Source: Methanocella paludicola SANAE (lineage in GTDB: Archaea > Halobacteriota > Methanocellia > Methanocellales > Methanocellaceae). From it: 64,000 nt of DNA. Under the pieces are notes generated by a model that did no database searches, was not told the DNA's origin, and saw nothing but the letters and a program-made list of their open reading frames with translations. This document shows positions 1 to 64,000 of this stretch, piece by piece. The translations under genes were made by a program, and so were the position numbers. The stretch covers positions 1,289,437 through 1,353,436 of the forward strand of contig NC_013665.1 in NCBI RefSeq assembly GCF_000011005.1, given 5' to 3'. Within the stretch, counting starts at the first letter, position 1, and each line of letters begins with the position of its first letter.

Positions 1-389
1 ATCAAGCGAGTATGGATGTAGCCCTTAAAGCCCTGGCCACGAAGGAGCTTGAGCACATCTAGCTGCTTCTGCGTGGTCTTCTCGGGGTCGCCCACGATGC
101 CCGACGATAAGAACAATCCCTCGATGGCGTTCCTCCGGTAGAGGTCCCAGGTAATTCGCACGATCTCTTCAGGCGCCAGCGACGTTCGAGTGACTTCGCG
201 GCCACAACGGTTCGGGCAGTAAAGGCACTCGCCGGAGCACCGGTTCGTCATTAATGTTTTGTATAGCTGGATGCACCGCCCATCCGGAGTAAACGTATGG
301 CACACGATGGTCTGGTTACAGCTATCGTACTTCGTGCCCTCGGATAAGATCTTGATGCGGTCGGTCAGCGAGAAATACTTCTCTCCCAT
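1..389 (-). CDS. Radical SAM protein, N-terminal part (cut by window edge)
   Basis: The minus strand is open from an ATG at 389 to the left edge, giving about 129 residues of the N-terminus. The residues CSGECLYC form a CxxxCxxC motif, the three-cysteine site that holds the radical SAM 4Fe-4S cluster; it is followed by PNRCGRE. The preceding YKTLMTNRC and the later RRNAIEGLFLSSG resemble the 'putative DNA modification/repair radical SAM' family often linked to a uracil-DNA-glycosylase-like partner. That family name is my inference from the N-terminus only; the C-terminal half and any partner gene lie outside the window. It diverges from the ABC exporter genes at 547, with promoters for both in the 157-bp gap. 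Confidence 0.8.
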   Translation of the reverse strand, partial: MGEKYFSLTDRIKILSEGTKYDSCNQTIVCHTFTPDGRCIQLYKTLMTNRCSGECLYCPNRCGREVTRTSLAPEEIVRITWDLYRRNAIEGLFLSSGIVGDPEKTTQKQLDVLKLLRGQGFKGYIHTRL

Positions 390-484
390 CAAGCATCCGT
401 AGGCAATGGGAATATTTAAGCCCGAAGAAAGAGTGTCCCGAAAGTAAAACCGGTCGGTAGTAAGGCCTATCGACCTCCCGATAA

Positions 485-498
485 CATATAATTATATA
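485..498 (+). promoter_or_regulatory. Probable TATA box for the ABC-2 exporter genes
   Basis: CATATAATTATATA is the most AT-rich block in the gap between the two divergent genes. It lies about 50 bp upstream of the ATG at 547, so transcription would start around 520-525 with a short leader that contains GGTGAAGG. A true B-recognition element was not assigned. Confidence 0.4.
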
Positions 499-546
499 GG
501 TTGTGCTGGAATCTTTGCCCGATATTTATCGGGTGAAGGATGGAAA

Positions 547-1428
547 ATGAAGCTCGTTATCGACCACGTCAGCAAGTCCTATAAGGGCAATGTGTGGGGG
601 TTAAAAGATTTCAGTCTGGAGCTGGGGCCCGGGATCCTGGGTCTGCTGGGGCCGAACGGGGCCGGTAAATCCACGTTAATGCGTATCCTGGCCACTATCA
701 CGAGGGCGACGGAAGGTACCATCACCTGGGACGGCGTCGATATCGCGAAGTCGCCGGACAGCATCCGGTCAGTTCTCGGGTATCTGCCCCAGGATTTCGG
801 CGTTTACCCAAACCTGAACGCGGTCGAGTTCCTGGAGTATATGGCGGCCATCAAGGGCGTCGACGGTAAGGCTGTAAAGCGCCGGATCGACGAGCTGCTG
901 GAGGTCGTCAACCTCGCCGATGCCAGGAGCCGCCCGCTAGGAGGATATTCGGGTGGCATGAAGCAGCGCATCGGCATTGCACAGGCGCTCCTGAACGACC
1001 CCGGGCTGCTGATCGTGGACGAGCCTACTGTCGGGCTGGATCCCGAGGAGCGAGTACGGTTCCGGAACCTGCTCTCGGACCTTTCCGGCGACCGAATCGT
1101 CATCCTGTCGACGCACATCGTTTCCGACGTAGAGGCAATCGCGAGCGACATCGCGCTCATCAATAAAGGTGAGCTTCTCATGCATGCAACCCCCGAGGAC
1201 CTGTTGCGGTCGGTCGAAGATAAGGTGTGGGAATGGGTCGTGCCAGGTACGGCGCTCCCGGACGTCAAGAGGCAATTCCTGGTCAGCGGGACCATACGAA
1301 AAAGCGATGGCGTGCAAGTAAGGGTGGTATCGGACGCGCAGCCTGTTCCCAAAGCCGGGGCTGTTTCTCCCACCCTGGAAGACGCCTACCTTCGCCTGAT
1401 CTCGAGCCACCGGGGCGGCAGCGCATGA
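547..1428 (+). CDS. ABC transporter ATP-binding protein (ABC-2 exporter type)
   Basis: A 293-residue ATPase that would power export by the membrane protein encoded next to it. Walker A is GPNGAGKST near residue 35, the Q-loop is in LPQDFGVYP, the signature is YSGGMKQR, Walker B is LLIVDEPTVGLDP, and the H-loop is ILSTHIVSD. The last 70 residues after the H-loop are typical of the NatA/CcmA-like group. The ATG at 547 is preceded by GGTGAAGGATGG. The stop overlaps the permease start as ATGA, so the two are translationally coupled. The substrate cannot be told from sequence; such pairs in archaea export drugs, peptides or lipids. Confidence 0.93.
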   Translation: MKLVIDHVSKSYKGNVWGLKDFSLELGPGILGLLGPNGAGKSTLMRILATITRATEGTITWDGVDIAKSPDSIRSVLGYLPQDFGVYPNLNAVEFLEYMAAIKGVDGKAVKRRIDELLEVVNLADARSRPLGGYSGGMKQRIGIAQALLNDPGLLIVDEPTVGLDPEERVRFRNLLSDLSGDRIVILSTHIVSDVEAIASDIALINKGELLMHATPEDLLRSVEDKVWEWVVPGTALPDVKRQFLVSGTIRKSDGVQVRVVSDAQPVPKAGAVSPTLEDAYLRLISSHRGGSA

Positions 1429-3038
1429 GTGCAGCACGGGCCTTTTATTATACCATAAAGGCCGACTTCTTAGAGCGGGTAAGGAGCTATAGCTTCCTGG
1501 TAGTGCTCCTGCTGACGATGCTGGCCGCCTACGTTTTCGTCCCCGGCCCGGATGCCGGCTACATGACGCTCAAGCTATCGTCCACTGACGGCTTTTACCG
1601 GGGCATCTATAATTCTGCCTGGGTCGGGGCTATGGTCTCGCTGCCGACGACACTATTTCTGGCACTGTTCGGCTATTTCGTCGTCAAGAACGCCGTCGGG
1701 AGGGATCGTCGGACCGGCGTCGGGCAGATCATAGCTACTACTCCCATTAGTAAGCCTGTCTATATGCTTGGAAAAGCGACGAGTAACTTTGCCGTACTTG
1801 CCGTGATCGTGGGCGTAATGATGGCTGGTGCCCTGGCCATGCAGCTTCTCCCGGGCGAGACGTCCGCCATTGACCTCTGGGCATTGTGGTCGCCATTCAT
1901 ATTCCTTTCTTTGCCGGCAATGGCCGTCATTGCATCCGTGGCGGTCCTGTTCGAATCCATATGGCTGCTGCGGGGCGGCTTCGGCAACGTCGTCTACTTT
2001 ATCCTTTATATCCTCGTCCTCGTCGTACTGTTAACGTCCGCGAGCGGTATCAAGTGGGGTGACGATCTCGCTTTCGCGAAAGATATGCTCGGCACCAGCG
2101 TCGGCATTTCGAGCATCGAGGCGACTGCGAAAATAATATATCCGGCCTTCGAGCCGGGGCACTGGAGTATGGGCTTTGCGCCGATCGACCACCCTCCGCA
2201 TACTTTTATGTGGAATGGCATCCCGTGGACGCCGCTTATATTGCTGGGAAGGCTCTTCTGGGTTCTCGTCGCCTGCGGAATAGCAGTTATGGCGTCGCTG
2301 TTTTTCGACCGCTTTGATTCGGCAGGTAACGTAAATGCTAAAACCGGTAAGCAAACATCAAGACCGGAGCCTTTAGCGATAGAGAAGCCGGCGGTCGATG
2401 CCAGACTGACTCCCCTGTCGTCCGATAAAAAAAGCCTTAATGTCCTTGCATTATTCATGGCCGAGCTCAAGCTCGCATTCAAAGGCCAGAAATGGTGGTG
2501 GTATGCCGGGGCGGCGATCGTGATACTCGCCGGACTGGTTTCATCCGGCAGCGAGGAAAGACATTTTGCGATGCTCGCCGCGATGGTCTGGCCGGTGCTT
2601 ATATGGTCATCCATGGGCACGAGAGAGCGGACGTTCAATATGGCGCAGATCGTTTTCTCGGCGCCAGGCCCGATAAAAAATCAGCTGCCGGTCATGTGGC
2701 TTTCCGGCGTCTGCGTCGGCATCGTCATATGCAGTGGTGTCTTTGTCAGCATGGCGCTCTCGGGAAGTTTCGGCGAGATGGCGACGCTTTTTACCGAGAT
2801 GCTGCTGATACCGGCGATGGCCCTGGCGATGGGCATCTGGAGCGGCTCGAGTAAGCTCTTCGAGGCGCTGTACATGATCCTCTGGTACGTCGGCCCTGTT
2901 AATGGTCTGCCTTTCCTGGACCTCACCGGTACCATCGTAAGCTCCATGCATATCGGGCTACCGGCGGCTTACCTGGCGGTCACTGTCGTATTTATGGCGT
3001 TGATGGTAATGGGCCGGTATAGGCAGACATTCGCTTAG
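1425..3038 (+). CDS. ABC-2 type transporter permease
   Basis: A membrane protein of 537 residues starting at the ATG that overlaps the ATPase stop (ATGA). The frame is open further upstream inside the ATPase gene, but the Met-Ser-Ala-Ala start fits the family. It has an N-terminal segment near residues 20-38, a group of hydrophobic helices around 80-220, then a linker and a second set of helices from about 350 to the end. This two-half arrangement is usual for ABC-2 permeases of the NosY/gliding-motility type. The loop KNAVGRDRRTGVGQIIATTPISK is cytosolic in character and typical of the family (RrtG.qil.a.P). It forms a dimeric exporter with the upstream ATPase; its substrate is unknown. Confidence 0.88.
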   Translation: MSAARAFYYTIKADFLERVRSYSFLVVLLLTMLAAYVFVPGPDAGYMTLKLSSTDGFYRGIYNSAWVGAMVSLPTTLFLALFGYFVVKNAVGRDRRTGVGQIIATTPISKPVYMLGKATSNFAVLAVIVGVMMAGALAMQLLPGETSAIDLWALWSPFIFLSLPAMAVIASVAVLFESIWLLRGGFGNVVYFILYILVLVVLLTSASGIKWGDDLAFAKDMLGTSVGISSIEATAKIIYPAFEPGHWSMGFAPIDHPPHTFMWNGIPWTPLILLGRLFWVLVACGIAVMASLFFDRFDSAGNVNAKTGKQTSRPEPLAIEKPAVDARLTPLSSDKKSLNVLALFMAELKLAFKGQKWWWYAGAAIVILAGLVSSGSEERHFAMLAAMVWPVLIWSSMGTRERTFNMAQIVFSAPGPIKNQLPVMWLSGVCVGIVICSGVFVSMALSGSFGEMATLFTEMLLIPAMALAMGIWSGSSKLFEALYMILWYVGPVNGLPFLDLTGTIVSSMHIGLPAAYLAVTVVFMALMVMGRYRQTFA

Positions 3039-3044
3039 TTTTTC

Positions 3045-3317
3045 CTAAATCAGGATGCCGAAGAGCGCGAGGATGATGACGCAAATTGCGCCCGGCACGC
3101 CGCATACCGCACTGATGAGGAGCGTCGGGAAATCATATGGTATGCCCATGATGAACACATAGTTTGCCAGGAGTAAAATGAAGAGCCCTCCCAGCGCGTT
3201 CAATATTAAAGCTACTGCATACTTGACCGTGAGCTTCAGGAGTTTGTAAATGATGAAGATTATTATGATGGCAGCGATAAGAGACGCTGCTATAATGACC
3301 CATTCCATCCCGACCAT
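3045..3317 (-). CDS. BofA-family small membrane protein
   Basis: A 90-residue protein with two or three hydrophobic helices. The C-terminal half, NALGGLFILLLANYV followed by PTLLISAVCGVPGAICV, matches the conserved pattern of the pro-sigma-K processing inhibitor BofA family. In Bacillus BofA holds an intramembrane protease in check; archaea have no sigma K, so the archaeal role is unknown. It converges with the ABC permease with only 6 bp between stop codons. The ATG at 3317 or an in-frame ATG nine bases further in could start it. A role in regulating a membrane protease is possible but not shown here. Confidence 0.75.
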   Translation of the reverse strand: MVGMEWVIIAASLIAAIIIIFIIYKLLKLTVKYAVALILNALGGLFILLLANYVFIMGIPYDFPTLLISAVCGVPGAICVIILALFGILI

Positions 3318-3416
3318 ATATTGAGTATATCATCGCCCGGTGGATTTATCTTTTTGTGTCTCAGTACTTCTGTTATTTATGTTTAGATATTTTGCCGTGT
3401 TTCCTGTGTAGCTGGT

Positions 3417-3730
3417 CCTTCCGGTCGGTAACACGAAACCACGAAAGACTTTTTATATCCCACGTAAAGCCCAAAATCACCAAGCTCATGCCTGGTGTTT
3501 AAAACACAAAACAACCTCTCGAAGGCGCCAAAACACTAATGATCTAAAGCGCGAGAACGGCATGCTCTTATCCAGTAAATTATGCTTTCTCTCGAGTTTT
3601 AAACTTTTTGAGCAGTTCGTGCTTTCGGGAGGTTGTTTCGTGTTTTAAACGCTAAAGCATGTTCCTTCGTGCTTTCGAGCCTTACGTGGGATATAAAAAA
3701 ATTAGTGGTTTCGTGTTACCGACCGGAAGG
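3417..3730. repeat. Long imperfect palindrome P1 (314 bp)
   Basis: The first 26 bases, beginning CCTTCCGGTCGGTAACAC, are matched exactly by the reverse complement of the last 26. The pairing resumes inward through TTTTTATATCCCACGTAA and again through GTTTAAAACACRAAACAACC, so the arms can pair over most of their length with mismatches increasing toward the centre. Short units like CACGAAA and CACGAAG recur in both arms. The element fills the gap between the BofA-like gene and polB, and no gene is visible in it. Transcribed from either side it would fold into one very long hairpin. Confidence 0.85.
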
Positions 3731-3788
3731 CTGTACGTGCGTCGCTTTGAATAGACATAGCAAACGAACTAATATCCCATTAATGGAC

Positions 3789-6188
3789 TTAGAAGAATTG
3801 CGCCAGCGTGCCCTGTACGCCCTTACCTTTCAGTTCGTCCTCTGTGTGCCCGAAGTATCCGAGAATGCGCAGCGCCGTAGGTATGAGCTGCTTATCCACA
3901 TAATACTCGGCGTCGAGCTCGTAGGTCTTATCCTTAGCGTACAGCTTCCCATCCTTGAACTTACTGAACATGTCCACAGGGTAGGCCCGTTCGCTCAGTG
4001 TGCCGCCAGGACCCTTAACGATAACATAGCTGATCTTGCTCCCGACGGAGGCGGACATATCCATCTCCCGCGCCCTTTCGGCCGCCTTCACGTGCGCCTG
4101 GGCGCTCTCGTAGCTCTCCACGCCCTTCGTTAATGTCTTATGAATGACCAGCTTATCCAGAGGCACCATGCCCTCCTTCACCTCACTGATCGTATCCTTA
4201 ACGAACTTCACCGCCTTCTCGGGGTTCTCCTCTTCTAGTATAATACGGATGACTTCGGACTGCAATTCCTTCGCGAGCTCGCACCAGTCGCCCCGGCGCA
4301 CTTCGAGGCCCCTGACGACGATCTCGCCCTTACTCGTAAGCCCGGCATAGCGCTTCTTGGACTCGGTGAAGAAAATGGACCGGTAGATGTTGTCGACGTC
4401 CATATCCAGGGGCAACTCTTCTTTCACTTTCTTGATGAAGGCACTGGTAATATCCGGCAGCCTGCCCCCATCCTTGAGCGTGACGAAAAGCGAATCCGTA
4501 TCACCATAAAGCACTTCGAGGCCCATGGCCTGTGCAATATCGTTAGCTTTTTTAATGAAATACCGCCCCCACGCAGAGGTCGCCTCGGCGCACTCGCGCC
4601 GGTACCACTTGGCCTGTGCCCAGCCGGTATAACCATAAAAGGCATTCGTAAGGATCTTGATGGTCTTCTGCCGGATGTCCAGCATCTTATAGTCCCTGTC
4701 CTTCTTATCCATCAGCGCCAGCTTCTTTTTCAGGGCGCTGCGGTGGCTCACCAGGGACCGAAGGATACGGGTGAAAAAGCCTTCCGGCTCTTTCCGGAAG
4801 CAATGGCCCACTTCGGGCGCCGGCGGGTAGCACTCCACATTACAATCCTTGCAGACCGTGTCCGGCGAGATATTATAGGTGATCATGATGGAGGGGTACA
4901 TGGCCGAGAAGTCGAGCGAGGCGACGTTCTTGTGGATGCCCTTCACGGGCGGGAACACGAAGCCGCCCAGGTACGTTTCCACCTCGCCGCCCCTCGAAGG
5001 GATGAGTTCGCCGTACTCGTAAGCGATATACGCGAGGTACGATTCGACCTGCCGCCCGCGCCCCATCTTGGAGACGTTATCGGCGGGCTCGTGCACCATG
5101 CGGGCGAACTCGAACTGCAACGGAAGCAGCTCTTCAGAAAGGCCATAGGTGCTCGACACGTCGTCCTTCGCGTACTGGATGAGCTCGCCGCGCTTCTCCT
5201 CGTCGGCCCAGTACTGGTAGATATCGGCGGCGAAGAGGTTCACGCGCTCGTCCTTCTTCATCACGCCCAAAAAGTCGGCGACGTTCTCGAGCGTTTTTAT
5301 CTTGACGCCGTCAACGTCCCGCTGTGCGACCTGGAACAGGTCGATATTTAGGCGCCCGATGAGCTTGGTCTTCCTCTGCAGGCCTCCCCGCCCGAACATG
5401 GGGGAAGTCCCGTCACGGCACACGCTGAGCTTGATCTTGTGCTTCTTCGCACGCTCGGAAATATAAGGCCAGTCGAAGCCATCCTGGTTATAGCCCACGA
5501 TGATGTCCGGGTCATAGTCCTTGACGTACTGGATGAACTCTTTGATCAGGCTTTTATCGCTCTCGTCGGTGGCCGTGAGCACTTTCTCTTCATCATTTGT
5601 TTTAATGGAAATGATGACGATGGGGTCCTTCTTGGGGTCGGGCATCCCGCGGGGGTTCCACATCTCGCAGTCGAAGGCCATGATTTTCAGGGGCGGCTCA
5701 TCCTCCCTGGCAACCGCTTTTGGGCTCCGGCACAACAGCCCGGACCCGGCATAGTCTATGGGCACGGGCTCGCCTTCAGCCTCAATGCCGCCCATGGGGA
5801 TGAGCCTCTTATCGATGATGTAGCGCACGCCGAACAGGATATCCGCCTCCCGCACGTCCCCGAACTTCAGGGCAAGCTCCCTTAAATAAGGCACATCCCT
5901 CGGCAGCTGCGTAAAAATACGATAGCACTTGATGGGCACGCCGAAGTTCTTCCGGTCCACGATGTCGATCTTCACGGGCCTGATCAGCTCGCCGCCCACC
6001 TCTTCGGACATATTCTGAAGCTGGCTCATCGGGACATCGCCATAGGGGACGACATAAAAGTAGGGCTCGAAGGAATCGTCGAAAATAACGGCGCTCCGGC
6101 CCGTATCGTCAACGCACCACATGCGTATCAATGGCCTGTTATTGACAACTTCATAGTCGACGTCCAGTAGCCAGCCGCGGAACTTCAT
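3789..6188 (-). CDS. polB: DNA-directed DNA polymerase, family B
   Basis: A complete replicative or repair polymerase of 799 residues, the normal length for archaeal PolB. The 3'-5' exonuclease motifs are Exo I AFDCEMWNP (about 171-179, D173 and E175), Exo II VGYNQDGFDWPY (231-242) and Exo III YAKDDVSS (339-346). The polymerase motifs are A, LDFSAMYPSIM (425-435); B, KILTNAFYGY (511-520); and C, YGDTDSLFV (561-569). A Cys pair region, CKDCNVEC, around 446-453 and GHCFRK near 461 lie just after motif A. All catalytic acids are present, so the enzyme should be active with proofreading. The N-terminus contains the usual uracil-sensing-type fold region. It is transcribed alone toward the P1 palindrome. 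Confidence 0.97.
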   Translation of the reverse strand: MKFRGWLLDVDYEVVNNRPLIRMWCVDDTGRSAVIFDDSFEPYFYVVPYGDVPMSQLQNMSEEVGGELIRPVKIDIVDRKNFGVPIKCYRIFTQLPRDVPYLRELALKFGDVREADILFGVRYIIDKRLIPMGGIEAEGEPVPIDYAGSGLLCRSPKAVAREDEPPLKIMAFDCEMWNPRGMPDPKKDPIVIISIKTNDEEKVLTATDESDKSLIKEFIQYVKDYDPDIIVGYNQDGFDWPYISERAKKHKIKLSVCRDGTSPMFGRGGLQRKTKLIGRLNIDLFQVAQRDVDGVKIKTLENVADFLGVMKKDERVNLFAADIYQYWADEEKRGELIQYAKDDVSSTYGLSEELLPLQFEFARMVHEPADNVSKMGRGRQVESYLAYIAYEYGELIPSRGGEVETYLGGFVFPPVKGIHKNVASLDFSAMYPSIMITYNISPDTVCKDCNVECYPPAPEVGHCFRKEPEGFFTRILRSLVSHRSALKKKLALMDKKDRDYKMLDIRQKTIKILTNAFYGYTGWAQAKWYRRECAEATSAWGRYFIKKANDIAQAMGLEVLYGDTDSLFVTLKDGGRLPDITSAFIKKVKEELPLDMDVDNIYRSIFFTESKKRYAGLTSKGEIVVRGLEVRRGDWCELAKELQSEVIRIILEEENPEKAVKFVKDTISEVKEGMVPLDKLVIHKTLTKGVESYESAQAHVKAAERAREMDMSASVGSKISYVIVKGPGGTLSERAYPVDMFSKFKDGKLYAKDKTYELDAEYYVDKQLIPTALRILGYFGHTEDELKGKGVQGTLAQFF

Positions 6189-6285
6189 TATATTTATAAT
6201 AAGGCCTCCGCGGCTTAAAAACTTCCTGCGGGCGGTGAAAGTGTTCTCGATAAGTAAGCGATAATGTTATATACAAAGCCGTATA

Positions 6286-6311
6286 TGTACACAACAATAC
6301 CTAAATGTACA
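6286..6311. promoter_or_regulatory. Paired TGTACA boxes before the ECF S-component gene
   Basis: TGTACA occurs at 6286-6291 and again at 6306-6311, exactly 20 bp apart, just upstream of the ATG at 6341. Two helical turns of spacing suggest cooperative binding of a regulator. The hexamer equals the TRP-box core bound by TrpY in Methanothermobacter, but no regulator gene is nearby and the link to tryptophan is speculative. Confidence 0.45.
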
Positions 6312-6340
6312 ACTATATACAATAACTATGGTGTATTAAC

Positions 6341-7111
6341 ATGAAGTCCAAGGATATTGTCATTGTAGGCATTCTACTGGGCATCGGCGCCATCGTCAGG
6401 TACGTGTCCCTCATAGCGCCCGGGCCCATTACCAGTAACCTGGTCATTGCTTTCTATAGTCTTGCGATCATACTTGTGGCGCCCAAGGTCAGCGAAGCGC
6501 TCGGCATCGGCATCGTGGCCGGCATCATCTGCGCTCTGATAAGCCACTCCCTATTCCCTCCGGCCAACCTCATCAGCGAGCCGGTAGGCGCCCTGGTGGC
6601 CGTTTTAAGCCTGAAGCTCATCGACCAGTTCACCGGCGCGAAGAAAGCCATCAAGGTCAAGGCGGACGGTGGCAGTATGAAGAAGGATAACCCGCTGGGC
6701 TTTGTCATTACGGCCATCGGCCTGCTGGGCATGCTCGCCTTCTGCGGCATCATGTTCCTTAGCGAGGTAAAACCGCTCATCAAGGGCACGCTTCTAGCGA
6801 CCCAGACGAACCAGATCATCTTTGGCGCCATCGCCGTGCTCGTGCTGCTCGTCGGGCTCTACCTCATCCCGAGGACGCTCGAGAAGTACAGGGCGGCCGT
6901 CGTATCCCTGCTGGCCACGCTGGCGAGCGGCACCACGTTCATCGTCGTAGCGGCCATCATAATATTCGCCATGCCGGGCATCCTGTTCAAGACGGCACCC
7001 GCCATGGACGTGTTCATCCTGTCGTCAATGCCCATCGTCATCGGCTGCGCAATAATCAACATGGTGCTCGCCCAGATACTGTACTTCCCTGCGAAGCAGG
7101 CCATGCGATAA
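6341..7111 (+). CDS. ECF transporter S component (substrate-binding membrane protein)
   Basis: A 256-residue integral membrane protein. The first half (GIGAIVRYVSLIAPGPITSN, then LGIGIVAGIICALISH and a pro-rich loop PPANLISEPVGALV) has the look of TrpP/ThiW-type S components that bind a small nutrient in the membrane. A charged linker (about residues 105-118) separates three or four more hydrophobic helices, making it longer than the usual 180-200 residues. It precedes the ECF ATPase and EcfT genes by 142 bp and shares TGTACA-like boxes with them. The substrate is not known; tryptophan or a related compound is only suggested by the boxes. Confidence 0.72.
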   Translation: MKSKDIVIVGILLGIGAIVRYVSLIAPGPITSNLVIAFYSLAIILVAPKVSEALGIGIVAGIICALISHSLFPPANLISEPVGALVAVLSLKLIDQFTGAKKAIKVKADGGSMKKDNPLGFVITAIGLLGMLAFCGIMFLSEVKPLIKGTLLATQTNQIIFGAIAVLVLLVGLYLIPRTLEKYRAAVVSLLATLASGTTFIVVAAIIIFAMPGILFKTAPAMDVFILSSMPIVIGCAIINMVLAQILYFPAKQAMR

Positions 7112-7167
7112 GCATTATTCTCCTTTTCTTTTTTTATTTGAGCTATATTTTATTCAATGGACAAGTA

Positions 7168-7183
7168 TGTACGTAAATGTACT
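7168..7183. promoter_or_regulatory. TGTAC-type boxes before the ECF ATPase gene
   Basis: TGTACG (7168-7173) and TGTACT (7178-7183) sit 10 bp apart, one helical turn, upstream of the ATG at 7254. They resemble the two TGTACA boxes in front of the S-component gene, and the context AAATGTAC is shared by both places. This suggests co-regulation of the whole transporter. Confidence 0.4.
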
Positions 7184-7253
7184 AAGAAATACTTTAATAT
7201 ATCAGCAAGGGCTTTATAACATTAGATCAACGACTTAGTGCCAGGGATATGCA

Positions 7254-8894
7254 ATGATCACGTTTAAAAATTTCACATACCAGTACCCTAAAGCTTCCGA
7301 GCCGACGCTGCACGACATTTCCCTCGATATTCAAAAAGGGGAGTTCATCCTTATAACCGGCCGTAGCGGGGCAGGAAAGACGACCCTGAGCAGGGCCATG
7401 TTCGGCGCGCTGCACCACGACATCGGCGGCGAGTTCCAGGGCACTCTTACGTTGAAGGACGAGGACATATCCCAGTATAGCATCGGCACGATCGGCGCCT
7501 TTATGGGCGTGGTCTTCGACGACCCGGACTCGCAGCTCTTCATGCCCCAGGTCGAGGACGAGATCAAGTTCAGCCTGCAGGCCCGCAACATGCCCTCGGG
7601 CCAGGCGGATGTCGAAAAAGCGCTAAAGCGCGTGGGGATCGCCCATCTCTTAAAGCGTTCCACCCATGAGCTATCGGGCGGAGAGAAGCAAAAGCTCGCC
7701 ATCGCAGCAGCCCTGGCAGTAAACCCGGAAGTATTCTTATTCGACGAGCCCACGTCCCAGCTCGACCCCCGGAGCACGCTCGAAATATACACTATCCTCA
7801 AGGAGCTAAAGGCCGAGGGCAAGACGATCATTCTCATCGAGCAGAAGATCGAGGACATCATCGACATCGTGGACCGCATCGCGGTCATCGACCATGGCCG
7901 CCTCATCGCCTGCGGCACGCCCCGGGAGGCGCTGCTAAGCCGTGCGCTCTTCAACGTCATGCCATACCCGTGCGTATCTCGCCTCGCTATGGAATTCGGC
8001 TCGGAAAAGATGCTTTTAAGCGTGGACGAGGGGCGGCAGTTCCTGGAGGCACGCGGCATACGCCTTAAGCCCGGCTCCGGCAATGGCAGGAGCATCGATG
8101 GCGGCGCGCAGCCAGTACTACAGGTGAACGGCCTGAGGTTCGGCTACAATGGTAACGACGTGCTCAAGGGGATATCATTCACCGTGATGCCGGGCGAAGT
8201 AGTGGCCATCCTGGGCCGCAACGGTTCCGGCAAGACCACCACGCTCAAGAACATCATCGGGCTCCTCAAGCCCCGAGAGCACGGGATGGTCCTGCTCAAC
8301 GGCCGGGACGTCAAGGACATGAAGGTCGAGGAGGCGGCCCATTATGCCGGATTCCTGTTCCAGAACCCCGACACGATGCTCTTTGCTGAGACGGTCATGG
8401 AGGAAGTCATATTTAGCCCGGCCAACCTCGGCTTCGCCGACGCTCCCGAGCGTGCGGTAAAGGCGCTAGAAGAGGTGGGGCTGCTCGATAAAAAGGACGA
8501 GTATCCACGTTATCTTGGCAACGGTGAAAAGCTCAGGCTCTGCGTGGCATCCATCCTTGCCATGGGCCCCCGGCTTATCATCCTGGACGAGCCCACCACG
8601 GGCCTGGACGACAATGAATGCGACCGGCTCATGGAGGTCGTGCTAAAACTAAAAGCCGACGGGGTCGCCGTCATCATGGTCTCCCACGACATGAACCTGG
8701 TGGCACGGTATGCGAACAAGGTCATCGTCATAGCGGGCGGCCAAATATTCCGGCAGGGCAGCCCGGCCGAAGTGCTAAAGGACGCTGCGGCCATGGGCGA
8801 GGCATCTTTGAAGTCGCCGCCCATCGTAGAACTGTCCGGAGAGCGCGGCCGTGTCTGCCTCACCGTCGAGGAGTTCATGGGGGCCGTCATATGA
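7254..8894 (+). CDS. ECF transporter ATPase, two fused domains (EcfA-EcfA' type)
   Basis: A 546-residue protein with two ABC ATPase domains in one chain, supplying the energy for the ECF transporter. Domain 1 has Walker A GRSGAGKTT (about 36-44), signature LSGGEKQK and Walker B FLFDEPTSQLDP. Domain 2 begins near residue 285 and has Walker A GRNGSGKTT, a signature that reads LGNGEKLR instead of LSGGE, and Walker B LIILDEPTTGLD. One weakened signature is common in ECF ATPase pairs, where the two ATP sites are unequal. Start ATG 7254 follows a GGGATATGCA leader. Its stop overlaps the EcfT start (ATGA). Confidence 0.93.
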   Translation: MITFKNFTYQYPKASEPTLHDISLDIQKGEFILITGRSGAGKTTLSRAMFGALHHDIGGEFQGTLTLKDEDISQYSIGTIGAFMGVVFDDPDSQLFMPQVEDEIKFSLQARNMPSGQADVEKALKRVGIAHLLKRSTHELSGGEKQKLAIAAALAVNPEVFLFDEPTSQLDPRSTLEIYTILKELKAEGKTIILIEQKIEDIIDIVDRIAVIDHGRLIACGTPREALLSRALFNVMPYPCVSRLAMEFGSEKMLLSVDEGRQFLEARGIRLKPGSGNGRSIDGGAQPVLQVNGLRFGYNGNDVLKGISFTVMPGEVVAILGRNGSGKTTTLKNIIGLLKPREHGMVLLNGRDVKDMKVEEAAHYAGFLFQNPDTMLFAETVMEEVIFSPANLGFADAPERAVKALEEVGLLDKKDEYPRYLGNGEKLRLCVASILAMGPRLIILDEPTTGLDDNECDRLMEVVLKLKADGVAVIMVSHDMNLVARYANKVIVIAGGQIFRQGSPAEVLKDAAAMGEASLKSPPIVELSGERGRVCLTVEEFMGAVI

Positions 8895-9655
8895 GCGAAA
8901 TATTCCAGTTCGTCGACAGGGACACTTTCGTTCACCACCTGAACCCTCTGACCAAGATCATCTTCGGCGTCGCGATCATCATCGCCGGAATCCTGTGCGG
9001 CGACCCGCTGACACTGCTGGTACTGCTTGCCCTGCCGATCGCCGGGCTGCTCATCGGCGGAATGGCCCGCGAGATCGTGCAACAGGTCAGGATGCTGACA
9101 GTAGTATTCGCCTTTCTGGTCGTGCTTTCGGTATTGACGGTCCGGAGCGGCGCCGAATACGTGCTCGGCGGCATGACGCTGTTCACGTATGACGGCCTGG
9201 TGCTGGGCATCATCATATCGCTCAGGCTGGCGGCCATGTTCTTCGCGTTCATGCTCCTCGTGAACTCGACCCGGCCTTCGGACCTGGTCAACACGCTGGT
9301 CAGCCGGCTTCATTTCCCCATGGACTACGCCCTCATGCTCATGATCACGCTGCGCTTTATCCCGACGCTCCAGATCGAGGCACGCAAGATAAGAGAAGCC
9401 CAGGCAGTAAGAGGATTTAACGCATCCGGCGTCAAGAACATCTCGAAGAGCATCGGCCCCACGATCACGCCCCTGCTCTCGAACTCCATCGGCCGGGCGG
9501 GCAGCCTGGGGCACATCATCGAGCTCAGGGGCTACCACTCGGGCTCAAAGATCAAGTTCACGGAGATACCACTGCACGCCGTGGACTTCTTATCCATCGG
9601 GCTCATGGTCGTCGGGGTCATGGGATATGCCGTATACGCATTAAAGCTCTTATAA
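8891..9655 (+). CDS. ecfT: ECF transporter transmembrane protein EcfT (CbiQ family)
   Basis: A 254-residue membrane coupling protein starting at the ATG that overlaps the ATPase stop. It has five or six hydrophobic helices (about 25-60, 85-105, 110-130, 230-250). The cytosolic coupling motif is present as REAQAVRGF near residue 165 and SIGRAGSLGHIIELRGY near 205; the Ala-Arg-Gly triplets insert into the grooves of the two ATPases in this family. It completes an ECF complex with the ATPases and the S component encoded upstream. It is followed by a T-rich stretch and the promoter of the sensor kinase gene. Confidence 0.92.
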   Translation: MSEIFQFVDRDTFVHHLNPLTKIIFGVAIIIAGILCGDPLTLLVLLALPIAGLLIGGMAREIVQQVRMLTVVFAFLVVLSVLTVRSGAEYVLGGMTLFTYDGLVLGIIISLRLAAMFFAFMLLVNSTRPSDLVNTLVSRLHFPMDYALMLMITLRFIPTLQIEARKIREAQAVRGFNASGVKNISKSIGPTITPLLSNSIGRAGSLGHIIELRGYHSGSKIKFTEIPLHAVDFLSIGLMVVGVMGYAVYALKLL

Positions 9656-9730
9656 GTCATTTTTTATGGTTATTTGCGGGATATCATAATTAATATAATT
9701 GCCATAATAAAATATTTATATTGTGGACTT

Positions 9731-11407
9731 ATGTCGCCCGTCGATATCGGCACGAACGACCGCAAATACGCGAGATGGACCCGGGAGTCGCTGGAGGGCG
9801 AGCTGGAATCCCTGCACCGGCAGCTTAAAAAACAGCAGGAAGACCTGAAGCGGTGCAGCGGCATCGAGCACTCGCTGAGGGAAAGCGAGGAAAAATATCG
9901 TTTCTTAGTTGAAAACTCCGGAGACGTCATCTGGAAGATCGACGTGCAGGGCAGGTGGATGTTCGTCAGCAGCAACGTCGAAAAGGTTACCGGGTACCGG
10001 CCGGACGAGATCGTCGGCAAGTCTATCTGGGATTTTGTGGCGCCCGAGTACCATGATGTCATCCGAAATATGCTCCGAAAGCGTAGCCTGGGGGAAAATA
10101 TTGCGCCGTACGAAGTGGACATCATCGCAAAAGACGGCCATCATATGCCATTTGAAGTGTTGACGACGCCGATAAGGGACAATACGGGCAGGATCGTGGG
10201 GATCCAGGGTATATCGCGGGATATCTCGTACCGTAAGCAGGCTGAAGAGCGGCTGATAAAGTACTATAATGAGCTGGAGACACGGGTGGAAAAGCGGACC
10301 GCCGAGCTCGATAAGGCCTTGAGCACGCTGAGGGCGATCCTCGAGACTGTGCCCATCGGCATCATCGTTGCCGATCACGATACGGAAATGATCACTTATT
10401 CGTCAAAAGGAGTATCGGACATATATGGGTCCAGCGCTTCAGGCAGGCTTTGCGATGCACAAAACTGGCCCTATAAACTTTTGCGGCCCGACGGCTCCAG
10501 CCTGCCGCCGGACGAGCTGCCTCTTGTCCGTTCGCTGAGGCTCGGAGAGCGGGTCAGGAACATGGAAATACTGGTCCGCAGGGCGGACGGCAGCGAGGTA
10601 AGCATCCTGGCCAGCAGCGCCCCGGTACTGGACCCTGGTGGCCAAATAATGGCCGCCGTGGCAAGCATAAGCGACGTGAGCTGCCTGAAGCGCGTGGAAG
10701 CTGAGCTCCGGGACGAGAAAGAGCAGGCCGAGCTCTACCTCGACCTGATGGGCCATGACATTAATAACATGAACCACATCGCAATGGGCTACCTGGAAAT
10801 GGTGATCGACGAGATAAGACATTCAGGTAAGCTGGATAGTGGCAAACTTAACCTGTTGCTGAAGCCTCTGGAGATGATGAATAACAGCTCCCTGCTGATC
10901 GACAATGTTCGAAAGATCCAGCGTATCCGGGAAAACGAGCTGAAGCATGAGACCATTGACCTTTACCCGATGCTGTCCGAGATACGGTCCGAGTACTCGC
11001 AGATACCGAACCGGGACATTCATATTTGCCTGTCCGGGATCAGTCCGGCCCCCGTCATAGCTAATCCACTTCTCAAGGACGTTTTTACGAACCTCGTCGG
11101 AAATGCTATCAAACACTCGACAGGCCCCCTGAGGATCGATATCCGGATAGGCGAAACAATGCAAAATGGAAAGAAGTATTACCAGGTCGCCATTGAAGAC
11201 AATGGGCCAGGGATATCCCCGCAGGATAAAAAAATACTGCTCTCCAGAAAGAAGCTGGGCGCCAAAGGGCTGGGCCTGTACCTGGTCAGGACGTTCGTGA
11301 AAAAGTTTAACGGGCGCTTCTGGCTGGAAGACCGGGTGCCGGGCGATCATACGCAGGGAGCCCGGTTCGTGGTCATGCTTCCGGCATCCTCAGAAGCCGC
11401 GCGTTAA
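9731..11407 (+). CDS. PAS-domain sensor histidine kinase (soluble)
   Basis: A cytosolic kinase of 558 residues. A short coiled coil (about 20-50) leads into PAS domain 1 (about 52-175), a second coiled coil, PAS domain 2 (about 200-325), and a kinase core. The H-box is LMGHDINNMNHIAMGYLE with His near residue 342. The ATPase part has an N-box NLVGNAIKH, G1 EDNGPGIS and G2 GLGLYLVR. No transmembrane helix is visible. The frame is open to a TTG at 9674, but the ATG at 9731 follows TATA-like AAAATATTTATA at about 9708-9719, fitting a leaderless or near-leaderless message. Its 3' end overlaps the convergent copper ATPase gene by 35 bp. No response regulator is nearby. Confidence 0.88.
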   Translation: MSPVDIGTNDRKYARWTRESLEGELESLHRQLKKQQEDLKRCSGIEHSLRESEEKYRFLVENSGDVIWKIDVQGRWMFVSSNVEKVTGYRPDEIVGKSIWDFVAPEYHDVIRNMLRKRSLGENIAPYEVDIIAKDGHHMPFEVLTTPIRDNTGRIVGIQGISRDISYRKQAEERLIKYYNELETRVEKRTAELDKALSTLRAILETVPIGIIVADHDTEMITYSSKGVSDIYGSSASGRLCDAQNWPYKLLRPDGSSLPPDELPLVRSLRLGERVRNMEILVRRADGSEVSILASSAPVLDPGGQIMAAVASISDVSCLKRVEAELRDEKEQAELYLDLMGHDINNMNHIAMGYLEMVIDEIRHSGKLDSGKLNLLLKPLEMMNNSSLLIDNVRKIQRIRENELKHETIDLYPMLSEIRSEYSQIPNRDIHICLSGISPAPVIANPLLKDVFTNLVGNAIKHSTGPLRIDIRIGETMQNGKKYYQVAIEDNGPGISPQDKKILLSRKKLGAKGLGLYLVRTFVKKFNGRFWLEDRVPGDHTQGARFVVMLPASSEAAR

Positions 11408-13403
11408 TGGCGACGATGACCGTGCTGGCGCTCATGAGCAGTGCGCCGACCGCCGGTGACAGGAGGATGCCATATGCGTACAGGGCTCCCGCCGCCAGCG
11501 GGATGGCAAAGGCGTTATAACCCGTCGCCCAGAGCAGGTTCTCGACCATCTTGGTATACGTTCTCCTCGAAAGAACGATAATGTCCACGACTTCCCGGGG
11601 GTCGTTACCGACCAGTACGATGTCGGCGCTTTCGATGGCGACGTCGGTGCCTGCGCCGATGGCGATGCCCACATCGGCCTGTACCAGGGCCGGGGCATCG
11701 TTGATGCCATCGCCCACCATCGCGACGCGGTACTTTTCCTGGACCTCCTTTATCTTATTCACCTTTTCGTGCGGGAGCACTTCGGCGAAATATTCGTCCA
11801 GCCCGAGCTCATCGGCTACGTGTTTCGCCACGGACCTATTATCGCCCGTGAGCATCATGCACTTGATGCCCATCTGCTTTAGCCTGGCTACGGCTTCCCG
11901 GGATTCTTTCCGTATCACGTCGGCCAGGGCTATGGCACCCATGGGCTTTTCGTCTTCGAGCAGGTACACGACCGTTTTCCCTTGTTCCCTGATGTCGCCC
12001 ATTTTCTCATTGCTCGCTTCTATGTTCTTTTCCTTAAGGTATCCGGGGCTGACCACCATGTATGTCTTACCATCGATCGTTCCTTCTACGCCTTTTCCGG
12101 GGATTGCCCGAAACCCAGCAGCTGGCTTAAGTATAATACCTATTTCCTTCGCGCTTTTCACAATGCCGGCCGCTATCAGGTGCTCCGAGCCGGACTCGAG
12201 CGATGCCGCCATGCCGAGTATGCCGTTTTCATCCATGGGGCCTAGTGGGACGATGTCTGTGACGCCGAACCTACCCTCTGTAAGCGTGCCGGTCTTATCG
12301 AACACCACGGCCTGCAGGCTCCGGGCGTTCTCGAACGCGCTCCTGTCCCGAATGAGCAGGCCGGACTTTGCCGCCAGCGCTGTCGAAACTGCCACGACCA
12401 GCGGCACGGCCAGGCCTAGGGCGTGGGGGCAGGTAATTACCATGACCGTCGCCATACGCTCGATGGCGAAGGCCAGTGTCTGGCCGAAGAGAAGCCACGC
12501 GATGAGCGTGATGCCGCCCGCGGCCAGCGCGATGATGACCAGCACAAGCGCCGCCCTGTCGGCCAGATCCTGGGTGCGGGACTTGCTCTCCTGGGCCTGT
12601 CGCACGAGCTCGACGACCTGGCTCAGGTACGTGTCCCTGCCCGTCTTTTCGACCCGGACGGTCACGGAGCCTTCGCCGTTGATGGAGCCCCCGATCACCT
12701 TATCGCCCGGCCTCTTCGCCACCGGCCGAGATTCGCCGGTCAGCATCGCCTGGTTGACGCTCGTCTCGCCGTCGATGACGATGCCGTCGACGGGCACCTT
12801 CTCCCCGGGCTTGACCAGCACTTTATCCCCCGGCTTCAGCTCCTCGACCTTCACGTCCATGACGTGGCCGTCGTGCACCATGTGGGCTTCCGAGGGCATG
12901 ATCTTCACGAGCTCTTCCAGGGCCCTCGATGCGCCCATGACCGACCGCATCTCCAGCCAGTGGCCGAGCAGCATGATGTCGATCAGCGTCGCCAGCTCCC
13001 AGAAGAAGACCATGCCGGGAAGGCCGAACACGACCGCGGCGCTGTAGAAGTAAGCTACACTTATGGCGACGGCGATCAGGGTCATCATGCCGGGCCTGCG
13101 CTCTTTTAGCTCATCGACGATGCCCTTAAGGAACGGGTAGCCACCATAAAAGTAAACGATAGTCGAGAGCAGGAAGACGAGAAAATCGGCGCCCGGGAAA
13201 GTAAAGCTGACGCCGAAGAAGCCCTGTACCGTGGAAGATAACAGGATGATGGGGACGGTCAGGACGAGGCAGACGAAGAACCTCTTTTTATAGTCCTCGA
13301 TCATCTGCATGTGGCCCGCATGGGCGGGCCCGGGAGCATGCCCTTTATGCTCCATTTTATGCCCTGCCATGTCTCTTTCCTTCATGCCGTGCTCCATGTC
13401 CAT
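11373..13403 (-). CDS. copB: Copper-translocating P-type ATPase, CopB (CPH) type
   Basis: A 676-residue heavy-metal P1B ATPase that exports copper across the membrane. The N-terminus is a His/Met-rich tail (residues 1-34, with repeated HxxH and GH pairs) in place of a CxxC metal-binding domain. The membrane metal site is CPH at about 325-327, which defines the CopB (P1B-3) class. Other motifs are TGES (222-225), phosphorylation site DKTGT (369-373), and the hinge GDGINDAP near 575. Six to eight hydrophobic helices are visible. It neighbours other possible metal-binding proteins (DUF1259 pair, Cys-rich peptides). The class is known for Cu+ or Cu2+ export; which ion applies here is not decided. 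Confidence 0.92.
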   Translation of the reverse strand: MDMEHGMKERDMAGHKMEHKGHAPGPAHAGHMQMIEDYKKRFFVCLVLTVPIILLSSTVQGFFGVSFTFPGADFLVFLLSTIVYFYGGYPFLKGIVDELKERRPGMMTLIAVAISVAYFYSAAVVFGLPGMVFFWELATLIDIMLLGHWLEMRSVMGASRALEELVKIMPSEAHMVHDGHVMDVKVEELKPGDKVLVKPGEKVPVDGIVIDGETSVNQAMLTGESRPVAKRPGDKVIGGSINGEGSVTVRVEKTGRDTYLSQVVELVRQAQESKSRTQDLADRAALVLVIIALAAGGITLIAWLLFGQTLAFAIERMATVMVITCPHALGLAVPLVVAVSTALAAKSGLLIRDRSAFENARSLQAVVFDKTGTLTEGRFGVTDIVPLGPMDENGILGMAASLESGSEHLIAAGIVKSAKEIGIILKPAAGFRAIPGKGVEGTIDGKTYMVVSPGYLKEKNIEASNEKMGDIREQGKTVVYLLEDEKPMGAIALADVIRKESREAVARLKQMGIKCMMLTGDNRSVAKHVADELGLDEYFAEVLPHEKVNKIKEVQEKYRVAMVGDGINDAPALVQADVGIAIGAGTDVAIESADIVLVGNDPREVVDIIVLSRRTYTKMVENLLWATGYNAFAIPLAAGALYAYGILLSPAVGALLMSASTVIVAINARLLRMPEA

Positions 13404-13438
13404 GATTTATTATTCATTGGCAGCATAAATAAAATAAT

Positions 13439-13537
13439 ATGCGCTTTCCCGACGATATCGAGGATCTCGTTCTGGCGTTCGTCGAGCCTAGGCAGAAGTG
13501 GGAGCTGCGCTGGATGACCCGTGAGCGCTCGCGGTAA
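13439..13537 (+). CDS. Very small open frame, 32 residues (doubtful)
   Basis: ATG at 13439 to TAA at 13537 encodes a charged 32-residue peptide beginning MRFPDDIEDLVLAFVEP. Its third codon positions are G/C-rich like the neighbours, so it may be a small gene or the remnant of one. I do not recognise it. There is no clear ribosome site; AATAAAATAATATG lies directly before the ATG, which could be a TATA-like element of a leaderless message but is too close. The rest of the gap, 13538-13671, holds TATA-like AAATATTTTATT at 13623-13634 for the DUF1259 gene. Confidence 0.25.
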   Translation: MRFPDDIEDLVLAFVEPRQKWELRWMTRERSR

Positions 13538-13671
13538 GGAGATATTACAGATATTATCCCCGTGTAAAAGAAGCGGGCGATGACCATCTAATTCACCCGG
13601 CGCTTAAGATATGTGAAACACTCCGAAATATTTTATTGTTGCCTTAGATATGTCACAAATGGGCGACATAA

Positions 13672-14571
13672 ATGCAGAAAAACATAATGCGATTTGCATC
13701 CTTACTGATCGTTACTTTTATAATGGCAACACTAGCAGGCCCGGTATCCGTAGCACAGGACGATAGGGGATACTGGGCTCCCGTGGAACAGGCCATGGGA
13801 AAGAAAGGTGAAGTCAGCCCGGACGGCGTCGTTACATTCGTGATCCCCCGCGATCTTAGCGTAACGCTCGACGGCATACGCCTTGCCCCAGGCTCCGATA
13901 TGTCGCACGAATTCTCTTTTATGAGGACGAGCGAGGGGACAATGATGGTCGGGGAGATCATGCTCAAAGAGGACGAAGTGGCGGGCGTGACGCAAAAACT
14001 CCTGGCAGCCGGGATCACTGAGACGGCGCTGCATAATCATCTGCTACGGGAAAGGCCCCATATCATGTGGCTGCACGTCCACGCGAATGGCGATCCCGTA
14101 CCGGTGGCAAAAGCATTGAATAATATCATCACGCCGCTGGATGGCGGTCCCGCCACTGTCAGCCAGCATGTGCCGCTCTCTCAGCTCGATACGGCCCGGC
14201 TGGACGCGATCATAGGCCTCCAGGGTAAGGCCGAGGACGGCGTATATGCGTATAGCGTACCGAGGGCGGATAAGATAAACATGGGCGGCGTTGAGCTGCC
14301 CCCCGACATGGACATATCGACAAGGATCTCGTTCCAGCCCACAGGCCAGGGAAAAGCTGCGGTCATCGGCGAATTCGTCCTGGAAAAGAGCGAGGTGAGC
14401 CCTGTACTTGCGAGGCTGGCAGATAATGGCGTCGAGGTAACGGCGCTGCACAGCCACATGATTAACGAGCAGCCCCGGCTGTTCTATATGCATTGCTGGG
14501 CCGTCGGGGACCCGGCCGTTATAGCGGGCGCAATGCGCAAGGCTCTCGATAAGACCAATAGTTCAGTATAG
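13672..14571 (+). CDS. Secreted protein with two DUF1259 (LppY/LpqO-like) domains
   Basis: A 299-residue protein with an N-terminal signal peptide (hydrophobic about residues 8-25, ending ...GPVSVAQ). Two DUF1259 domains follow, about 35-160 and 175-295. Each ends with the same pattern: TALHNHLLRERPHIMWLHVHA then GD, and TALHSHMINEQPRLFYMHCWA then GD. The conserved His residues could bind a metal, which is my inference. The family has no established activity. It converges on a paralogous gene with only 5 bp between stop codons. The promoter is AAATATTTTATT at about 13623-13634. The location beside a copper ATPase suggests a role outside the cell in metal handling. Confidence 0.8.
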   Translation: MQKNIMRFASLLIVTFIMATLAGPVSVAQDDRGYWAPVEQAMGKKGEVSPDGVVTFVIPRDLSVTLDGIRLAPGSDMSHEFSFMRTSEGTMMVGEIMLKEDEVAGVTQKLLAAGITETALHNHLLRERPHIMWLHVHANGDPVPVAKALNNIITPLDGGPATVSQHVPLSQLDTARLDAIIGLQGKAEDGVYAYSVPRADKINMGGVELPPDMDISTRISFQPTGQGKAAVIGEFVLEKSEVSPVLARLADNGVEVTALHSHMINEQPRLFYMHCWAVGDPAVIAGAMRKALDKTNSSV

Positions 14572-14576
14572 GCGGA

Positions 14577-15491
14577 TCAGCCGGCATTATATGGCCTTAA
14601 GCTATTCGTATTATCCAGCGCCTGCCGTAGCGCTTTTGCCAGGGCGGCCTCATCGCCCGTAGCCCAGAAGTGCATCATGAACAGGCGCGGTTCCTCGGTC
14701 AGCATGTGCGTATGCAGGGCGGTGACCACGATGCCGTTCTCGCTCAATGTTTTCATCACGGTCTTCACTTCATCAGGCCTCAGGATAAAGTCCCCTGTTA
14801 TGGCTGCTTTCCCACCCCCCAGGGGCTGAAACTTTATGGTCGTTGACACGTCCATTGTCGAGGGTATTTCCATCCCGTCCATGGTGATCCGTTCAGCTCT
14901 GGGCACTTCATAGACATAGACGCCGTTTTCGGCACGGCCCCTGTAGCCCATTGCCTCATCGAGCCGCTTTAGCTGGCCGGATGATCCCGGGGCAGGCATA
15001 ACTTCCTCGTGAGTGACATTAACCTGTTCGAGCGCCGCACGCACGCTTGCTGCCATAACGGCCGCATTCCCTCTCCCGCTGATATGCATATCGTAGACCT
15101 GGGGGGATTCGCCGACCAGCGTATTATGGATCGCCGTTATATCGATGCCCTCTTCAACGAACCTTCGCTGCACAGGCCCCAGATCCCCGGCCGGCACCAC
15201 GATATCGCCCATCATCATGGCCTCGTCTCCCATGCGCACGAACGATACCCAGGAGTCAGCGGCCATGGCCGGCCGCAAGAGCACGTCTCCGACCTTTACA
15301 TCCGGCACGCCCGGCGGCAGCTCGGTCTTATAGACGCCTCCGGCCAGCATCGTCCCTTTAATACCCACAGCCTCGTCTACCTTATTCCAGTACGAGGCAT
15401 CGCTTTCAGCAGCTCCAGGGCTGCATTCGATTGCTGCCAGGAGAATGATAGCCAGCACGCCGGCCAGGATAAGAATAGCCTCACGTCCCAT
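14577..15491 (-). CDS. Secreted protein with two DUF1259 domains (paralogue)
   Basis: A 304-residue paralogue of the convergent gene. An open frame extends to an ATG at 15539, but the ATG at 15491 follows GAGGACAAT and begins MGREAILILAGVLAIILLAA, a proper signal peptide. Two DUF1259 repeats carry the same His patterns: TAIHNTLVGESPQVYDMHIS and TALHTHMLTEEPRLFMMHFW. In the first repeat HNH is replaced by HNT, so one possible ligand is missing. A cysteine follows the hydrophobic segment (AIECS), but Glu before Cys makes lipid attachment doubtful. The pair probably arose by an inverted duplication. Confidence 0.77.
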   Translation of the reverse strand: MGREAILILAGVLAIILLAAIECSPGAAESDASYWNKVDEAVGIKGTMLAGGVYKTELPPGVPDVKVGDVLLRPAMAADSWVSFVRMGDEAMMMGDIVVPAGDLGPVQRRFVEEGIDITAIHNTLVGESPQVYDMHISGRGNAAVMAASVRAALEQVNVTHEEVMPAPGSSGQLKRLDEAMGYRGRAENGVYVYEVPRAERITMDGMEIPSTMDVSTTIKFQPLGGGKAAITGDFILRPDEVKTVMKTLSENGIVVTALHTHMLTEEPRLFMMHFWATGDEAALAKALRQALDNTNSLRPYNAG

Positions 15492-15626
15492 ATTGTCCTC
15501 GATACTCAATGCTTCCGGAACGTGATGGTCATAATCCACATTTTGGCCATAAATAAAGGCATATTTTATTAAAAAATCGACATATCGTTTTGATTTAAAA
15601 TGCCAATGCCAGATGATGGAGTATAA

Positions 15627-15719
15627 ATGCAGGTTTTAAAACAGGATAAGTACCAGAGCCGCATCTGCGCCGGATCGTGTAAAGCCTGCGCCGACGAGTG
15701 CAGAAAGATGATGAGATAA
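15627..15719 (+). CDS. Tiny Cys-rich peptide, DUF326-like motif (30 residues)
   Basis: ATG 15627 to TAA 15719 encodes 30 residues ending ICAGSCKACADECRKMMR. The spacing CxxxCxxCxxxC with a closing CRKM matches one helix pair of the Cys-rich four-helix bundle proteins (DUF326/Csp type) that store copper. It is far shorter than those proteins (about 110 residues), so it is either a mini-version or a remnant. It lies 20 bp ahead of the CPCP-repeat gene on the same strand and may share its message. The TATA-like run TATTTTATTAAAAAA at about 15560 could serve both. Confidence 0.5.
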   Translation: MQVLKQDKYQSRICAGSCKACADECRKMMR

Positions 15720-15739
15720 AATTTCAAAGGGGGTTATGT

Positions 15740-15970
15740 ATGATGGTGAAAAGATACATAGCAATTTCGATATTGCTGGGATTGATGTTAGCAATACTGA
15801 CGCCGGGGATTGTGGCCGCTCAGACATCGCCTGGATACAAGGGCCAGTATTGCCCGTGCCCGGGTGGAAAATGCCCGTGCGTCTCTGCCGCACCTGGCGG
15901 CCAATGCCCGTGTCCTTCGGGAATGCCTGGCGGTAAGTGCCCGTGCCCGACAGGCATGGCCGCACGTTGA
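15740..15970 (+). CDS. Secreted Cys-Pro repeat peptide, probable metal binder
   Basis: A 76-residue protein starting at the ATG 15740, which is preceded by AAAGGGGG seven bases upstream. Residues 1-27 form a signal peptide ending at VAAQ. The mature part of about 48 residues has eight cysteines in four Cys-Pro-Cys cores: YCPCPGGKCPCV, then GGQCPCPSGMPGGKCPCP. The units GGKCPCP and GGQCPCP are near-repeats separated by Gly and Pro. No family is recognised. Such density of CxC pairs is typical of metallothionein-like peptides, and the copper ATPase and DUF326-like peptide nearby agree with metal binding outside the cell. Disulfide-linked structural peptide is the alternative. Confidence 0.7.
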   Translation: MMVKRYIAISILLGLMLAILTPGIVAAQTSPGYKGQYCPCPGGKCPCVSAAPGGQCPCPSGMPGGKCPCPTGMAAR

Positions 15971-16093
15971 GATCATTACTTCTTTTTTCGAGTATGGTAA
16001 GGATTAAAGGATTTAAACGATAAGTGCTATAAAAGAAAAGATATTAATATTCTACGGCCTCCGTGCACTCGTTTCGATAGAAAAGGCATGATA

Positions 16094-18370
16094 ATGATCG
16101 ATGTTCAATCCATACTCAAGCAGCTCACGATAGAGGAAAAAGCCGCCCTCTGTATAGGTAGTGGCCCCTGGACGACCTTTAATATCGGCCGTCCGGAAGT
16201 TCCCGCGATCACCCTTGCCGACGGCCCGCACGGCCTCAGGAGGAGCAGGGATATCGATGCGAGCTTTTGTCAGAGCCTGCCCGCCACCTGCTTCCCCACG
16301 GCTTCATGCCTGGCTTCGACGTGGGACCGAAACCTCCTGTATACCATGGGCAAGGCACTTGCCGAAGAGGCCATTGCCCAGGATGTAGATCTTCTGCTCG
16401 GGCCTGGCGTGAACATGAAGCGCTCCCCGCTCGGCGGCCGTAACTTCGAGTACTTCTCGGAAGACCCATACCTGGCCGGTGAAATGGCGATCGGCATGGC
16501 CAACGGTATTCAGGAAAAGGGCGTGGGCGCGACCATAAAACACTTTGCGGCCAATAGCCAGGAGTTCAAGCGATATTTGCTAAATTCAGAGATCGACGAG
16601 CGCACATTACGTGAGATCTATTTACCCGCCTTCGAGATGGCGATAAAAAAAGCGAAGCCATGGGCGGTCATGAGCGCCTACAACAAGGTCAATGGGGTCG
16701 CATGCGCTGAAAATACCGAATTGCTTTCTATCCTGAGAGACGAATGGGGATTTGACGGTCTGGTCATGTCGGACTGGGCCGCGGTCCATAACCTGGTAAA
16801 GGCGATCGGCGCGGGATTGGACCTGGAAATGCACGGCCCCCAGCTGGTGGATATGCACGCCCTCGTCGATGCGGTCCGTTCGGGAGCCCTGGACGAAAAA
16901 GTCCTGGACCGTTCCGTATCCCGTATTCTTTCCACGATCCATAAAGCGTCAAAAACACCTAAAGGCGGATCATTCGATATCGAGAGCCATCACGACCTCG
17001 CGGGCAGGATCGCCGGCGAAGGCATGGTACTGCTAAAGAACAACGGCGTATTGCCATTAAAAGATCACGGCAGGATCGCTGTCATCGGGTTATCCGCTAT
17101 ACACCCTTATTTCCAGGGCGGAGGGGCTTCACGCGTTAACCCGACAAAAGTCGCGATACCACTGGATGAGCTACGGCGGCAGGCTCCCGGCACTCGGTTC
17201 ATGTATGCTGATGGCTATACGAACGATGGGGAGTTCCGGCAAGACATGATCGACGAGGCCACAGGAATAGCTCAATCCGCCGAAGCGGCCATCCTTTTTA
17301 TCGCCCTACCTCCTTTAACCGAATCCGAAGGTTACGACCGTGCGGATATCGACCTGCCACGCCAGCAGGTCGCCCTGATCAGATCGGTCACGGCCGTTCA
17401 GCCGAACACGGTCATCGTATTAAATAACGGGGCACCGGTCGCGATGGGCGAATGGATCGGGGACACGGCGGCCGTGCTCGAAGCCTGGATGATGGGACAG
17501 GCAGGCGGTAAAGCCATTGCGGACATACTCTATGGACACGTCAACCCCTCTGGAAAACTGGCAGAAACTTTTCCATTGAAATTATCCGACACGCCGGCGT
17601 ATCTCAACTGGCCGAGCAAGGCCAACATCGATACCAGCACCGTACGTTATGGCGAGGGGCTTTTCATCGGCTATCGCTATTATGATGCCACGGATACGCC
17701 CGTGCTATTCCCCTTCGGCCACGGGTTGAGCTATACAACTTTTTCCTATAGTAACCCACGGACGACGGCAAGCCGGTTTAAAGACGCCGATGGGACCACT
17801 GTAACGGTAGATGTGACGAATACGGGTAAAGTCGCAGGAAAGGAGATAGTCCAGGTCTATGTCCATGACCAGAAATCCTCCCTGATCCGCCCGCCGAAAG
17901 AATTAAAAGGATTCGTGAAAGTGGAGCTCCACCCGGGCGAAACAAAGACCGTATCCATCCCGCTCGATTACCGTAGCTTTGCCTACTATCATCCCTCGTA
18001 TAAACGGTGGGTGACGGAGGACGGCGATTTTGATATCCTTATCGGGGCATCCTCCGCCGATATCCGCCAGCATATCACCGTGCATCTGCAATCCGGCTCG
18101 AAATTGCGCAATCACTTAAATCACAATTCGACCGTACGCGAATGGCTCGAAGACTCCCGGGCCAGGGTCATCCTCGAGCCGATAATCCTGGGGATCATCG
18201 GGCGGATGTGCACCATGGCGGGAAGCGCAGATAGCAAGAATGGAGCCATGAATATGACGGGCGATATAATGGATGCGCCGCTCTTCGTCGTATTCAATTA
18301 TTTCGAACGATCGATACCGATGCTGCCGGAAAAAATGATGCACTATTTGATCGGCAAGGTCAATGAATAA
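16094..18370 (+). CDS. Beta-glucosidase / glycoside hydrolase family 3
   Basis: A 758-residue GH3 enzyme releasing terminal beta-linked glucose (or a similar sugar). There is no signal peptide, so it acts in the cytosol. The N-terminal barrel carries DGPHG (about 43-47), KHFAAN (149-154) and the nucleophile Asp in VMSDW near residue 227. The C-terminal sandwich domain (about 305-530) has the NNGAPV and QAGGKAIADILYG motifs; then a fibronectin III-like domain (about 570-655) and a 90-residue helical tail. AAAGG at 16081 favours the second ATG (16094) over 16088. Such enzymes are rare in methanogens; the gene resembles bacterial ones and was probably acquired. It precedes phosphofructokinase by 75 bp on the same strand. 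Confidence 0.9.
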   Translation: MIDVQSILKQLTIEEKAALCIGSGPWTTFNIGRPEVPAITLADGPHGLRRSRDIDASFCQSLPATCFPTASCLASTWDRNLLYTMGKALAEEAIAQDVDLLLGPGVNMKRSPLGGRNFEYFSEDPYLAGEMAIGMANGIQEKGVGATIKHFAANSQEFKRYLLNSEIDERTLREIYLPAFEMAIKKAKPWAVMSAYNKVNGVACAENTELLSILRDEWGFDGLVMSDWAAVHNLVKAIGAGLDLEMHGPQLVDMHALVDAVRSGALDEKVLDRSVSRILSTIHKASKTPKGGSFDIESHHDLAGRIAGEGMVLLKNNGVLPLKDHGRIAVIGLSAIHPYFQGGGASRVNPTKVAIPLDELRRQAPGTRFMYADGYTNDGEFRQDMIDEATGIAQSAEAAILFIALPPLTESEGYDRADIDLPRQQVALIRSVTAVQPNTVIVLNNGAPVAMGEWIGDTAAVLEAWMMGQAGGKAIADILYGHVNPSGKLAETFPLKLSDTPAYLNWPSKANIDTSTVRYGEGLFIGYRYYDATDTPVLFPFGHGLSYTTFSYSNPRTTASRFKDADGTTVTVDVTNTGKVAGKEIVQVYVHDQKSSLIRPPKELKGFVKVELHPGETKTVSIPLDYRSFAYYHPSYKRWVTEDGDFDILIGASSADIRQHITVHLQSGSKLRNHLNHNSTVREWLEDSRARVILEPIILGIIGRMCTMAGSADSKNGAMNMTGDIMDAPLFVVFNYFERSIPMLPEKMMHYLIGKVNE

Positions 18371-18445
18371 GCCAGCTTGAAAAAAGCCGTTCGATGGGCG
18401 GTAAAAATAATTTACTCCGTACGCCAAGTAAAACGTGGGAGCATT

Positions 18446-19408
18446 TTGAAGACCATCGGCATCGTGACCAGCGGCGGGGACGCGCCGGGCATGAACGCGG
18501 CCATACGGGCGGTCACCCGCATCGCCGCCTACAACGGCATGAGCGTCATAGGCTTTGAGCGGGGCTGGGAAGGGCTGATCTCCGGCCTCGTAAGGCCGTT
18601 AAACGCGAGGTCAGTAAGCGGCATCATCAACATGGGCGGCACGATACTGCATACGACTCGCTGCCCCCATATCCAGACATCCGAAGGCCGGGCAAAGGCG
18701 GCAGCATGTCTTGCGAAGCACAAGGTCGACGGGCTCGTGGTCATAGGCGGCGACGGCTCCTTCCGGGCGGCAAGAGCGCTGGGCGAAAAGATCGATACGC
18801 TCATGGTCGGCGTTCCGGCCACGATCGATAATGACGTCTACGGGACCGACGAGACCATCGGCTTTGATACCGCCGTCGACACGGCGATCGGCATGGTCGA
18901 TAAGATACGGGATACCGCCATCTCTCACGAAAGGATGTTCATCGTCGAGGTCATGGGCAGAAAGCGGGGTTTCCTGGCGTCCATGGTAGGCCTCACAGTG
19001 GGAGCGGAGATCATACTGGTGCCGGAAGTGCCCTTCAAAGAGCAGCGCCTGTTCGATATCATCCGGGCGAACGAGTCCATGGGTAAAAGATCGGCCATTA
19101 TCATAGCGGCCGAGGGCATCGGGGACACGCGGAAGCTGGCCCTGGACATCGAGGAGAATACGGGGCTCGAGACGCGGCTTAGCGTCCTGGGCTATGCCCA
19201 GCGGGGAGGCAGCCCCACGGCAAGGAGCCGCTATCTGGCCAGCGAGTTCGGCAGCAAGGCCGTTGAGCTGTTATCGGATGATAAAGGAGGCCTCATCACC
19301 ACCCTCAGGGAGGGCAGAGTGATGAGCTTCAGCCTCGAGGAGTCCGTCCGGACCGAGAAGCCGCTGGACCCCGCCATACTCAAGCTCGCTGAGATACTGG
19401 CCACATAG
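18446..19408 (+). CDS. pfkA: 6-phosphofructokinase, ATP-dependent type
   Basis: A 320-residue glycolytic kinase that phosphorylates fructose 6-phosphate. The TTG at 18446 after GTGGGAG gives a start LKTIGIVTSGGDAPGMNAAI and exactly the 320-residue length of bacterial PfkA; an open frame runs further up to 18377 but is not conserved in character. GGDGS at 101-105 is the ATP-type signature (PPi enzymes have GGDD). PATIDND (about 124-130) holds the catalytic Asp, and MGRKRGF and AQRGGSPTARSR bind substrate. Methanogens usually use ADP-dependent kinases, so transfer from bacteria is likely. It sits behind the GH3 gene, suggesting a small sugar-use operon. Confidence 0.9.
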   Translation: MKTIGIVTSGGDAPGMNAAIRAVTRIAAYNGMSVIGFERGWEGLISGLVRPLNARSVSGIINMGGTILHTTRCPHIQTSEGRAKAAACLAKHKVDGLVVIGGDGSFRAARALGEKIDTLMVGVPATIDNDVYGTDETIGFDTAVDTAIGMVDKIRDTAISHERMFIVEVMGRKRGFLASMVGLTVGAEIILVPEVPFKEQRLFDIIRANESMGKRSAIIIAAEGIGDTRKLALDIEENTGLETRLSVLGYAQRGGSPTARSRYLASEFGSKAVELLSDDKGGLITTLREGRVMSFSLEESVRTEKPLDPAILKLAEILAT

Positions 19409-19594
19409 GGCTTAACGGGCTATATAAAGCGCTCAGTCATGAAATTCTTGATGGGCAGTCTCGAAAAAGCTATTTACCATTAAAACGTTTATTAGTTTCG
19501 TTAATTAAAACGGCCTATTAGAAAAAACGATGGGAGGAGGCCGAACAGTTATTTGTGCCATAATGGCTCAAATAAACTCATAGAAGGTATATTT
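19409..19594 (+). promoter_or_regulatory. mtd upstream region with a 17-codon leader frame
   Basis: AT-rich DNA here carries two direct copies of TAAAACG...TATTAG (19481-19495 and 19506-19521). A strong Shine-Dalgarno-like GGGAGGAGG lies at 19532-19540, too far from the mtd ATG at 19595. A short frame, ATG 19530 to TAG 19583 (MGGGRTVICAIMAQINS), ends 11 bp before mtd. It may be a leader peptide or chance. Confidence 0.3.
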
Positions 19595-20422
19595 ATGACC
19601 GCAAGAGTTGGAATCGTTAAGTTAGGAAACCTTGGAACCTCAAGGTACATAGACCTCATTCTCGATGAGAGGGCAGACAGAGACATATACGTCAGGACCG
19701 TTGGCACCGGCGCAAAGCTGGGCGAGGCCGAGGCGGACGAGGCAGTCGCAAAGATCCTGGAGTTCAAGCCCCAGTTATGCATCGTCATCAGCCCGAACGG
19801 CGCATTACCCGGCCCGACCAAGGCCAGGGAAGCCATCAAGGCCGCCGGCGTACCGACCATCGCTATCTCGGACGTCCCCATGATGAAGGTCAAGGACGAC
19901 CTCAAGGCGAAGGGCCTGGGCTACTTCATCGTCAAGTGCGACTCGATGATCGGCGCCCGCAGGCAGTTCCTGGACCCCACCGAAATGGTGCTGTTCAACG
20001 CCGACATGACCAAGGTGCTCGCCGAGACCGGCGTAGTCAGGCTCATCCAGACCGAGCTCGACAAGTGCATCGACATGATCAACGCCGGCCAGCCCGTAAC
20101 CGTACCGCAGATCGTCATTGACGCCGCCAAGGCAGTCCCGATGGCCGGCTACACGAACCCGTACGCCCAGGCAAAGGCGTTCGCCGCGTTCGCCGCCGCC
20201 GAGAAAGTCGGCGACCTCGACCTGCTCGGCTGCTTCATGCAGAAGGAAATGGAACAGTACATCATCACCGTCGCCAGCGCTCACGAGCTGCTCCGGACCG
20301 CCGCACTGCTGTGCGACCAGGCCAGGGAGCTCGAGAAGGGCGGTAACTCGATCAAGAGGACCCCCCACGCAGCAGACGGCAAGGTCCTGTCCAAGACCAC
20401 GCTGGTCTCCAAGCCTGAGTAA
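19595..20422 (+). CDS. mtd: F420-dependent methylenetetrahydromethanopterin dehydrogenase
   Basis: A 275-residue core methanogenesis enzyme that reduces methenyl-H4MPT to methylene-H4MPT with F420H2. The start MTARVGIVKLGNLGTSRYIDL, the GTGAKL turn, ISPNGALPGPTKARE and the stretch KCDSMIGARRQFLDPTEMVLFNADM are all typical of Mtd; the length fits the family (about 275-280). The codon use is the most biased in the window, nearly all C or G in third positions, as expected of a highly expressed gene. The ATG at 19595 follows GAAGGT; a TTG in frame at 19553 is not favoured. It stands alone and ends in a hairpin terminator. Confidence 0.97.
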   Translation: MTARVGIVKLGNLGTSRYIDLILDERADRDIYVRTVGTGAKLGEAEADEAVAKILEFKPQLCIVISPNGALPGPTKAREAIKAAGVPTIAISDVPMMKVKDDLKAKGLGYFIVKCDSMIGARRQFLDPTEMVLFNADMTKVLAETGVVRLIQTELDKCIDMINAGQPVTVPQIVIDAAKAVPMAGYTNPYAQAKAFAAFAAAEKVGDLDLLGCFMQKEMEQYIITVASAHELLRTAALLCDQARELEKGGNSIKRTPHAADGKVLSKTTLVSKPE

Positions 20423-20432
20423 AGTTGATCCA

Positions 20433-20470
20433 TGCGTGAGTGATCCTCACGCACTCTCTTTTTATTTTTA
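20433..20470 (+). terminator. Hairpin terminator after mtd
   Basis: TGCGTGAG (20433-20440) pairs perfectly with CTCACGCA (20446-20453) around a 5-base loop, and is followed by a T-rich run up to about 20470. It starts 10 bp after the mtd stop. Confidence 0.7.
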
Positions 20471-20581
20471 ATTAGTGTTTTCAGTAATCCCGTGTTTACG
20501 TTTTGATCGCTCGATTAATAGCTTAACGATAAATATTTACTTACTAATTATTATATTATTAAGCACATGAGGAGCATGATC

Positions 20582-21103
20582 ATGGCCAGTAAGACCAGTA
20601 AAAATAACCCAAGAAAGAAAGCCGGTGATGACGGGGTAATTAAGCTGCCCGCGATGACGAAGAAAGAAACGGACGCGCTATTAAAAAGCTGCCAGGTCTG
20701 TCGTATGGCGCTCAACGACCGCGTATGTCCGTACCTTATTTGCCTGGACTACGTCTATACAGGGGGAAAAATGTACTTCCATTTCGCCGACTACGGGCGA
20801 AAGATGGACCTGATACGGAAGGACCCCCATGTAAGCGTTGAGCTGGACTCATATAATAAGAGCGTGACAGAATACCAGAACGCCACGTTCATGGGCAGGC
20901 TGTCGCCGGTGACGGATGCGTCGGAGAAGAAGCGCGCATCGGCTGCCCTTGTAAAAGCCATCCGGCCACGGACCGGGGCGAAGAAGGTCGCGGCGAGGCA
21001 TGGCTACGATAAGCTCGACGAGAGCCTGTTCGCGTCGGGCGATTCGATGCTCATGCGCCTGGACGTCGAAGAGTACGTCGCCCTCAAGTCGCCGGGCAGT
21101 TAG
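20582..21103 (+). CDS. Pyridoxamine 5'-phosphate oxidase-family flavoprotein (NimA-like)
   Basis: A 173-residue protein of the split-barrel FMN-binding superfamily. A lysine-rich tail of about 20 residues precedes the domain that begins LPAMTKKETDALLKSCQVCRMAL. The pattern PYLICLDYVYTGGKMYFHFADYGRKMDLIRKDPHVSVELD is characteristic of the pyridoxamine oxidase-like/NimA group. The family includes nitroimidazole reductases and heme- or F420-binding proteins; the cofactor and substrate here are unknown. The ATG at 20582 has AGGAG seven bases upstream; in-frame ATGs at 20567 and 20576 are alternatives. A TATA-like ATTATTATATTATTAA precedes it. Confidence 0.78.
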   Translation: MASKTSKNNPRKKAGDDGVIKLPAMTKKETDALLKSCQVCRMALNDRVCPYLICLDYVYTGGKMYFHFADYGRKMDLIRKDPHVSVELDSYNKSVTEYQNATFMGRLSPVTDASEKKRASAALVKAIRPRTGAKKVAARHGYDKLDESLFASGDSMLMRLDVEEYVALKSPGS

Positions 21104-21158
21104 ATCTTAAAATAAGCAAATCCTTTTTTATTATCCCGGTCATATTCCAGTATACTCT

Positions 21159-22847
21159 ATGCCCCAGCGAATATCGGACGTCAAGATACGCAGCATCCTG
21201 CAGTCGCCATACCTCGCATATCCTGCAGGCATACTGGCGCTCATTCTGTTATATACGTGTATTTTCATGCTGATGCCCGGGGAGTTCAACGCCCATGACA
21301 ATGATATACTGACCGCCATCTACTGGGTCGTGGTCACCATGACGACGACCGGCTTCGGGGACATCTACCCCATAACCACGCTGGGGAAAATATTCACGAT
21401 GCTCGTCATCCTCTCGGGCATCGCGATATTCTTCGCTGTCATTCTTCCGATCGTGGTCACGCCGGCCATCGACAAATGGTTCAAGTCGCCCAAAGGTAAG
21501 CCGCCGGAGCGCCTGAAAGGGCACGTAGTGGTCTGCGGCTACAACGCCCTCGTGGACTCGCTTATACGTGAGCTTGCCGATACGGGGCGGCAGTTCGTGG
21601 TCGTCGACGAGTCAGCGGAAAGTGTCCGTGCCTTACAGCTACGGGGCTACTATGCTTTGCGGGGGGATACGACGGACGAGGCCGTTCTTAAGGCAGCGCA
21701 CGTCGAGACCGCGTCCATGCTCATCGCCAACGAGGGCGAGCAGAAGGACGCCGCAGTAGTGCTGACCGCTTCACAGCTCTCGGATTGTAAGATCATCGCG
21801 CTCGTGGAGCGGCTAGAGCTGGCAGCGTTCTTAAAGCTGGCAGGCGCCGACATCGTGATATCCCCCAAGCAGATACTGGGCATCAATATGGGTATGACGG
21901 CCATCTCGTCCATTAATTTTGAAGTAACGAACGTCGTCGACCTCGGCGAGGACATGAAAATATGCAAGCTTCCCGTATACCCGGATAATCCCATGATCGG
22001 TAAGAAGCTGAAGGACCTGGGGATACGCGATAAAACGGGCGCCACCATTGTCGGGGCTTTTAAGGATGGCCGGTTCATCGTCGACCCGCCGGATGACATG
22101 GAAGTAGACGAGTCCACGGTGCTCATGGCCGTCGGCAATGACCGCCAGCTCCACAATATGAGCTCTCTGGGGCACATAGAAGGCATGCCGTGTGGCAGTA
22201 AGCGCATCATCGCCGGCTTCGGGGACGTTGGCAAGGAGGTCGCCCGCCAGTTCGATAAGAAGGGCATCTCCTATACCATCATCGACCTCAAGCCATACGA
22301 GGGCAAGGACCAGGTCATCGGCGACTCCACGGACCAGGAGACGCTTAAAAAGGCGGGCATCGAGCAAGCGTCCACGCTCGTCGTGACGCTGAACGACGAT
22401 AACAAGAATATGCTGACCTCCCTGCTGGCCAGGGGACTGAACCCTCACGTAAGCATTATCTCCAGGGCCAATATGGACCGTAACGTCGGTAAGATATATC
22501 GTGCGGGCGCCGATATCGTGACCTCGCTTTCGACCACCGGCGGAAGGACGCTGGCGACGGTCGTTGAAAAAGGCGTCCTCGAGGATGCCATCATGCTCTC
22601 GGAGAACGTCCTCCTGTATAAGTTCAACGTGAAGGGCTCGGCCGTTGAAGGCAAGGCGATACAGGATACGGCCATGAGGACGCGGACGGGCTGCTCTATC
22701 GTGGGCGTCATCGATGACGGCAAATTTACGCCTAACCCGGGGCTATCTTTCGTATTACGTCCCGACTCGATCATACTGGCTGTCGGCACCTTAAAACAGC
22801 TAGAGGCCTGCATGGCAGCTTATGGCATCACGAGGGTCGTTGAATAA
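21159..22847 (+). CDS. Potassium channel with two RCK (TrkA-N/TrkA-C) units
   Basis: A 562-residue ion channel subunit. Two membrane helices (about 19-38 and 75-100) flank a pore loop with filter TTTGFGDIYP (T64-D68 core), so it selects potassium. The cytosolic part repeats a Rossmann RCK domain twice: VVVCGYNALVDSLIREL near 118 with a TrkA-C part about 250-340, then IIAGFGDVGKEVARQF near 345 with a TrkA-C part about 475-560. The first nucleotide loop reads CGYNAL, not GxGxxG, so only the second may bind NAD(H)-like ligands. A tetramer would make the full octameric gating ring from one gene. It is followed by two PsiE-like membrane genes. Confidence 0.93.
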   Translation: MPQRISDVKIRSILQSPYLAYPAGILALILLYTCIFMLMPGEFNAHDNDILTAIYWVVVTMTTTGFGDIYPITTLGKIFTMLVILSGIAIFFAVILPIVVTPAIDKWFKSPKGKPPERLKGHVVVCGYNALVDSLIRELADTGRQFVVVDESAESVRALQLRGYYALRGDTTDEAVLKAAHVETASMLIANEGEQKDAAVVLTASQLSDCKIIALVERLELAAFLKLAGADIVISPKQILGINMGMTAISSINFEVTNVVDLGEDMKICKLPVYPDNPMIGKKLKDLGIRDKTGATIVGAFKDGRFIVDPPDDMEVDESTVLMAVGNDRQLHNMSSLGHIEGMPCGSKRIIAGFGDVGKEVARQFDKKGISYTIIDLKPYEGKDQVIGDSTDQETLKKAGIEQASTLVVTLNDDNKNMLTSLLARGLNPHVSIISRANMDRNVGKIYRAGADIVTSLSTTGGRTLATVVEKGVLEDAIMLSENVLLYKFNVKGSAVEGKAIQDTAMRTRTGCSIVGVIDDGKFTPNPGLSFVLRPDSIILAVGTLKQLEACMAAYGITRVVE

Positions 22848-22915
22848 GGGCGTATGAATAAACCTTTTATATATCGGGGTCTTTTAAGCTTTCAAATAAC
22901 CGGGTGAGCATCGAT

Positions 22916-23335
22916 ATGGCAATGGATAAGAACAGCGGCGTCGTCAGCCTGCTCGATATGGTGGAGACGGGTATTTACCTCCTGGTCGCGCTTTTCCTCG
23001 GCATCATGGCTCTCATGACGTTCTTCATCGTGGCGCTCGACCTGTCGCAGTTCGTATCGGGCGCGAGCCTGGATATCATAGACATGGCGTTGAACAGCCT
23101 TCTTGTCACGCTCATCATCGCCGCCCTGATCCAGACCGTGATCGTGTATATCAAGGTCCGCACGCTTGACCTGCGGCTCATACTGAGCGTGGGTCTGACG
23201 GCCATGATCCGGCGCGTGCTGGTCTTCGGTGTCGAGAAGACCATCACCTGGGAGCAGATGGCAGTCACGGCGCTGCTCATCCTCGTCATCATCCTCGGCA
23301 TCTGGCTGGTCGGGGATAAAAAAGCCCAGGCATAA
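22916..23335 (+). CDS. PsiE-like (phosphate-starvation-inducible E) membrane protein 1
   Basis: A 139-residue protein with four hydrophobic helices. The core LNSLLVTLIIAALIQTVIVYIK and the charged loop LILSVGLTAMIRRVLVFG are hallmarks of the PsiE family, whose function is unknown. ATG 22916 is preceded by GGGTGAGC; a GTG at 22904 is also in frame. It has a close paralogue 36 bp downstream (identical stretch LTAMIRRVLVFGVE). A TATA-like CTTTTATATATC lies at about 22863, so the pair may have its own promoter behind the potassium channel gene. Confidence 0.75.
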   Translation: MAMDKNSGVVSLLDMVETGIYLLVALFLGIMALMTFFIVALDLSQFVSGASLDIIDMALNSLLVTLIIAALIQTVIVYIKVRTLDLRLILSVGLTAMIRRVLVFGVEKTITWEQMAVTALLILVIILGIWLVGDKKAQA

Positions 23336-23371
23336 AACCTTTAATATTTATCCGGGCCTTATTGTCATTAC

Positions 23372-23815
23372 ATGGCAACTTCCGCCCCAACGGGCTACGA
23401 CAGCTTTATCGCCGGCTTCCTCGATAAGGTCGAATCGGCCGTATATCTCTTAGTCTCCATATTCCTGGTCATAATGGCCATCATGACGCTCTTCATCGTC
23501 GGCAAGGACCTGGCCCGCTTCTTATTCGAGCCGTTCAGCCTGGAGACGCTCGTGCTCGCGCTCAACGACCTGCTCGTGACGCTTATCATCGCCGAGCTGA
23601 TCCAGACCGTGGTCGTGTATTTCAAAAGCCATCAGCTCGAGCTGAAGCTTATCCTGGCGGCGGGCCTGACGGCCATGATCCGGCGCGTGCTGGTCTTCGG
23701 CGTGGAGCCGAACATCACCTGGGAAGAGATGGCCATCACGGCGCTTCTGATCCTCATCATCACGGTCGCCATATATCTGGTGGGTGAGAAAAAGGTCAAG
23801 TTCGAGCGGGAGTGA
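23372..23815 (+). CDS. PsiE-like membrane protein 2 (tandem paralogue)
   Basis: A 147-residue paralogue of the gene just upstream, with the same four-helix layout: ESAVYLLVSIFLVIMAIMTL, LNDLLVTLIIAELIQTVVVY, then LILAAGLTAMIRRVLVFG. A Glu replaces Ala inside the second helix (IIAELIQT), which may put a charge in the membrane. It ends in KKVKFERE. Another TATA-like TTTAATATTTAT precedes it at about 23339. Its 3' end overlaps the presumed start of truA by 32 bp. Tandem duplication is clear from sequence; function is unknown. Confidence 0.75.
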   Translation: MATSAPTGYDSFIAGFLDKVESAVYLLVSIFLVIMAIMTLFIVGKDLARFLFEPFSLETLVLALNDLLVTLIIAELIQTVVVYFKSHQLELKLILAAGLTAMIRRVLVFGVEPNITWEEMAITALLILIITVAIYLVGEKKVKFERE

Positions 23816-24623
23816 GCCTCTGAAAGTCGCCTTCAAGCTGGCGTATGTCGGCACGGATTTTTCGGGCTCCCAGTCGCAGCCTGGCCGCCGTACTGTGGAG
23901 GGTGAGCTTCGCAAGGGCCTCGTCGAAAAGGGCATTATCGGTGAGAAGACTAAAGTCGAATTTTCGGGCCGCACCGACGCTGGCGTCCATGCGCTGGGCC
24001 AGGTCATAGCTTTCGTGCCCAAGAACGATAAGCTAACGGAGCCCCGGATCATAAACTCTGTCCTGCCTGCTGATATGTGGGTATACGCTAAAGCGGTAGT
24101 GCCCGATGATTTCGACCCTCGACGCCACGCCGTCAGCCGCACTTACCGGTACCTACTCTATGCCCCTGATGTTATCGAGCGCCGCATCGTCACCTACTCG
24201 CAGCTCTTCCCCGGCACGCACGACTTTACGAACTTTTCCAGCGTCGAGCCCAACAAGAACCCTGTGCGTACGGTTAAGAGCATCTCGGTCACGAAGCGAG
24301 GCGATATGTACGTTATCGACATCGAGGCCGACTCATTCTTGTGGAACATGGTGCGCAAGATCGTGACCGGCCTCAGGCTCGTGGGCTCTAACAAACGGCC
24401 GGCGCAGTGGATCGAGCAGATGCTGAAGCCGGACGAGTACCGGGAAGGCATCCCTCCCGCCCTCGCTGCCGGGCTCTATCTCATGAAGGTCGAGTATCCG
24501 GGAGTCGAATTTCTCGAAGAAGAATATTCAAAGGGTCGGGCATATCAGCGCATGCTGCATTCCTTTGAGTGGCAGTATACGATGGCTGAAGTATACGGGG
24601 AATTTAAGGATGCGATGAAGTAG
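23784..24623 (+). CDS. truA: tRNA pseudouridine(38-40) synthase TruA
   Basis: Converts uridines 38-40 of the tRNA anticodon arm to pseudouridine. The catalytic motif is SGRTDAGVHALGQV near residue 57, followed by SRTYRYLLY and FLWNMVRKIVTGL, all standard TruA signatures. The conserved domain begins LKVAFKLAYVGTDFSGSQSQP at about residue 13. The only common start codon in frame is GTG 23784, within the preceding gene; a CTG at 23820 after GGGAGTGAG would place the start exactly at the domain. The true start is therefore uncertain. Length (about 267-279) is normal. Confidence 0.93.
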   Translation: MRKRSSSSGSEPLKVAFKLAYVGTDFSGSQSQPGRRTVEGELRKGLVEKGIIGEKTKVEFSGRTDAGVHALGQVIAFVPKNDKLTEPRIINSVLPADMWVYAKAVVPDDFDPRRHAVSRTYRYLLYAPDVIERRIVTYSQLFPGTHDFTNFSSVEPNKNPVRTVKSISVTKRGDMYVIDIEADSFLWNMVRKIVTGLRLVGSNKRPAQWIEQMLKPDEYREGIPPALAAGLYLMKVEYPGVEFLEEEYSKGRAYQRMLHSFEWQYTMAEVYGEFKDAMK

Positions 24624-24701
24624 CGGATGGAAATTGCATAACTATTTATAACATGTACCCGTTATCGACGTCGCAGACCAATTTCTGCATGAGTATTTAA
24701 A

Positions 24702-24869
24702 ATGAGTTACAGTGGATTCAATGACCGGAGAAACTCCGGCCCAAGAGAGATGCACAAGGCCGTTTGCGCCGACTGCAAGAAAGAATGTGAAGTACCCTTC
24801 CAGCCCACCGAGGGCCGCCCGGTATATTGCCAGGACTGCCTTCCCAAGCACAGGAAGCCCAGGTTCTAA
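24702..24869 (+). CDS. Small zinc-ribbon protein (CxxC-x17-CxxC type)
   Basis: A 55-residue protein with CADC near residue 22 and CQDC near residue 43, the paired Cys knuckles of the small archaeal CxxC-CxxC zinc-ribbon family. An extra Cys (KKEC) sits between them. The N-terminus is polar (SYSGFNDRRNSGPRE) and the tail basic (KHRKPRF), suggesting nucleic acid or ribosome binding, which is inferred. TATA-like CTATTTATAACA at about 24641 serves it. Nothing else fills the space before the T-rich region at 24870-24960. Confidence 0.72.
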   Translation: MSYSGFNDRRNSGPREMHKAVCADCKKECEVPFQPTEGRPVYCQDCLPKHRKPRF

Positions 24870-24963
24870 AACTTTTTACTAAGTTTTAAAAGTTCACAAA
24901 ACGTGATTTTTCAAATAATACAAAGGGGTAACTCTTTGTATATCATATTTTATTTTAGCGCTT

Positions 24964-26277
24964 TTAATCCTTTTCATTCAGCTCTTCAGCTTTAGGCGGC
25001 GTCACCAAAACTTTATCGACCCGCATCCCGTCCATGTCGACCACTTCATACGTGTAGCCTTCCATGGTGAACTTGTTCCCGGCGGCCGGTATGCGATGCA
25101 GGTGGGCCATCACGAAGCCGCCCAGCGTCTGGAATGTGCCAGTATCCTCGTCGGGCAGGCTCTTGATGTCCAGGATATTTTTAAACTCGTCTACCGGCAT
25201 CATCCCGTCCACCAGCCAGGAGCCATCGTCCCTCTGCGTGGCCCGGGGACTGTCAATTGTCGGTACGTCGCCGACCACAGACTCCATGATATCGTGGATG
25301 GTCACCAGGCCCTGAAGGCCGCCATACTCATCGATGATCACGGCCATATGCTTGCCGGACTTCTTAAAAAGCTCCAGCGCCTTCAGCGCCGGCATGCTCT
25401 CCGGCATGAACAGCGGCTCCTTCATTGTCGCCTTCAGGTCGAGCTTATTCTGCTCCAGGTACCGGGCCAGCAGGTCCTTCACGTAAACGATGCCGAGCAC
25501 GTTATCGAGCTCGCTGTCGCAGACCGGGTAGCTCGAGTGGCCGCTTTCCGCGATCTTTTTAACGATATCGTTGACCGTATCGTCCAGGTAGAGCACGGTC
25601 AGGTCGGTCCTCGGCACCATCATGGAGCTGACCCGCCTGTCGCTCAGGCGAAAGATGCTGTCGACCATGTCGCTCTCGGCTTCCTCGAAGACGCCGGCCT
25701 TGGCGCCCTGGTCGATGAGGACCTTGATCTCCTCCTCGGTCACGGGCGGCTCGGTCGATGGTTTTACGCTTAATGCCCAGAGGATCAGGTCCGTCGACAG
25801 GCTCAGCAGGCGCACGACGGGCATGGCAAGCTTCGATAGAAGCCGCATCGGGGACGCGATGAGCCGGGCAATACGCTCCGCATAATTCAGGCCTATCCGC
25901 TTGGGGACGAGCTCGCCTATTACGATCGTCAGATAAGTGATAGGTAAGACGACGATGAGGATGCTGATGACGTCGCTATAAGGGGCAAGAGCGGGGTAAC
26001 TCGCTATATAGGGGGTTATCTCTTTGGCGATAGTCGCGCCGCCGAATGCCCCCGCAAGTATACCCACTAGCGTTATGCCCACCTGTATCGTCGACAGGAA
26101 GTCGCCGGGCGAGTTGGCCAGCTCGAGCGCCGACTTCGCGCTCGCGTCGCCCTCTTCGGCATACTGCTGAAGCCGTGCCTTGCGGCCGGAGATAATGGCG
26201 ATCTCGGCCATTGCGAAGAGCCCGTTAAACAAGATCAATAATAAGATGATCAGGATCTCGATCCAAATGTTAGACAT
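24964..26277 (-). CDS. CNNM/CorC-HlyC family membrane protein with two CBS domains
   Basis: A 437-residue protein. The N-terminal DUF21 domain (about 1-190) has four hydrophobic helices starting WIEILIILLLILFNGLFAMAEIA and including NGLFAMAE and SAxELANSPGDFLSTIQVGITL. Two CBS domains follow (about 205-330; MVPRTDLTVLY and MKEPLFMPES), then the acidic CorC_HlyC C-domain (DGSWLVDGMMPVDEF). Relatives transport or sense magnesium or cobalt; one archaeal homologue is a Mg2+ exporter. ATG 26277 gives the natural start; a GTG at 26304 is in frame. The gene diverges from no close neighbour: palindrome P2 lies upstream. Confidence 0.88.
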   Translation of the reverse strand: MSNIWIEILIILLLILFNGLFAMAEIAIISGRKARLQQYAEEGDASAKSALELANSPGDFLSTIQVGITLVGILAGAFGGATIAKEITPYIASYPALAPYSDVISILIVVLPITYLTIVIGELVPKRIGLNYAERIARLIASPMRLLSKLAMPVVRLLSLSTDLILWALSVKPSTEPPVTEEEIKVLIDQGAKAGVFEEAESDMVDSIFRLSDRRVSSMMVPRTDLTVLYLDDTVNDIVKKIAESGHSSYPVCDSELDNVLGIVYVKDLLARYLEQNKLDLKATMKEPLFMPESMPALKALELFKKSGKHMAVIIDEYGGLQGLVTIHDIMESVVGDVPTIDSPRATQRDDGSWLVDGMMPVDEFKNILDIKSLPDEDTGTFQTLGGFVMAHLHRIPAAGNKFTMEGYTYEVVDMDGMRVDKVLVTPPKAEELNEKD

Positions 26278-26434
26278 TGACTGTACTACCTTGAGGGAAT
26301 TCACTCGTGCGATGAACTATACTCATACGTTGATACATATCTTATAAATCTTTTGTAATATAAGTTTAAAGTAGTTCCCGGGGTCTGGCTGTTAGCCTGG
26401 CAGGCAATCGCTTTGAAAATTTTTATATTTTTGA

Positions 26435-26851
26435 TTCTTCCGCGGTTTTGGGATGAATGTTTTTTTTATTCTTTTCTAGTTATGCCGTCGTTGAGTGGTC
26501 CAACCACAGGGGCACGGAGCGCACGGGAGTTACACAGAGTTTTCTTATAAAGGGAGACTCAGAGAGCTCAGAGGCCGGTTTATTAGTTAGCCTGGGACAC
26601 AGAGTTTATTGAGGCTCGGTTGACCAATAAACAATAATGCGGTTTATCCTCGGCAGTGCCTCTTTCAACTCCGTGCCCCGGGAATGTTATAAACCCGTAC
26701 TCCGTGGCCTCTGGGCCTCCATTTATAAGAAAACTCCGTGAAACTCAGCGCTCTCCGTGCCCCTGTGGTTGGACCACTCAACGACGGCATAACATAAAAA
26801 CGAGCGAAGGCATCCGCCAAAGCAATATATCATCCCAAAAACGCACAAGAA
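26435..26851. repeat. Long imperfect palindrome P2 (315-bp core, 417 bp with outer arms)
   Basis: The core 26479-26793 starts GTTATGCCGTCGTTGAGTGG and ends with its near-exact complement CGACGGCATAAC; inward pairing continues through CCAACCACAGGGGCACGGAG and TTTTCTTATAAA. A further outer pair, TTTTGGGATGA at about 26444 and its complement CATCCCAAAA at 26831, extends the palindrome. The left flank TTCTTCCGCGGTTTTGG recurs in altered form at 45245, before the related palindrome there. No gene is visible in 26278-26909. Confidence 0.85.
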
Positions 26852-26909
26852 CCATATTTTAATGTTTAACTATAATGTGAGATATGCCTTGCTCCCGGGC
26901 CTTTGAGAA

Positions 26910-27713
26910 TCATGGCTTAAAGGCCTTTGCCAGCATTTTTTCCAGGCCTTTCGTGTTTGACGGAGAGGTCATGTCCATGGTCAGGGGCGTAACGGATATC
27001 ATGCCTTTCTTCATGATGGTATGCAGGTCAGTTCCCTCTGCCGCGTCCTCGACGATCGTCCCGTCTATCCAGTAATACGAGCGTCCTCTTGGGTCTTTCC
27101 GGCGGTGTACCCTGGTGTCGTACATCTTTCGTGCGAGTTTCGTAACGACTACGGGCGTTTTCGGCCCGGCATGCGCCGGCACGTTGACGTTCAACACGTC
27201 CACCCCTGCCGGTAGTTTCCCCTCAAGCACGCACTGCGCAAGCTTACCGACGACGTTGATGGCTGCGCTGTAGTCCCTTTTAAAGTTCGTATCGACGAAC
27301 TTGTCGCCCTCGTCCTCAACACGCATTGATACCGCAATTGCCGGGACTCCCTGCCCTGCCGCCTCGAGGGCGGCGCCGATGGTGCCCGAAGTCGTCGCGG
27401 CCTCGGTGCTCAGGTTCTCGCCGATGTTGAAGCCAGAAATGGCGAGGTCGGGCTTTTTCTTCATGGCCACGAACATGCCGATAATGACCGCGTCCGTGGG
27501 CGTGCCACTCACAGTGTATGCGGTCGTGCCGTTGATCTTTAGCCTTGTCAGCCTCAATGGGTTAAAAAGTGTCATGGAACGCCCGACCGCGCTCTGCTGG
27601 GTCGCCGGGGCCACGATGGTGACTTCACCCAGGCCCTTTACGGACTCATAGGCGGCCAGCAGGCCTGACGAGCTGATGCCGTCGTCGTTCGTGATGAGAA
27701 TGCGGTGCGTCAT
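26910..27713 (-). CDS. surE: 5'/3'-nucleotidase SurE
   Basis: A 267-residue metal-dependent phosphatase that removes phosphate from nucleoside monophosphates. The start is MTHRILITNDDGISSSGL, where Asp-Asp binds the metal; then VVAPATQQSAVGRSMT, SGTPTDAVIIG and the metal-site Asn in SGFNIGENLS, with TSGTIGAALEA, are the standard SurE motifs. ATG 27713 is preferred to a TTG at 27740. A TATA-like ACTATATTG is only about 10 bp upstream of the ATG on this strand. It stands alone between palindromes P2 and P3. Confidence 0.93.
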   Translation of the reverse strand: MTHRILITNDDGISSSGLLAAYESVKGLGEVTIVAPATQQSAVGRSMTLFNPLRLTRLKINGTTAYTVSGTPTDAVIIGMFVAMKKKPDLAISGFNIGENLSTEAATTSGTIGAALEAAGQGVPAIAVSMRVEDEGDKFVDTNFKRDYSAAINVVGKLAQCVLEGKLPAGVDVLNVNVPAHAGPKTPVVVTKLARKMYDTRVHRRKDPRGRSYYWIDGTIVEDAAEGTDLHTIMKKGMISVTPLTMDMTSPSNTKGLEKMLAKAFKP

Positions 27714-27844
27714 CCAGCACAATATAGTAGCCCGAAGCAATATAATCTTTTATCCGCGCCCACTGGAAATCTTTGCATGCATTAGTTGAGTGATTATATT
27801 AGTTGCGCTTACCTGTTTATCGTCTTACATTGTACTGCCCTGTT

Positions 27845-28171
27845 TTTTAAGGCACTGAGCGTACAGAGGCACTATTTTCACCACAATGGCACGGAGCACG
27901 CTGAGTTTCACAAAGACTTTTTTAAATGTAAGTCACTAAGGCCGCAGAGATGGCTTTTTGGGTTATTAGGGCACGAAGGGGACAATGACACGATGGCAAA
28001 AAGTGTTCGCATGTTCATTTCATTGTGCCATTGTATCCTTTGTGCCCTATCGCCAATGAACCGGGCTTTGTGGCCTCTGTCCCTCACATTTAAAAAAAGT
28101 CTTAGTGAGCCTTTGTGAACTCCGTGCCATTGTGGTGAGAATAGTGCCTCCGTCAGCTTAGTGACTTAAAA
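27845..28171. repeat. Long imperfect palindrome P3 (327 bp)
   Basis: The left end TTTTAAGGCACTGAGC pairs with the right end GCTTAGTGACTTAAAA. Pairing continues over CAGAGGCACTATT, CCACAATGGCACGGAG, TTTTTTAAATGT, the CACTAAGGC region and the near-centre AGGGCACGAAGG, so it runs almost to the midpoint near 28005. Within each arm 9-base units of the type GGCACGAAG recur. A second copy, about 90 per cent alike by eye, lies at 45385-46985 split by an insertion sequence. The gap 27714-28229 holds no gene; open frames in it are not coding-like. Confidence 0.9.
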
Positions 28172-28229
28172 GCGGGGTTATAAATGGCCCTTCGTTTTAC
28201 ATATGTTGTAATCGGAGTCCTACAAAAAG

Positions 28230-29711
28230 TCATTGCTTAGCGGGCACATCGCACGCCGCAGGCACATTCACTTCCTGGTTCTTGCTCCAGCCGACGATGA
28301 GCGAAGTAATGACGCCGACGACGCATAATGCAGCGGCCATATACATCACGACGCTAATGGAGCTCGCGAGCGCTTCCTTTCCCTGCAGGCTCGCCGAAAC
28401 CACCCCGGTGAACCCGGCCGCCTCAAGGAGAATGTACAACAGTATGCTCGCCAGGGACACGCCGATGGAGTTCCCGAAGTTCCTCACGGTGGCCAGCACG
28501 CTTGAGGCAGTACTGCTCTTCTGCGGAGGCAGCGCGGACATGATCTCCGTATTATTGGGGCTGGTGAACAGGCCGGTGCCTAAGCCGAATAAGCCCAGGC
28601 ATATCAGCAACAATACGGGGCTGGATAAGTTCACCACGTAGCCCAGGAGGAACAGAGCGAGGGCCATGACCAGCATGCCGAACGAGCTATGATATGTAGA
28701 CTGTAGCTTATCGTACGTGTAGCCGCTCAGGGGCGCGACGATCCCGGTAAGCAGGGGCACGGCAAGGAGCATCGTGCCGACCTGCTGAGGCGAATAGCCC
28801 CACACATACTGGAGCAGGAAGGGTATGCAGAGTATGAACATCGAGAATGCCGTAAAATTGATGAGCGTGCTCAGGCTCGCGAAGGTGAATTTCCGGACCT
28901 TGAAAAGGCGCAGATCAATGATGGGGTTCCTATGGCCCAGCTCGGTGGAGACGAACCATGCGAGCGATACTAAAAATATGCCGGCGTATATGAGCATCGC
29001 CGTGTCGGGCTCGACGCTGTCCGCAAGGTCGCCCAGCATGAGCATGAGCGAGACCATGGTCAGCATCAGCGCCACCGCTCCCGTCCAGTCCATTCCAGTG
29101 ATGCGGCAGCTCTTCTCCGTCAGCTTCAGGTATTTCGAGGCGGCGGCCAGGAGCACGATGCCTACGGGCACGTTGATGAAAAATATGTACTGCCAGCCCA
29201 CGGTGCCCGTGATGAAGCCTCCGAGGATGGGCCCGGCGATGCTGCCGATGGCCACGATGGTGCCGATCATCCCCAGCGTACGGCCCCGCTCCTTCCGGGG
29301 GAACGCCTGCACGAGAATGGCAGTATTGATCGAGAAGACGATAGACGCCCCCAGGCCCTGGACGATCCTGAACAGGATAAGCTGGTTCAGGTCAGTCGAC
29401 AGGCCGCAGGCCAGGGAACTTATGGTGAAGATGCCGATGCCGGCAAAGAACAGCCGCACTTTGCCCGTGTATTCGGACAGCCGGCCGAAGATGAGCAGTA
29501 GCGCCGTGTTAACGACGAGATACGCCGTCACCACCCACTGGGACTGCGATAGCTCGACGCCGAACGCCTGCGTGATGGTCGGCAGCGCGACGTTGACCAC
29601 GTTGGTGTCCAGCACACCCATGAAGACGCCTGAGAGGACGATGGCCAGTATGATGTACCTGTTCTTATACTCGGGTAATTCCTGGACTGCTGCGGCCTGT
29701 TTTTCCGCCAT
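28230..29711 (-). CDS. MFS multidrug exporter, 14-helix (EmrB/QacA) family
   Basis: A 493-residue proton-driven exporter with 14 predicted helices. Motif D1 LDTNVVNVALPTI lies in helix 1, motif A-like GRLSEYTGKVRLF between helices 2 and 3, and motif C GPILGGFITGTVGWQYIFFINVPVG in helix 5, which is characteristic of drug:H+ antiporters. GGTGAT seven bases before the ATG at 29711 favours it over the ATG at 29717. Substrate is unknown. A TATA-like run, read on this strand from about 29760, precedes it. It diverges from the lipoprotein gene at 29865. Confidence 0.9.
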   Translation of the reverse strand: MAEKQAAAVQELPEYKNRYIILAIVLSGVFMGVLDTNVVNVALPTITQAFGVELSQSQWVVTAYLVVNTALLLIFGRLSEYTGKVRLFFAGIGIFTISSLACGLSTDLNQLILFRIVQGLGASIVFSINTAILVQAFPRKERGRTLGMIGTIVAIGSIAGPILGGFITGTVGWQYIFFINVPVGIVLLAAASKYLKLTEKSCRITGMDWTGAVALMLTMVSLMLMLGDLADSVEPDTAMLIYAGIFLVSLAWFVSTELGHRNPIIDLRLFKVRKFTFASLSTLINFTAFSMFILCIPFLLQYVWGYSPQQVGTMLLAVPLLTGIVAPLSGYTYDKLQSTYHSSFGMLVMALALFLLGYVVNLSSPVLLLICLGLFGLGTGLFTSPNNTEIMSALPPQKSSTASSVLATVRNFGNSIGVSLASILLYILLEAAGFTGVVSASLQGKEALASSISVVMYMAAALCVVGVITSLIVGWSKNQEVNVPAACDVPAKQ

Positions 29712-29864
29712 TTGCATATCACCGGTGAGAATTAAAGATTAGATGATGCCCTCTTATATAAGGGTAATCGAGCCTGATGTCAGGGCCATGGTATGGCAAA
29801 TATTTAGTATTAGTAGTAAGCTAATATTGTAGAGGCTTAATTGACATACAGTAGGAGGTTCTGG

Positions 29865-30215
29865 ATGAAGTATAAATTATTATTACTGGCTATTTTAGCT
29901 ATCGTATTAGTTATGAGCGGCTGCGTTACGAACCTGCAGGAAAGCAAGAATGGGACGCCGCTATTCACGGCCATGAAATCAAATAATACTACGCTGATGA
30001 TCATGCTTATCGACATGAACGGCGCCGGGAGCGTGACGGGCCTGCACGTGGACAGTCCGGCCATCGGCTCGCCGGACGTCGTCGCCAGCGGCACCTCAGT
30101 GCCCGCCGGCAAGGAGATCAAGATCACCGACCCGGCACTGGCCGGCAAAATAAATATCTCGATCTCGTCGACGGTTGACGGCAAGAAAATGACCGTCCTG
30201 AATGGGTCGTTCTAA
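29865..30215 (+). CDS. Small lipoprotein, function unknown
   Basis: A 116-residue secreted protein. AGGAGG seven bases before ATG 29865 fixes the start. The signal MKYKLLLLAILAIVLVMSGC has a lipobox VMSGC, so the mature protein would be lipid-anchored at Cys20. The mature part is Thr/Ser/Gly-rich with the pattern ASGTSVPAGKEIKITDPALAGKINISISS, which looks like a small beta-domain. No family is recognised. It is followed after 73 bp by mfnD but a TATA-like ATATTATATCT precedes mfnD, so they may be separate units. Confidence 0.65.
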   Translation: MKYKLLLLAILAIVLVMSGCVTNLQESKNGTPLFTAMKSNNTTLMIMLIDMNGAGSVTGLHVDSPAIGSPDVVASGTSVPAGKEIKITDPALAGKINISISSTVDGKKMTVLNGSF

Positions 30216-30288
30216 CGCCCATTCCCTCTTTATTCTTTTTCTAAAACCGAAACAATATTATATCTACGGCCACTTATTCAAGAGCGTC

Positions 30289-31155
30289 ATGAAGATACTA
30301 CTGGCCGAGTATTCGGTTTGCGCCGGCCTGCCGACGCTGGCAAACGAAGGCCGTGCCATGCTTGATACTCTAAGGCGCTCGTTCGGGGCCGCCGGCTGCA
30401 CAGTGCTCGTGCCCCGGGACTTCGAGGCGGATCTTTTAGACTTATCGCATAAGTGTGATTGTTTCCTTGTTATTGCGCCCGATGCCATGCTCGATAAGTA
30501 TACGGCGGGGCTGGAAAAGAACTGTATTAACCTGGGCTGCTCTTCCCGCGTTGTCCGGCTATGCGCTGACAAGCAGGAGACCACGGAGACACTTTTATAT
30601 AACGGAATACCGGTCCCACGGCTGGTTCACGAAAAAGGCGTAAAATGCGTCGTAAAGCCTCGCTACGGCTGCGATGCCGAAGGCATTTTCATATCGCCGG
30701 GCCCCGTCGATCGAGAGGGCTTGATCTCTACCGAGTACATCGAGGGAGAGCACCTCAGCGTCTCGCTCATCGGAGGACAAACCATGCTGCCGCTCACGCT
30801 CAATAAGCAGCACATCAGGGTCGTCGAAAGCGGCGGCATGGCATTCATCGAGTATGACGGCAATGAAGTGCCCTACGAGCATCCGGCGAAAAAAGAGATA
30901 CTGGCCGTGGCCGCGAAGGCGGGGCAGATGCTCGGCTGCAGAGGCCTCTTCGGCATCGACATCGTCTATGGTGATAAGCCCTATGTGGTCGACGTCAACC
31001 CGCGGCCGACGACCGCCGTCCTCGCCCTCGATAAGGTGCTGGATGCTAACATCGCCGACCTCATACTCAAAGCCCGCTTCGGCACGCTGCCCGACAGCGT
31101 GGGCATCAAGGGGCATTACTCGTTCACCAAATCCGACCTGGGGAGAACATCATGA
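30289..31155 (+). CDS. mfnD: Tyramine-L-glutamate ligase (methanofuran biosynthesis)
   Basis: A 288-residue ATP-grasp enzyme that joins glutamate to tyramine to make gamma-glutamyltyramine for methanofuran. The start MKILLAEYSVCAGLP and LANEGRAMLDTL are typical. The ATP-grasp parts are CVVKPRYGCDAEGIF (about residue 121), EYIEGEHLSVSLI, GIDIVYGDKPYVVDVNPRPTT (Asp and Asn bind magnesium). Length agrees with MfnD (about 290). TATA-like ATATTATATCT lies about 28 bp before ATG 30289, so the message is nearly leaderless. It overlaps mfnF by ATGA. The family assignment rests on motifs and on the mfnF neighbour. Confidence 0.87.
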   Translation: MKILLAEYSVCAGLPTLANEGRAMLDTLRRSFGAAGCTVLVPRDFEADLLDLSHKCDCFLVIAPDAMLDKYTAGLEKNCINLGCSSRVVRLCADKQETTETLLYNGIPVPRLVHEKGVKCVVKPRYGCDAEGIFISPGPVDREGLISTEYIEGEHLSVSLIGGQTMLPLTLNKQHIRVVESGGMAFIEYDGNEVPYEHPAKKEILAVAAKAGQMLGCRGLFGIDIVYGDKPYVVDVNPRPTTAVLALDKVLDANIADLILKARFGTLPDSVGIKGHYSFTKSDLGRTS

Positions 31156-32108
31156 TCCTGGGCATCGACATCGGGGGAGCTAACACGAAGGCGGCGTCCG
31201 CCGATGGGCTCTTCACCTATTCCAAGTATCTTCCCCTCTGGAAGGGCTGCGATATTGCCGGCACGCTCCTGGAAATTAAGCAAAAGGCCGGGCAGATCGA
31301 CGCCGCCGGTGTCACCATCACGGGCGAGCTGGCCGACTGCTATGCCTCAAAAAAGGAAGGCATCGGGCATATCGCCGCCGAAGTGAAGAAGGTCTTTCCG
31401 GAAGCCGTCTTCTATGGCAGCGATGGTAATTTCCATGCCGACGCCGGCGATCACCGCCTCCTGTCGGCGGCCAACTGGTCGGCATCCGCACGATATGTCG
31501 GGGGCATCCACAAAAATATTCTTTTCATCGACATCGGCAGCACGACGACCGACATCATTCCCATAGTGGACGGCGTTCCCCGTGCGGGCCTGACGGACTT
31601 CCAGCGCCTATCCCGGGGCGAGCTGATCTATGCGGGCGCCCTGCGGACGAATGTGGCGGCCATACTGCGGAAAGTAACATTGCGAGGCGTGGCCGTGCGG
31701 ACCGCGTCGGAGCTTTTCGCAATAACGGCGGACGTGAACCTTTTACTGGGCACCATCACTGAAGGCGACTATGCGTGCGATACGCCGGACGGCGCACCGA
31801 AGACGCAGGAAGCATCGGCGCTACGGCTCGCCCGCGTCGTGTGCTGCGACCTGGAGGAGCTGGCGCCCGAAGAAGTATCGGAGGTCGCAAAGCAGGCGTA
31901 CCGAGAACAGATCGACGACCTGAAAGAGGGCATCGGGGAAGTATCCGGGTGCCACGGCATCCGGCGCGCCGCAGTATGCGGCCTGGGCGATTTCATCGCG
32001 ATGAACGCCCTCGATGAGATGGGCCTTCCTTACACCGTAATAGAAAAAGGGGTATCCCGCATATTCCCTGCATATGCCGTGGCAAAGCTGCTCGAAAGGA
32101 GTCCATAG
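31152..32108 (+). CDS. mfnF: Methanofuran biosynthesis protein MfnF (aminomethylfuran-tyramine coupling)
   Basis: A 318-residue protein of the hydantoinase/acetate-kinase-like fold, known in methanogens to couple the aminomethylfuran diphosphate to gamma-glutamyltyramine. It begins MILGIDIGGANTKAASADG, with a phosphate loop, and has a second phosphate motif FIDIGSTTTDIIPI near residue 125. Also visible are GRGELIYAGALRTNVAAI-like RGELIYAGALRTN, and the C-terminal GLGDFIAMNAL. It starts inside mfnD (ATGA), and its own stop is two bases before the next gene. The same fold was formerly named 'H4MPT-linked C1 transfer pathway protein'. Confidence 0.87.
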   Translation: MILGIDIGGANTKAASADGLFTYSKYLPLWKGCDIAGTLLEIKQKAGQIDAAGVTITGELADCYASKKEGIGHIAAEVKKVFPEAVFYGSDGNFHADAGDHRLLSAANWSASARYVGGIHKNILFIDIGSTTTDIIPIVDGVPRAGLTDFQRLSRGELIYAGALRTNVAAILRKVTLRGVAVRTASELFAITADVNLLLGTITEGDYACDTPDGAPKTQEASALRLARVVCCDLEELAPEEVSEVAKQAYREQIDDLKEGIGEVSGCHGIRRAAVCGLGDFIAMNALDEMGLPYTVIEKGVSRIFPAYAVAKLLERSP

Positions 32109-32109
32109 G

Positions 32110-33108
32110 ATGACGAAGAAAGACATCACGTTCGTGCTCACACTCATCGCCCTGGCGGCGATATTATCGATGGCCGGCTGCACCGCTCCGGCCACTAGAG
32201 ATATGACGACTCTCTCGGGGAAAGACGTTTTCGACCCATCGAAGTTCAGCATGGCGACATATCTGATGGCTACGAGCGATAACCAGAGTACGGGCCTCTT
32301 CACTGTGCTCGCCTATCCGGGCGAGGAAGACGGCGACCGGCTCTCTTCCGTGCTGGTGTCCGGCAATACTTCGAGCCGTATGGACGTCTGGCTTAACCGG
32401 GGCCACGAAGGTATCAACAACGCTACGATGACCCTGGTCGACGGCAGCGGCATGCAGACGGTCGCGATGCCAAAGGCGCTCAACATGACCACCATGGACG
32501 ATACCTGGAACAGCCCCGGCTCCACGTATGCCTATTATGGCACGGACTCGGTCACCGTGCCGGCAGGCACTTACGAGAACTGCACGATATACTACGGCAC
32601 GAAACACGTACAATATATGGAAGTATCGTTGGACGTCGAGGTCATGTACTATATGCACGAGTCGTCGCCCGTGCCCGTGTTCTATATGGTCAAGACGGAG
32701 GACGGGTCCGTCGCATATGCCCTACGAAGCGCCTACGGCCCCGGCGACATCGATAGCACTCCCGAAAGGGCGGTCCAGAGCTACTTCGACCGCATCGGGT
32801 CGGGCGAATATACCCGGGCTGCAAGGCTGCTCGCCAAAGCCGACGGCACCAGCCTCAAGCCAATGGACAGCGCTTCTATCGCCGGCATGGCGAAAAACAT
32901 GTCCGCGACCTATGGCACAGCCGGAGAAAAGATGGTCGTGCAATATGTGCTTATCGATAATATGATCTCCGCAGGCATCATAGGGGGCCACGATGCCATC
33001 ACTGTACACTGGAGCAGCATCCATTACGACCGTTCGCCGGGCGAAGTGTACTACATCGAAGGCATGTTCAACATGGCCGACGATAGCGGATGGAAAATAA
33101 TCGTATAA
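32110..33108 (+). CDS. Lipoprotein, function unknown (methanofuran operon tail)
   Basis: A 332-residue exported protein starting at ATG 32110, with GAAAGGAG upstream inside mfnF. The signal ends LAAILSMAGC, a good lipobox. The mature part has an N-terminal domain (about 40-215) rich in Thr/Tyr/Gly, with VTVPAGTYENCTIYYGT resembling the conserved beta-strand turn of secreted DUF-type sensors, and a C-terminal domain beginning TPERAVQSYFDRIGSGEYTRAARLL, which resembles an NTF2-like or DUF4878-type fold. These names are suggestions. The two-base gap to mfnF points to one transcript, though no functional link is known. Confidence 0.65.
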   Translation: MTKKDITFVLTLIALAAILSMAGCTAPATRDMTTLSGKDVFDPSKFSMATYLMATSDNQSTGLFTVLAYPGEEDGDRLSSVLVSGNTSSRMDVWLNRGHEGINNATMTLVDGSGMQTVAMPKALNMTTMDDTWNSPGSTYAYYGTDSVTVPAGTYENCTIYYGTKHVQYMEVSLDVEVMYYMHESSPVPVFYMVKTEDGSVAYALRSAYGPGDIDSTPERAVQSYFDRIGSGEYTRAARLLAKADGTSLKPMDSASIAGMAKNMSATYGTAGEKMVVQYVLIDNMISAGIIGGHDAITVHWSSIHYDRSPGEVYYIEGMFNMADDSGWKIIV

Positions 33109-33197
33109 TTTTTATACATATTTTATTTCGTTAATGACCAAATTTTTTATAAAAAACAAAAATTATATATACGTACTTCGAGGGCTTATACGCCAAG

Positions 33198-33205
33198 TTT
33201 ATATA
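33198..33205 (+). promoter_or_regulatory. Probable TATA box of the pilus-like operon
   Basis: TTTATATA with a purine-rich upstream (CCAAG) stands in a very AT-rich 186-bp gap. Transcription would begin about 33230, leaving a leader of some 65 bases before the GTG at 33295; GGGGAGTG in that leader is the ribosome site. Confidence 0.4.
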
Positions 33206-33294
33206 CCCATAAGCTCGATATGAATATTATAACGCCAAATCATTATAGTATCATTATGCAAGGGCAACTATACAGAGTACGGGGAGTGTAAGTA

Positions 33295-35385
33295 GTGTCA
33301 GGAACCGGAAAAGACATCGATTTTGAGCAACACGAAGACGATAAAAAAACTTTTTATGGCCTGATGAAAAAGAAAGCGTCAGTTAAAGAATCCACGCCTT
33401 CCGAACAGGCCGAAAAGCTGGCTGCTGAAACGCCCGCCGGCGAGACAGGCGTGACAGGCTATTATGGCATAGACAGCGACATGGCGCCGCCGAAAGAAAC
33501 GGATGCCGTCGATGCCGCTGACGAGCGGCTCAGCCGCATTTTCCAGAGCGAGCCCGCGAAATCCGCTGTCATAACAGAGCCGTCTGCGCCGGTTAAGCCC
33601 GTTGCCGAGCCGGAGCCGGCAGCCGGGATCGCTTCTGCCGAGGCCATACCCGCCGGCCCTGCCAGCCGGGCCGCGACCCCGAGCGGCCAGGAGACCGGCA
33701 ATGTTATTTTCCCCGCCGGAAGCCTCGAGACCGAAGAAGACATCATGAAGGAGCTCACCAGCATCGTCAAGCCGGGCGAGGGTGTCGTAAAGTCCGACGA
33801 AGAGGAAAAGGTCGAGAAGGGCAAGGGTAAAAAGGATAAGAGTAAGCTTCGCCAGAAGATCGTATTCGAGCCATACGACCCTGAAAAACACGGCCCCATG
33901 ACGTCATTCCCCGGAGTTACGGGATACGAGGAGGTCGAGCGTTACTGGGTGGACGAGCCCTACGCGTTCATCGTCATCCTCTATAACGAGAGCACGAATA
34001 ACTACCTGTACTACGTATGCGAGCCTTCCCTGACCATGTTCGAGAAGGAGCTGCTCGTTGAAGTCTACGACCGGCTCCAGGACGTCCTCATGATGGAGAA
34101 CCTGGACGCTACCACCGACAAGAAGGAGCTGCTCAGGGAAAAGGTCAACCAGACCATCAGCGATTACATCGGGAAGATCGATACCAAGTCATATTACAAG
34201 ATAATGTACTACATCAACCGGGACTACCTCGAGTTCGGCAAGATCAACCCGCTGATGCACGACAACTTCATCGAGGATATCTCGAACAACGGCTTCGATA
34301 CCCCCGTCTTCCTGTACCATAAGAATTACGAGAACATCATGACCAACATCGTGTACGGCGAGAGGCAGCTCGACTCGTACGTGATCCGGCTCGCCCAGCG
34401 GTGCGGCAAGCACATATCCATCGCCGAGCCCATGGTAGACGCGACCATGCCCGACGGCTCCCGTATCCAGCTTACGCTGGGCAAGGAGGTAACGACGAGG
34501 GGCAGCACGTTCACGATCCGTAAGTTCAAGGAGGTACCCATCACGCCCATCGACCTGATCGCGTGGAACACCTTCTCGAGCGAGATCATGTCATACCTCT
34601 GGCTGTGCATCGAGAACAACAAGTCGCTCATCTTCTCCGGCGGAACGGCTTCGGGCAAGACCTCGTCGCTGAACGCCGTATCGCTGTTCATCCCGCCAAA
34701 GGCGAAAGTCGTCTCCCTGGAAGATACCCGCGAGCTCAAGCTCCCGCACATGAACTGGATCCCCGGCCTGACCAGGGACTCGTTCACGGCCGACGGCAAG
34801 GGCGCCATCGAGATGTACACCCTGCTGAAGGCGGCACTGAGGCAAAGGCCCGAATACCTGCTCGTGGGTGAAGTGAGGGGCAAGGAAGCCCTGACCCTGT
34901 TCCAGGCGATGTCCACCGGCCACACGACCTTCTCGACCATGCACGCAGACTCGGTCGAATCTGCGATCCATCGTCTCGAGAACCCCCCGATCAGCGTCCC
35001 CAGAACCATGATCACAGCGCTAGATATCATCAGCATCCAGGCCCAGACTTACCTGAAAAATAAGCGTGTCAGGCGTAACATGAAGATCGTCGAGATCAAC
35101 GACATCGACCCGAACACGAGGAACATCCGGACGAACGATATCTTTGTCTGGAACTCGTCCACGGACCGGTTCGAGCGCGTCGGCGAATCCCGCGTGCTCG
35201 GCGAAATCGCCCAGCGCAGGGCCTGGAGCAAGCGCGAGCTGTCCGCAGAGCTGATGCGCAGGCAGAAGGTGCTCGAATACATGCTGAACAACAACATACG
35301 CGAGTTCAAGCAGATCGCGGCCATCATCCACGCCTACGCAGTCAAGCCGGACCGTGTGCTGGAAACGCTCGGCATCAAGGAATAA
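33295..35385 (+). CDS. Type II/IV secretion ATPase (archaeal pilus assembly, GspE/TadA-like)
   Basis: A 696-residue hexameric ATPase that drives assembly of a type IV pilus-like filament. The first 180 residues are acidic, Pro/Ala/Glu-rich and probably disordered. A conserved N-domain follows (PGVTGYEEVERYWVDEPYAFIVI). The core has Walker A SGGTASGKTS (about 448-457), an Asp box LEDTRELKLPH, Walker B LLVGEVRGKEA (about 523) and the His box TGHTTFSTMHADS. GTG 33295 is preceded by GGGGAGTG. It forms an operon with a membrane platform and a KaiC-fold gene. No pilin or prepilin peptidase lies in the window, so what it assembles is unknown. Confidence 0.92.
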   Translation: MSGTGKDIDFEQHEDDKKTFYGLMKKKASVKESTPSEQAEKLAAETPAGETGVTGYYGIDSDMAPPKETDAVDAADERLSRIFQSEPAKSAVITEPSAPVKPVAEPEPAAGIASAEAIPAGPASRAATPSGQETGNVIFPAGSLETEEDIMKELTSIVKPGEGVVKSDEEEKVEKGKGKKDKSKLRQKIVFEPYDPEKHGPMTSFPGVTGYEEVERYWVDEPYAFIVILYNESTNNYLYYVCEPSLTMFEKELLVEVYDRLQDVLMMENLDATTDKKELLREKVNQTISDYIGKIDTKSYYKIMYYINRDYLEFGKINPLMHDNFIEDISNNGFDTPVFLYHKNYENIMTNIVYGERQLDSYVIRLAQRCGKHISIAEPMVDATMPDGSRIQLTLGKEVTTRGSTFTIRKFKEVPITPIDLIAWNTFSSEIMSYLWLCIENNKSLIFSGGTASGKTSSLNAVSLFIPPKAKVVSLEDTRELKLPHMNWIPGLTRDSFTADGKGAIEMYTLLKAALRQRPEYLLVGEVRGKEALTLFQAMSTGHTTFSTMHADSVESAIHRLENPPISVPRTMITALDIISIQAQTYLKNKRVRRNMKIVEINDIDPNTRNIRTNDIFVWNSSTDRFERVGESRVLGEIAQRRAWSKRELSAELMRRQKVLEYMLNNNIREFKQIAAIIHAYAVKPDRVLETLGIKE

Positions 35386-35395
35386 GGCGGTCGGC

Positions 35396-37432
35396 ATGGA
35401 CGAGTTCAGCACCATCGCGCACGTCATATTCGGCGGAGAAGTGCGAAAGCACAAGGAAAAGTTCTACGGGCTCCAGAAAAGTCTCCGGCAGGCCCACATG
35501 GCACAGTCCTACGAGGTGTATGCTTCCGTGGCGTACCTCGTTTCGGCCATCGTCGGCTTCATAGGGGCCCTCATCGGCGTTGTCATTGCCTTCTTCATCC
35601 TTAACGTGCTCAACACCAAGGGCAACTTTACGAATATCCATATGCCGGAATCGCTATCCTGGATAGCGCCCTTCACCGATATCATCGTTATAATCCTGGG
35701 CATGTCCATCATGGCCGTGTTCTGCTATTACGTAACCTACACGGTCGTCATGCTCATACCGGCGATCAACGCCAGCGACCGTAAGTCGAAGATAAACAAG
35801 CAGATACCATATGCGGTCACGTTCATGTACGCGCTCTCAAAGGGCGGAATGGACATCATCGGCATCCTGCGGGCGCTGAACTCGGCGGAGAGCACGTACG
35901 GCGATATCTCCCGCGAGATAGGCATTATCATACGGGACATGGATTACTTCGGCAGCGACCTCCGTACGGCCATCATCAACTGTACTAACCAGACATCGTC
36001 GGACCTGCTCCAGGACCTCTTGACGAACCTGCTTTCAGTCATCGACTCGGGCGGCGACGTCACGCAGTACCTGTACGGTAAGACCGACCAGTACCAGCAG
36101 AGGCTCTTACAGGACCAAAAATCGTTCCTCGAGATACTGGGGCTGATCGCCGAGTCGTACGTTACGGCCCTGGTAGCGGCGCCCCTGTTCATCATCATCA
36201 TGCAGTCTGTCATGACGATCATGAACGGTGGCAGCAACATATTGTTATACATCATCATCTACGCCATGGTCCCGATAGGCTCCGTCGCGTTCACCATCAT
36301 GATCAGCATGATCACTCCCACGGAGGAAGAGGCGGTCAATAAGTTCGAGATCCCGAATACGAACGTATACGATTCGATCCCGATCGAGGACTCCGGCCGC
36401 TCGAAAGCCGAAGAGCAAAAGCTGATCGGCGCGATCAAAGCGGGCAAGAGCAGCCAGAAGCGTAAGGAGTTCATGCAAAACCCACTAAAGCCGATCATGG
36501 AAAAGCCGGAGCTTTCGCTGCTGATCAGCGTGCCGGTCGCGATCCTCTTTACGGGCCTCTATTTAGCATTAACCTTAGGTAGCCTGAGCAGCGCGATGAC
36601 GAACGTGACGCTGATGCAGAACAGCGCAACGGCGAATATCTCAGACCCGCTGGTCTTATACGGCCCGATCATCGGCTATTTCGACGACATCCTCATCTTC
36701 ATAATGCTGATCCTGATGATACCTCTCTCCGTCTTCTTCGAGAACAAGATCCGGCGGGAGCGCAAGATATCGGCGGAGATGCCCGACTTCCTCAAGAAGC
36801 TGGCGTCCACCAACGAGACGGGCATGACTCTGACGCAGTCCATCGCCCTGATCAGCAACGACAACTTCGGCACCATCAGCAGCGAAGTTAAAAAGATCAA
36901 CCGGAACATCCAGTGGGGCATAGACGTGAACACGGCTCTCAAGATGTTCGGGAACTCGCTGAACACGGCTCTCTCCCAGAGGGTCATCACGCTGATCACC
37001 AAGGCCTCGGAGTCGAGCGGCGACATACGTGACGTCCTGAACGTCGCGGCCAACGACGCGAAGATGGGCGAGCGCATACGCAGAGAGCGTTCAGACGGCA
37101 TGCTGATCTACGTGGCCATCATCTTCATAACGTTCTGCGTGTTCATCTACTGCGTCTACACGCTTTCGTCCAGCTTCATACCGGTCATGTACAGCGCAGG
37201 GAACAGCAATGCTGCAGCAGCTGGCTCTAGCGCAGCAACAGCGGGCGCGACTTATATACAAGCGTTCAACCCCGAGGATTACTACCGGCTGTTCTTCCAT
37301 GCGGTCATACTCCAGGGCATGTTCGCCGGCTTACTCGCGGGAGTAATGGGCGAGGGAAGGTGGATGTCAGGCCTGAAGTACGCGATCATCATGATGATCA
37401 TCGCATACGTCATGTTCGCGCTATTCATCTAG
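35396..37432 (+). CDS. Type II secretion F / TadC-like membrane platform protein (duplicated)
   Basis: A 678-residue membrane protein that forms the platform for pilus assembly with the upstream ATPase. AAGGCGG precedes ATG 35396, 10 bp after the ATPase stop. It has two T2SSF domains: about 130-290 (PYAVTFMYALSKGGMDIIGILRAL) and 440-600 (MPDFLKKLASTNETGMTLTQSI), each followed by helices. About eight or nine helices are seen in all. An Ala/Ser-rich loop lies near 600-620 (GNSNAAAAGSSAATAGATY). A double T2SSF layout is common in euryarchaeal pilus systems of the FlaJ/TadC kind. Confidence 0.9.
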   Translation: MDEFSTIAHVIFGGEVRKHKEKFYGLQKSLRQAHMAQSYEVYASVAYLVSAIVGFIGALIGVVIAFFILNVLNTKGNFTNIHMPESLSWIAPFTDIIVIILGMSIMAVFCYYVTYTVVMLIPAINASDRKSKINKQIPYAVTFMYALSKGGMDIIGILRALNSAESTYGDISREIGIIIRDMDYFGSDLRTAIINCTNQTSSDLLQDLLTNLLSVIDSGGDVTQYLYGKTDQYQQRLLQDQKSFLEILGLIAESYVTALVAAPLFIIIMQSVMTIMNGGSNILLYIIIYAMVPIGSVAFTIMISMITPTEEEAVNKFEIPNTNVYDSIPIEDSGRSKAEEQKLIGAIKAGKSSQKRKEFMQNPLKPIMEKPELSLLISVPVAILFTGLYLALTLGSLSSAMTNVTLMQNSATANISDPLVLYGPIIGYFDDILIFIMLILMIPLSVFFENKIRRERKISAEMPDFLKKLASTNETGMTLTQSIALISNDNFGTISSEVKKINRNIQWGIDVNTALKMFGNSLNTALSQRVITLITKASESSGDIRDVLNVAANDAKMGERIRRERSDGMLIYVAIIFITFCVFIYCVYTLSSSFIPVMYSAGNSNAAAAGSSAATAGATYIQAFNPEDYYRLFFHAVILQGMFAGLLAGVMGEGRWMSGLKYAIIMMIIAYVMFALFI

Positions 37433-37447
37433 TCTTTATGTAAAAAG

Positions 37448-38215
37448 GTGAGTATCATAAACGAAATAATGGGGGCAAATAACATTAGTGAATCCTCTGA
37501 TATAGCGGAGGCCGCCGTCCCAAAAATGCGGCTTCCCACAGGGGTCGACATTCTTGATCGTAACCTGAGCGGCGGCCTCCCCATCGGGGCCCTGGTCTAT
37601 TTTTCCGCCAACCCGAAGTCGATGCCGGAGGTATTTCTCTTAGAGCTGGCGACGCCCAGAAAGACCTACTACATAACGACCAGCAAGGATCCCCGATACA
37701 TCATGCGGGATATGAAGGAGCTTGACCTGGACGTGCCGGATGTCGAGTTCCTCGACCTGCATTCCGAGTATTACCAAAAGATACTGCCCCATGAGCCCGA
37801 TAAGCATAAGGCGATAAAAAAGCTTATCGAGTTCCTGAATAACTGGCTGGCTACGCTTGAATCTAAAAAAGAGAATGATTTCACGATCATTTTCGACAGC
37901 TTTAGCTTTTTAGTCGAGCTGGGGGTCGATGCCGACGAGCTCAAGACCCTGCTGGACAGGATATATGACATTATCAACGACGGCAACGGCATCTGCTACC
38001 TCATGATGATCAAAGGCGTGCATCATGAGTCCGTCGAGAGCCGTATCCAGTACTGGTGCGACGTGATCTTCGACATCGACCTTGAGCGCAAAGGCGATAA
38101 GATCGTCAATAAGCTGACCCTGCCCAAGATCCGGGGCATGAGTCCCGTTACGGACTATATCAAGTTCAAGGTGACCGACCGTATCACCATCGATACGTCC
38201 CGGGATATCGTGTAA
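37448..38215 (+). CDS. KaiC/FlaH-like RecA-fold protein lacking Walker A
   Basis: A 255-residue protein of the RecA/KaiC superfamily. The start region (LPTGVDILDRNLSGGLPIGALVYFSANPKS) matches KaiC and FlaH proteins up to the beta-strand before the P-loop, but where GxxGxGKS is expected it has SANPKSMPEVF, so the ATP-binding Lys-Ser/Thr is absent. Walker B-like DFTIIFDSFSFLVELG (about 141-156) and a C-terminal strand set KIRGMSPVTDYIKFKV remain. It lies 15 bp after the platform gene. FlaH binds ATP to regulate the archaellum motor; this one probably acts as a non-nucleotide-binding structural relative. Start GTG 37448 is uncertain; ATG 37469 is possible. Confidence 0.75.
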   Translation: MSIINEIMGANNISESSDIAEAAVPKMRLPTGVDILDRNLSGGLPIGALVYFSANPKSMPEVFLLELATPRKTYYITTSKDPRYIMRDMKELDLDVPDVEFLDLHSEYYQKILPHEPDKHKAIKKLIEFLNNWLATLESKKENDFTIIFDSFSFLVELGVDADELKTLLDRIYDIINDGNGICYLMMIKGVHHESVESRIQYWCDVIFDIDLERKGDKIVNKLTLPKIRGMSPVTDYIKFKVTDRITIDTSRDIV

Positions 38216-38225
38216 CTTTTTCGGG

Positions 38226-38420
38226 CTATCGATGGGCTTTTTCTGCTTCTTTTTCTTCCCTGACGGTCAGGAACGCCGCGCAGATGCCTCCCAGTAGTGA
38301 GAGTGACGACAGCATCGAGGCCATATTGCCCGATATGCCTATTTGTGTCGACATGGGCACTAGCAGGATGCTTCCGGTGATCAAGGCCAGGCATGTGAAC
38401 AATAATCCTCTGGCGTTCAT
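38226..38420 (-). CDS. Small two-helix membrane protein
   Basis: Sixty-four residues: MNARGLLFTCLALITGSILL then a short polar turn with STQIGISGN and a second helix MLSSLSLLGGICAAFLTV, ending in a charged tail REEKEAEKAHR. The open frame extends upstream of the ATG at 38420, but that extension is Arg/His-rich and antisense to the LysE-like gene, so it is not real. No family is recognised. It follows the LysE-like gene by 59 bp and may be in its message. Confidence 0.55.
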   Translation of the reverse strand: MNARGLLFTCLALITGSILLVPMSTQIGISGNMASMLSSLSLLGGICAAFLTVREEKEAEKAHR

Positions 38421-38479
38421 GAAACGTTCAAAGCCCGGACAGGCCAATATATGTTGCCCGCTTTTTTCACGGTGTCGGC

Positions 38480-39103
38480 TCACATGAACGTCGTGTAGCC
38501 TCTCCAGAAGAGGATGGCCGCAAAGGCGAGCATCATCAGGGAGCATAAAAGCGAGAGTACTGACATCCATGACGGCCTGAATACTTTTTTGCCTGCAGCG
38601 CTTATCATACCGATGAGCGCGTACCAGCCGAGGCAGGCGATCGCTATGCCGGCGAACATGGCCAGCAGTGAGCCCGCATCGCTCCCGAGATGCACGGCCA
38701 TGGTCCCGGCGAACACGCCTGTCCACCATACGATGGCGAACGGGCTGGTTATGCATATCAGGAATCCTGCTGCCATGGGCGAGGAGCCTTGCTCTTTATC
38801 ATCACCCTTCACGCCGTTTTTCCTGAACAGCTTATAGATACCCCGCACGCCGAGAAACACCAGCAGGGCGCAGCCACAAAGCCACATGGCGATACGGCCG
38901 GTGCGGCTACCCAGCACCTGGCTCAGGCCGATAACGATGAGCGCGAAAAAAAGCGCATCCGCGGCCACGGCGCCTAAATCGACCTTTAGGGCCGAAAGTA
39001 AGCCTTCGGACACTCCTCGCTTGATCACTTCAAAAGTAATAGGGCCGGGCGGCATGGCATGGGTCAGCCCTATGACGAAGCCTGCGGCGAGGATGTCGAA
39101 CAC
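38480..39103 (-). CDS. LysE-family exporter
   Basis: A 207-residue, six-helix transporter. The N-terminus FVIGLTHAMPPGPITFEVIKRGVSEG carries the LysE/RhtB signature (xPGPxxxxxxxxGxxxG). Further helices include ALFFALIVIGLSQVL and SPFAIVWWTGVFAG. The family exports amino acids such as lysine or homoserine; the archaeal substrate is unknown. The start is GTG at 39103 directly after a weak ribosome site, so it could also begin at an internal codon. It runs convergently with the KaiC-like gene and diverges from the TAXI gene. Confidence 0.82.
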   Translation of the reverse strand: MFDILAAGFVIGLTHAMPPGPITFEVIKRGVSEGLLSALKVDLGAVAADALFFALIVIGLSQVLGSRTGRIAMWLCGCALLVFLGVRGIYKLFRKNGVKGDDKEQGSSPMAAGFLICITSPFAIVWWTGVFAGTMAVHLGSDAGSLLAMFAGIAIACLGWYALIGMISAAGKKVFRPSWMSVLSLLCSLMMLAFAAILFWRGYTTFM

Positions 39104-39278
39104 AGGGACTCGTAAATACCGATGCTATATAAAAATTTACCGGCATGATAATAAATCGGATGCCACATGATACCATACTGCACAAACCTTTATTTATTCA
39201 GGCCGCTATACCTAGCTAAACACGTTTTTCAAGGGCATGATATGTGCTCTTGATGTCCTACATTGGAGGAAGGTATAA

Positions 39279-40283
39279 TTGAATAGTTTAAGCAAGATGT
39301 GCATTTTAGCGATCTTAGTGGTATTAGTGTCGGCATTCACCTTCGGGTGTACCAGCCCGACGACCTCGCCCGGCGCCAACGCTACCGCGACCCCGAAGCC
39401 CGTCGCCCAGTACACGCTCCTGACAGGCGGCACGACCGGCACCTATTACCCGATCGGCACGAGCATCGCGAGCATTGTGAACAACGCGTCTATCGGCATG
39501 AAGCTCACGACGGTCACGACCGGCGCATCGGTTGAGAACTGCAGGCGCATTGCGTCGAAGGAGGACAACTTCGCGACCGTCCAGAACGACGTAATGAAGG
39601 CAGCATACGATGGGACCAAGCTCTTCAACACGTCGAGTAAGAACCTGAGGGGCATCTGTGCCTTATACCCGGAAACCATCCAGGTCATCGTCCTGAAGGA
39701 CTCCGGCATTAAGAGCATCAGCGACCTGAAGGGCAAACGGGTCATCGTCGGCGCGGCGGGCAGCGGCTCGGAGTTCAACGCGCTCGAGATCCTGGCGGCT
39801 TACGGCATCAATAAGAGCGACATCACCGTGGACAACAACGCCCTGGGCACGGCAACGGACCGGCTCAAGAACGGCCAGGCGGATGCGGCCTTCTGGAGTG
39901 GCGGAGCCCCCACGGCGGGCGTCACGAACCTCGCCACGTCCAAGGACGTCAGTATATTACCCATAACCGGCCCCGAGGCTGATAAGCTCATAAACCAGTC
40001 GCCGTACTACACGAAGACGACGCTCCCGAAGGACATGTACAAGGGCATGGACGCCCCGGTCGAGACGCTGAACGTCATCGCCTGGCTCATCACCTACGAG
40101 GACATGTCCTCGGATGACGTGTACAACCTGCTGTCGGTGATGTACAACAACACGGACACGCTCAAGAACAGTCACGCCATGGCCGGCTACATTACGCCGG
40201 AATATGCCTACACGGGCATGACAATTCCCATGCACCCTGGCGCCACGAAGTACTTCGACGAAAAGGGGATAAAAGCACCGTAA
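39279..40283 (+). CDS. TAXI-family TRAP transporter solute-binding lipoprotein
   Basis: A 334-residue binding protein. The TTG at 39279 has GGAGGAAGG eight bases before it. The signal ends VSAFTFGC, a lipobox, followed by a Thr/Pro-rich linker. The mature part begins YTLLTGGTTGTYYPIGTSIASIV, which is the TAXI (TRAP-associated extracytoplasmic immunogenic) hallmark, and includes ALYPETIQVIVLKDSGIKSISDLKGKRV with GAAGSGSEFNA. TAXI proteins capture glutamate-like or other organic acids for the fused permease; the substrate here is unknown. A hairpin terminator overlaps its 3' end. Confidence 0.92.
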   Translation: MNSLSKMCILAILVVLVSAFTFGCTSPTTSPGANATATPKPVAQYTLLTGGTTGTYYPIGTSIASIVNNASIGMKLTTVTTGASVENCRRIASKEDNFATVQNDVMKAAYDGTKLFNTSSKNLRGICALYPETIQVIVLKDSGIKSISDLKGKRVIVGAAGSGSEFNALEILAAYGINKSDITVDNNALGTATDRLKNGQADAAFWSGGAPTAGVTNLATSKDVSILPITGPEADKLINQSPYYTKTTLPKDMYKGMDAPVETLNVIAWLITYEDMSSDDVYNLLSVMYNNTDTLKNSHAMAGYITPEYAYTGMTIPMHPGATKYFDEKGIKAP

Positions 40284-40302
40284 TCCCCTTTTTATTTATT
40301 TT
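40261..40302 (+). terminator. Hairpin overlapping the TAXI stop codon
   Basis: AAAAGGGGAT (40261-40270) pairs perfectly with ATCCCCTTTT (40283-40292), with a 12-base loop and a T-rich tail. The stem begins inside the last codons of the TAXI gene. Partial termination here would give more binding protein than permease. Confidence 0.6.
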
Positions 40303-40303
40303 T

Positions 40304-40801
40304 ATGAAAAACAATCCTGTTTTCTTTTTATTATTCCTGGCTCTCTTTGCGCTGGCCTTGCTGCTCATGTTGCCGATAGTGATGGTGGTTAATATCTCCG
40401 ATATAAAAGGCAGTACGCTTATCGAGGAGCCGATAAATCCCGGAGACAGGATATCCGTCAACTACACGCATTCGGTAGAAAAGACATACGTTAACGAGAC
40501 ATACGTCGTCGATAATGGGGGCCGGCTGGCACTCTACTCAGCAGTCTTCGAATCCAGCGGCGCAGGCCTCCCCTCTGATGCTTCATACGAGATAGAGCAG
40601 GGCGAGAACGGCCAGTTCATCATCCGCAATTATGATCGCACCTATGACGAGGTGACGTACGGCACCGGAAATATTTCCCGCCACAGGGTCATTATTGATA
40701 ACTCAGAATATTACATTTATGACAAATTAAAGGAAAACAACAAATTTACAATTAAAATTTCGAGAGATTCTCCCATAAATATCTTTATTTTACATATTTG
40801 A
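40304..40801 (+). CDS. DUF1850 protein of the TRAP (TAXI) system
   Basis: A 165-residue protein with one N-terminal helix (FFLLFLALFALALLLMLPIVMVV) and an outer domain containing INYTHSVEKTYVNE-like NYTHSVEKTYVNETYVV and FESSGAGLPS. The His-Ser-Val-x-Lys pattern and the 'GAGLP' turn are the DUF1850 signature. This family is found between TAXI binding protein and fused permease genes in bacteria and haloarchaea; its job is unknown. The position here is the same, 20 bp after the TAXI stop. The 3' end is more AT-rich than its start. Confidence 0.8.
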   Translation: MKNNPVFFLLFLALFALALLLMLPIVMVVNISDIKGSTLIEEPINPGDRISVNYTHSVEKTYVNETYVVDNGGRLALYSAVFESSGAGLPSDASYEIEQGENGQFIIRNYDRTYDEVTYGTGNISRHRVIIDNSEYYIYDKLKENNKFTIKISRDSPINIFILHI

Positions 40802-40947
40802 TGTGAAATCGTGGCAATTATTCAAATCCCAAAAGATTTATATCGCATAGGTTACTTTTAAAATATTAACTTATACTATCCGATTGCCGAATCGGCAGTC
40901 GCATGCTATGCTATATCATATCAATTAACTGGACGTGGTGGGTTAAA

Positions 40948-43023
40948 ATGGGTGAGGACAGCGGAGATATTAATGGCAATATAAAGCTAAAGCACGAAGA
41001 GCTCGACGAGCTGGAAGTTAAGTATTCTAATATCCGCAGTCTCACTGCCTGGGGCTTACTTGCCGTCTCTGCCGTCGCGATCACCTCCTCGTTCTATCAC
41101 CTCTACGTTGCCTATGCGGGAATGCCCACTTACCAGTTCCATCTCACCATGCACCTCATGTTCATGATGGTGCTGGCGTTCTTTATCTATCCGATATCCT
41201 CGAAGGTCCTTAGCGGTAAGAAAGGGGCCGATAAGATACCGGTCTACGACCTGGCCATCGCAGCCGTTGCCATCTTTGTCTGCATGTACTGGATCGTGAA
41301 CTATGTGACGCTCACCCAGTCGATCGGCGCTATGACGACCACGGACTATATCGTCGGCGGCATCGGCATACTGCTCGTGCTCGAGGGCACCCGGAGGACC
41401 GTCGGCCCGGCGCTGTCCGTCATCGCCGCGATCTTCATCGCTTACGCCTACTTCGGCAACTACATGCCCGGATTCCTGCAGCATAAGGGATTCGGCATCG
41501 AGCGGATCATATCGAACCTCTGGTACACCGATTCGGGCATCTTCGGCGTGCCCCTGATGGTCTCCGCCCAGTACGTCATCGTCTTCATCCTCTTCGGCGC
41601 CTTCCTCAAATATTCGGGCGCCGGCGAGTTCTTCATCAGCCTCGCCTATGCGCTGACCGGCTGGCGAAAGGGCGGCCCCGCCAAGACGGCCGTCCTCGCT
41701 TCGGGCTTCTTCGGCATGATATCGGGAAGCTCTATCGCGAACGCCGTGACCGTGGGCTCCTTTACCATACCCCTGATGAAGAAAGCCGGCTACAGGAAAG
41801 AGTTCGCTGGTGCAGTCGAGGCTTCCGCCTCCACGGGCGGCCAGATCATGCCCCCGGTCATGGGCGCTGCGGCCTTCCTGATGGTCGAATATACGCACAT
41901 CCCTTATAACCATATCATTATCTCCGCGGCCATACCGGCCATCGCCTTCTTCTTCGGCCTGTGGGTCATGGCCCACCTCGAGGCGGGAAAATCCAACCTC
42001 CCGTCCGTGCCCCGGTCGCAGCTTCCGGACGCGTGGAAGCTCTTTAAAGAAAAAGGCTACATGTTCATCTCGGTCATCCTGCTGCTCTACCTGATCATCT
42101 TCGCCCAGCTCTCCGTAGAGCTGGCGGGCTTCTACAGCATCATCGCCATCGTCCTGATAAGCTGGGTCCGTAAGGATACGCGCATGGGCATCAAGCAATT
42201 ACGCGCAGCCCTGGAGGAAGGCACGAAGGGCTCGGTAGGCGTCGCCCTCGCATGTGCCTGCGCGGGCATCATATCGGGCGTGGCCACCCTCACCGGCCTT
42301 GGCGCCACCATCGCTTCCGCGGTCGGCAGCCTTTCCATGTCAATGGGCGGCTACTTCGTGTGGCTCTTCGGCTCACTGCCGGTAGCTTCTCTATTCGTGG
42401 CCCTGGTGGTCACCATGATCGCATGCCTGATCCTGGGCATGGGCCTGCCGACCACCGCAACGTATGTCGTCCTTGTCGTGCTGGCCGTCCCGGCCATCAT
42501 CAAGTTCAACCTGCCCACGGGCGCGGCAATACCCCTGATGGCGGTGCACATGTTCGTGCTTTATTACGGCGTGATCGCCGATATCACGCCGCCCGTCGCC
42601 CTCGCCGCCTACGCGGCCTCGGGTATCGCAAAATCAAATCAATTCTGGACGGGCGTGGAGGCCTTCAAGATCTCCCTGAATAAGCTGCTGGTGCCGTTCG
42701 CCTTCGTGTTCTCGCCGGCGATCCTGCTCCTGGGCATTAACTTCAGCGACCCCATGTCGATCGGGGGTGCGGCGTTCGACATCATCACGGTCTTCATCGG
42801 CATCATATGCCTGCAGATATCGCTCTGCGGCTATTTCATCACGAACTGTACCCGTATCGAGCGTATCATCCTGTTTGCCTCTGCACTGGCCCTGATATAC
42901 CCGAACTTCTGGGGCGCTGTCTTCGGCATATCCTGCCTGGCCATCGTGTATTTCCTGAACACCACGAGGATCAAGTCCGGTAAGACGATCGAATTAACTC
43001 CGTTCATCGCCATCAGGCGATAG
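40948..43023 (+). CDS. TRAP transporter fused permease (DctQ-DctM type)
   Basis: A 691-residue membrane protein combining the small and large TRAP permease subunits, driven by an ion gradient. A charged N-tail (about 1-30) is followed by four small-subunit helices (about 35-165) and then the DctM part with conserved FGMISGSSIANAVTVGSFTIPLMKKAGYRKEFAGAVEASASTGGQIMPPVMGAAAFLM (residues about 255-315) and LGMGLPTTATYVV (about 505). The last 100 residues are further helices. GGTGGG precedes ATG 40948; a longer frame up to 40903 is not preferred. With the TAXI and DUF1850 genes it makes a full uptake system. Confidence 0.92.
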   Translation: MGEDSGDINGNIKLKHEELDELEVKYSNIRSLTAWGLLAVSAVAITSSFYHLYVAYAGMPTYQFHLTMHLMFMMVLAFFIYPISSKVLSGKKGADKIPVYDLAIAAVAIFVCMYWIVNYVTLTQSIGAMTTTDYIVGGIGILLVLEGTRRTVGPALSVIAAIFIAYAYFGNYMPGFLQHKGFGIERIISNLWYTDSGIFGVPLMVSAQYVIVFILFGAFLKYSGAGEFFISLAYALTGWRKGGPAKTAVLASGFFGMISGSSIANAVTVGSFTIPLMKKAGYRKEFAGAVEASASTGGQIMPPVMGAAAFLMVEYTHIPYNHIIISAAIPAIAFFFGLWVMAHLEAGKSNLPSVPRSQLPDAWKLFKEKGYMFISVILLLYLIIFAQLSVELAGFYSIIAIVLISWVRKDTRMGIKQLRAALEEGTKGSVGVALACACAGIISGVATLTGLGATIASAVGSLSMSMGGYFVWLFGSLPVASLFVALVVTMIACLILGMGLPTTATYVVLVVLAVPAIIKFNLPTGAAIPLMAVHMFVLYYGVIADITPPVALAAYAASGIAKSNQFWTGVEAFKISLNKLLVPFAFVFSPAILLLGINFSDPMSIGGAAFDIITVFIGIICLQISLCGYFITNCTRIERIILFASALALIYPNFWGAVFGISCLAIVYFLNTTRIKSGKTIELTPFIAIRR

Positions 43024-43105
43024 GCCCGGTACAGCATCTTTTTTATTTTTAAAACGCTGTTAGCCCAGCCAAGATTAATATAAAAACGTATTTTAATTTA
43101 CCCTG

Positions 43106-43297
43106 ATGGCAGAGGGCTACTTGAAGTGCTCGAGGTGCGGGCGGGCGATGGACGAGAACGCGAAATGCTCTATATGCGGCCAGCCGCTGTGCCTCTACGA
43201 CATGCGCGAGCTTGAGGGATACGGTATGCTGTGCCCGCGCTGCTACGAGGACATCTCTTTCCTTTATCATTCGAAAAAGTGTGACATTATCCGGTGA
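43106..43297 (+). CDS. Small double zinc-ribbon protein
   Basis: A 63-residue protein with eight cysteines in CSRC, CSIC, CxxYD...CPRC and a late Cys, arranged as two zinc knuckles: KCSRCGRAMDENAKCSICGQ and LCPRCYED. Such small rubredoxin-like or B-box-like proteins in methanogens are of unknown function. The stop overlaps the next gene region (GGTGATC serves as that gene's ribosome site), indicating coupling to the DUF362 gene. TATA-like AAGATTAATATA stands at about 43070-43081. Confidence 0.7.
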   Translation: MAEGYLKCSRCGRAMDENAKCSICGQPLCLYDMRELEGYGMLCPRCYEDISFLYHSKKCDIIR

Positions 43298-43302
43298 TCA
43301 TC

Positions 43303-44493
43303 ATGAACTTCGACGTCGTTGCCGTGAGCAGGGAGGCGCCAACGCTCGGGAGGGCCGCTTACGATAATACCATGGAGGCGCTGAACGTGCTGGAGCATGA
43401 CGGCCGGCTCGATAAGGTACGGCTGAGCGGCACGATCATGGTCAAGCCGAACTTCACCCAGCCGCCGAACCCCTCGCTCAAATACGGCCCCAGGGAGTCC
43501 GACCTGAGCGTCCACAATCACGTCTGCACTGACCCGTTCTCTATTATGGCCGCCTGTGACTTCATTAAGTCGCACGGGGGCCGGCCGTTCATCGCCGAGG
43601 GCACTAAATGGCCGGGCGGAACGAAGGGCGTGTTCCTGCAGATGGGCTGCGAATCGTTGCTTGAAGGCAGCGAAGTGCCACTTTATGATACGATAACCAC
43701 CGGGGCGGGCGACCGCGTGCATGTGTCGCCGTCGAAGGTATGGAATGAGGATTTTGCCTCCCTGGAAGTGAACGGGATATTCACCGAGATCGACGGCGTC
43801 GTGAACATCGCGAAGCTGAAGTCCCATAGTAACGCGGTGATCACGGGGGCTGTGAAGAACATGTACGGCGCCCTGGAGCCCTCTAAACGGCGCGCTGAAG
43901 GCCACTACTGTGCCGACCCGCTCTGGGCGAGCATCTCGAGGAAGAACATGGCAAAGGGATACAAGCTGTTGTGCGAGACATTCGTACAGGTGCACGACGC
44001 CATACTGACCTCTTTCGACCTCGACGAGATATGCGTGATCGAGGGCATCATATCGGGCGAGGGCGACGGCCCGCTCTACCGCCCCGCAATGCCCAGGCAG
44101 GAGTACGTCGTGCTTGCCTCGGTGAACAATCCGGCCACCATCGACGCCGCCGAAAGCTATTATGCCGGCTTTTCCCCGGAGTACCTGGCGAGCGAGGCAA
44201 CGTATCGTTTGAGCGAACTGCGCTCCGTGCCCGACGAGGAATTCCTCGACTCCTACGCCGACCAGTACTTCCTGAGGCTGGCCCGCGAAGCGGGCATGGG
44301 CAGCACCCGTGACTTCGGCGTATATGCCATAACAGAAAAGGCTTCGGAGATCATACCGTGCGATATGCTGGGCCTCATTCGCCGGGGCGACGTGTTCGAG
44401 CTCCCGACTTTCGTTCGATATGCGGCCAATACGCCCATGTTCGAGCGCATACCGGACGGCGAGCTCGAGTTCAGGGTCGAAGCTGCCGCATGA
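43303..44493 (+). CDS. DUF362 domain protein
   Basis: A 396-residue protein. VKPNFTQPPNPSL (about 47) followed by SVHNHVCTDPFSIMAACDFIKSHGGRPFIAEGTKWPGGT is the DUF362 signature, and later VNIAKLKSHSNAVITGAVKNMYGAL is the conserved second motif. DUF362 proteins are often fused to ferredoxin domains; here none is present, and the small Cys-rich protein just upstream (coupled by overlap) may stand in for it, which is inference. Start may be GTG 43294 or ATG 43303; GGTGATC fits either. Function is unknown. Confidence 0.8.
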   Translation: MNFDVVAVSREAPTLGRAAYDNTMEALNVLEHDGRLDKVRLSGTIMVKPNFTQPPNPSLKYGPRESDLSVHNHVCTDPFSIMAACDFIKSHGGRPFIAEGTKWPGGTKGVFLQMGCESLLEGSEVPLYDTITTGAGDRVHVSPSKVWNEDFASLEVNGIFTEIDGVVNIAKLKSHSNAVITGAVKNMYGALEPSKRRAEGHYCADPLWASISRKNMAKGYKLLCETFVQVHDAILTSFDLDEICVIEGIISGEGDGPLYRPAMPRQEYVVLASVNNPATIDAAESYYAGFSPEYLASEATYRLSELRSVPDEEFLDSYADQYFLRLAREAGMGSTRDFGVYAITEKASEIIPCDMLGLIRRGDVFELPTFVRYAANTPMFERIPDGELEFRVEAAA

Positions 44494-44553
44494 GATAAAA
44501 TAAGGCAACGGTTTAATATCTACACGCCATATATTATAATGGAGATAATTCGT

Positions 44554-45234
44554 ATGAAGCTCACCTGGCATGGCCATTCAAATTTCGAGGTCGAAGACAG
44601 CCTCGATACGATCATCGATCCATTCTTTATGGGTAATTCAATGGCCGATGTCAAATGGGACGAGGTGAGCCCGGACGTCCTCGTCATTACGCACGGCCAT
44701 GCCGACCACATGGGCGACGCCATAAGCATCGCGAAGGAGACCGAATGTGAGATCATCGGCGTCAACGAGCTGGCGAAGTACATGCAATCCCGGGGCATCG
44801 ATGCGCTGGGTTCTAACATCGGCGGCACCATCGAGCTGGGCCCGGTGAAATACACCCTGGTCCAGGCTGTCCACTCGAACGGCATCGACGAGGCGGGATT
44901 CGGCTGGGATGCAGGAAGCCCTGCGGGCGTCGTCATCGAGGACACCAGTGTCGTCTACCATGCCGGAGATACGGCCTTATTCAGCGACATGGCCCTTATC
45001 GGCGAGCTTTATAAGCCTAAGGTGGCTTTGTTGCCCATCGGCGGGCGTTTCACTATGGATGCCAGGGCTGCTGTTATGGCGGTGAAGCTCATCAAGCCCG
45101 AGCTCGTCGTGCCCATGCACTATAATACGTTCGACGTGATCAAGGCCGACCCGTGGAAGTTCCAGAAGATGGTCGAGGACGAGACCGATGCCGAGGCCGT
45201 CGTGATGGAGCCCGGTGACTCAATAGACATATAA
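44554..45234 (+). CDS. Metallo-beta-lactamase-fold hydrolase, UPF0173
   Basis: A 226-residue hydrolase. The beginning [15 protein letters not shown], the metal motif [10 protein letters not shown] (about 53-62), and the later [12 protein letters not shown] and [10 protein letters not shown] carry the His/Asp set of the metallo-beta-lactamase fold, so the enzyme should bind two metals. The UPF0173 group is 225-230 residues long and has no firm substrate. ATG 44554 after GGAG is preferred to ATG 44539. TATA-like CCATATATTATA lies at about 44527-44538. Its stop is directly followed by a T9 run and the left flank of the nested palindrome. Confidence 0.88.
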
Positions 45235-45399
45235 ATTTTTTTTATTCTTCCGCAGTTTGGGTTGAAATTTTTTTTCTATCCCTTCGCTGTATGCCGTCTG
45301 GGCGTGTCCTCAACCACAGGGGCCAGTAGTTCCGTGCTTACTCCAGATTTGTTGCATGCTTATTGCCTTATCTAGAATAGTCTATTTTAAGTCACTAAG

Positions 45400-45435
45400 T
45401 GGATTGCTCCCGTTTTTGTGGACAGGTAGTTAAGG
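45400..45435 (+). repeat. Left terminal inverted repeat of the IS
   Basis: Thirty-six bases beginning TGGATTGCTCCC and ending AGTTAAGG; about three quarters of them match the reverse complement of the right end. Confidence 0.85.
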
Positions 45436-45460
45436 CACATCTGCTTAGAGGTGTGTGTTG

Positions 45461-45784
45461 ATGGGTAAGATGGAGCGGCGGAGGTTTTCGCGGGAGTTTA
45501 AGCTTCAGGTGTTGCGGGAGCTTGAGAGTTGTAAGAGTGTGGCAGAGGTGTGTCGGGAACATGATCTCACACGGTTCCTTGTCGCGAGGTGGAAGCGGGA
45601 GCATGGGAAGGATCCTGACGCGTTTCAGGGTAAGGGTAAGTGTAAGGCTCGCGTGGATGAGAATCGGACGAGGGAGTTGGAGAGGCTGGTTGGCCAGTTG
45701 TATGCGGAGAATGATTTTTTAAAAAGAGCGTTGGCCAACATGAAGAAACGTGCGGAAGAAGATCGAGGGAGAGATCGTATATGA
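45461..45784 (+). CDS. IS3-family transposase OrfA (HTH protein)
   Basis: A 107-residue DNA-binding protein. Residues 5-55 (RRRFSREFKLQVLREL... SVAEVCREHDLTRFLVARWKREH) form the HTH_Tnp_1 helix-turn-helix that recognises the IS ends. A leucine-zipper-like tail follows (LERLVGQLYAENDFLKRAL) for dimerisation. The ATG at 45461 lies after GTGTGTGTTG. Its stop overlaps the OrfB start as ATGA. In many IS3 elements the two frames are joined by a -1 frameshift; here simple coupling by overlap seems enough. Confidence 0.9.
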   Translation: MGKMERRRFSREFKLQVLRELESCKSVAEVCREHDLTRFLVARWKREHGKDPDAFQGKGKCKARVDENRTRELERLVGQLYAENDFLKRALANMKKRAEEDRGRDRI

Positions 45785-46644
45785 GCGTACTGGAATGTCG
45801 TGGTAGTCTTCCGGTATCGAGGGCTGTGGAATTGATGGGGGTCAGCAGGAGTGGGTATTACCGGTGGCTGCATGCCCGAAGCAGGGTGAAGCCATGTAGG
45901 CCTGATTTGTTGCTCAGGGAGGAGATCCAGCGTATCGCCCTCGATTACCCGAGGTATGGGTACAGGCGTGTGGGGGTGGAACTCGTCCGTCGAGGGCATC
46001 GGGCAGGCCTGAAAAGGGTGTACGAGCTGATGAAACAGGATAATCTGCTCTGCGTGAGAAGACGGTACAGGCATTGTACTACTGACTCTAACCATAGCAT
46101 GCGGGTGTACGAGAATCTGGCCAAGGGCATGAGGATCTCCGGTATTAACCAGTTGTGGGTGGCCGATATCACGTACATCCAGTTATCCAGGGAATACGTG
46201 TACCTGGCCGTAGTGATAGACGTGTACAGCAGACGGTGCCTGGGCTGGATGCTCAGCCGTAACATTGACACTCGGCTGACGCTGGGAGCATTGCATAATG
46301 CACTGGAGACCAGGAGGACGGAGTTAGGCGGCCTGGTTCATCATAGCGATCAGGGAGTCCAGTACGCCTCTAAGGAGTACGTGGAATGCCTCCTTGAGCA
46401 CGGTATCCGGGTTAGCATGAGCAGGCGTGGCAATCCGTATGATAACGCGTTCGCCGAGAGCTTCATGAAGACCCTGAAGTACGAGGAGGTATACCTGAAC
46501 GAGTACGAGACGTTCAAGGATGCAATGGAGAACATCGAACGGTTCATCGACGAAGTGTACAACCAGAAACGATTACACTCGTCGATAGGATACAGATCGC
46601 CAATCGAATACGAGAAAACATTAAATATGAATGTTGTGGCTTAA
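45781..46644 (+). CDS. IS3-family transposase OrfB (DDE integrase core)
   Basis: A 287-residue transposase catalytic protein. An N-terminal HTH_21 region (about 40-95; RIALDYPRYGYRRVGVELVRRG) precedes the rve core. The catalytic triad is D129 in WVADITYI, D190 in HHSDQGVQY and E226 in AFAESFMKTLK, with the 35-residue D-E spacing of the DD(35)E class, and the downstream Lys. The tail YNQKRLHSSIGYRSPIEYE is typical. No stop or frameshift is seen. It begins by an ATGA overlap with orfA. Confidence 0.93.
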   Translation: MSVLECRGSLPVSRAVELMGVSRSGYYRWLHARSRVKPCRPDLLLREEIQRIALDYPRYGYRRVGVELVRRGHRAGLKRVYELMKQDNLLCVRRRYRHCTTDSNHSMRVYENLAKGMRISGINQLWVADITYIQLSREYVYLAVVIDVYSRRCLGWMLSRNIDTRLTLGALHNALETRRTELGGLVHHSDQGVQYASKEYVECLLEHGIRVSMSRRGNPYDNAFAESFMKTLKYEEVYLNEYETFKDAMENIERFIDEVYNQKRLHSSIGYRSPIEYEKTLNMNVVA

Positions 46645-46674
46645 CTAATTGTCTACTTTTATGGAAGCACTCCA
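46639..46674 (-). repeat. Right terminal inverted repeat of the IS
   Basis: Reverse complement begins TGGAGTGCTTCC and ends AGTTAAGC, matching the left end. The orfB stop codon (46642-46644) lies inside it. Confidence 0.85.
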
Positions 46675-47114
46675 AAGCGTACAGAGGCACTATTTTTACC
46701 ACAATGGCACTAAGCTCACTGAGTTTCACAAAGCTTTCTTTTAAATGTAAGTCACTAAGGCCACAGAGATGGCTTTTTGGGTCAAGAGGCACAAAGGGGA
46801 CAATGACACGATGACAAAAAGTTCTCTTGTTCATTCCGTTGTGCCATTGTTTCCTTTGTGCCCTAAAGACAATGAACCGGTCTTTGTGACCTCTGTCCCT
46901 TACATTTAAAAAAATCTTAGTGAGCCTTCGTGAACTCTGTGCCATTGTGGTGAGAATAGTGCCTCCGTCAGCTTAGTGCCTTAAACAAAAGCAAACGCTA
47001 ATAATACTAACACGAAACTACTGGCCCCTGTAATTGAGGACACGCCCAGACGGCATTATGGGAAAGAGGGAATTCGAATCAGCTAAAGGCATATGATAAA
47101 AATTTTACAAAAAG

Positions 47115-47357
47115 TTAATATTGGTGCCAGTGGCGGTGTCCGCCGCTGAGCAGGCCGGCCAGTATGCCGACGATAAACCCGATGGCGGCAAGCAGCGCAG
47201 CCATACGTATGCCGCTCAGGCCGGTCAGGCCTTGAAGTCCCGAGAGCAGGGCGGCATTGAACCTGGGGAATAGCTCTACGACCCATCCGACGATAAAGCC
47301 GAAGATAGCGCCGAAAACGGCTCCCAGGACGGTTCTGATCACTCTACCAAGTACCAT
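47115..47357 (-). CDS. Small Gly-rich membrane protein in the PadR operon
   Basis: An 80-residue protein with two hydrophobic segments: VIRTVLGAVFGAIFGFIVGW (Gly zipper GxxxGxxxG) and MAALLAAIGFIVGILAGLL. The tail GGHRHWHQY is His-rich. GGTGATATC lies before ATG 47357. It starts 13 bp after the PadR gene on the same strand, so it is likely the regulated target of that repressor. No family is recognised. Confidence 0.65.
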   Translation of the reverse strand: MVLGRVIRTVLGAVFGAIFGFIVGWVVELFPRFNAALLSGLQGLTGLSGIRMAALLAAIGFIVGILAGLLSGGHRHWHQY

Positions 47358-47370
47358 GATATCACCTTAT

Positions 47371-47808
47371 TCAGATCAATTTCTTTCGTAATCTTTCAAG
47401 CCTCTGTTCGATATGCCCAAGATTATCCGCAAGGGGCTTGATCTTCTCCAGGGGTAGGTCTTCCAGATATGAGATGTAGCTCTCGATCTCCCTGATGGCA
47501 CCGTCAGCCGAATATGCCCTATCCATCCCCCGTCCGAACTCATCATACGTAGTATCGGCAGCCTCATAGCGGCCATCCTCTCGTTTCCTGATAAGGCCTT
47601 CCTCGACCATCTTCACGAGCAGAGGATAAATAGAGCCCGGCGAAGGCCGCCAGCTCCCGTAGCTCATGGACTCGATGGCGTCCATGATCTCGGCCCCGTT
47701 CTTAGGGCTGTCATTAAGCGTATACAGGATCCAGGTCCGCAGGCCGCCATAGCCGCCGTACCGGCCCAGCTTATCGAATTTTCTCCAGAAATTACGCATA
47801 TCGGGCAT
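47371..47808 (-). CDS. PadR-family transcriptional regulator
   Basis: A 145-residue winged-helix repressor. GLRTWILYTLNDSPKNGAEIMDAI and WRPSPGSIYPLLVKMVEEGLIRKREDGRYE are the PadR winged-helix core; the C-terminal helices (about 95-145) form the dimer arm. The start ATG 47808 is preceded by GGTGAGATC. A perfect 16-bp palindrome in the promoter region 11 bp upstream suggests autoregulation. It probably controls itself and the following membrane gene in response to an unknown ligand. Confidence 0.9.
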   Translation of the reverse strand: MPDMRNFWRKFDKLGRYGGYGGLRTWILYTLNDSPKNGAEIMDAIESMSYGSWRPSPGSIYPLLVKMVEEGLIRKREDGRYEAADTTYDEFGRGMDRAYSADGAIREIESYISYLEDLPLEKIKPLADNLGHIEQRLERLRKKLI

Positions 47809-47818
47809 GATCTCACCT

Positions 47819-47850
47819 TATCGTTTAAACGATATCGAATAATCGATATC
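47819..47850. promoter_or_regulatory. Operator-like palindromes before padR
   Basis: TATCGTTTAAACGATA (47819-47834) is a perfect 16-bp palindrome. Next to it, GATATCGA and TCGATATC (47831-47850) are inverted with a 4-bp spacer. Two dyads this close to the start are probable PadR binding sites. Confidence 0.6.
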
Positions 47851-47920
47851 GCCAATCCGATATAGCACTTGCTATTATATATAGCTTATGTGTCGGGTAC
47901 AAAAAACTAGATAATATGGG

Positions 47921-49441
47921 CTAGCTGTCCAGGGCCGGAAGCATGACGACAAACCTGGCACCTTTCCGGTAATCGCCCTCGACGCGGTCCTCGACCCAGA
48001 ATTTACCGCTATAATCGTCGATGAGCATTTTTATAAGGCAAAGGCCGAATCCCTTCCCGCGGGCGCGTGTACTGGTCAGGTTGAGCCTGTCGAACAACGT
48101 TTGCTTTAGCCCGTCCGGGATCCCGGGGCCATTGTCCTCGACCATAACTTTGTAGTATTTTTTATCGCCTATTACCGTCTCTTTAATGGTTATACTGATA
48201 TCTAGAGCCCCCGACGAGTGCTTGATGGCATTGCCCACGATATTGATGAAAACGTCCTTCAGGAGCTCGTTCGCCATTACTTTGTGGCCGCCGGCCGGGA
48301 CAAAATTAATCGTCACATCGCGGCCCGGTACAGATATGTAATAGGATTTAACCTCCTCGAGCAGAGAATCCAGGTCCACTATGGCCGGGTTATACAGCCC
48401 TTCCTTCTCCTTCTGCAGCTTCCGCACGTTATCGATGAGCTTCGAGCTATTCTTCAACGATTCGATGGGCTTCTCGATGAGTTCTATATTGCTCAAGTCT
48501 AGCTTTCCCTCGAGTTTCATGATGCCATGGGCCAGCTCTAAAAATCCCAGGGATATCTGGTTCATGTTGTTGATATCGTGGCCCATAAGATCGACGTAGA
48601 GCTCCGCCTGGGCTTTCGACTTTCTCAGATCCTCCTCGTACTTTTTGCGCAGTGTGATGTCGAGCGCCGTGAAAGTCACGCCCGCCTTCCAGTCCTTTGG
48701 GTCCAGCGGCGTCGAGCTTAAAATAATATGGATGATACTGCCATCCTTACGCTGCCACCGGGTCTCGACGCTGCCAGTGCCGCGCTCCCCGATCTGGCGG
48801 TACTTCTCCTGGCCTACGAAATCAAACTCCTCGTCCGACGGGTAAAATATGCGTGCGCTCTTGCCGATAAGCTCATCGCGGGAGTAGCCGGTCATATCGC
48901 ATAGCCTGTCGTTCACATCCTGGATAACGCGATCTGCAACGAGCCCTATGCCCACCGGAGCTGCCCTGAAAATGCTATTCAGCCGGGCTTCCCTCGCCTG
49001 CAGCTTCTCTTCGGAGCGCTTTCGCTCCGTCACATCCCGCATCATCACCAGCATCTTATCCCCTATGTACGTACCAAAGAATTCCACGACCTTCACCGTG
49101 CCGTCCTTACAGGTCACGTTCGACTCCATCAAGCCTATCTCGTCGCTTTCTGACCGGCTGATAAGAGAATTCCACTGGGCCATGACCATCGACCGGTATG
49201 CAGGATCGGGATATGCGAGAGGCCACCAGTCTTCGATACTCGGCGCGTCCCTGAGGCTATATCCGAAAAAACGGGTGACTTTACTATTCATGTACTCGAT
49301 GTTATCTTCGCTGTCAGAAACCACGGTAGGAAGAGGTAAATGCTCGATAAGCTGGAAGAACCGTTCCTCGCTCTTTCGCAGCTTTTCTGCCAGGGCGGCG
49401 TCCCGCCCGTCCGCAGTTTTATTATGGGAATGTACGGTCAT
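47921..49441 (-). CDS. Two-PAS sensor histidine kinase (soluble)
   Basis: A 506-residue kinase. PAS 1 (about 25-140) contains IEDWWPLAYPDPAYRSMV, a pattern also found in the 870-residue kinase further on. PAS 2 (about 150-268) ends DITLRKKYEEDLRKSKAQAE. The H-box LYVDLMGHDINNMNQISLGFLEL has His288; the ATPase core has NIVGNAIKHS, EDNGPGIP and KGFGLCLIK. It ends EDRVEGDYRKGARFVVMLPA, a tail shared by all four kinases of the window. No membrane helix and no receiver protein nearby; the signal is probably cytosolic. Confidence 0.9.
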   Translation of the reverse strand: MTVHSHNKTADGRDAALAEKLRKSEERFFQLIEHLPLPTVVSDSEDNIEYMNSKVTRFFGYSLRDAPSIEDWWPLAYPDPAYRSMVMAQWNSLISRSESDEIGLMESNVTCKDGTVKVVEFFGTYIGDKMLVMMRDVTERKRSEEKLQAREARLNSIFRAAPVGIGLVADRVIQDVNDRLCDMTGYSRDELIGKSARIFYPSDEEFDFVGQEKYRQIGERGTGSVETRWQRKDGSIIHIILSSTPLDPKDWKAGVTFTALDITLRKKYEEDLRKSKAQAELYVDLMGHDINNMNQISLGFLELAHGIMKLEGKLDLSNIELIEKPIESLKNSSKLIDNVRKLQKEKEGLYNPAIVDLDSLLEEVKSYYISVPGRDVTINFVPAGGHKVMANELLKDVFINIVGNAIKHSSGALDISITIKETVIGDKKYYKVMVEDNGPGIPDGLKQTLFDRLNLTSTRARGKGFGLCLIKMLIDDYSGKFWVEDRVEGDYRKGARFVVMLPALDS

Positions 49442-49518
49442 GATGAAAGAAGTCTACAGTCACATAAAATATACTATATAAAATACTTTTGATAAAACTT
49501 AGTAATAAAAATTGTGCC

Positions 49519-49983
49519 TTAAAGGCCCGGTACATAATCGTCCGTGCCCTTATAAAAATTAAGGACGACATGGCTCTTGCTGTCTTTCAGCATCGGCCCC
49601 ATCCTGACGCGCAGGTCGTTCGTATAGTACTCGTATTCCTTCACGTCGCAGAAGGCTAGCAGCAGCATGACGTCCCACTCCCCCGTGATGGAGACGTCCA
49701 TAAGAACGCTCGGATCTGTCTTTATGGAACGAATAAACTCCGCCGCCTTTTCCTGGTCCGAGACGTCCAGCTTCAGGAACAGGATAAAATACGAGTGCAG
49801 CCCCAGCTTTTCGAGGTCTACGGCCGCCTTATACCTTTTAATGACTCCTTCCTTCTCAAGCTTCTTGATGCGTGACGCGACCGTCTGGCGGGTGACACCG
49901 CACTCCCCGGCCAGCCGGGCCATCGGTATATTCGAGTCCTTTACCAGCTCCGCCACGATCCTGCGGTCGATTTCATCGATCAT
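49519..49983 (-). CDS. Lrp/AsnC-family transcriptional regulator
   Basis: A 154-residue regulator. IDEIDRRIVAELVKDSNIPMARLAGECGVTRQTVASRIKKLEKEGVIKRYKA is a textbook Lrp helix-turn-helix (residues 2-52), and the RAM ligand-binding domain follows (about 65-150; ITGEWDVMLLLAFCDVKEYEYYTNDL). Such proteins sense amino acids. It is divergent from the ahcY operon and separated by a 223-bp AT-rich region with GTTAA repeats, so it might control itself or that operon; this is inferred from position. Confidence 0.92.
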   Translation of the reverse strand: MIDEIDRRIVAELVKDSNIPMARLAGECGVTRQTVASRIKKLEKEGVIKRYKAAVDLEKLGLHSYFILFLKLDVSDQEKAAEFIRSIKTDPSVLMDVSITGEWDVMLLLAFCDVKEYEYYTNDLRVRMGPMLKDSKSHVVLNFYKGTDDYVPGL

Positions 49984-50206
49984 GTGATTTTACGGGAAGT
50001 TAACTATGCTACGGGCCATATAACGACACATTAACTTCGCGTTAAGCCTCCGTATATAGCTATAGCACGGCACGTACATAAGTCTTTTCCACCATGTTAA
50101 AACAAATAATAAATAATATAACATTAAGAAAGATTAAAATACTAATTTATCGTTATACGTAAACAAAACAACCAGTTCATTTAACATCACGTTCATGGTG
50201 ATATTT

Positions 50207-51463
50207 GTGAAGGATTACGTCGTTAAGGATATAAAGATGGCAAAACAGGGCGCCGAGCGCATCGAATGGGCCCGCCGCCACATGCCGGTACTGAACTACA
50301 TCAAGGAAGAGTTCCAGAAGACGAAGCCCCTGAAGGGCGTCAACGTCATCGCATGTTTGCACGTCACGGTAGAGACGGCGAACCTCATCTCGACCCTGCA
50401 GGCCGGCGGCGCGAACGTGGCGCTGACCGCTTCCAACCCGCTCTCGACGCAGGACGACGTGGCCGCGGCCCTCGCGAAGGGCGGCGTCAAGGTCTATGCG
50501 ATAAGAGGCGAGAACGAGAAACAGTACTACGAAAATATCGAGTCCGCCCTCAAGATCAAGCCGAATGTTACCTTAGACGACGGCGCCGACGTGATCGCGA
50601 CCGTACACTCGAAGCACCCGGAATACCTGAAGGGCATCTACGGGGGCTGTGAGGAGACGACCACCGGCGTTATCCGGCTCAGGGCCATGGCCGCCGATGG
50701 CGCGCTCAAGTACCCGGTCATCGCGGTCAACGACGCCGAGACCAAGATGATGTTCGACAACCGGTACGGCACCGGGCAAAGCACCCTCCACGGGATCATA
50801 AACGCCACGAACATCCTTCTTGCCGGCAAGAACGTCGTGGTCGTCGGCTACGGCTGGTGCGGCCGCGGAGTGGCAATGCGTGCAAAGGGCATGGGCTCGA
50901 ACGTGATCGTCGTCGAGGTCAGCCCACGCAAGGCCCTCGAGGCCGCCATGGACGGCTTCCGCGTCATGGACATGAAGCAGGCCGCGAAAGAGGGTGATCT
51001 CTTCATCACGGTCACTGGCGACGTCTCCGTCATAAGGAAAGAGCACTTCAAGCTCATGAAGGACCAGGCCATCGTCTGCAACTCGGGACATTTCAATGTC
51101 GAGATCGACCTGGAGGACCTGGGTAAGATGGCAAAGAAAGTTAACGAGGTCAAGACCGACGTCATGGAGTACGTCCTGGACGACGGCCGCAGGATCTATG
51201 TGCTGGCAGAAGGCCGTTTAGTCAATCTGGCCTGCGCGTTCGGCCACCCGCCCGAGGTCATGGACATGAGCTTCGCGAACCAGGCGCTCTCGGTCAAACA
51301 CATCGTCGAGAACCACAAGAAGCTCAAGAATGAGGTCTACAAGGTCCCCGAAGCCATCGACAACCGTGTGGCGAAGATGAAGCTGGAGACCATGGGCATC
51401 AGCATCGAGAAGCTCACGAAGGAGCAGGAGAAATACCTGAGCTCCTGGAGCATGGGCACATAA
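50207..51463 (+). CDS. ahcY: S-adenosylhomocysteine (or S-inosylhomocysteine) hydrolase
   Basis: A 418-residue NAD-dependent enzyme that splits S-adenosylhomocysteine, the product of all SAM methylations, into homocysteine and adenosine; in some methanogens the preferred substrate is the inosyl form. Motifs: [47 protein letters not shown], and the NAD loop [17 protein letters not shown] near residue 215. The length suits the short archaeal form that lacks the 40-residue insert. GGTGAT favours GTG 50207; the ATG at 50195 is in frame. It opens a tight five-gene operon. Confidence 0.92.
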
Positions 51464-51475
51464 GGAGGCCTAAGC

Positions 51476-52378
51476 GTGGTCGACGTGGTCATATCGGGCA
51501 CCGTAGCCCTGGACAGCATTAGAACTCCCTTCGGCGAGGTTAAAGAGGTCCTGGGCGGCTCTGCCGTTTACTCCTCCGTCGCCGCCCGCGGGTTTGCTAA
51601 AACGGGCGTTTGCAGCGTAGTCGGCAAGGACTTCCCGAAGAAGTACCTGACGTTCCTGAACACGATGGGCGTCGATACCTCCGGAGTCGAGGTCAAGAAG
51701 GGCGACACCTTCCGGTGGTCCGGGTTCTACGAGTACGACATGAACCAGGCCCACACGCTGGACACGAAGCTGAACGTGCTGGCCGCGTTCGACCCGAAAC
51801 TGCCGGACGCTTACCGGCAGTCTAAATATTTATTTTTAGCTAACACGGACCCCGAAGTCCAGATGAAGGTCTACAAGCAGATGAAGAAGCCGCGCTTCGT
51901 CATGATGGACACGATGAACTTCTGGATCGAGAATAAGAAGGAAGCCCTTACGAAGATGATCGAAAAGGTCGACGCCGTCGTCCTGAATGATGCCGAGGCC
52001 AGGCAGTACTGGGAGACGCCGAACCTGGTGCATGCGGGGCGCGCCTTCCTCGACCTGGGCCCGAAGGCCGTCATCATCAAGAAGGGCGAGCACGGAGCGC
52101 TCATGTTCACGGACGGCGCATGCTTTAGCGCCCCTGCGTACCCGCTGGAAAAGCTTGTCGACCCGACGGGTGCGGGCGACTCCTTCGCCGGCGGCTTTAT
52201 AGGCTGGCTTGCCAGGACCGAGGACATCTCTCCGAGGAACATGCGAAAAGCGGTCATTTTCGGGAGCGCTATCGCCTCCTATAACGCGGAGGACTTCAGC
52301 CTCAACAAGCTTAAAAAGATTACCCGCGATGATATTTTCAATAGGTATATGATATTCCAGGACATAGTTTCCTTCTGA
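51476..52378 (+). CDS. PfkB-family carbohydrate/nucleoside kinase
   Basis: A 300-residue kinase of the ribokinase fold. GGSAVYSSVAARGFAKTG near residue 27 and DPTGAGDSFAGGFIG near 231 are the two PfkB signatures; Asp in GAGD is the catalytic base. AGGAGG eight bases before GTG 51476 fixes the start. It begins 12 bp after ahcY, whose product adenosine (or inosine) is a likely substrate, so a nucleoside kinase is my best guess. PfkB enzymes also act on ribose or fructose, and the lid loop is not decisive here. Confidence 0.85.
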   Translation: MVDVVISGTVALDSIRTPFGEVKEVLGGSAVYSSVAARGFAKTGVCSVVGKDFPKKYLTFLNTMGVDTSGVEVKKGDTFRWSGFYEYDMNQAHTLDTKLNVLAAFDPKLPDAYRQSKYLFLANTDPEVQMKVYKQMKKPRFVMMDTMNFWIENKKEALTKMIEKVDAVVLNDAEARQYWETPNLVHAGRAFLDLGPKAVIIKKGEHGALMFTDGACFSAPAYPLEKLVDPTGAGDSFAGGFIGWLARTEDISPRNMRKAVIFGSAIASYNAEDFSLNKLKKITRDDIFNRYMIFQDIVSF

Positions 52379-53466
52379 TGGCAGAGTACAGGGAAGAGGT
52401 CGAAAAGTACCTGTCGGAGGTCTTCGCGAAGCCGGTACGGCTGGTGAGGATCCTGCCGATGGGCGCCGAGCCGGGGGAAAAGGAGCTAAAAGGATTCGGC
52501 TATGGTAAGCCATACGCGGTAGACTATATCGTCGAGGGCGAGATGCGGTCCTCGGTCCTGTCCTCGATGAAAGTGCAGAAGGGCTTCGGCCACGACACGT
52601 TCGCGGACCGGGCCTCCGCCATTTTATGGCAGAACATGGCCTTTAATACGCTGCCGAATCATGTCCGATCGCTCGACGCGGGCTTTTTTACCAAATATGG
52701 CGGCCTCAAGAGCGCAGGCGAGGCCGACGAGTTCTTTATATTAATGGACCGCGTCGGCGGCCTCGAATATTACCGTGACCTGGACCGTATCCGTGATACC
52801 CATTTCTTCCACCCTCTGGATGTAGACCGGGCCCTGGCGCTCTCTGACTACCTGGCCTATATCCATTCGCAGAAGCATGACGAGCCCGTACTTTACCATC
52901 GTCGTATCCGGGAACTGGTGGGTTCGGGCGAATGCATCATGGGCCTGGTCGACAGCTATCCGAAAGACTTCAAGTTTTATTCGGAGAGCGACTTCGAGCG
53001 CATGGAGCAAAAGTGCGTGGAATGGCGCTGGAAGCTTCACGATAAGGTGCATCGCCTGTGCGTCGTCCACGGCGACTTCCACCCGTGGAATATCATGTTC
53101 AGGAACGGCGTCGACTTTACGGTCCTCGACAGGAGCCGGGGCGAGTACGGAGAGCCTGCCGACGATGTCTCCTGCATGAGCATGAACTACCTGTTCTATT
53201 CGTTGCAGAAGTACGGGGAGCTCAAGGGAGAATACAAGGACCTTTTCGAGCGCTTTATCGAGAATTATCTAATAAAGAGCGGCGATTTTGACATGGTGAA
53301 GTACATGCCGCCGTTCTACGTGTTCCGGGCCCTGGTGGTCGCCAGCCCCCTCTGGTATCCCGGACTGAAGCCAGAGATCCGTGTAAAGCTCTTTAATTTC
53401 ATCGATAATGTCCTCGATGCCGATGAGTTCGACTATAAGAACGCCGATCAATACTTGAAGAAGTGA
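52378..53466 (+). CDS. Aminoglycoside-phosphotransferase-fold kinase
   Basis: A 362-residue protein with the small-molecule kinase fold. The catalytic loop is VVHGDFHPWNIMF near residue 233, and the metal site is TVLDRSRGEYGEPADDVSCM (Asp-Arg-Ser in place of the common DFE). The N-lobe (about 1-100) has GKPYAVDYIVEGEMRSSVLSSMKV, with Lys in SSMKV as the ATP-binding residue. Substrates of this fold include choline, homoserine, fructosamine and other hydroxyl or amine groups; none can be chosen. It shares one base with the upstream pfkB stop (TGATG). Confidence 0.78.
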   Translation: MAEYREEVEKYLSEVFAKPVRLVRILPMGAEPGEKELKGFGYGKPYAVDYIVEGEMRSSVLSSMKVQKGFGHDTFADRASAILWQNMAFNTLPNHVRSLDAGFFTKYGGLKSAGEADEFFILMDRVGGLEYYRDLDRIRDTHFFHPLDVDRALALSDYLAYIHSQKHDEPVLYHRRIRELVGSGECIMGLVDSYPKDFKFYSESDFERMEQKCVEWRWKLHDKVHRLCVVHGDFHPWNIMFRNGVDFTVLDRSRGEYGEPADDVSCMSMNYLFYSLQKYGELKGEYKDLFERFIENYLIKSGDFDMVKYMPPFYVFRALVVASPLWYPGLKPEIRVKLFNFIDNVLDADEFDYKNADQYLKK

Positions 53467-53470
53467 TCGT

Positions 53471-54022
53471 ATGTCGTGGGCTGCATGGGTGACAGGGCTT
53501 CCCGGAAGCGGCAAGACCACCATAGCTGACATAACCGCAGATATTCTCAGGGTAAAAGGCGTGCATGTTAAAGTCCTGAATATCGACGATGTGCGAAAAG
53601 TGCTTACGCCCCATGCCACTTATAGCCTTGAAGAGCGGGCCATCGTCTACGCCGCCATGGCTTACATGGCAAAGCTGCTGGTCGACGAGGGCGTGAACGT
53701 GATCATCGACGCCACGGGCAACCTGAGGCAGTACCGTGACGTAGCCCGAAAGCTCATACCCGACTTCGTGGAAATATACGTCAAATGCCCGCTGGACGTG
53801 GCCATCAGGCGCGAGGAGGCCCGAAGGGGCGGGAATGCGCCGAAGGATATCTATAAAAAAGGCATGACTGGCAAGAGCTCGACCGTTCCCGGCGTGAACG
53901 TCGTGTATGAGCCCCCGGAGGCGCCTCTTGTTACGCTGGATACGGAAAAATTGTCGGCCGCGGATGCTGCTGCCCTGGCCGCCGACGTGCTGATGTCCCA
54001 TTTTGGTGAAGCCTATGACTGA
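53471..54022 (+). CDS. Adenylylsulfate kinase-like protein (CysC family)
   Basis: A 183-residue P-loop kinase. Walker A is GLPGSGKTT (residues 9-17). VLNIDDVRKVLTPHATYSLEER, IDATGNLRQYRDVARKLIPDFVEIYVKCPLDVAIRREE and YKKGMTGKSSTVPGVNVVYEPP follow the CysC pattern, in which the last block closes over adenylylsulfate. It would form PAPS from APS. No sulfurylase or sulfotransferase lies in the window, so another substrate is possible. It starts 4 bp after the APH-type gene. Asp and Asn lining residues are not all identical to the bacterial enzyme. Confidence 0.8.
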   Translation: MSWAAWVTGLPGSGKTTIADITADILRVKGVHVKVLNIDDVRKVLTPHATYSLEERAIVYAAMAYMAKLLVDEGVNVIIDATGNLRQYRDVARKLIPDFVEIYVKCPLDVAIRREEARRGGNAPKDIYKKGMTGKSSTVPGVNVVYEPPEAPLVTLDTEKLSAADAAALAADVLMSHFGEAYD

Positions 54023-54818
54023 GCTTAGCCTCGTTAAGCGTATGGCAGAGAACGTCCTGAAGTGCTCGACCGAATACCTTTCATCTCACCTGGACTATGA
54101 TGAGGTGCTTAAGCGGCGTGCTACCGATGTCACCCGGCGCATCGACATGGTCGCCGAGGAGGCGCTGGATGCCGCCATTATCGAGGAGGGCATCTCGGCC
54201 AGGATCATCAGCGAAGAGCTGGGCGAGCATATTGTCCCGGCCGGAAAAGAGCCCGAGTATACGCTCATCATGGACCCCATCGACGGCTCGGCGAACCTTT
54301 CTATGGGCATCCCCTATTATTGTACGTCTCTTGCGCTTTCGAAAAAGACGCAGAATGCGACGTTCGCCGACATCGATGCCGGCGCCGTTGCGGCCGTATG
54401 GGGAAAGACGTTCTATGCATCGAAAGGCCAGGGCGCATTCTATGACGGCGAGCGCCTGGCCACGAAGGAGCACCCCGAGAAGCCGAGGTACGTGCTATAT
54501 TCCTTCGGCGTCGGCCCAATTCCTAAAAATATTATTTCGCTGGTCGAGAAAAAGTGCCTGACGCGCACTATGGGAAGCGTTGCCCTGGATATGTCCCAGG
54601 TCGCCAGGGGCTCGCTGGACGCCATCATCGATTCCCGGGACCGGATCAGCGGCTACGACATCATGGCCGCCTCGCTTATTCTCAAGGAGGCGGGCGGCGT
54701 ACTGACAGGCTATGCGGGAAATGATATGTCCACGATGCCGGTGAATGCCGGCAGCTTTTCTATTCTGGGCGCTGCGAACAGCGAACTACATAAAAAGCTT
54801 CTTGAAAGCCTGCATTAG
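54015..54818 (+). CDS. Inositol monophosphatase-family phosphatase
   Basis: A 267-residue metal-dependent phosphatase. IISEELGEH, DPIDGSANLSMGIPYY (metal site) and SGYDIMAASLILKEAGG are the three family motifs. Archaeal relatives act as inositol phosphatase, fructose-1,6-bisphosphatase or, in CysQ, 3'-phosphoadenosine phosphatase. Its place directly after the CysC-like kinase (8-bp overlap) makes a CysQ-type role attractive but unproven. ATG 54015 is preceded by GGTGAAG. It ends convergently with the next gene, overlapping by 4 bp. Confidence 0.88.
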   Translation: MTELSLVKRMAENVLKCSTEYLSSHLDYDEVLKRRATDVTRRIDMVAEEALDAAIIEEGISARIISEELGEHIVPAGKEPEYTLIMDPIDGSANLSMGIPYYCTSLALSKKTQNATFADIDAGAVAAVWGKTFYASKGQGAFYDGERLATKEHPEKPRYVLYSFGVGPIPKNIISLVEKKCLTRTMGSVALDMSQVARGSLDAIIDSRDRISGYDIMAASLILKEAGGVLTGYAGNDMSTMPVNAGSFSILGAANSELHKKLLESLH

Positions 54819-55552
54819 GCAGGGTTAATCCAGACGCCCCATTTTTTCTCTACGCGTGCTTTCTCATTTTCATATTCTTCACGATGCTCAGATAAGTACC
54901 GTATCCGGTCGTAGGCGGCCTTAACGGCCTTCTGCGCAGCCTCGGACGTAAGCTTCCAGAACCGGTCATCGTCCACTTTCACGAACTCCTCGTTAAATAT
55001 CTCGAAGACTATGTCGTACATGCCGTAGAGGCTCGTAGTATTGCAGGAAAAACTATTCCCCACGGCCTGCCCGAAAGCACGTGCAAAAAGCTCATCGCCA
55101 AATCCCAGACGCAGCGAGGCAAGCTCGCCCAGCTTTGTGATCGTGTCGTGGATGCTCTTACGCATATCCTCCTTATCGCTGGTAAGATACTGCTCTTTAC
55201 CGAAAGCCGCCCGTATATGCCGGTGCACGATGGCCTCGCTGGCCGAGATGGGCACCTTTTCCTCGTAAACATGAGGGGCCTTCCACACGATCTCCAGCTC
55301 ATCCCATGGCGTATCTCCGATGTCGCCGATCATCGAGAAAAGGATGCGCAGGCCTCTCCAAAGCTCGTTGACCGTCTCCCGGACGGCATCATTCAGCTGC
55401 GGCCGGATCTTTAGAACAAGCTCGTCGCCCTCGACGCCGGCAGAAAATTCAGCATCCAGGCCCTCCAGGGCCTCGTATTCGATAGGAAAAAGAATGCCCA
55501 CTGAATCCTCGATCTTCTCGATCTTAAGGTCGACGGTGTCGAAGACTTTCAT
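54815..55552 (-). CDS. Hypothetical protein, 245 residues
   Basis: I do not recognise the family. The N-terminal 120 residues look like a beta-rich domain (MKVFDTVDLKIEKIEDSVGILFPIEY, GDELVLKIRPQLNDAVRETV); the rest is alpha-helical and charged, ending VEKKWGVWINPA. There is no signal peptide or membrane helix. A helix with SNSFSCNTTSLYGMYDI-like residues holds the only cysteine. Codon use matches the surrounding genes. Read on this strand, AT-rich TATTTTTATA lies shortly before the ATG. It converges with the phosphatase gene. Confidence 0.6.
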   Translation of the reverse strand: MKVFDTVDLKIEKIEDSVGILFPIEYEALEGLDAEFSAGVEGDELVLKIRPQLNDAVRETVNELWRGLRILFSMIGDIGDTPWDELEIVWKAPHVYEEKVPISASEAIVHRHIRAAFGKEQYLTSDKEDMRKSIHDTITKLGELASLRLGFGDELFARAFGQAVGNSFSCNTTSLYGMYDIVFEIFNEEFVKVDDDRFWKLTSEAAQKAVKAAYDRIRYLSEHREEYENEKARVEKKWGVWINPA

Positions 55553-55896
55553 ACACTATAAAAATAATTTTATTTGTATTTAATCGTTGGGCAATGCCGG
55601 AAGCACAATAAGGTTAATAACTGTCGGATACACCAATAATATAATGGTATTTATTTGGCGACGTTTGGTAAATTGTACCTTGTCCGGATTTATTGCACCA
55701 GGCAGAAACGGCGATTAACCATTTCTGACACTCCTAAAGGATGACCGATAATACATACGATGAACATCATTATAATTTTTTAGTCTATTCGCATCCAATG
55801 TTAGAGCCCAAATTATGGTTGTCCCATTTCTATCTTGGGGTATATAGCCAGCTCCTCGTTTTTGGACTTTTTCTTATAAAAATATATGGATAATAA
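55553..55896. other. Intergenic region, no gene seen
   Basis: A 344-bp AT-rich gap between the divergent-looking hypothetical gene and the end of a sensor kinase gene. No open frame with coding character, no strong hairpin and none of the palindromes P1-P4 was found in it. Confidence 0.5.
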
Positions 55897-58509
55897 TCAC
55901 TTATCAATAGCTGGTAGCATGACCACGAACCGTGCGCCCTTCGTATGATTGCCTGGTACCCTGTCCTCGACATGGATGGTACCGTAGAAATCCTCTACGA
56001 GCGATTTGACCAGGTATAAGCCTAATCCCTTGCCACCGACTTTCCCATTCTCTTTCCGAAGCCTCTCGAACACATTCTCCTTTAAAGTGTTAGGAATACC
56101 CGGGCCGTCATCCTCTACGATGACCCGGCAATACTCTCCCCCATCCTCCCGGATACGCTCTAATCGCAGGCCTATCCACACGGACTTCCCGGGGCCAGAA
56201 TGTTTTATCGAGTTGCCTATAAGATTGGAAAACACGTCCCTGAGCAGCCCGTTAGCCATCACATGACAATCCCCAAGCGGTGAATAGTCGATGGCGACGT
56301 CCTTGCCCGGCACGTTCAAGTACTCGTCCCTCAACTCGGCGAGCAGGCCGTCCAGATCGATCACCTCTATTTTGAGCCCGCCCGTCTTCACTTTTTGAAG
56401 CTTTCTCACGTTATCGATCAGCCTCGAGCTATTTTGTATGGCATCGAGAGGCTTCTTGACAAGATCTTTAATATTATCGTCCTTGACTACATCAACGGCC
56501 AGCTCAAGATAACCCAGTGCTATCTGATTCATGTTATTAATGTCGTGGCCCATCAAGTCGAGGTAAAGCTCGGCCTGTGCCTTTGAATCGACGAGTTGTT
56601 TTTCGGCCAGCGTTCGTTCGATGATGTCCGCTGTCTGACGGGCCAGCAGGTCTATCAGCTTCAGCTCCCTCTCGTCCGGTCTGCGTGGGGTCCGGTAATG
56701 AGTGGAGAATATTCCCATCAGACGTCCGGAGCGGTTCAATAGCGGCGTGGACTGGACCGCCCTGACTCCCGCCGCTAGCATGACCTCCAGATCGGGGGTG
56801 CCCATGAAGACGGGGCTACGGGTGACGTCCTCGACGACAACGCGCTCTTTCCGCGACATTGCCTCTCCGCATGCCGCACGGCCTTCGGCGACGTTATCAA
56901 AATAGTCTAAGAACGGCCGATCGAAGCCACGATGCGCCACGATCCTGAGCCGGCCCGACTCTAGGTCAAGTACCTGTATGTTACCCATATCGGAATTTGT
57001 AATGGAAGTAGCCGCATTAATGATCTGGCTGAGGACGGCCGACAGGTCCCCATCAAGCACGGATTTCACGCTGATCGCATGAAGCCGGTCCATGGCATCC
57101 AGTTCAGAGGCCAGATGGTCCTTTGTATTAGACAGCTCTTTCTCGGCCCACTTGCGTTCGGTGATGTCGAAGAAGAGCCCGATGAGCATGTCCCTGCCGT
57201 TGATCTTTAAAAGCTGAGCGTTGATCCAGACCGGGATCCCCCTCCCATCCACATGCTGAACTTCGGCTTCCGCATTCTTGAAACTGCCTCCCCTGCCGTG
57301 CAACGCGAAGATCTTTTTATACTTTTCCTCTTCACCTTCAGGGTGCAGCCTTGATTGATGCATGCCGATGATCTCGTTCCTCGAACGCCCTGTAAGGGCC
57401 TCGGCATTTGAGTTACATTCAACGATATTGCCGGTCTCAACGTCCGCAATAAAAATGGCTGCGCCCGCGCTCTCGAAGATCGCCTTGAACTTGGCCTCCG
57501 AATTGATGAGCGCCTCCTCGGCCAGCTTGCGCCCGGTGATGTCCTGTAATATAGATAGGTTCATATCTCCGATGGACGAGAAATAAGCTAAAACCTCCTT
57601 CTTTGAGCCATCTTTGCAGGCGACTGTGACCTCCTGTGGGGTAATACTGGCCTTGTTCTTGACCGCTTTGCCCACGGCCGTATACCACCGTTTTTTCACA
57701 AATTCACGGTATAGCTCGTCGGGATAGGCGATCAGCCACCACTCGTTGATACTAGGAATATCTTTTATCGTGTAACCGAAGACTTCAGAGAACTTTTTAT
57801 TAATGTAGTAATTCTTTTCCTCCAGATACACGACCATAGGAATCGGCGAAGTATCAATAATCCTTCTAAGCATGCTTTCGCTCTCGCTCAACTCCCGTGT
57901 CCGCTGCTCCACTTTCACTTCCAGGTCATCCCGGGCCCTGCGGAGTTCTTCTTCCATTTGTTTACGCCTGGTGATGTCGATGTTGATGCCGATCAACTTA
58001 AGGGGTTTCTCCGACTCGTCCTTGAACACGAAGGATCTTCCATAAAGCCAATGTATCGTGCCGTCGGGCCATACCACTCGCCACTCGCCCTCAAAACTGC
58101 CCTTCGCCATAGCCTCATTAACACGACGAACGACCTCAGGCCTATCCTGGGGATAGACCATCTGCTCCCAGGCCTCTTCAGACCCAGGAAATTCGCCCGG
58201 AGGCAGGCCATACAATGCCTCCAGCTCCGGCGTCCACGTATTCACGCCCGTCTGGATGTTCCACTCGAACGTGCCGGCATGGGCCACCTGTTGCGCCAGA
58301 CGTAGCCGCTCCTCACTCTCCCGCAACGAATTCACAGCCCGTTTAAGCTCGGAAGGGCCAAAAGAAGTTACATCTTCATGCTTTAATCTTAATTCGTTTT
58401 CCAGAACAACGACACGGTCATTCAACTCGGCGATGAGCCGGTCTTTGCTTCCGGCATCTTCACTACAGGAACGGACCAACTTCCTCCTCGACCGCGATTT
58501 CGATGCCAT
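55897..58509 (-). CDS. Three-PAS plus GAF sensor histidine kinase (soluble)
   Basis: An 870-residue kinase. After a basic tail and a coiled coil come PAS 1 (about 70-190, ALYGLPPGEFPG type PAS_3), PAS 2 (about 210-330, with INEWWLIAYPDELYR), PAS 3 (about 335-455), a GAF domain (about 475-635; MGNIQVLDLESGRLRIVAHRGF) and the kinase core. H-box LYLDLMGHDINNMNQIALGYLEL has His655; NLIGNSIKHSG, EDDGPGIP and KGLGLYLVK follow. The tail reads EDRVPGNHTKGARFVVMLPA. Several PAS sensors and the GAF domain suggest heme or flavin sensing, but no cofactor residue can be assigned with certainty. Confidence 0.9.
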   Translation of the reverse strand: MASKSRSRRKLVRSCSEDAGSKDRLIAELNDRVVVLENELRLKHEDVTSFGPSELKRAVNSLRESEERLRLAQQVAHAGTFEWNIQTGVNTWTPELEALYGLPPGEFPGSEEAWEQMVYPQDRPEVVRRVNEAMAKGSFEGEWRVVWPDGTIHWLYGRSFVFKDESEKPLKLIGINIDITRRKQMEEELRRARDDLEVKVEQRTRELSESESMLRRIIDTSPIPMVVYLEEKNYYINKKFSEVFGYTIKDIPSINEWWLIAYPDELYREFVKKRWYTAVGKAVKNKASITPQEVTVACKDGSKKEVLAYFSSIGDMNLSILQDITGRKLAEEALINSEAKFKAIFESAGAAIFIADVETGNIVECNSNAEALTGRSRNEIIGMHQSRLHPEGEEEKYKKIFALHGRGGSFKNAEAEVQHVDGRGIPVWINAQLLKINGRDMLIGLFFDITERKWAEKELSNTKDHLASELDAMDRLHAISVKSVLDGDLSAVLSQIINAATSITNSDMGNIQVLDLESGRLRIVAHRGFDRPFLDYFDNVAEGRAACGEAMSRKERVVVEDVTRSPVFMGTPDLEVMLAAGVRAVQSTPLLNRSGRLMGIFSTHYRTPRRPDERELKLIDLLARQTADIIERTLAEKQLVDSKAQAELYLDLMGHDINNMNQIALGYLELAVDVVKDDNIKDLVKKPLDAIQNSSRLIDNVRKLQKVKTGGLKIEVIDLDGLLAELRDEYLNVPGKDVAIDYSPLGDCHVMANGLLRDVFSNLIGNSIKHSGPGKSVWIGLRLERIREDGGEYCRVIVEDDGPGIPNTLKENVFERLRKENGKVGGKGLGLYLVKSLVEDFYGTIHVEDRVPGNHTKGARFVVMLPAIDK

Positions 58510-58619
58510 GACCCATCCTTATAAATAGCTATTGAGTTGTTATCGGTACGTATTAATATTTATATCGGAAATAAAACCTCTACGGCTTAATATAAATATT
58601 TTATAATGAAAAATAAAAG

Positions 58620-60791
58620 TCACTTATCTACAGCCGGCAGCATGACCACGAACCTGGCGCCCTGCGTGTAGTCGCCCTTCACACGGTCTTCAACCCAGAC
58701 CATGCCCCCATAGCTGTCCACCAGAGATCGGACGAGATACAACCCGAGGCCACTGCCCCTGGCTTTGGTGTCGCCACGCTGCAACCTGTTAAAGATACTC
58801 TTTTTAATGTCGTCAGATATTCCCGGCCCATCGTCCTCCACTGTGAACTTGTTATAATTCTGGCCATTAAACACAGTGGCCTCTAACTTGACATTAATGG
58901 TCGGCGCGAGCCCCGCGTGCTTGATAGCATTACCTATCAAGTTCTCGAAGACCTCGTGCAGGAGGTCATTGGCCAAAACCGGACAGCCAGGAGGCAGCTC
59001 ATAATTGAAAGTGGCCTTCACATTGGGCATGTTCGAGTAGTGACCGAGCGCCCGCAGAATAGCCGGACAGGCGTCCACCTCGTAGAGCTTTAACGCTCTG
59101 TTTTGGGCTTTCTGCAGCTTCCGCACGTTATCGATAAGTCGGGTACTGCTCTCCAATGCGCCCATCGACTTTAACAATAACTCCTTATCCTTTTTTTCGA
59201 TGTCAGGCGAATTCAGCGTTAGTTCCAGGTATCCCATCGCTGACTGGTTCATGTTGTTGATATCGTGGCCCATCAAGTCCAGGTACAGTTCCGCCTGAGT
59301 CTTGGCTTCATTTAATTCTTCCTCCGCCTGCTTGCGCTCGGTGACGTCGAAAAACGTCGCCACACCCGCGGGCTTGCCCATATACATGATCGGCCCGGCA
59401 GACAGTTCTATCCACCGCGCTTCGCCGCCCCTCGTGATGATCTTGATCTCATAGGGCGTCGGTGCGGGCTTGCCTTGTTGTCTCGCCAGGCCGCGCTCCT
59501 TGACCATCTCCCGGAAATCCGGGTGCACGATGCCCCAGAACTTCATCTTTAAGAGTTCCTCATTCGAGTAGCCGGTAATCCTTTCAGCAGCCTCATTAAC
59601 ATAGACCAGGCTTTCGCCCTGATAGACATAGATTGCCGCCTTAGACGTATCGGCGAGGACCCGGAACTTCTCCTCGCTCTCCCGCAACGCCTCCATAGCC
59701 CGCTTGATCGTATCCACCATATCATCGAACGAGCGGGCAAGGTCTCCGATCTCGTCCTTCCTATCGAGCGGGATGGACTTACGATAATCATCGATTTTTA
59801 ATGCTTCTGTGGTGGCGTGTGACAGGCTTGAGATTGGAGCAACGATGCTGTTCCCTAAGTATAGGCCTAACCCGGCAGCGATTAGTGATAAGGCGACTAC
59901 TACTAAAAAGATGAGCAGGGTGGCGTCCCACACGGGCTTGTATGCCACGCTCTGCGGCATTGCTACCACCACACCCCACCCAAGATGGTCAATTGGGGCG
60001 TAGGCCCCTATCATAGACTGGTTATAGATCGGATTGTAATATTCGCCGGCACCCGCTTTACCGCTGAGGACGCTCTGCACCGCCGGCACGGAACTAAAAT
60101 CAGTCATATTCCGCATATATTCCGGATCATTGTGCACCATGATGTGCCCGGTACTGTTCACAAGGTATGCGTGTTGGTTCGTAATGACAGTACTTTTAAT
60201 TTTATTCGAGAATTCTTCGAGGTCTACGGTGCCGACCATCACACCAAGCACGGTGCCATTGTTGTCCTTAATCGGAACTCCTATCGGTACGACGGGCATT
60301 TGATTTAAACCGGGCACCGCATCGCCGATATCCGTATTGCCGGTCCTGAACACGCTGCCCACATATGAATAATTACTAGCATTACTTCCGATCAGACCCG
60401 AAATCGGATCCGTACTTTCGATAACAATACCCTTACTGTCCACGAAATATATGCTATTGATCCGATTAGTACTATTCACATAGGTGGCAGCCGAATGCAA
60501 AACGGGCCGGTTGTCCTCCGCCACCGCGCTGACAACGGATGGTCTATCCGCAATGCTCTCCAAGAAAAGCTGGGAGGTCTGCAGGTAGTCGGGCGTAAAG
60601 GCCGAAATGGTCTTTACATTGTTTAAATACTCGTCATAAATATTTTGTTTAACGACTCCCTGGAAATAGAGGGTGCCGGCTACACCCATTAAAACTATAG
60701 GGAGTACCATCATCAAAATGATGATAAATGTCCTCAGCCTGATCGAATGCAGCCAAGGCATTCGGGACCGACCCCCTTGGTCACTATACAT
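58620..60791 (-). CDS. Membrane sensor histidine kinase (Cache-HAMP-PAS)
   Basis: A 723-residue receptor kinase. A helix (about 20-45) precedes an outer dCache domain (about 46-290) with SIYFVDSKGIVIESTDPISG and HAYLVNSTGHIMVHNDPEYM, the sites that bind small ligands. A second helix (about 295-318) is followed by HAMP (about 320-375), PAS (about 390-490) and the kinase core: H-box LYLDLMGHDINNMNQSAMGYLEL (His509), NLIGNAIKHAG, EDDGPGIS, SGLGLYLVR. It is the only membrane-spanning one of the four related kinases here. The start at ATG 60791 gives a charged cytosolic lead; ATG 60761 is possible. Confidence 0.92.
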   Translation of the reverse strand: MYSDQGGRSRMPWLHSIRLRTFIIILMMVLPIVLMGVAGTLYFQGVVKQNIYDEYLNNVKTISAFTPDYLQTSQLFLESIADRPSVVSAVAEDNRPVLHSAATYVNSTNRINSIYFVDSKGIVIESTDPISGLIGSNASNYSYVGSVFRTGNTDIGDAVPGLNQMPVVPIGVPIKDNNGTVLGVMVGTVDLEEFSNKIKSTVITNQHAYLVNSTGHIMVHNDPEYMRNMTDFSSVPAVQSVLSGKAGAGEYYNPIYNQSMIGAYAPIDHLGWGVVVAMPQSVAYKPVWDATLLIFLVVVALSLIAAGLGLYLGNSIVAPISSLSHATTEALKIDDYRKSIPLDRKDEIGDLARSFDDMVDTIKRAMEALRESEEKFRVLADTSKAAIYVYQGESLVYVNEAAERITGYSNEELLKMKFWGIVHPDFREMVKERGLARQQGKPAPTPYEIKIITRGGEARWIELSAGPIMYMGKPAGVATFFDVTERKQAEEELNEAKTQAELYLDLMGHDINNMNQSAMGYLELTLNSPDIEKKDKELLLKSMGALESSTRLIDNVRKLQKAQNRALKLYEVDACPAILRALGHYSNMPNVKATFNYELPPGCPVLANDLLHEVFENLIGNAIKHAGLAPTINVKLEATVFNGQNYNKFTVEDDGPGISDDIKKSIFNRLQRGDTKARGSGLGLYLVRSLVDSYGGMVWVEDRVKGDYTQGARFVVMLPAVDK

Positions 60792-60944
60792 TTAGATGCC
60801 CATCCGCTCTACGTCCATGACATCACACTTGTTTCCAAAGATTCCGAAGCTTAAATTGATTTCCGTGAAAAATAAACCTCCTCGGCTTACTATAAATATT
60901 TTACAATAAAGAAAAGGCTAATCGACTAAGGAAAGAAGGTGTCA

Positions 60945-61052
60945 TTAAATAATTTTAGCCTTCACCTTATCGTATAGCTTAACCTTCTTGCCCTCTCGTA
61001 GGTTCTTCTGGTTATACCAGTATGTCGGTTCATTTCTTCGTACTCCGTTCAA
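60945..61052 (-). CDS. Doubtful small basic frame or remnant (35 residues)
   Basis: On the minus strand a TTG at 61052 to TAA at 60945 encodes 35 residues ending REGKKVKLYDKVKAKII, with NEPTYWYNQKNL before. The Lys-rich tail looks like the end of a real protein, and there is a stop just before the TTG, so it may be the remnant of a gene. The gap 60792-61235 also holds TCACCTTATC at 60962 and its complement GATAAGGTGA at 61064. Nothing else is evident. Confidence 0.2.
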   Translation of the reverse strand: MNGVRRNEPTYWYNQKNLREGKKVKLYDKVKAKII

Positions 61053-61235
61053 CCTTTAGGGGAAGATAAGGTGATTTTTGTCGCACCACGGCGAAGCTTG
61101 CCGAAAGCCGTTGTACCATAAGGTTAATAATGCACAAATGAAGTTTATACTGGGTGTTCGAGTACGGGTGAGCATTTACGGATAGCGTGGGGCATAACGG
61201 GCGCGGGACATCTCCTGAAGGACTCTTACGAGGTA

Positions 61236-61880
61236 ATGAAAGAGATAAAACTGAATGGTCACTCCATCACGACATTCATGTCCCGGGCCGGGGAAGAGGT
61301 CTCCCGAATGTACGGGCTCCTCGACTCGACTAAGGAGATCTCGGACGGCTCGTACCTCAACGAGATCTATCTCGACTCTAACCAGGGCGCCAGCTTCCCC
61401 AAGATCGGCCGGTTCAACGTGGGCAGGTACGACGTTTTCATCTTATCGCCGGCGACCTCGAACACGGTCTCAAAGATCGTATACGGGATAGCGGATACGC
61501 TCGTAACGAACTGCGCCGCGCAAGCCATGAAAGGCGGCATACCGTCGCTTATAGTGCCCGTCGACTGGGAAAGCGGAGTCACTTCCTTCATGCCCTATAC
61601 GATAGACCGCTCCAAATGCAAGTCCTGTGAGGTCTGCCCACCGAGGGAAAGCTGTCCCAACGAGGCCATCACCGACCAGATCGACCTATTAAAATGCCAG
61701 GGATGCGGCACCTGCGTCGACCTTTGCGAGTACGGCGCCATATCAGGCGGAGGCGAGGTACCGTTAAAAATAAGAAAGGTAGATGCTCGAAACACGAAGA
61801 TGCTCTCGGAGATGGAAAGCGTATCCATCTACCGTCACCCGAAAGACATATTAGATAAGATACGCAACTGGAATTATTAA
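61236..61880 (+). CDS. DmrX-like flavoprotein with ferredoxin domain (start codon problem)
   Basis: At least 214 residues. A Rossmann-like flavin domain has FILSPATSNTVSKIVYGIADTLVTNCAAQAMKGG, typical of HFCD-fold flavoproteins. It is followed by a double ferredoxin region CKSCEVCPPRESCP (about 128) and CQGCGTCVDLC (about 150). This layout matches dihydromethanopterin reductase (acceptor) of Methanosarcina, which makes H4MPT or H4SPT. The first ATG is 61236, yet the frame remains open upstream and encodes RIAWGITGAGHLLKDSYEV from 61179, the conserved flavin-loop start of the family. No ATG, GTG or TTG precedes that part (the codon before is TTA). Confidence 0.8.
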   Translation: MKEIKLNGHSITTFMSRAGEEVSRMYGLLDSTKEISDGSYLNEIYLDSNQGASFPKIGRFNVGRYDVFILSPATSNTVSKIVYGIADTLVTNCAAQAMKGGIPSLIVPVDWESGVTSFMPYTIDRSKCKSCEVCPPRESCPNEAITDQIDLLKCQGCGTCVDLCEYGAISGGGEVPLKIRKVDARNTKMLSEMESVSIYRHPKDILDKIRNWNY

Positions 61881-61889
61881 CGGTGTGGA

Positions 61890-61957
61890 CACTCCCGCAA
61901 AAAAACAGACGAAGTCTGGTGAATACTATCATCGAGCGAACTTTTAATGCGGGAGTG
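61890..61957. ncRNA. Possible structured element with nested hairpins
   Basis: CACTCCCGCA (61890-61899) is exactly complementary to TGCGGGAGTG (61948-61957). Inside, CAGAC-GAA-GTCTG (61906-61918) forms a small hairpin. The element starts 9 bp after the flavoprotein stop and is followed by an AT-rich, TATA-like run. It might end that transcript or be the start of a small RNA; the loop is too long for a simple terminator. Confidence 0.3.
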
Positions 61958-62117
61958 CCATTTTATAAATAATGTCTGTTTGGGTAGCGCTCCTGTTAAG
62001 TACTACCGGAAGTAGGATACTACTTTCCGACATATATACTTTGTCATATTATGAGCTGCTCGACATTATGGGTGGGAAGGAAATTAGTTATATGTTGAAT
62101 CGGTGTAACGATATGTA

Positions 62118-63032
62118 ATGCTCGAGCCGTTCGGTTTTGACAATTCCCTGCTAACGATATTCACGCAACAATTCCCCGACTATAAGGGTTTCTTCTTTGC
62201 CATCACCCAGCTCGGAAGCCCTTTTACGCTTGCCCTCCTGGGCTCCTTCGGCTTCGTGCTGGGCAAGAATAAGCTCAAGGTCTTTTCGGCTATCCTCATC
62301 ATCGGCACGATCTTCGGCATGGTCGTCATAGACGACATAAAGGAGCTCGTAGAGCGTGCCAGGCCGGACGGAGCGAAGGCCGCCGACTTCACGGTCAAGG
62401 ACTCCTACTCGTTCCCGAGCGGCCACGCCTTTTCCATATTCCTGGCCGCGTCCGTGCTGGGCGCTTATTATGGCTGGAAATTTTATGTGTCCGGCTACGT
62501 GCTGGCTATCGCCGTGAGCCTGAGCCGGCTTTACCTTGGCGTGCATTTTCCGAGCGACGTCTTGTTCGGGGCAGTTCTGGGCATCATCGGGGGCGAAATG
62601 CTGATCTATGCCGCATACAGGCTTGGCCTGAGCAATAATCCTGGCATTATTTCACTCATATACAAAAAAGCCATAAGGTCTGAAAAAATAACTATAAACG
62701 GCCCCGATAGGGTTGTCTCAATATCCATATTCCTTACCATCCTGATCTCTATCGTGCTCTATTTCACCGACTATGCGCCGCTCGCCATATTCACGGTCAC
62801 GCTGGCCGCGATATTCATCTTCTACTACATTCTATCGAATGGCGTGCGCCTCGACAGGGACTTACTGCTGATATTCGGCATCCTCGCTCTCTGCCTTATC
62901 GCATGCTTATCCCTGCTTTTCCTGGGCTCCTACTGGCTGTCCATGATCATTGTGATCATCGCATATTTTGCGATAATGGCCACTACCTACGGCTCGAAAA
63001 AGAATGAGGAGATGGCCAGTTCTCTAAAATAG
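62118..63032 (+). CDS. PAP2-family membrane phosphatase
   Basis: A 304-residue lipid phosphatase. The three motifs are KELVERARPDG (about 74-84), SFPSGHAFS (about 95-103) and SRLYLGVHFPSDVL (about 135-148), where the two His and the Ser-Gly-His form the active site facing outward. Helices 1-6 cover about residues 20-190; the last 110 residues add four more helices not present in the basic family. In methanogens such enzymes dephosphorylate isoprenoid pyrophosphates; the substrate here is inferred. GGTG lies about 12 bases before ATG 62118. Confidence 0.9.
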   Translation: MLEPFGFDNSLLTIFTQQFPDYKGFFFAITQLGSPFTLALLGSFGFVLGKNKLKVFSAILIIGTIFGMVVIDDIKELVERARPDGAKAADFTVKDSYSFPSGHAFSIFLAASVLGAYYGWKFYVSGYVLAIAVSLSRLYLGVHFPSDVLFGAVLGIIGGEMLIYAAYRLGLSNNPGIISLIYKKAIRSEKITINGPDRVVSISIFLTILISIVLYFTDYAPLAIFTVTLAAIFIFYYILSNGVRLDRDLLLIFGILALCLIACLSLLFLGSYWLSMIIVIIAYFAIMATTYGSKKNEEMASSLK

Positions 63033-63036
63033 GCCA

Positions 63037-64000
63037 TTATCTCCTTTGTTTTCCTGTAGAACGTGGCGCTGAAGACTGGCGAGGTGCAGCAGACTTGTGG
63101 CTGCCGCCTGATGATACCCGGCTTCCCCCTGACGAAGGCGCCTTTACAGAACCCGAAGACGAACGTCTCTGGCCACCACCCGATGGTGCCTTGATGCCGC
63201 CGGACTGCACGTTCGGCCTCGACACGGGCGCGCTACGTACTGTGGATGGAGCACGGCCGCCCTGCGCCTGTTGCTTTATCCCGCCTCCCGTACTTGCCGG
63301 CATTCCTCTCGATACTCCGCCGGATTGTATCTGCCTCCCGCCAGCCGGGGCACTCCTGACACTTGTCGGCGCCTGGTGACCACCCGAGGCTATTCCCTGC
63401 CTTCCTGCTCCAGAAGGCGTACGTATGGCGCCTCCCGGAGCAGCATGCTGCGTTCCGCTCTGCGCATGCATGTTCTGAGGCGTGCGCTGGCTTATGGCTC
63501 CATCGCCGCGGCTGGAAGTGCCTCCGGCTGGAACAGCCGCTCCACCTGTATGCTGCGCGCCTCCATGCAGCCCTGATACACCCTGCCCCGCTCCTCTTTG
63601 TATGGCTCCCTGCCCTCCGCCTGCTGCGGCAGGGAACTGCGATACCGGCGCACGCCTCGCCGTGCCTGCGCCCTCAGTTATGCCATGGGCCGGAGTGGTG
63701 CCTGCTCTTCCGCGCGTCCCTCCATCCGTAATGCCCCCGCCGAATGGCGTGCCTCCCTGCTGCCCCGCTATGCCCTGTCCGGCTTCTCTTTGTATGGCTC
63801 CCTGCCCTCCGCCTGCTGCGGCGGGGAACTGCGATACCGGCGCTCGCCTCGCCGTGCCCGCACCTTCTCTCAGACCCTGTCCCTGAGCGCCGCCAGCCCT
63901 TCCACGTTCTGCCCCGGTCGCTATGCCGCCGCTGGCTGGCAGGCCTCCATATAGTCCGGCGCCGCCCTGTCCACGCTCAATTCCCGCTCCTCTTTGTATG
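63037..64000 (-). CDS. Gly/Ala/Gln-rich repetitive protein, C-terminal part (cut by window edge)
   Basis: The minus frame is open from the right edge (64000) to TAA at 63037, more than 320 codons, so the gene starts outside the window. An internal ATG at 63471 is not the start. Near the edge the protein consists of 64-68-residue repeats, each containing RQIAGQGGGAAAPFQSVPAR and then RATGAG. Toward the C-terminus it becomes Ser/Gly/Arg-rich with VRSAP and QSGGI repeats, and ends SAPRSTGKQRR. Cysteine is absent; aromatic residues are rare. It should be unfolded. No family is recognised; surface, sheath or nucleic-acid-binding roles are guesses. It ends 4 bp from the convergent PAP2 gene. Confidence 0.75.
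   Translation of the reverse strand, partial: IQRGAGIERGQGGAGLYGGLPASGGIATGAERGRAGGAQGQGLREGAGTARRAPVSQFPAAAGGGQGAIQREAGQGIAGQQGGTPFGGGITDGGTRGRAGTTPAHGITEGAGTARRAPVSQFPAAAGGGQGAIQRGAGQGVSGLHGGAQHTGGAAVPAGGTSSRGDGAISQRTPQNMHAQSGTQHAAPGGAIRTPSGAGRQGIASGGHQAPTSVRSAPAGGRQIQSGGVSRGMPASTGGGIKQQAQGGRAPSTVRSAPVSRPNVQSGGIKAPSGGGQRRSSSGSVKAPSSGGSRVSSGGSHKSAAPRQSSAPRSTGKQRR
63590..64000 (-). repeat. Coding tandem-like repeats within the Gly/Ala-rich gene
   Basis: A block containing CTTTGTATGGCTCCCTGCCC occurs at about 63596 and 63788, 192 bp apart, and its beginning (CTCTTTGTATG) recurs at 63990, 204 bp further. Around 60 bp of each copy are nearly identical in DNA, more than protein conservation requires, pointing to recent duplication. 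Confidence 0.8.

Follow-up and report, generated by a model that had tools for sequence, protein, structure and literature searches.

The nested palindrome analysed here lies in a 64,000-nucleotide stretch of the Methanocella paludicola SANAE genome (hereafter the window; the genome is a single contig of 2,957,635 bp, PMC3146512). On balance we favour the view that two dispersed palindromic elements have become joined in it as a hybrid, into which an IS3-family insertion sequence later inserted, and that the arms of such palindromes together with a GxxExxY nuclease gene form one unit. Judged by sequence comparison, neither palindrome of the nest carries a gene, but both belong to families in which the less common, long members encode a predicted GxxExxY nuclease.

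The preliminary description had read the nest as an outer palindrome with 46-bp complementary arms that took up an inner palindrome and, last of all, an IS. The arms at 45291-45336 and 47011-47056 do pair across 46 nt, at 93%, but the true outer arms are only 33 bp long and correspond to the outermost portion of a family A arm pair. When the left outer arm is compared with A copies genome-wide, the alignment stops at 45323, and other extended B copies begin at 45324; on the right, the A/B boundary lies at about 47023/47024. B copies at two unrelated sites (L010 and L020) carry the whole unit 45324-47023, minus the IS, including its ends CAGTAGTTCCGTG/CACGAAACTACTG. Because L010 and L020 share these ends and other A copies match only to 45323, the final 13 bp of each supposed outer arm are part of the inner unit, and outer arms of 46 bp were rejected. 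The inner element also includes non-palindromic tails on either side of its P3-like core.

The likeness of the inner element to P3 is borne out by 89.8% identity over 315 bp and, given ~25 P3-type copies genome-wide, the match is not due to chance. It is likewise correct that an IS cuts this element, occupying 45400-46674 with AAG on either side. Its removal regains continuity, but P3 is not restored exactly as had been stated: the rejoined TTTTAAGTCACTAAGCGTACAGAGG differs at two bases from TTTTAAGGCACTGAGCGTACAGAGG in P3. The IS does have inverted ends, but they are imperfect, with ~25 of the first 36 bases matching.

In an intact A palindrome (window 26482-26790), the outer arm pieces are separated by an interior of ~245 bp, of which the nest retains nothing. 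The A/B junction falls within ACCACA..GGC, a motif common to A and B, and no target duplication was found framing the inner unit at 45323/47024. The reading in which B inserted into an intact A was rejected on account of the missing interior and the lack of a duplication. Because the A interior is gone and the junction lies inside a motif of both families, the nest looks like a hybrid of A and B rather than a clean insertion; its structure would be explained no less well by recombination or template switching at the shared motif than by B inserting into intact A. Thus, the proposed order of events stands as far as the IS came last, but arrival of the outer palindrome before the inner one is unsupported. 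A known structured RNA was also considered and rejected, there being no Rfam match within the window at gathering thresholds.

Table 1. Features of the nest and of related palindromes, in window coordinates.
Feature	Position	Strand	Evidence or remark
Degenerate left flank, resembles left end of A-type MITE (TTCTTCCGCAGTTTGGGTTGA...)	45244..45290	.	76-82% to A flanks of L064, L065, L066; cf. window 26432-26480
Left outer arm, family A (ATGCCGTCTGGGCGTGTCCTCAACCACAGGGGC)	45291..45323	+	A matches end at 45323; complementary to 47024-47056
Inner unit, extended family B element including IS	45324..47023	.	Alignment with L010, L020
First 15 bp of B palindrome core, severed by IS (TTTTAAGTCACTAAG)	45385..45399	+	
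AAG target duplication, left copy	45397..45399	+	Right copy 46675-46677
IS3-family insertion sequence, 1275 bp	45400..46674	+	NF033516, rve, HTH_Tnp_1
IS orfA (HTH_Tnp_1)	45455..45784	+	
IS orfB, DDE integrase core (rve)	45781..46644	+	NF033516, 315 bits
Remainder of B palindrome core, ending ...GCTTAGTGCCTTAAA	46675..46986	+	90% identity to P3
Right outer arm, family A (GCCCCTGTAATTGAGGACACGCCCAGACGGCAT)	47024..47056	+	
P2, recent A-type MITE with intact A palindrome and terminal inverted repeats	26434..26855	+	TSD ATATTTT
P3, B-type palindrome, gene-less	27844..28171	+	
P1, further palindrome family (C)	3417..3730	.	Related copy adjoins IS3 fragment L188

Family A, to which P2 and the outer arms belong, has ~45 copies in the genome and family B (P3 and the inner unit) ~25, both numbers being approximate and taken from BLAST-type searches; full-length B copies are 84-92% identical, and elements of these families are ~200-430 bp long. 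In 20 recent copies, the ends of A lie outside the palindrome, as inverted GACTCTTCCGCGG../GGTTCTTGTGCG.. sequences, and the terminal inverted repeats GACTCTTCCGCGGTTTTGGGATGA / GGTTCTTGTGCGTTTTTGGGATGA are found at 59 ends genome-wide compared to 0-1 control matches. AT-rich target duplications of 7-8 bp, mostly 8 bp directly at both ends, accompany 17 of the 20 copies when at least 6 bp are demanded, a length that 38 of 380 mismatched flank pairs (10%) also reach. By its terminal inverted repeats and target-site duplication, family A classifies as a MITE. A search of the genome for the terminal pattern gave no autonomous parent with A termini; end pairs occur at MITE spacing, and the only widely spaced pair belongs to a MITE that an IS has split (L083).

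No target duplications were seen for family B or for a further family, D, built of CGCGAAG units. The B core nevertheless has the same ends, TTTTAAG..CACTAAG and CTTAGTG..CTTAAAA, in copies at more than 20 unrelated sites, which contradicts an inner palindrome without fixed ends. Family D includes solo palindromes with a short loop as well as ~10 copies whose loop is occupied by an A-type palindrome (L250-L258 and L260; for example C1 1671000-1671740, 644350-645110 and 2516000-2516800), and in L250 the A MITE within the D loop is framed by an exact 8-bp duplication, TAATTAAT. Palindrome-in-palindrome arrangements therefore recur in this genome, and the solo D palindromes are the empty sites of the A-filled copies. 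These filled loops and the A target duplications support the earlier suggestion that long palindromes are discrete mobile units. Taken with the fixed B ends, they refute an origin of all copies through duplication of large stretches of the chromosome. As an origin of the nest itself, such duplication is extremely improbable: extended flanks are common to only three B copies and lend it no support, flank similarity ends at defined points, the copies are scattered over the chromosome, and target duplications are present.

The IS in the nest is identified as an IS3-family element by two ORFs, a DDE (rve) orfB, inverted ends that start from TG and a 3-bp duplication. A genome search with this element as the query recovered three full copies and one fragment, those outside the nest being located at C1:204227, C1:1927946 and, for the fragment, C1:2507940. 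All four are located in palindromes: one full copy (L187) is inside an A palindrome with the duplication GAG, another (L186) is at the end of a hairpin with 31-bp arms with the duplication TGG, and the fragment (L188) adjoins a P1-type arm. As palindromes make up ~1% of the genome (a rough estimate from copy numbers times lengths), this looks like targeting of palindromes by the IS3-family element. REP sequences are IS targets as well (PMC1525189); the likeness is that the IS3-family element is found here only in palindromes, and the difference is that the target consists of long CACNNAG-type palindromes, including their ends.

Other transposable elements have also entered these families. A 1.27-kb element at L024:1689-2958 (C1:2350260-2351531) splits a B palindrome at its centre and has an ORF of 386 aa that by eye resembles an IS256-type transposase; it was rejected as the parent of the A MITE, as its ends are unlike the MITE ends. 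Three A palindromes (L082, L083 and L231, at C1:1730435, 1217105 and 1168266) are interrupted by a transposase element, which has DDE_Tnp_1 in L082 and a similar sequence in the other two; these were located via the palindromes, so that their count is biased.

Two A copies with a wide loop contain an ORF for a GxxExxY/PDDEXK_3 protein. M. paludicola has exactly six genes for such Cas4-like proteins, and all six lie between palindrome arms: three in family A, one in B and two in D. The two gene-bearing D units lie at unrelated sites and share 98.8% identity across 641 bp. No target duplication was seen for gene-bearing units, and the gene-bearing A copies are without MITE ends.

The loop genes score 140 bits against TIGR04256 (GxxExxY; cut-off 35) and 135 bits against PF13366 (PDDEXK_3; cut-off 22), and are full members of these families. 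Residues G31, G33, L34, L35, E36, Y39, E40, Q57, D76, E86, K88, Q100, N117, F118 and R129 do not vary among 49 proteins, and the PD-(D/E)XK residues D...ExK...QxxxY are intact in the loop genes, whose product is thus a predicted PD-(D/E)XK nuclease. A structure model (pLDDT 95.2) has the alpha-beta-beta-beta-alpha-beta core of this fold and comes nearest, among solved structures, to Cas4 SSO0001 and lambda exonuclease, with a modest E of 0.0035-0.04; no close sequence relative with a solved structure was found. The protein resembles Cas4 and solo-Cas4 (PMC5704561) in its fold and its QxxxY PD-(D/E)XK active site. It differs in being shorter, in its weak profile similarity (no Cas4 family profile of Pfam or NCBIfam above cut-off, and PADLOC Cas4 only at E 0.0005 or worse) and in the lack of any CRISPR context in an unsystematic inspection; the solo-Cas4 survey does not mention palindromes or hairpins (PMC5704561). 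For TIGR04256/PF13366 proteins we could not find a description of placement in a palindromic element, or of any link to palindromes, in openly licensed papers, to which the search (including one for the arm text 'cacagagacacagag') was limited; the pairing thus appears undescribed.

The same arrangement is found in other lineages. In three other Methanocellia genomes, most GxxExxY genes are inside long palindromes of different sequence, with arm scores of 59-400; for two genes of this group (L196 and L204) no palindrome arms were detectable. Across many phyla, we compiled 80 GTDB loci, 74 of them with full flanks. The best alignment of inverted arms around the gene has a median score of 35, compared to 21 for both mismatched loci and other positions in the same loci (99th percentiles 40.6 and 31.9). 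Palindrome arms are seen around the gene in most of the 74 loci, bacterial and archaeal, about a third of them scoring within the control range; the arm sequences are ACCACAGAGACACAGAG, ACCACGAAGGCGCGAAGG, CGCAAAGGCGCAAAG and similar. On mobile replicons the genes are rare, with 8 matches in 72,556 plasmid records and none in 50,697 phages, too few to supply empty sites for comparison.

The arms consist of arrayed short units, CACNNAG-like in M. paludicola, whose orientation in one arm is opposite to that in the other, and the periodicity is 8-10 bp whatever the motif. Among B copies, the C, A, C, A and G of the unit are conserved at 0.92-1.0 and the two n positions at 0.73-0.78; the spacers between units are also variable, unlike the near-invariant unit positions. 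Only 4 of the 69 pairs in B have a double compensatory change and most never vary, so that co-variation was rejected as a sign that an RNA or DNA fold is under selection. The near-invariance of the fixed letters of CACNNAG, compared to variable N positions and spacers, points to recognition of the units rather than maintenance of an RNA fold.

For 49 loci with clear arms, we compared arm 5-mers with protein identity in cross-phylum pairs. Arm similarity tracks protein identity (rho 0.214), a value reached in 0 of 1000 permutations, whether within phylum or within GC quintile, and flanks of equal length 600-1000 bp away gave no significant excess of correlation with the protein. A first version of this test on raw 200-bp flanks was discarded due to confounding by composition, as distant flanks correlated equally. 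The protein tree, from 127 columns and poorly resolved, is scrambled relative to phyla. Given these data, we believe that arms and nuclease are very probably linked functionally.

These results bear on the reading of the nest as an ordinary stack of MITE and IS, in which DDE transposases move the palindromes and the GxxExxY genes are chance passengers. Family A does resemble MITEs in its terminal inverted repeats, its 8-bp duplications, its lack of a gene and its many recent copies, and IS elements are plentiful in these palindromes. However, a passenger would not be expected between the arms of several unrelated palindrome families in several phyla, nor would arm sequence be expected to follow the protein. 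The system also departs from MITEs in that B and D lack target duplications, that no transposase-bearing element with A termini was found in the genome, that the body of the A MITE is itself a palindrome, and that gene-bearing A palindromes have no MITE ends. We therefore regard chance passengers as quite unlikely. Since A spreads in the manner of an ordinary MITE and the MITE ends are missing from its gene-bearing copies, the spread of A does not need the nuclease.

Sites shared between related genomes bring in another explanation, namely that the palindromes are resident structures with a cellular role, such as a terminator, an attenuator or a mark for replication or the nucleoid, which the nuclease processes or maintains; they would stay put, with gene conversion among the copies renewing their sequence. 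Of seven Flavobacterium genomes compared at one site, which lies upstream of an rpoN-like gene, three have GxxExxY and four lack it. The gene-less intergenic regions (~81-135 bp) hold hairpins of mutually different sequence, that of G008 being a weak one, which could mean turnover in place rather than insertion. The hairpins at this site in L217-L220 (G005-G008) consist of quasi-repeats that differ by species, for example GTTTCAAGTTTCAGG or AGTTGCAGAGTGGCAAAG. In four betaproteobacteria (L147, L159, L163 and L165), the same two neighbour genes enclose GxxExxY genes that differ in clade and in their arms. Both cases would fit either replacement in place or favoured sites that receive such genes repeatedly. 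GxxExxY genes are also often co-directional within operons (41 of 65, compared to 23 of 50 control triples), which is suggestive only. In Sphingomonas parapaucimobilis (L209:2026-4190), the gene sits between fabD and fabG of a fatty-acid operon. A resident role is nonetheless unlikely in our view: near-identical D units occupy unrelated sites, more than 20 B copies with decayed tails are found at unrelated places, the protein tree is scrambled relative to phyla, and compensatory changes are rare. The near-identical D pair and the presence or absence of the gene in Flavobacterium would instead argue for movement of the gene-bearing unit.

The closest known parallel is the REPtron, in which REP palindromes are dispersed between genes and accompanied by a cognate single-domain nuclease, TnpA-REP or RAYT (PMC8266576, PMC2817692). 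The two are alike in their dispersed palindromes, a co-varying cognate small nuclease, many non-autonomous copies and targeting by IS (PMC1525189). This shared logic would favour mobilisation of the nest palindromes by a Y1 HUH transposase, which we consider highly improbable and rejected for this genome: PF01797 (Y1_Tnp) has 0 matches in M. paludicola, with 5 control genomes positive, so that a REP/RAYT system is excluded there. In addition, REP palindromes are 20-40 bp long (PMC3733652), compared to ~200-430 bp here, making those described here roughly ten times longer; they are tandem unit arrays with the gene inside the palindrome, and the enzyme is a Cas4-like PD-(D/E)XK protein and not an HUH Y1 one. 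Most likely, the palindrome and nuclease form an element that is analogous to REP/TnpA-REP but unrelated to it.

Returning to the unit of arms and nuclease, we suggest the following sequence of events. Starting from the oppositely oriented unit arrays, the nuclease would recognise its own type of arm, whether the units are in duplex form or extruded as a hairpin, as the co-variation suggests. It might then nick or cut at the arms, and break repair or template switching might copy the unit, with or without its gene, into other AT-rich sites, either between genes or in loops; this would produce hybrids, nests and many copies that lack the gene. A derivative, A, would have become a MITE with the 8-bp target duplications observed, presumably spread by a DDE transposase; and IS elements land in the palindromes. 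That the nuclease drives the spread of palindromes is a tentative proposal, to which we give somewhat less than an even chance. Against the unit of arms and nuclease as a whole speak the near-absence of the genes from plasmids and the lack of matches in phages, some genes without arms, and gene-bearing units without a target duplication. We speculate, with similar reserve, that there is a very widespread class of prokaryotic mobile element in which inverted, lineage-specific arrays of short units enclose a Cas4-like GxxExxY nuclease that recognises the arms and spreads coding and gene-less copies.

The GxxExxY family is widely annotated without a function, and CACAGAG-type long intergenic palindromes adjoin its genes in genomes of many phyla; the pairing gives both a testable role. 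The nests of M. paludicola provide solo, filled and hybrid copies, and with them clean material for reconstructing the order of events. If the proposal is true, these elements would be a second, unrelated solution to the problem solved by REP sequences and their transposase, that of spreading palindromes alongside replication and repair, with a Cas4-like nuclease that prefers repeated DNA units; their solo copies would then be a common source of the long CACAGAG, CACGAAG and GCAAAGG hairpins in environmental bacterial and archaeal genomes.
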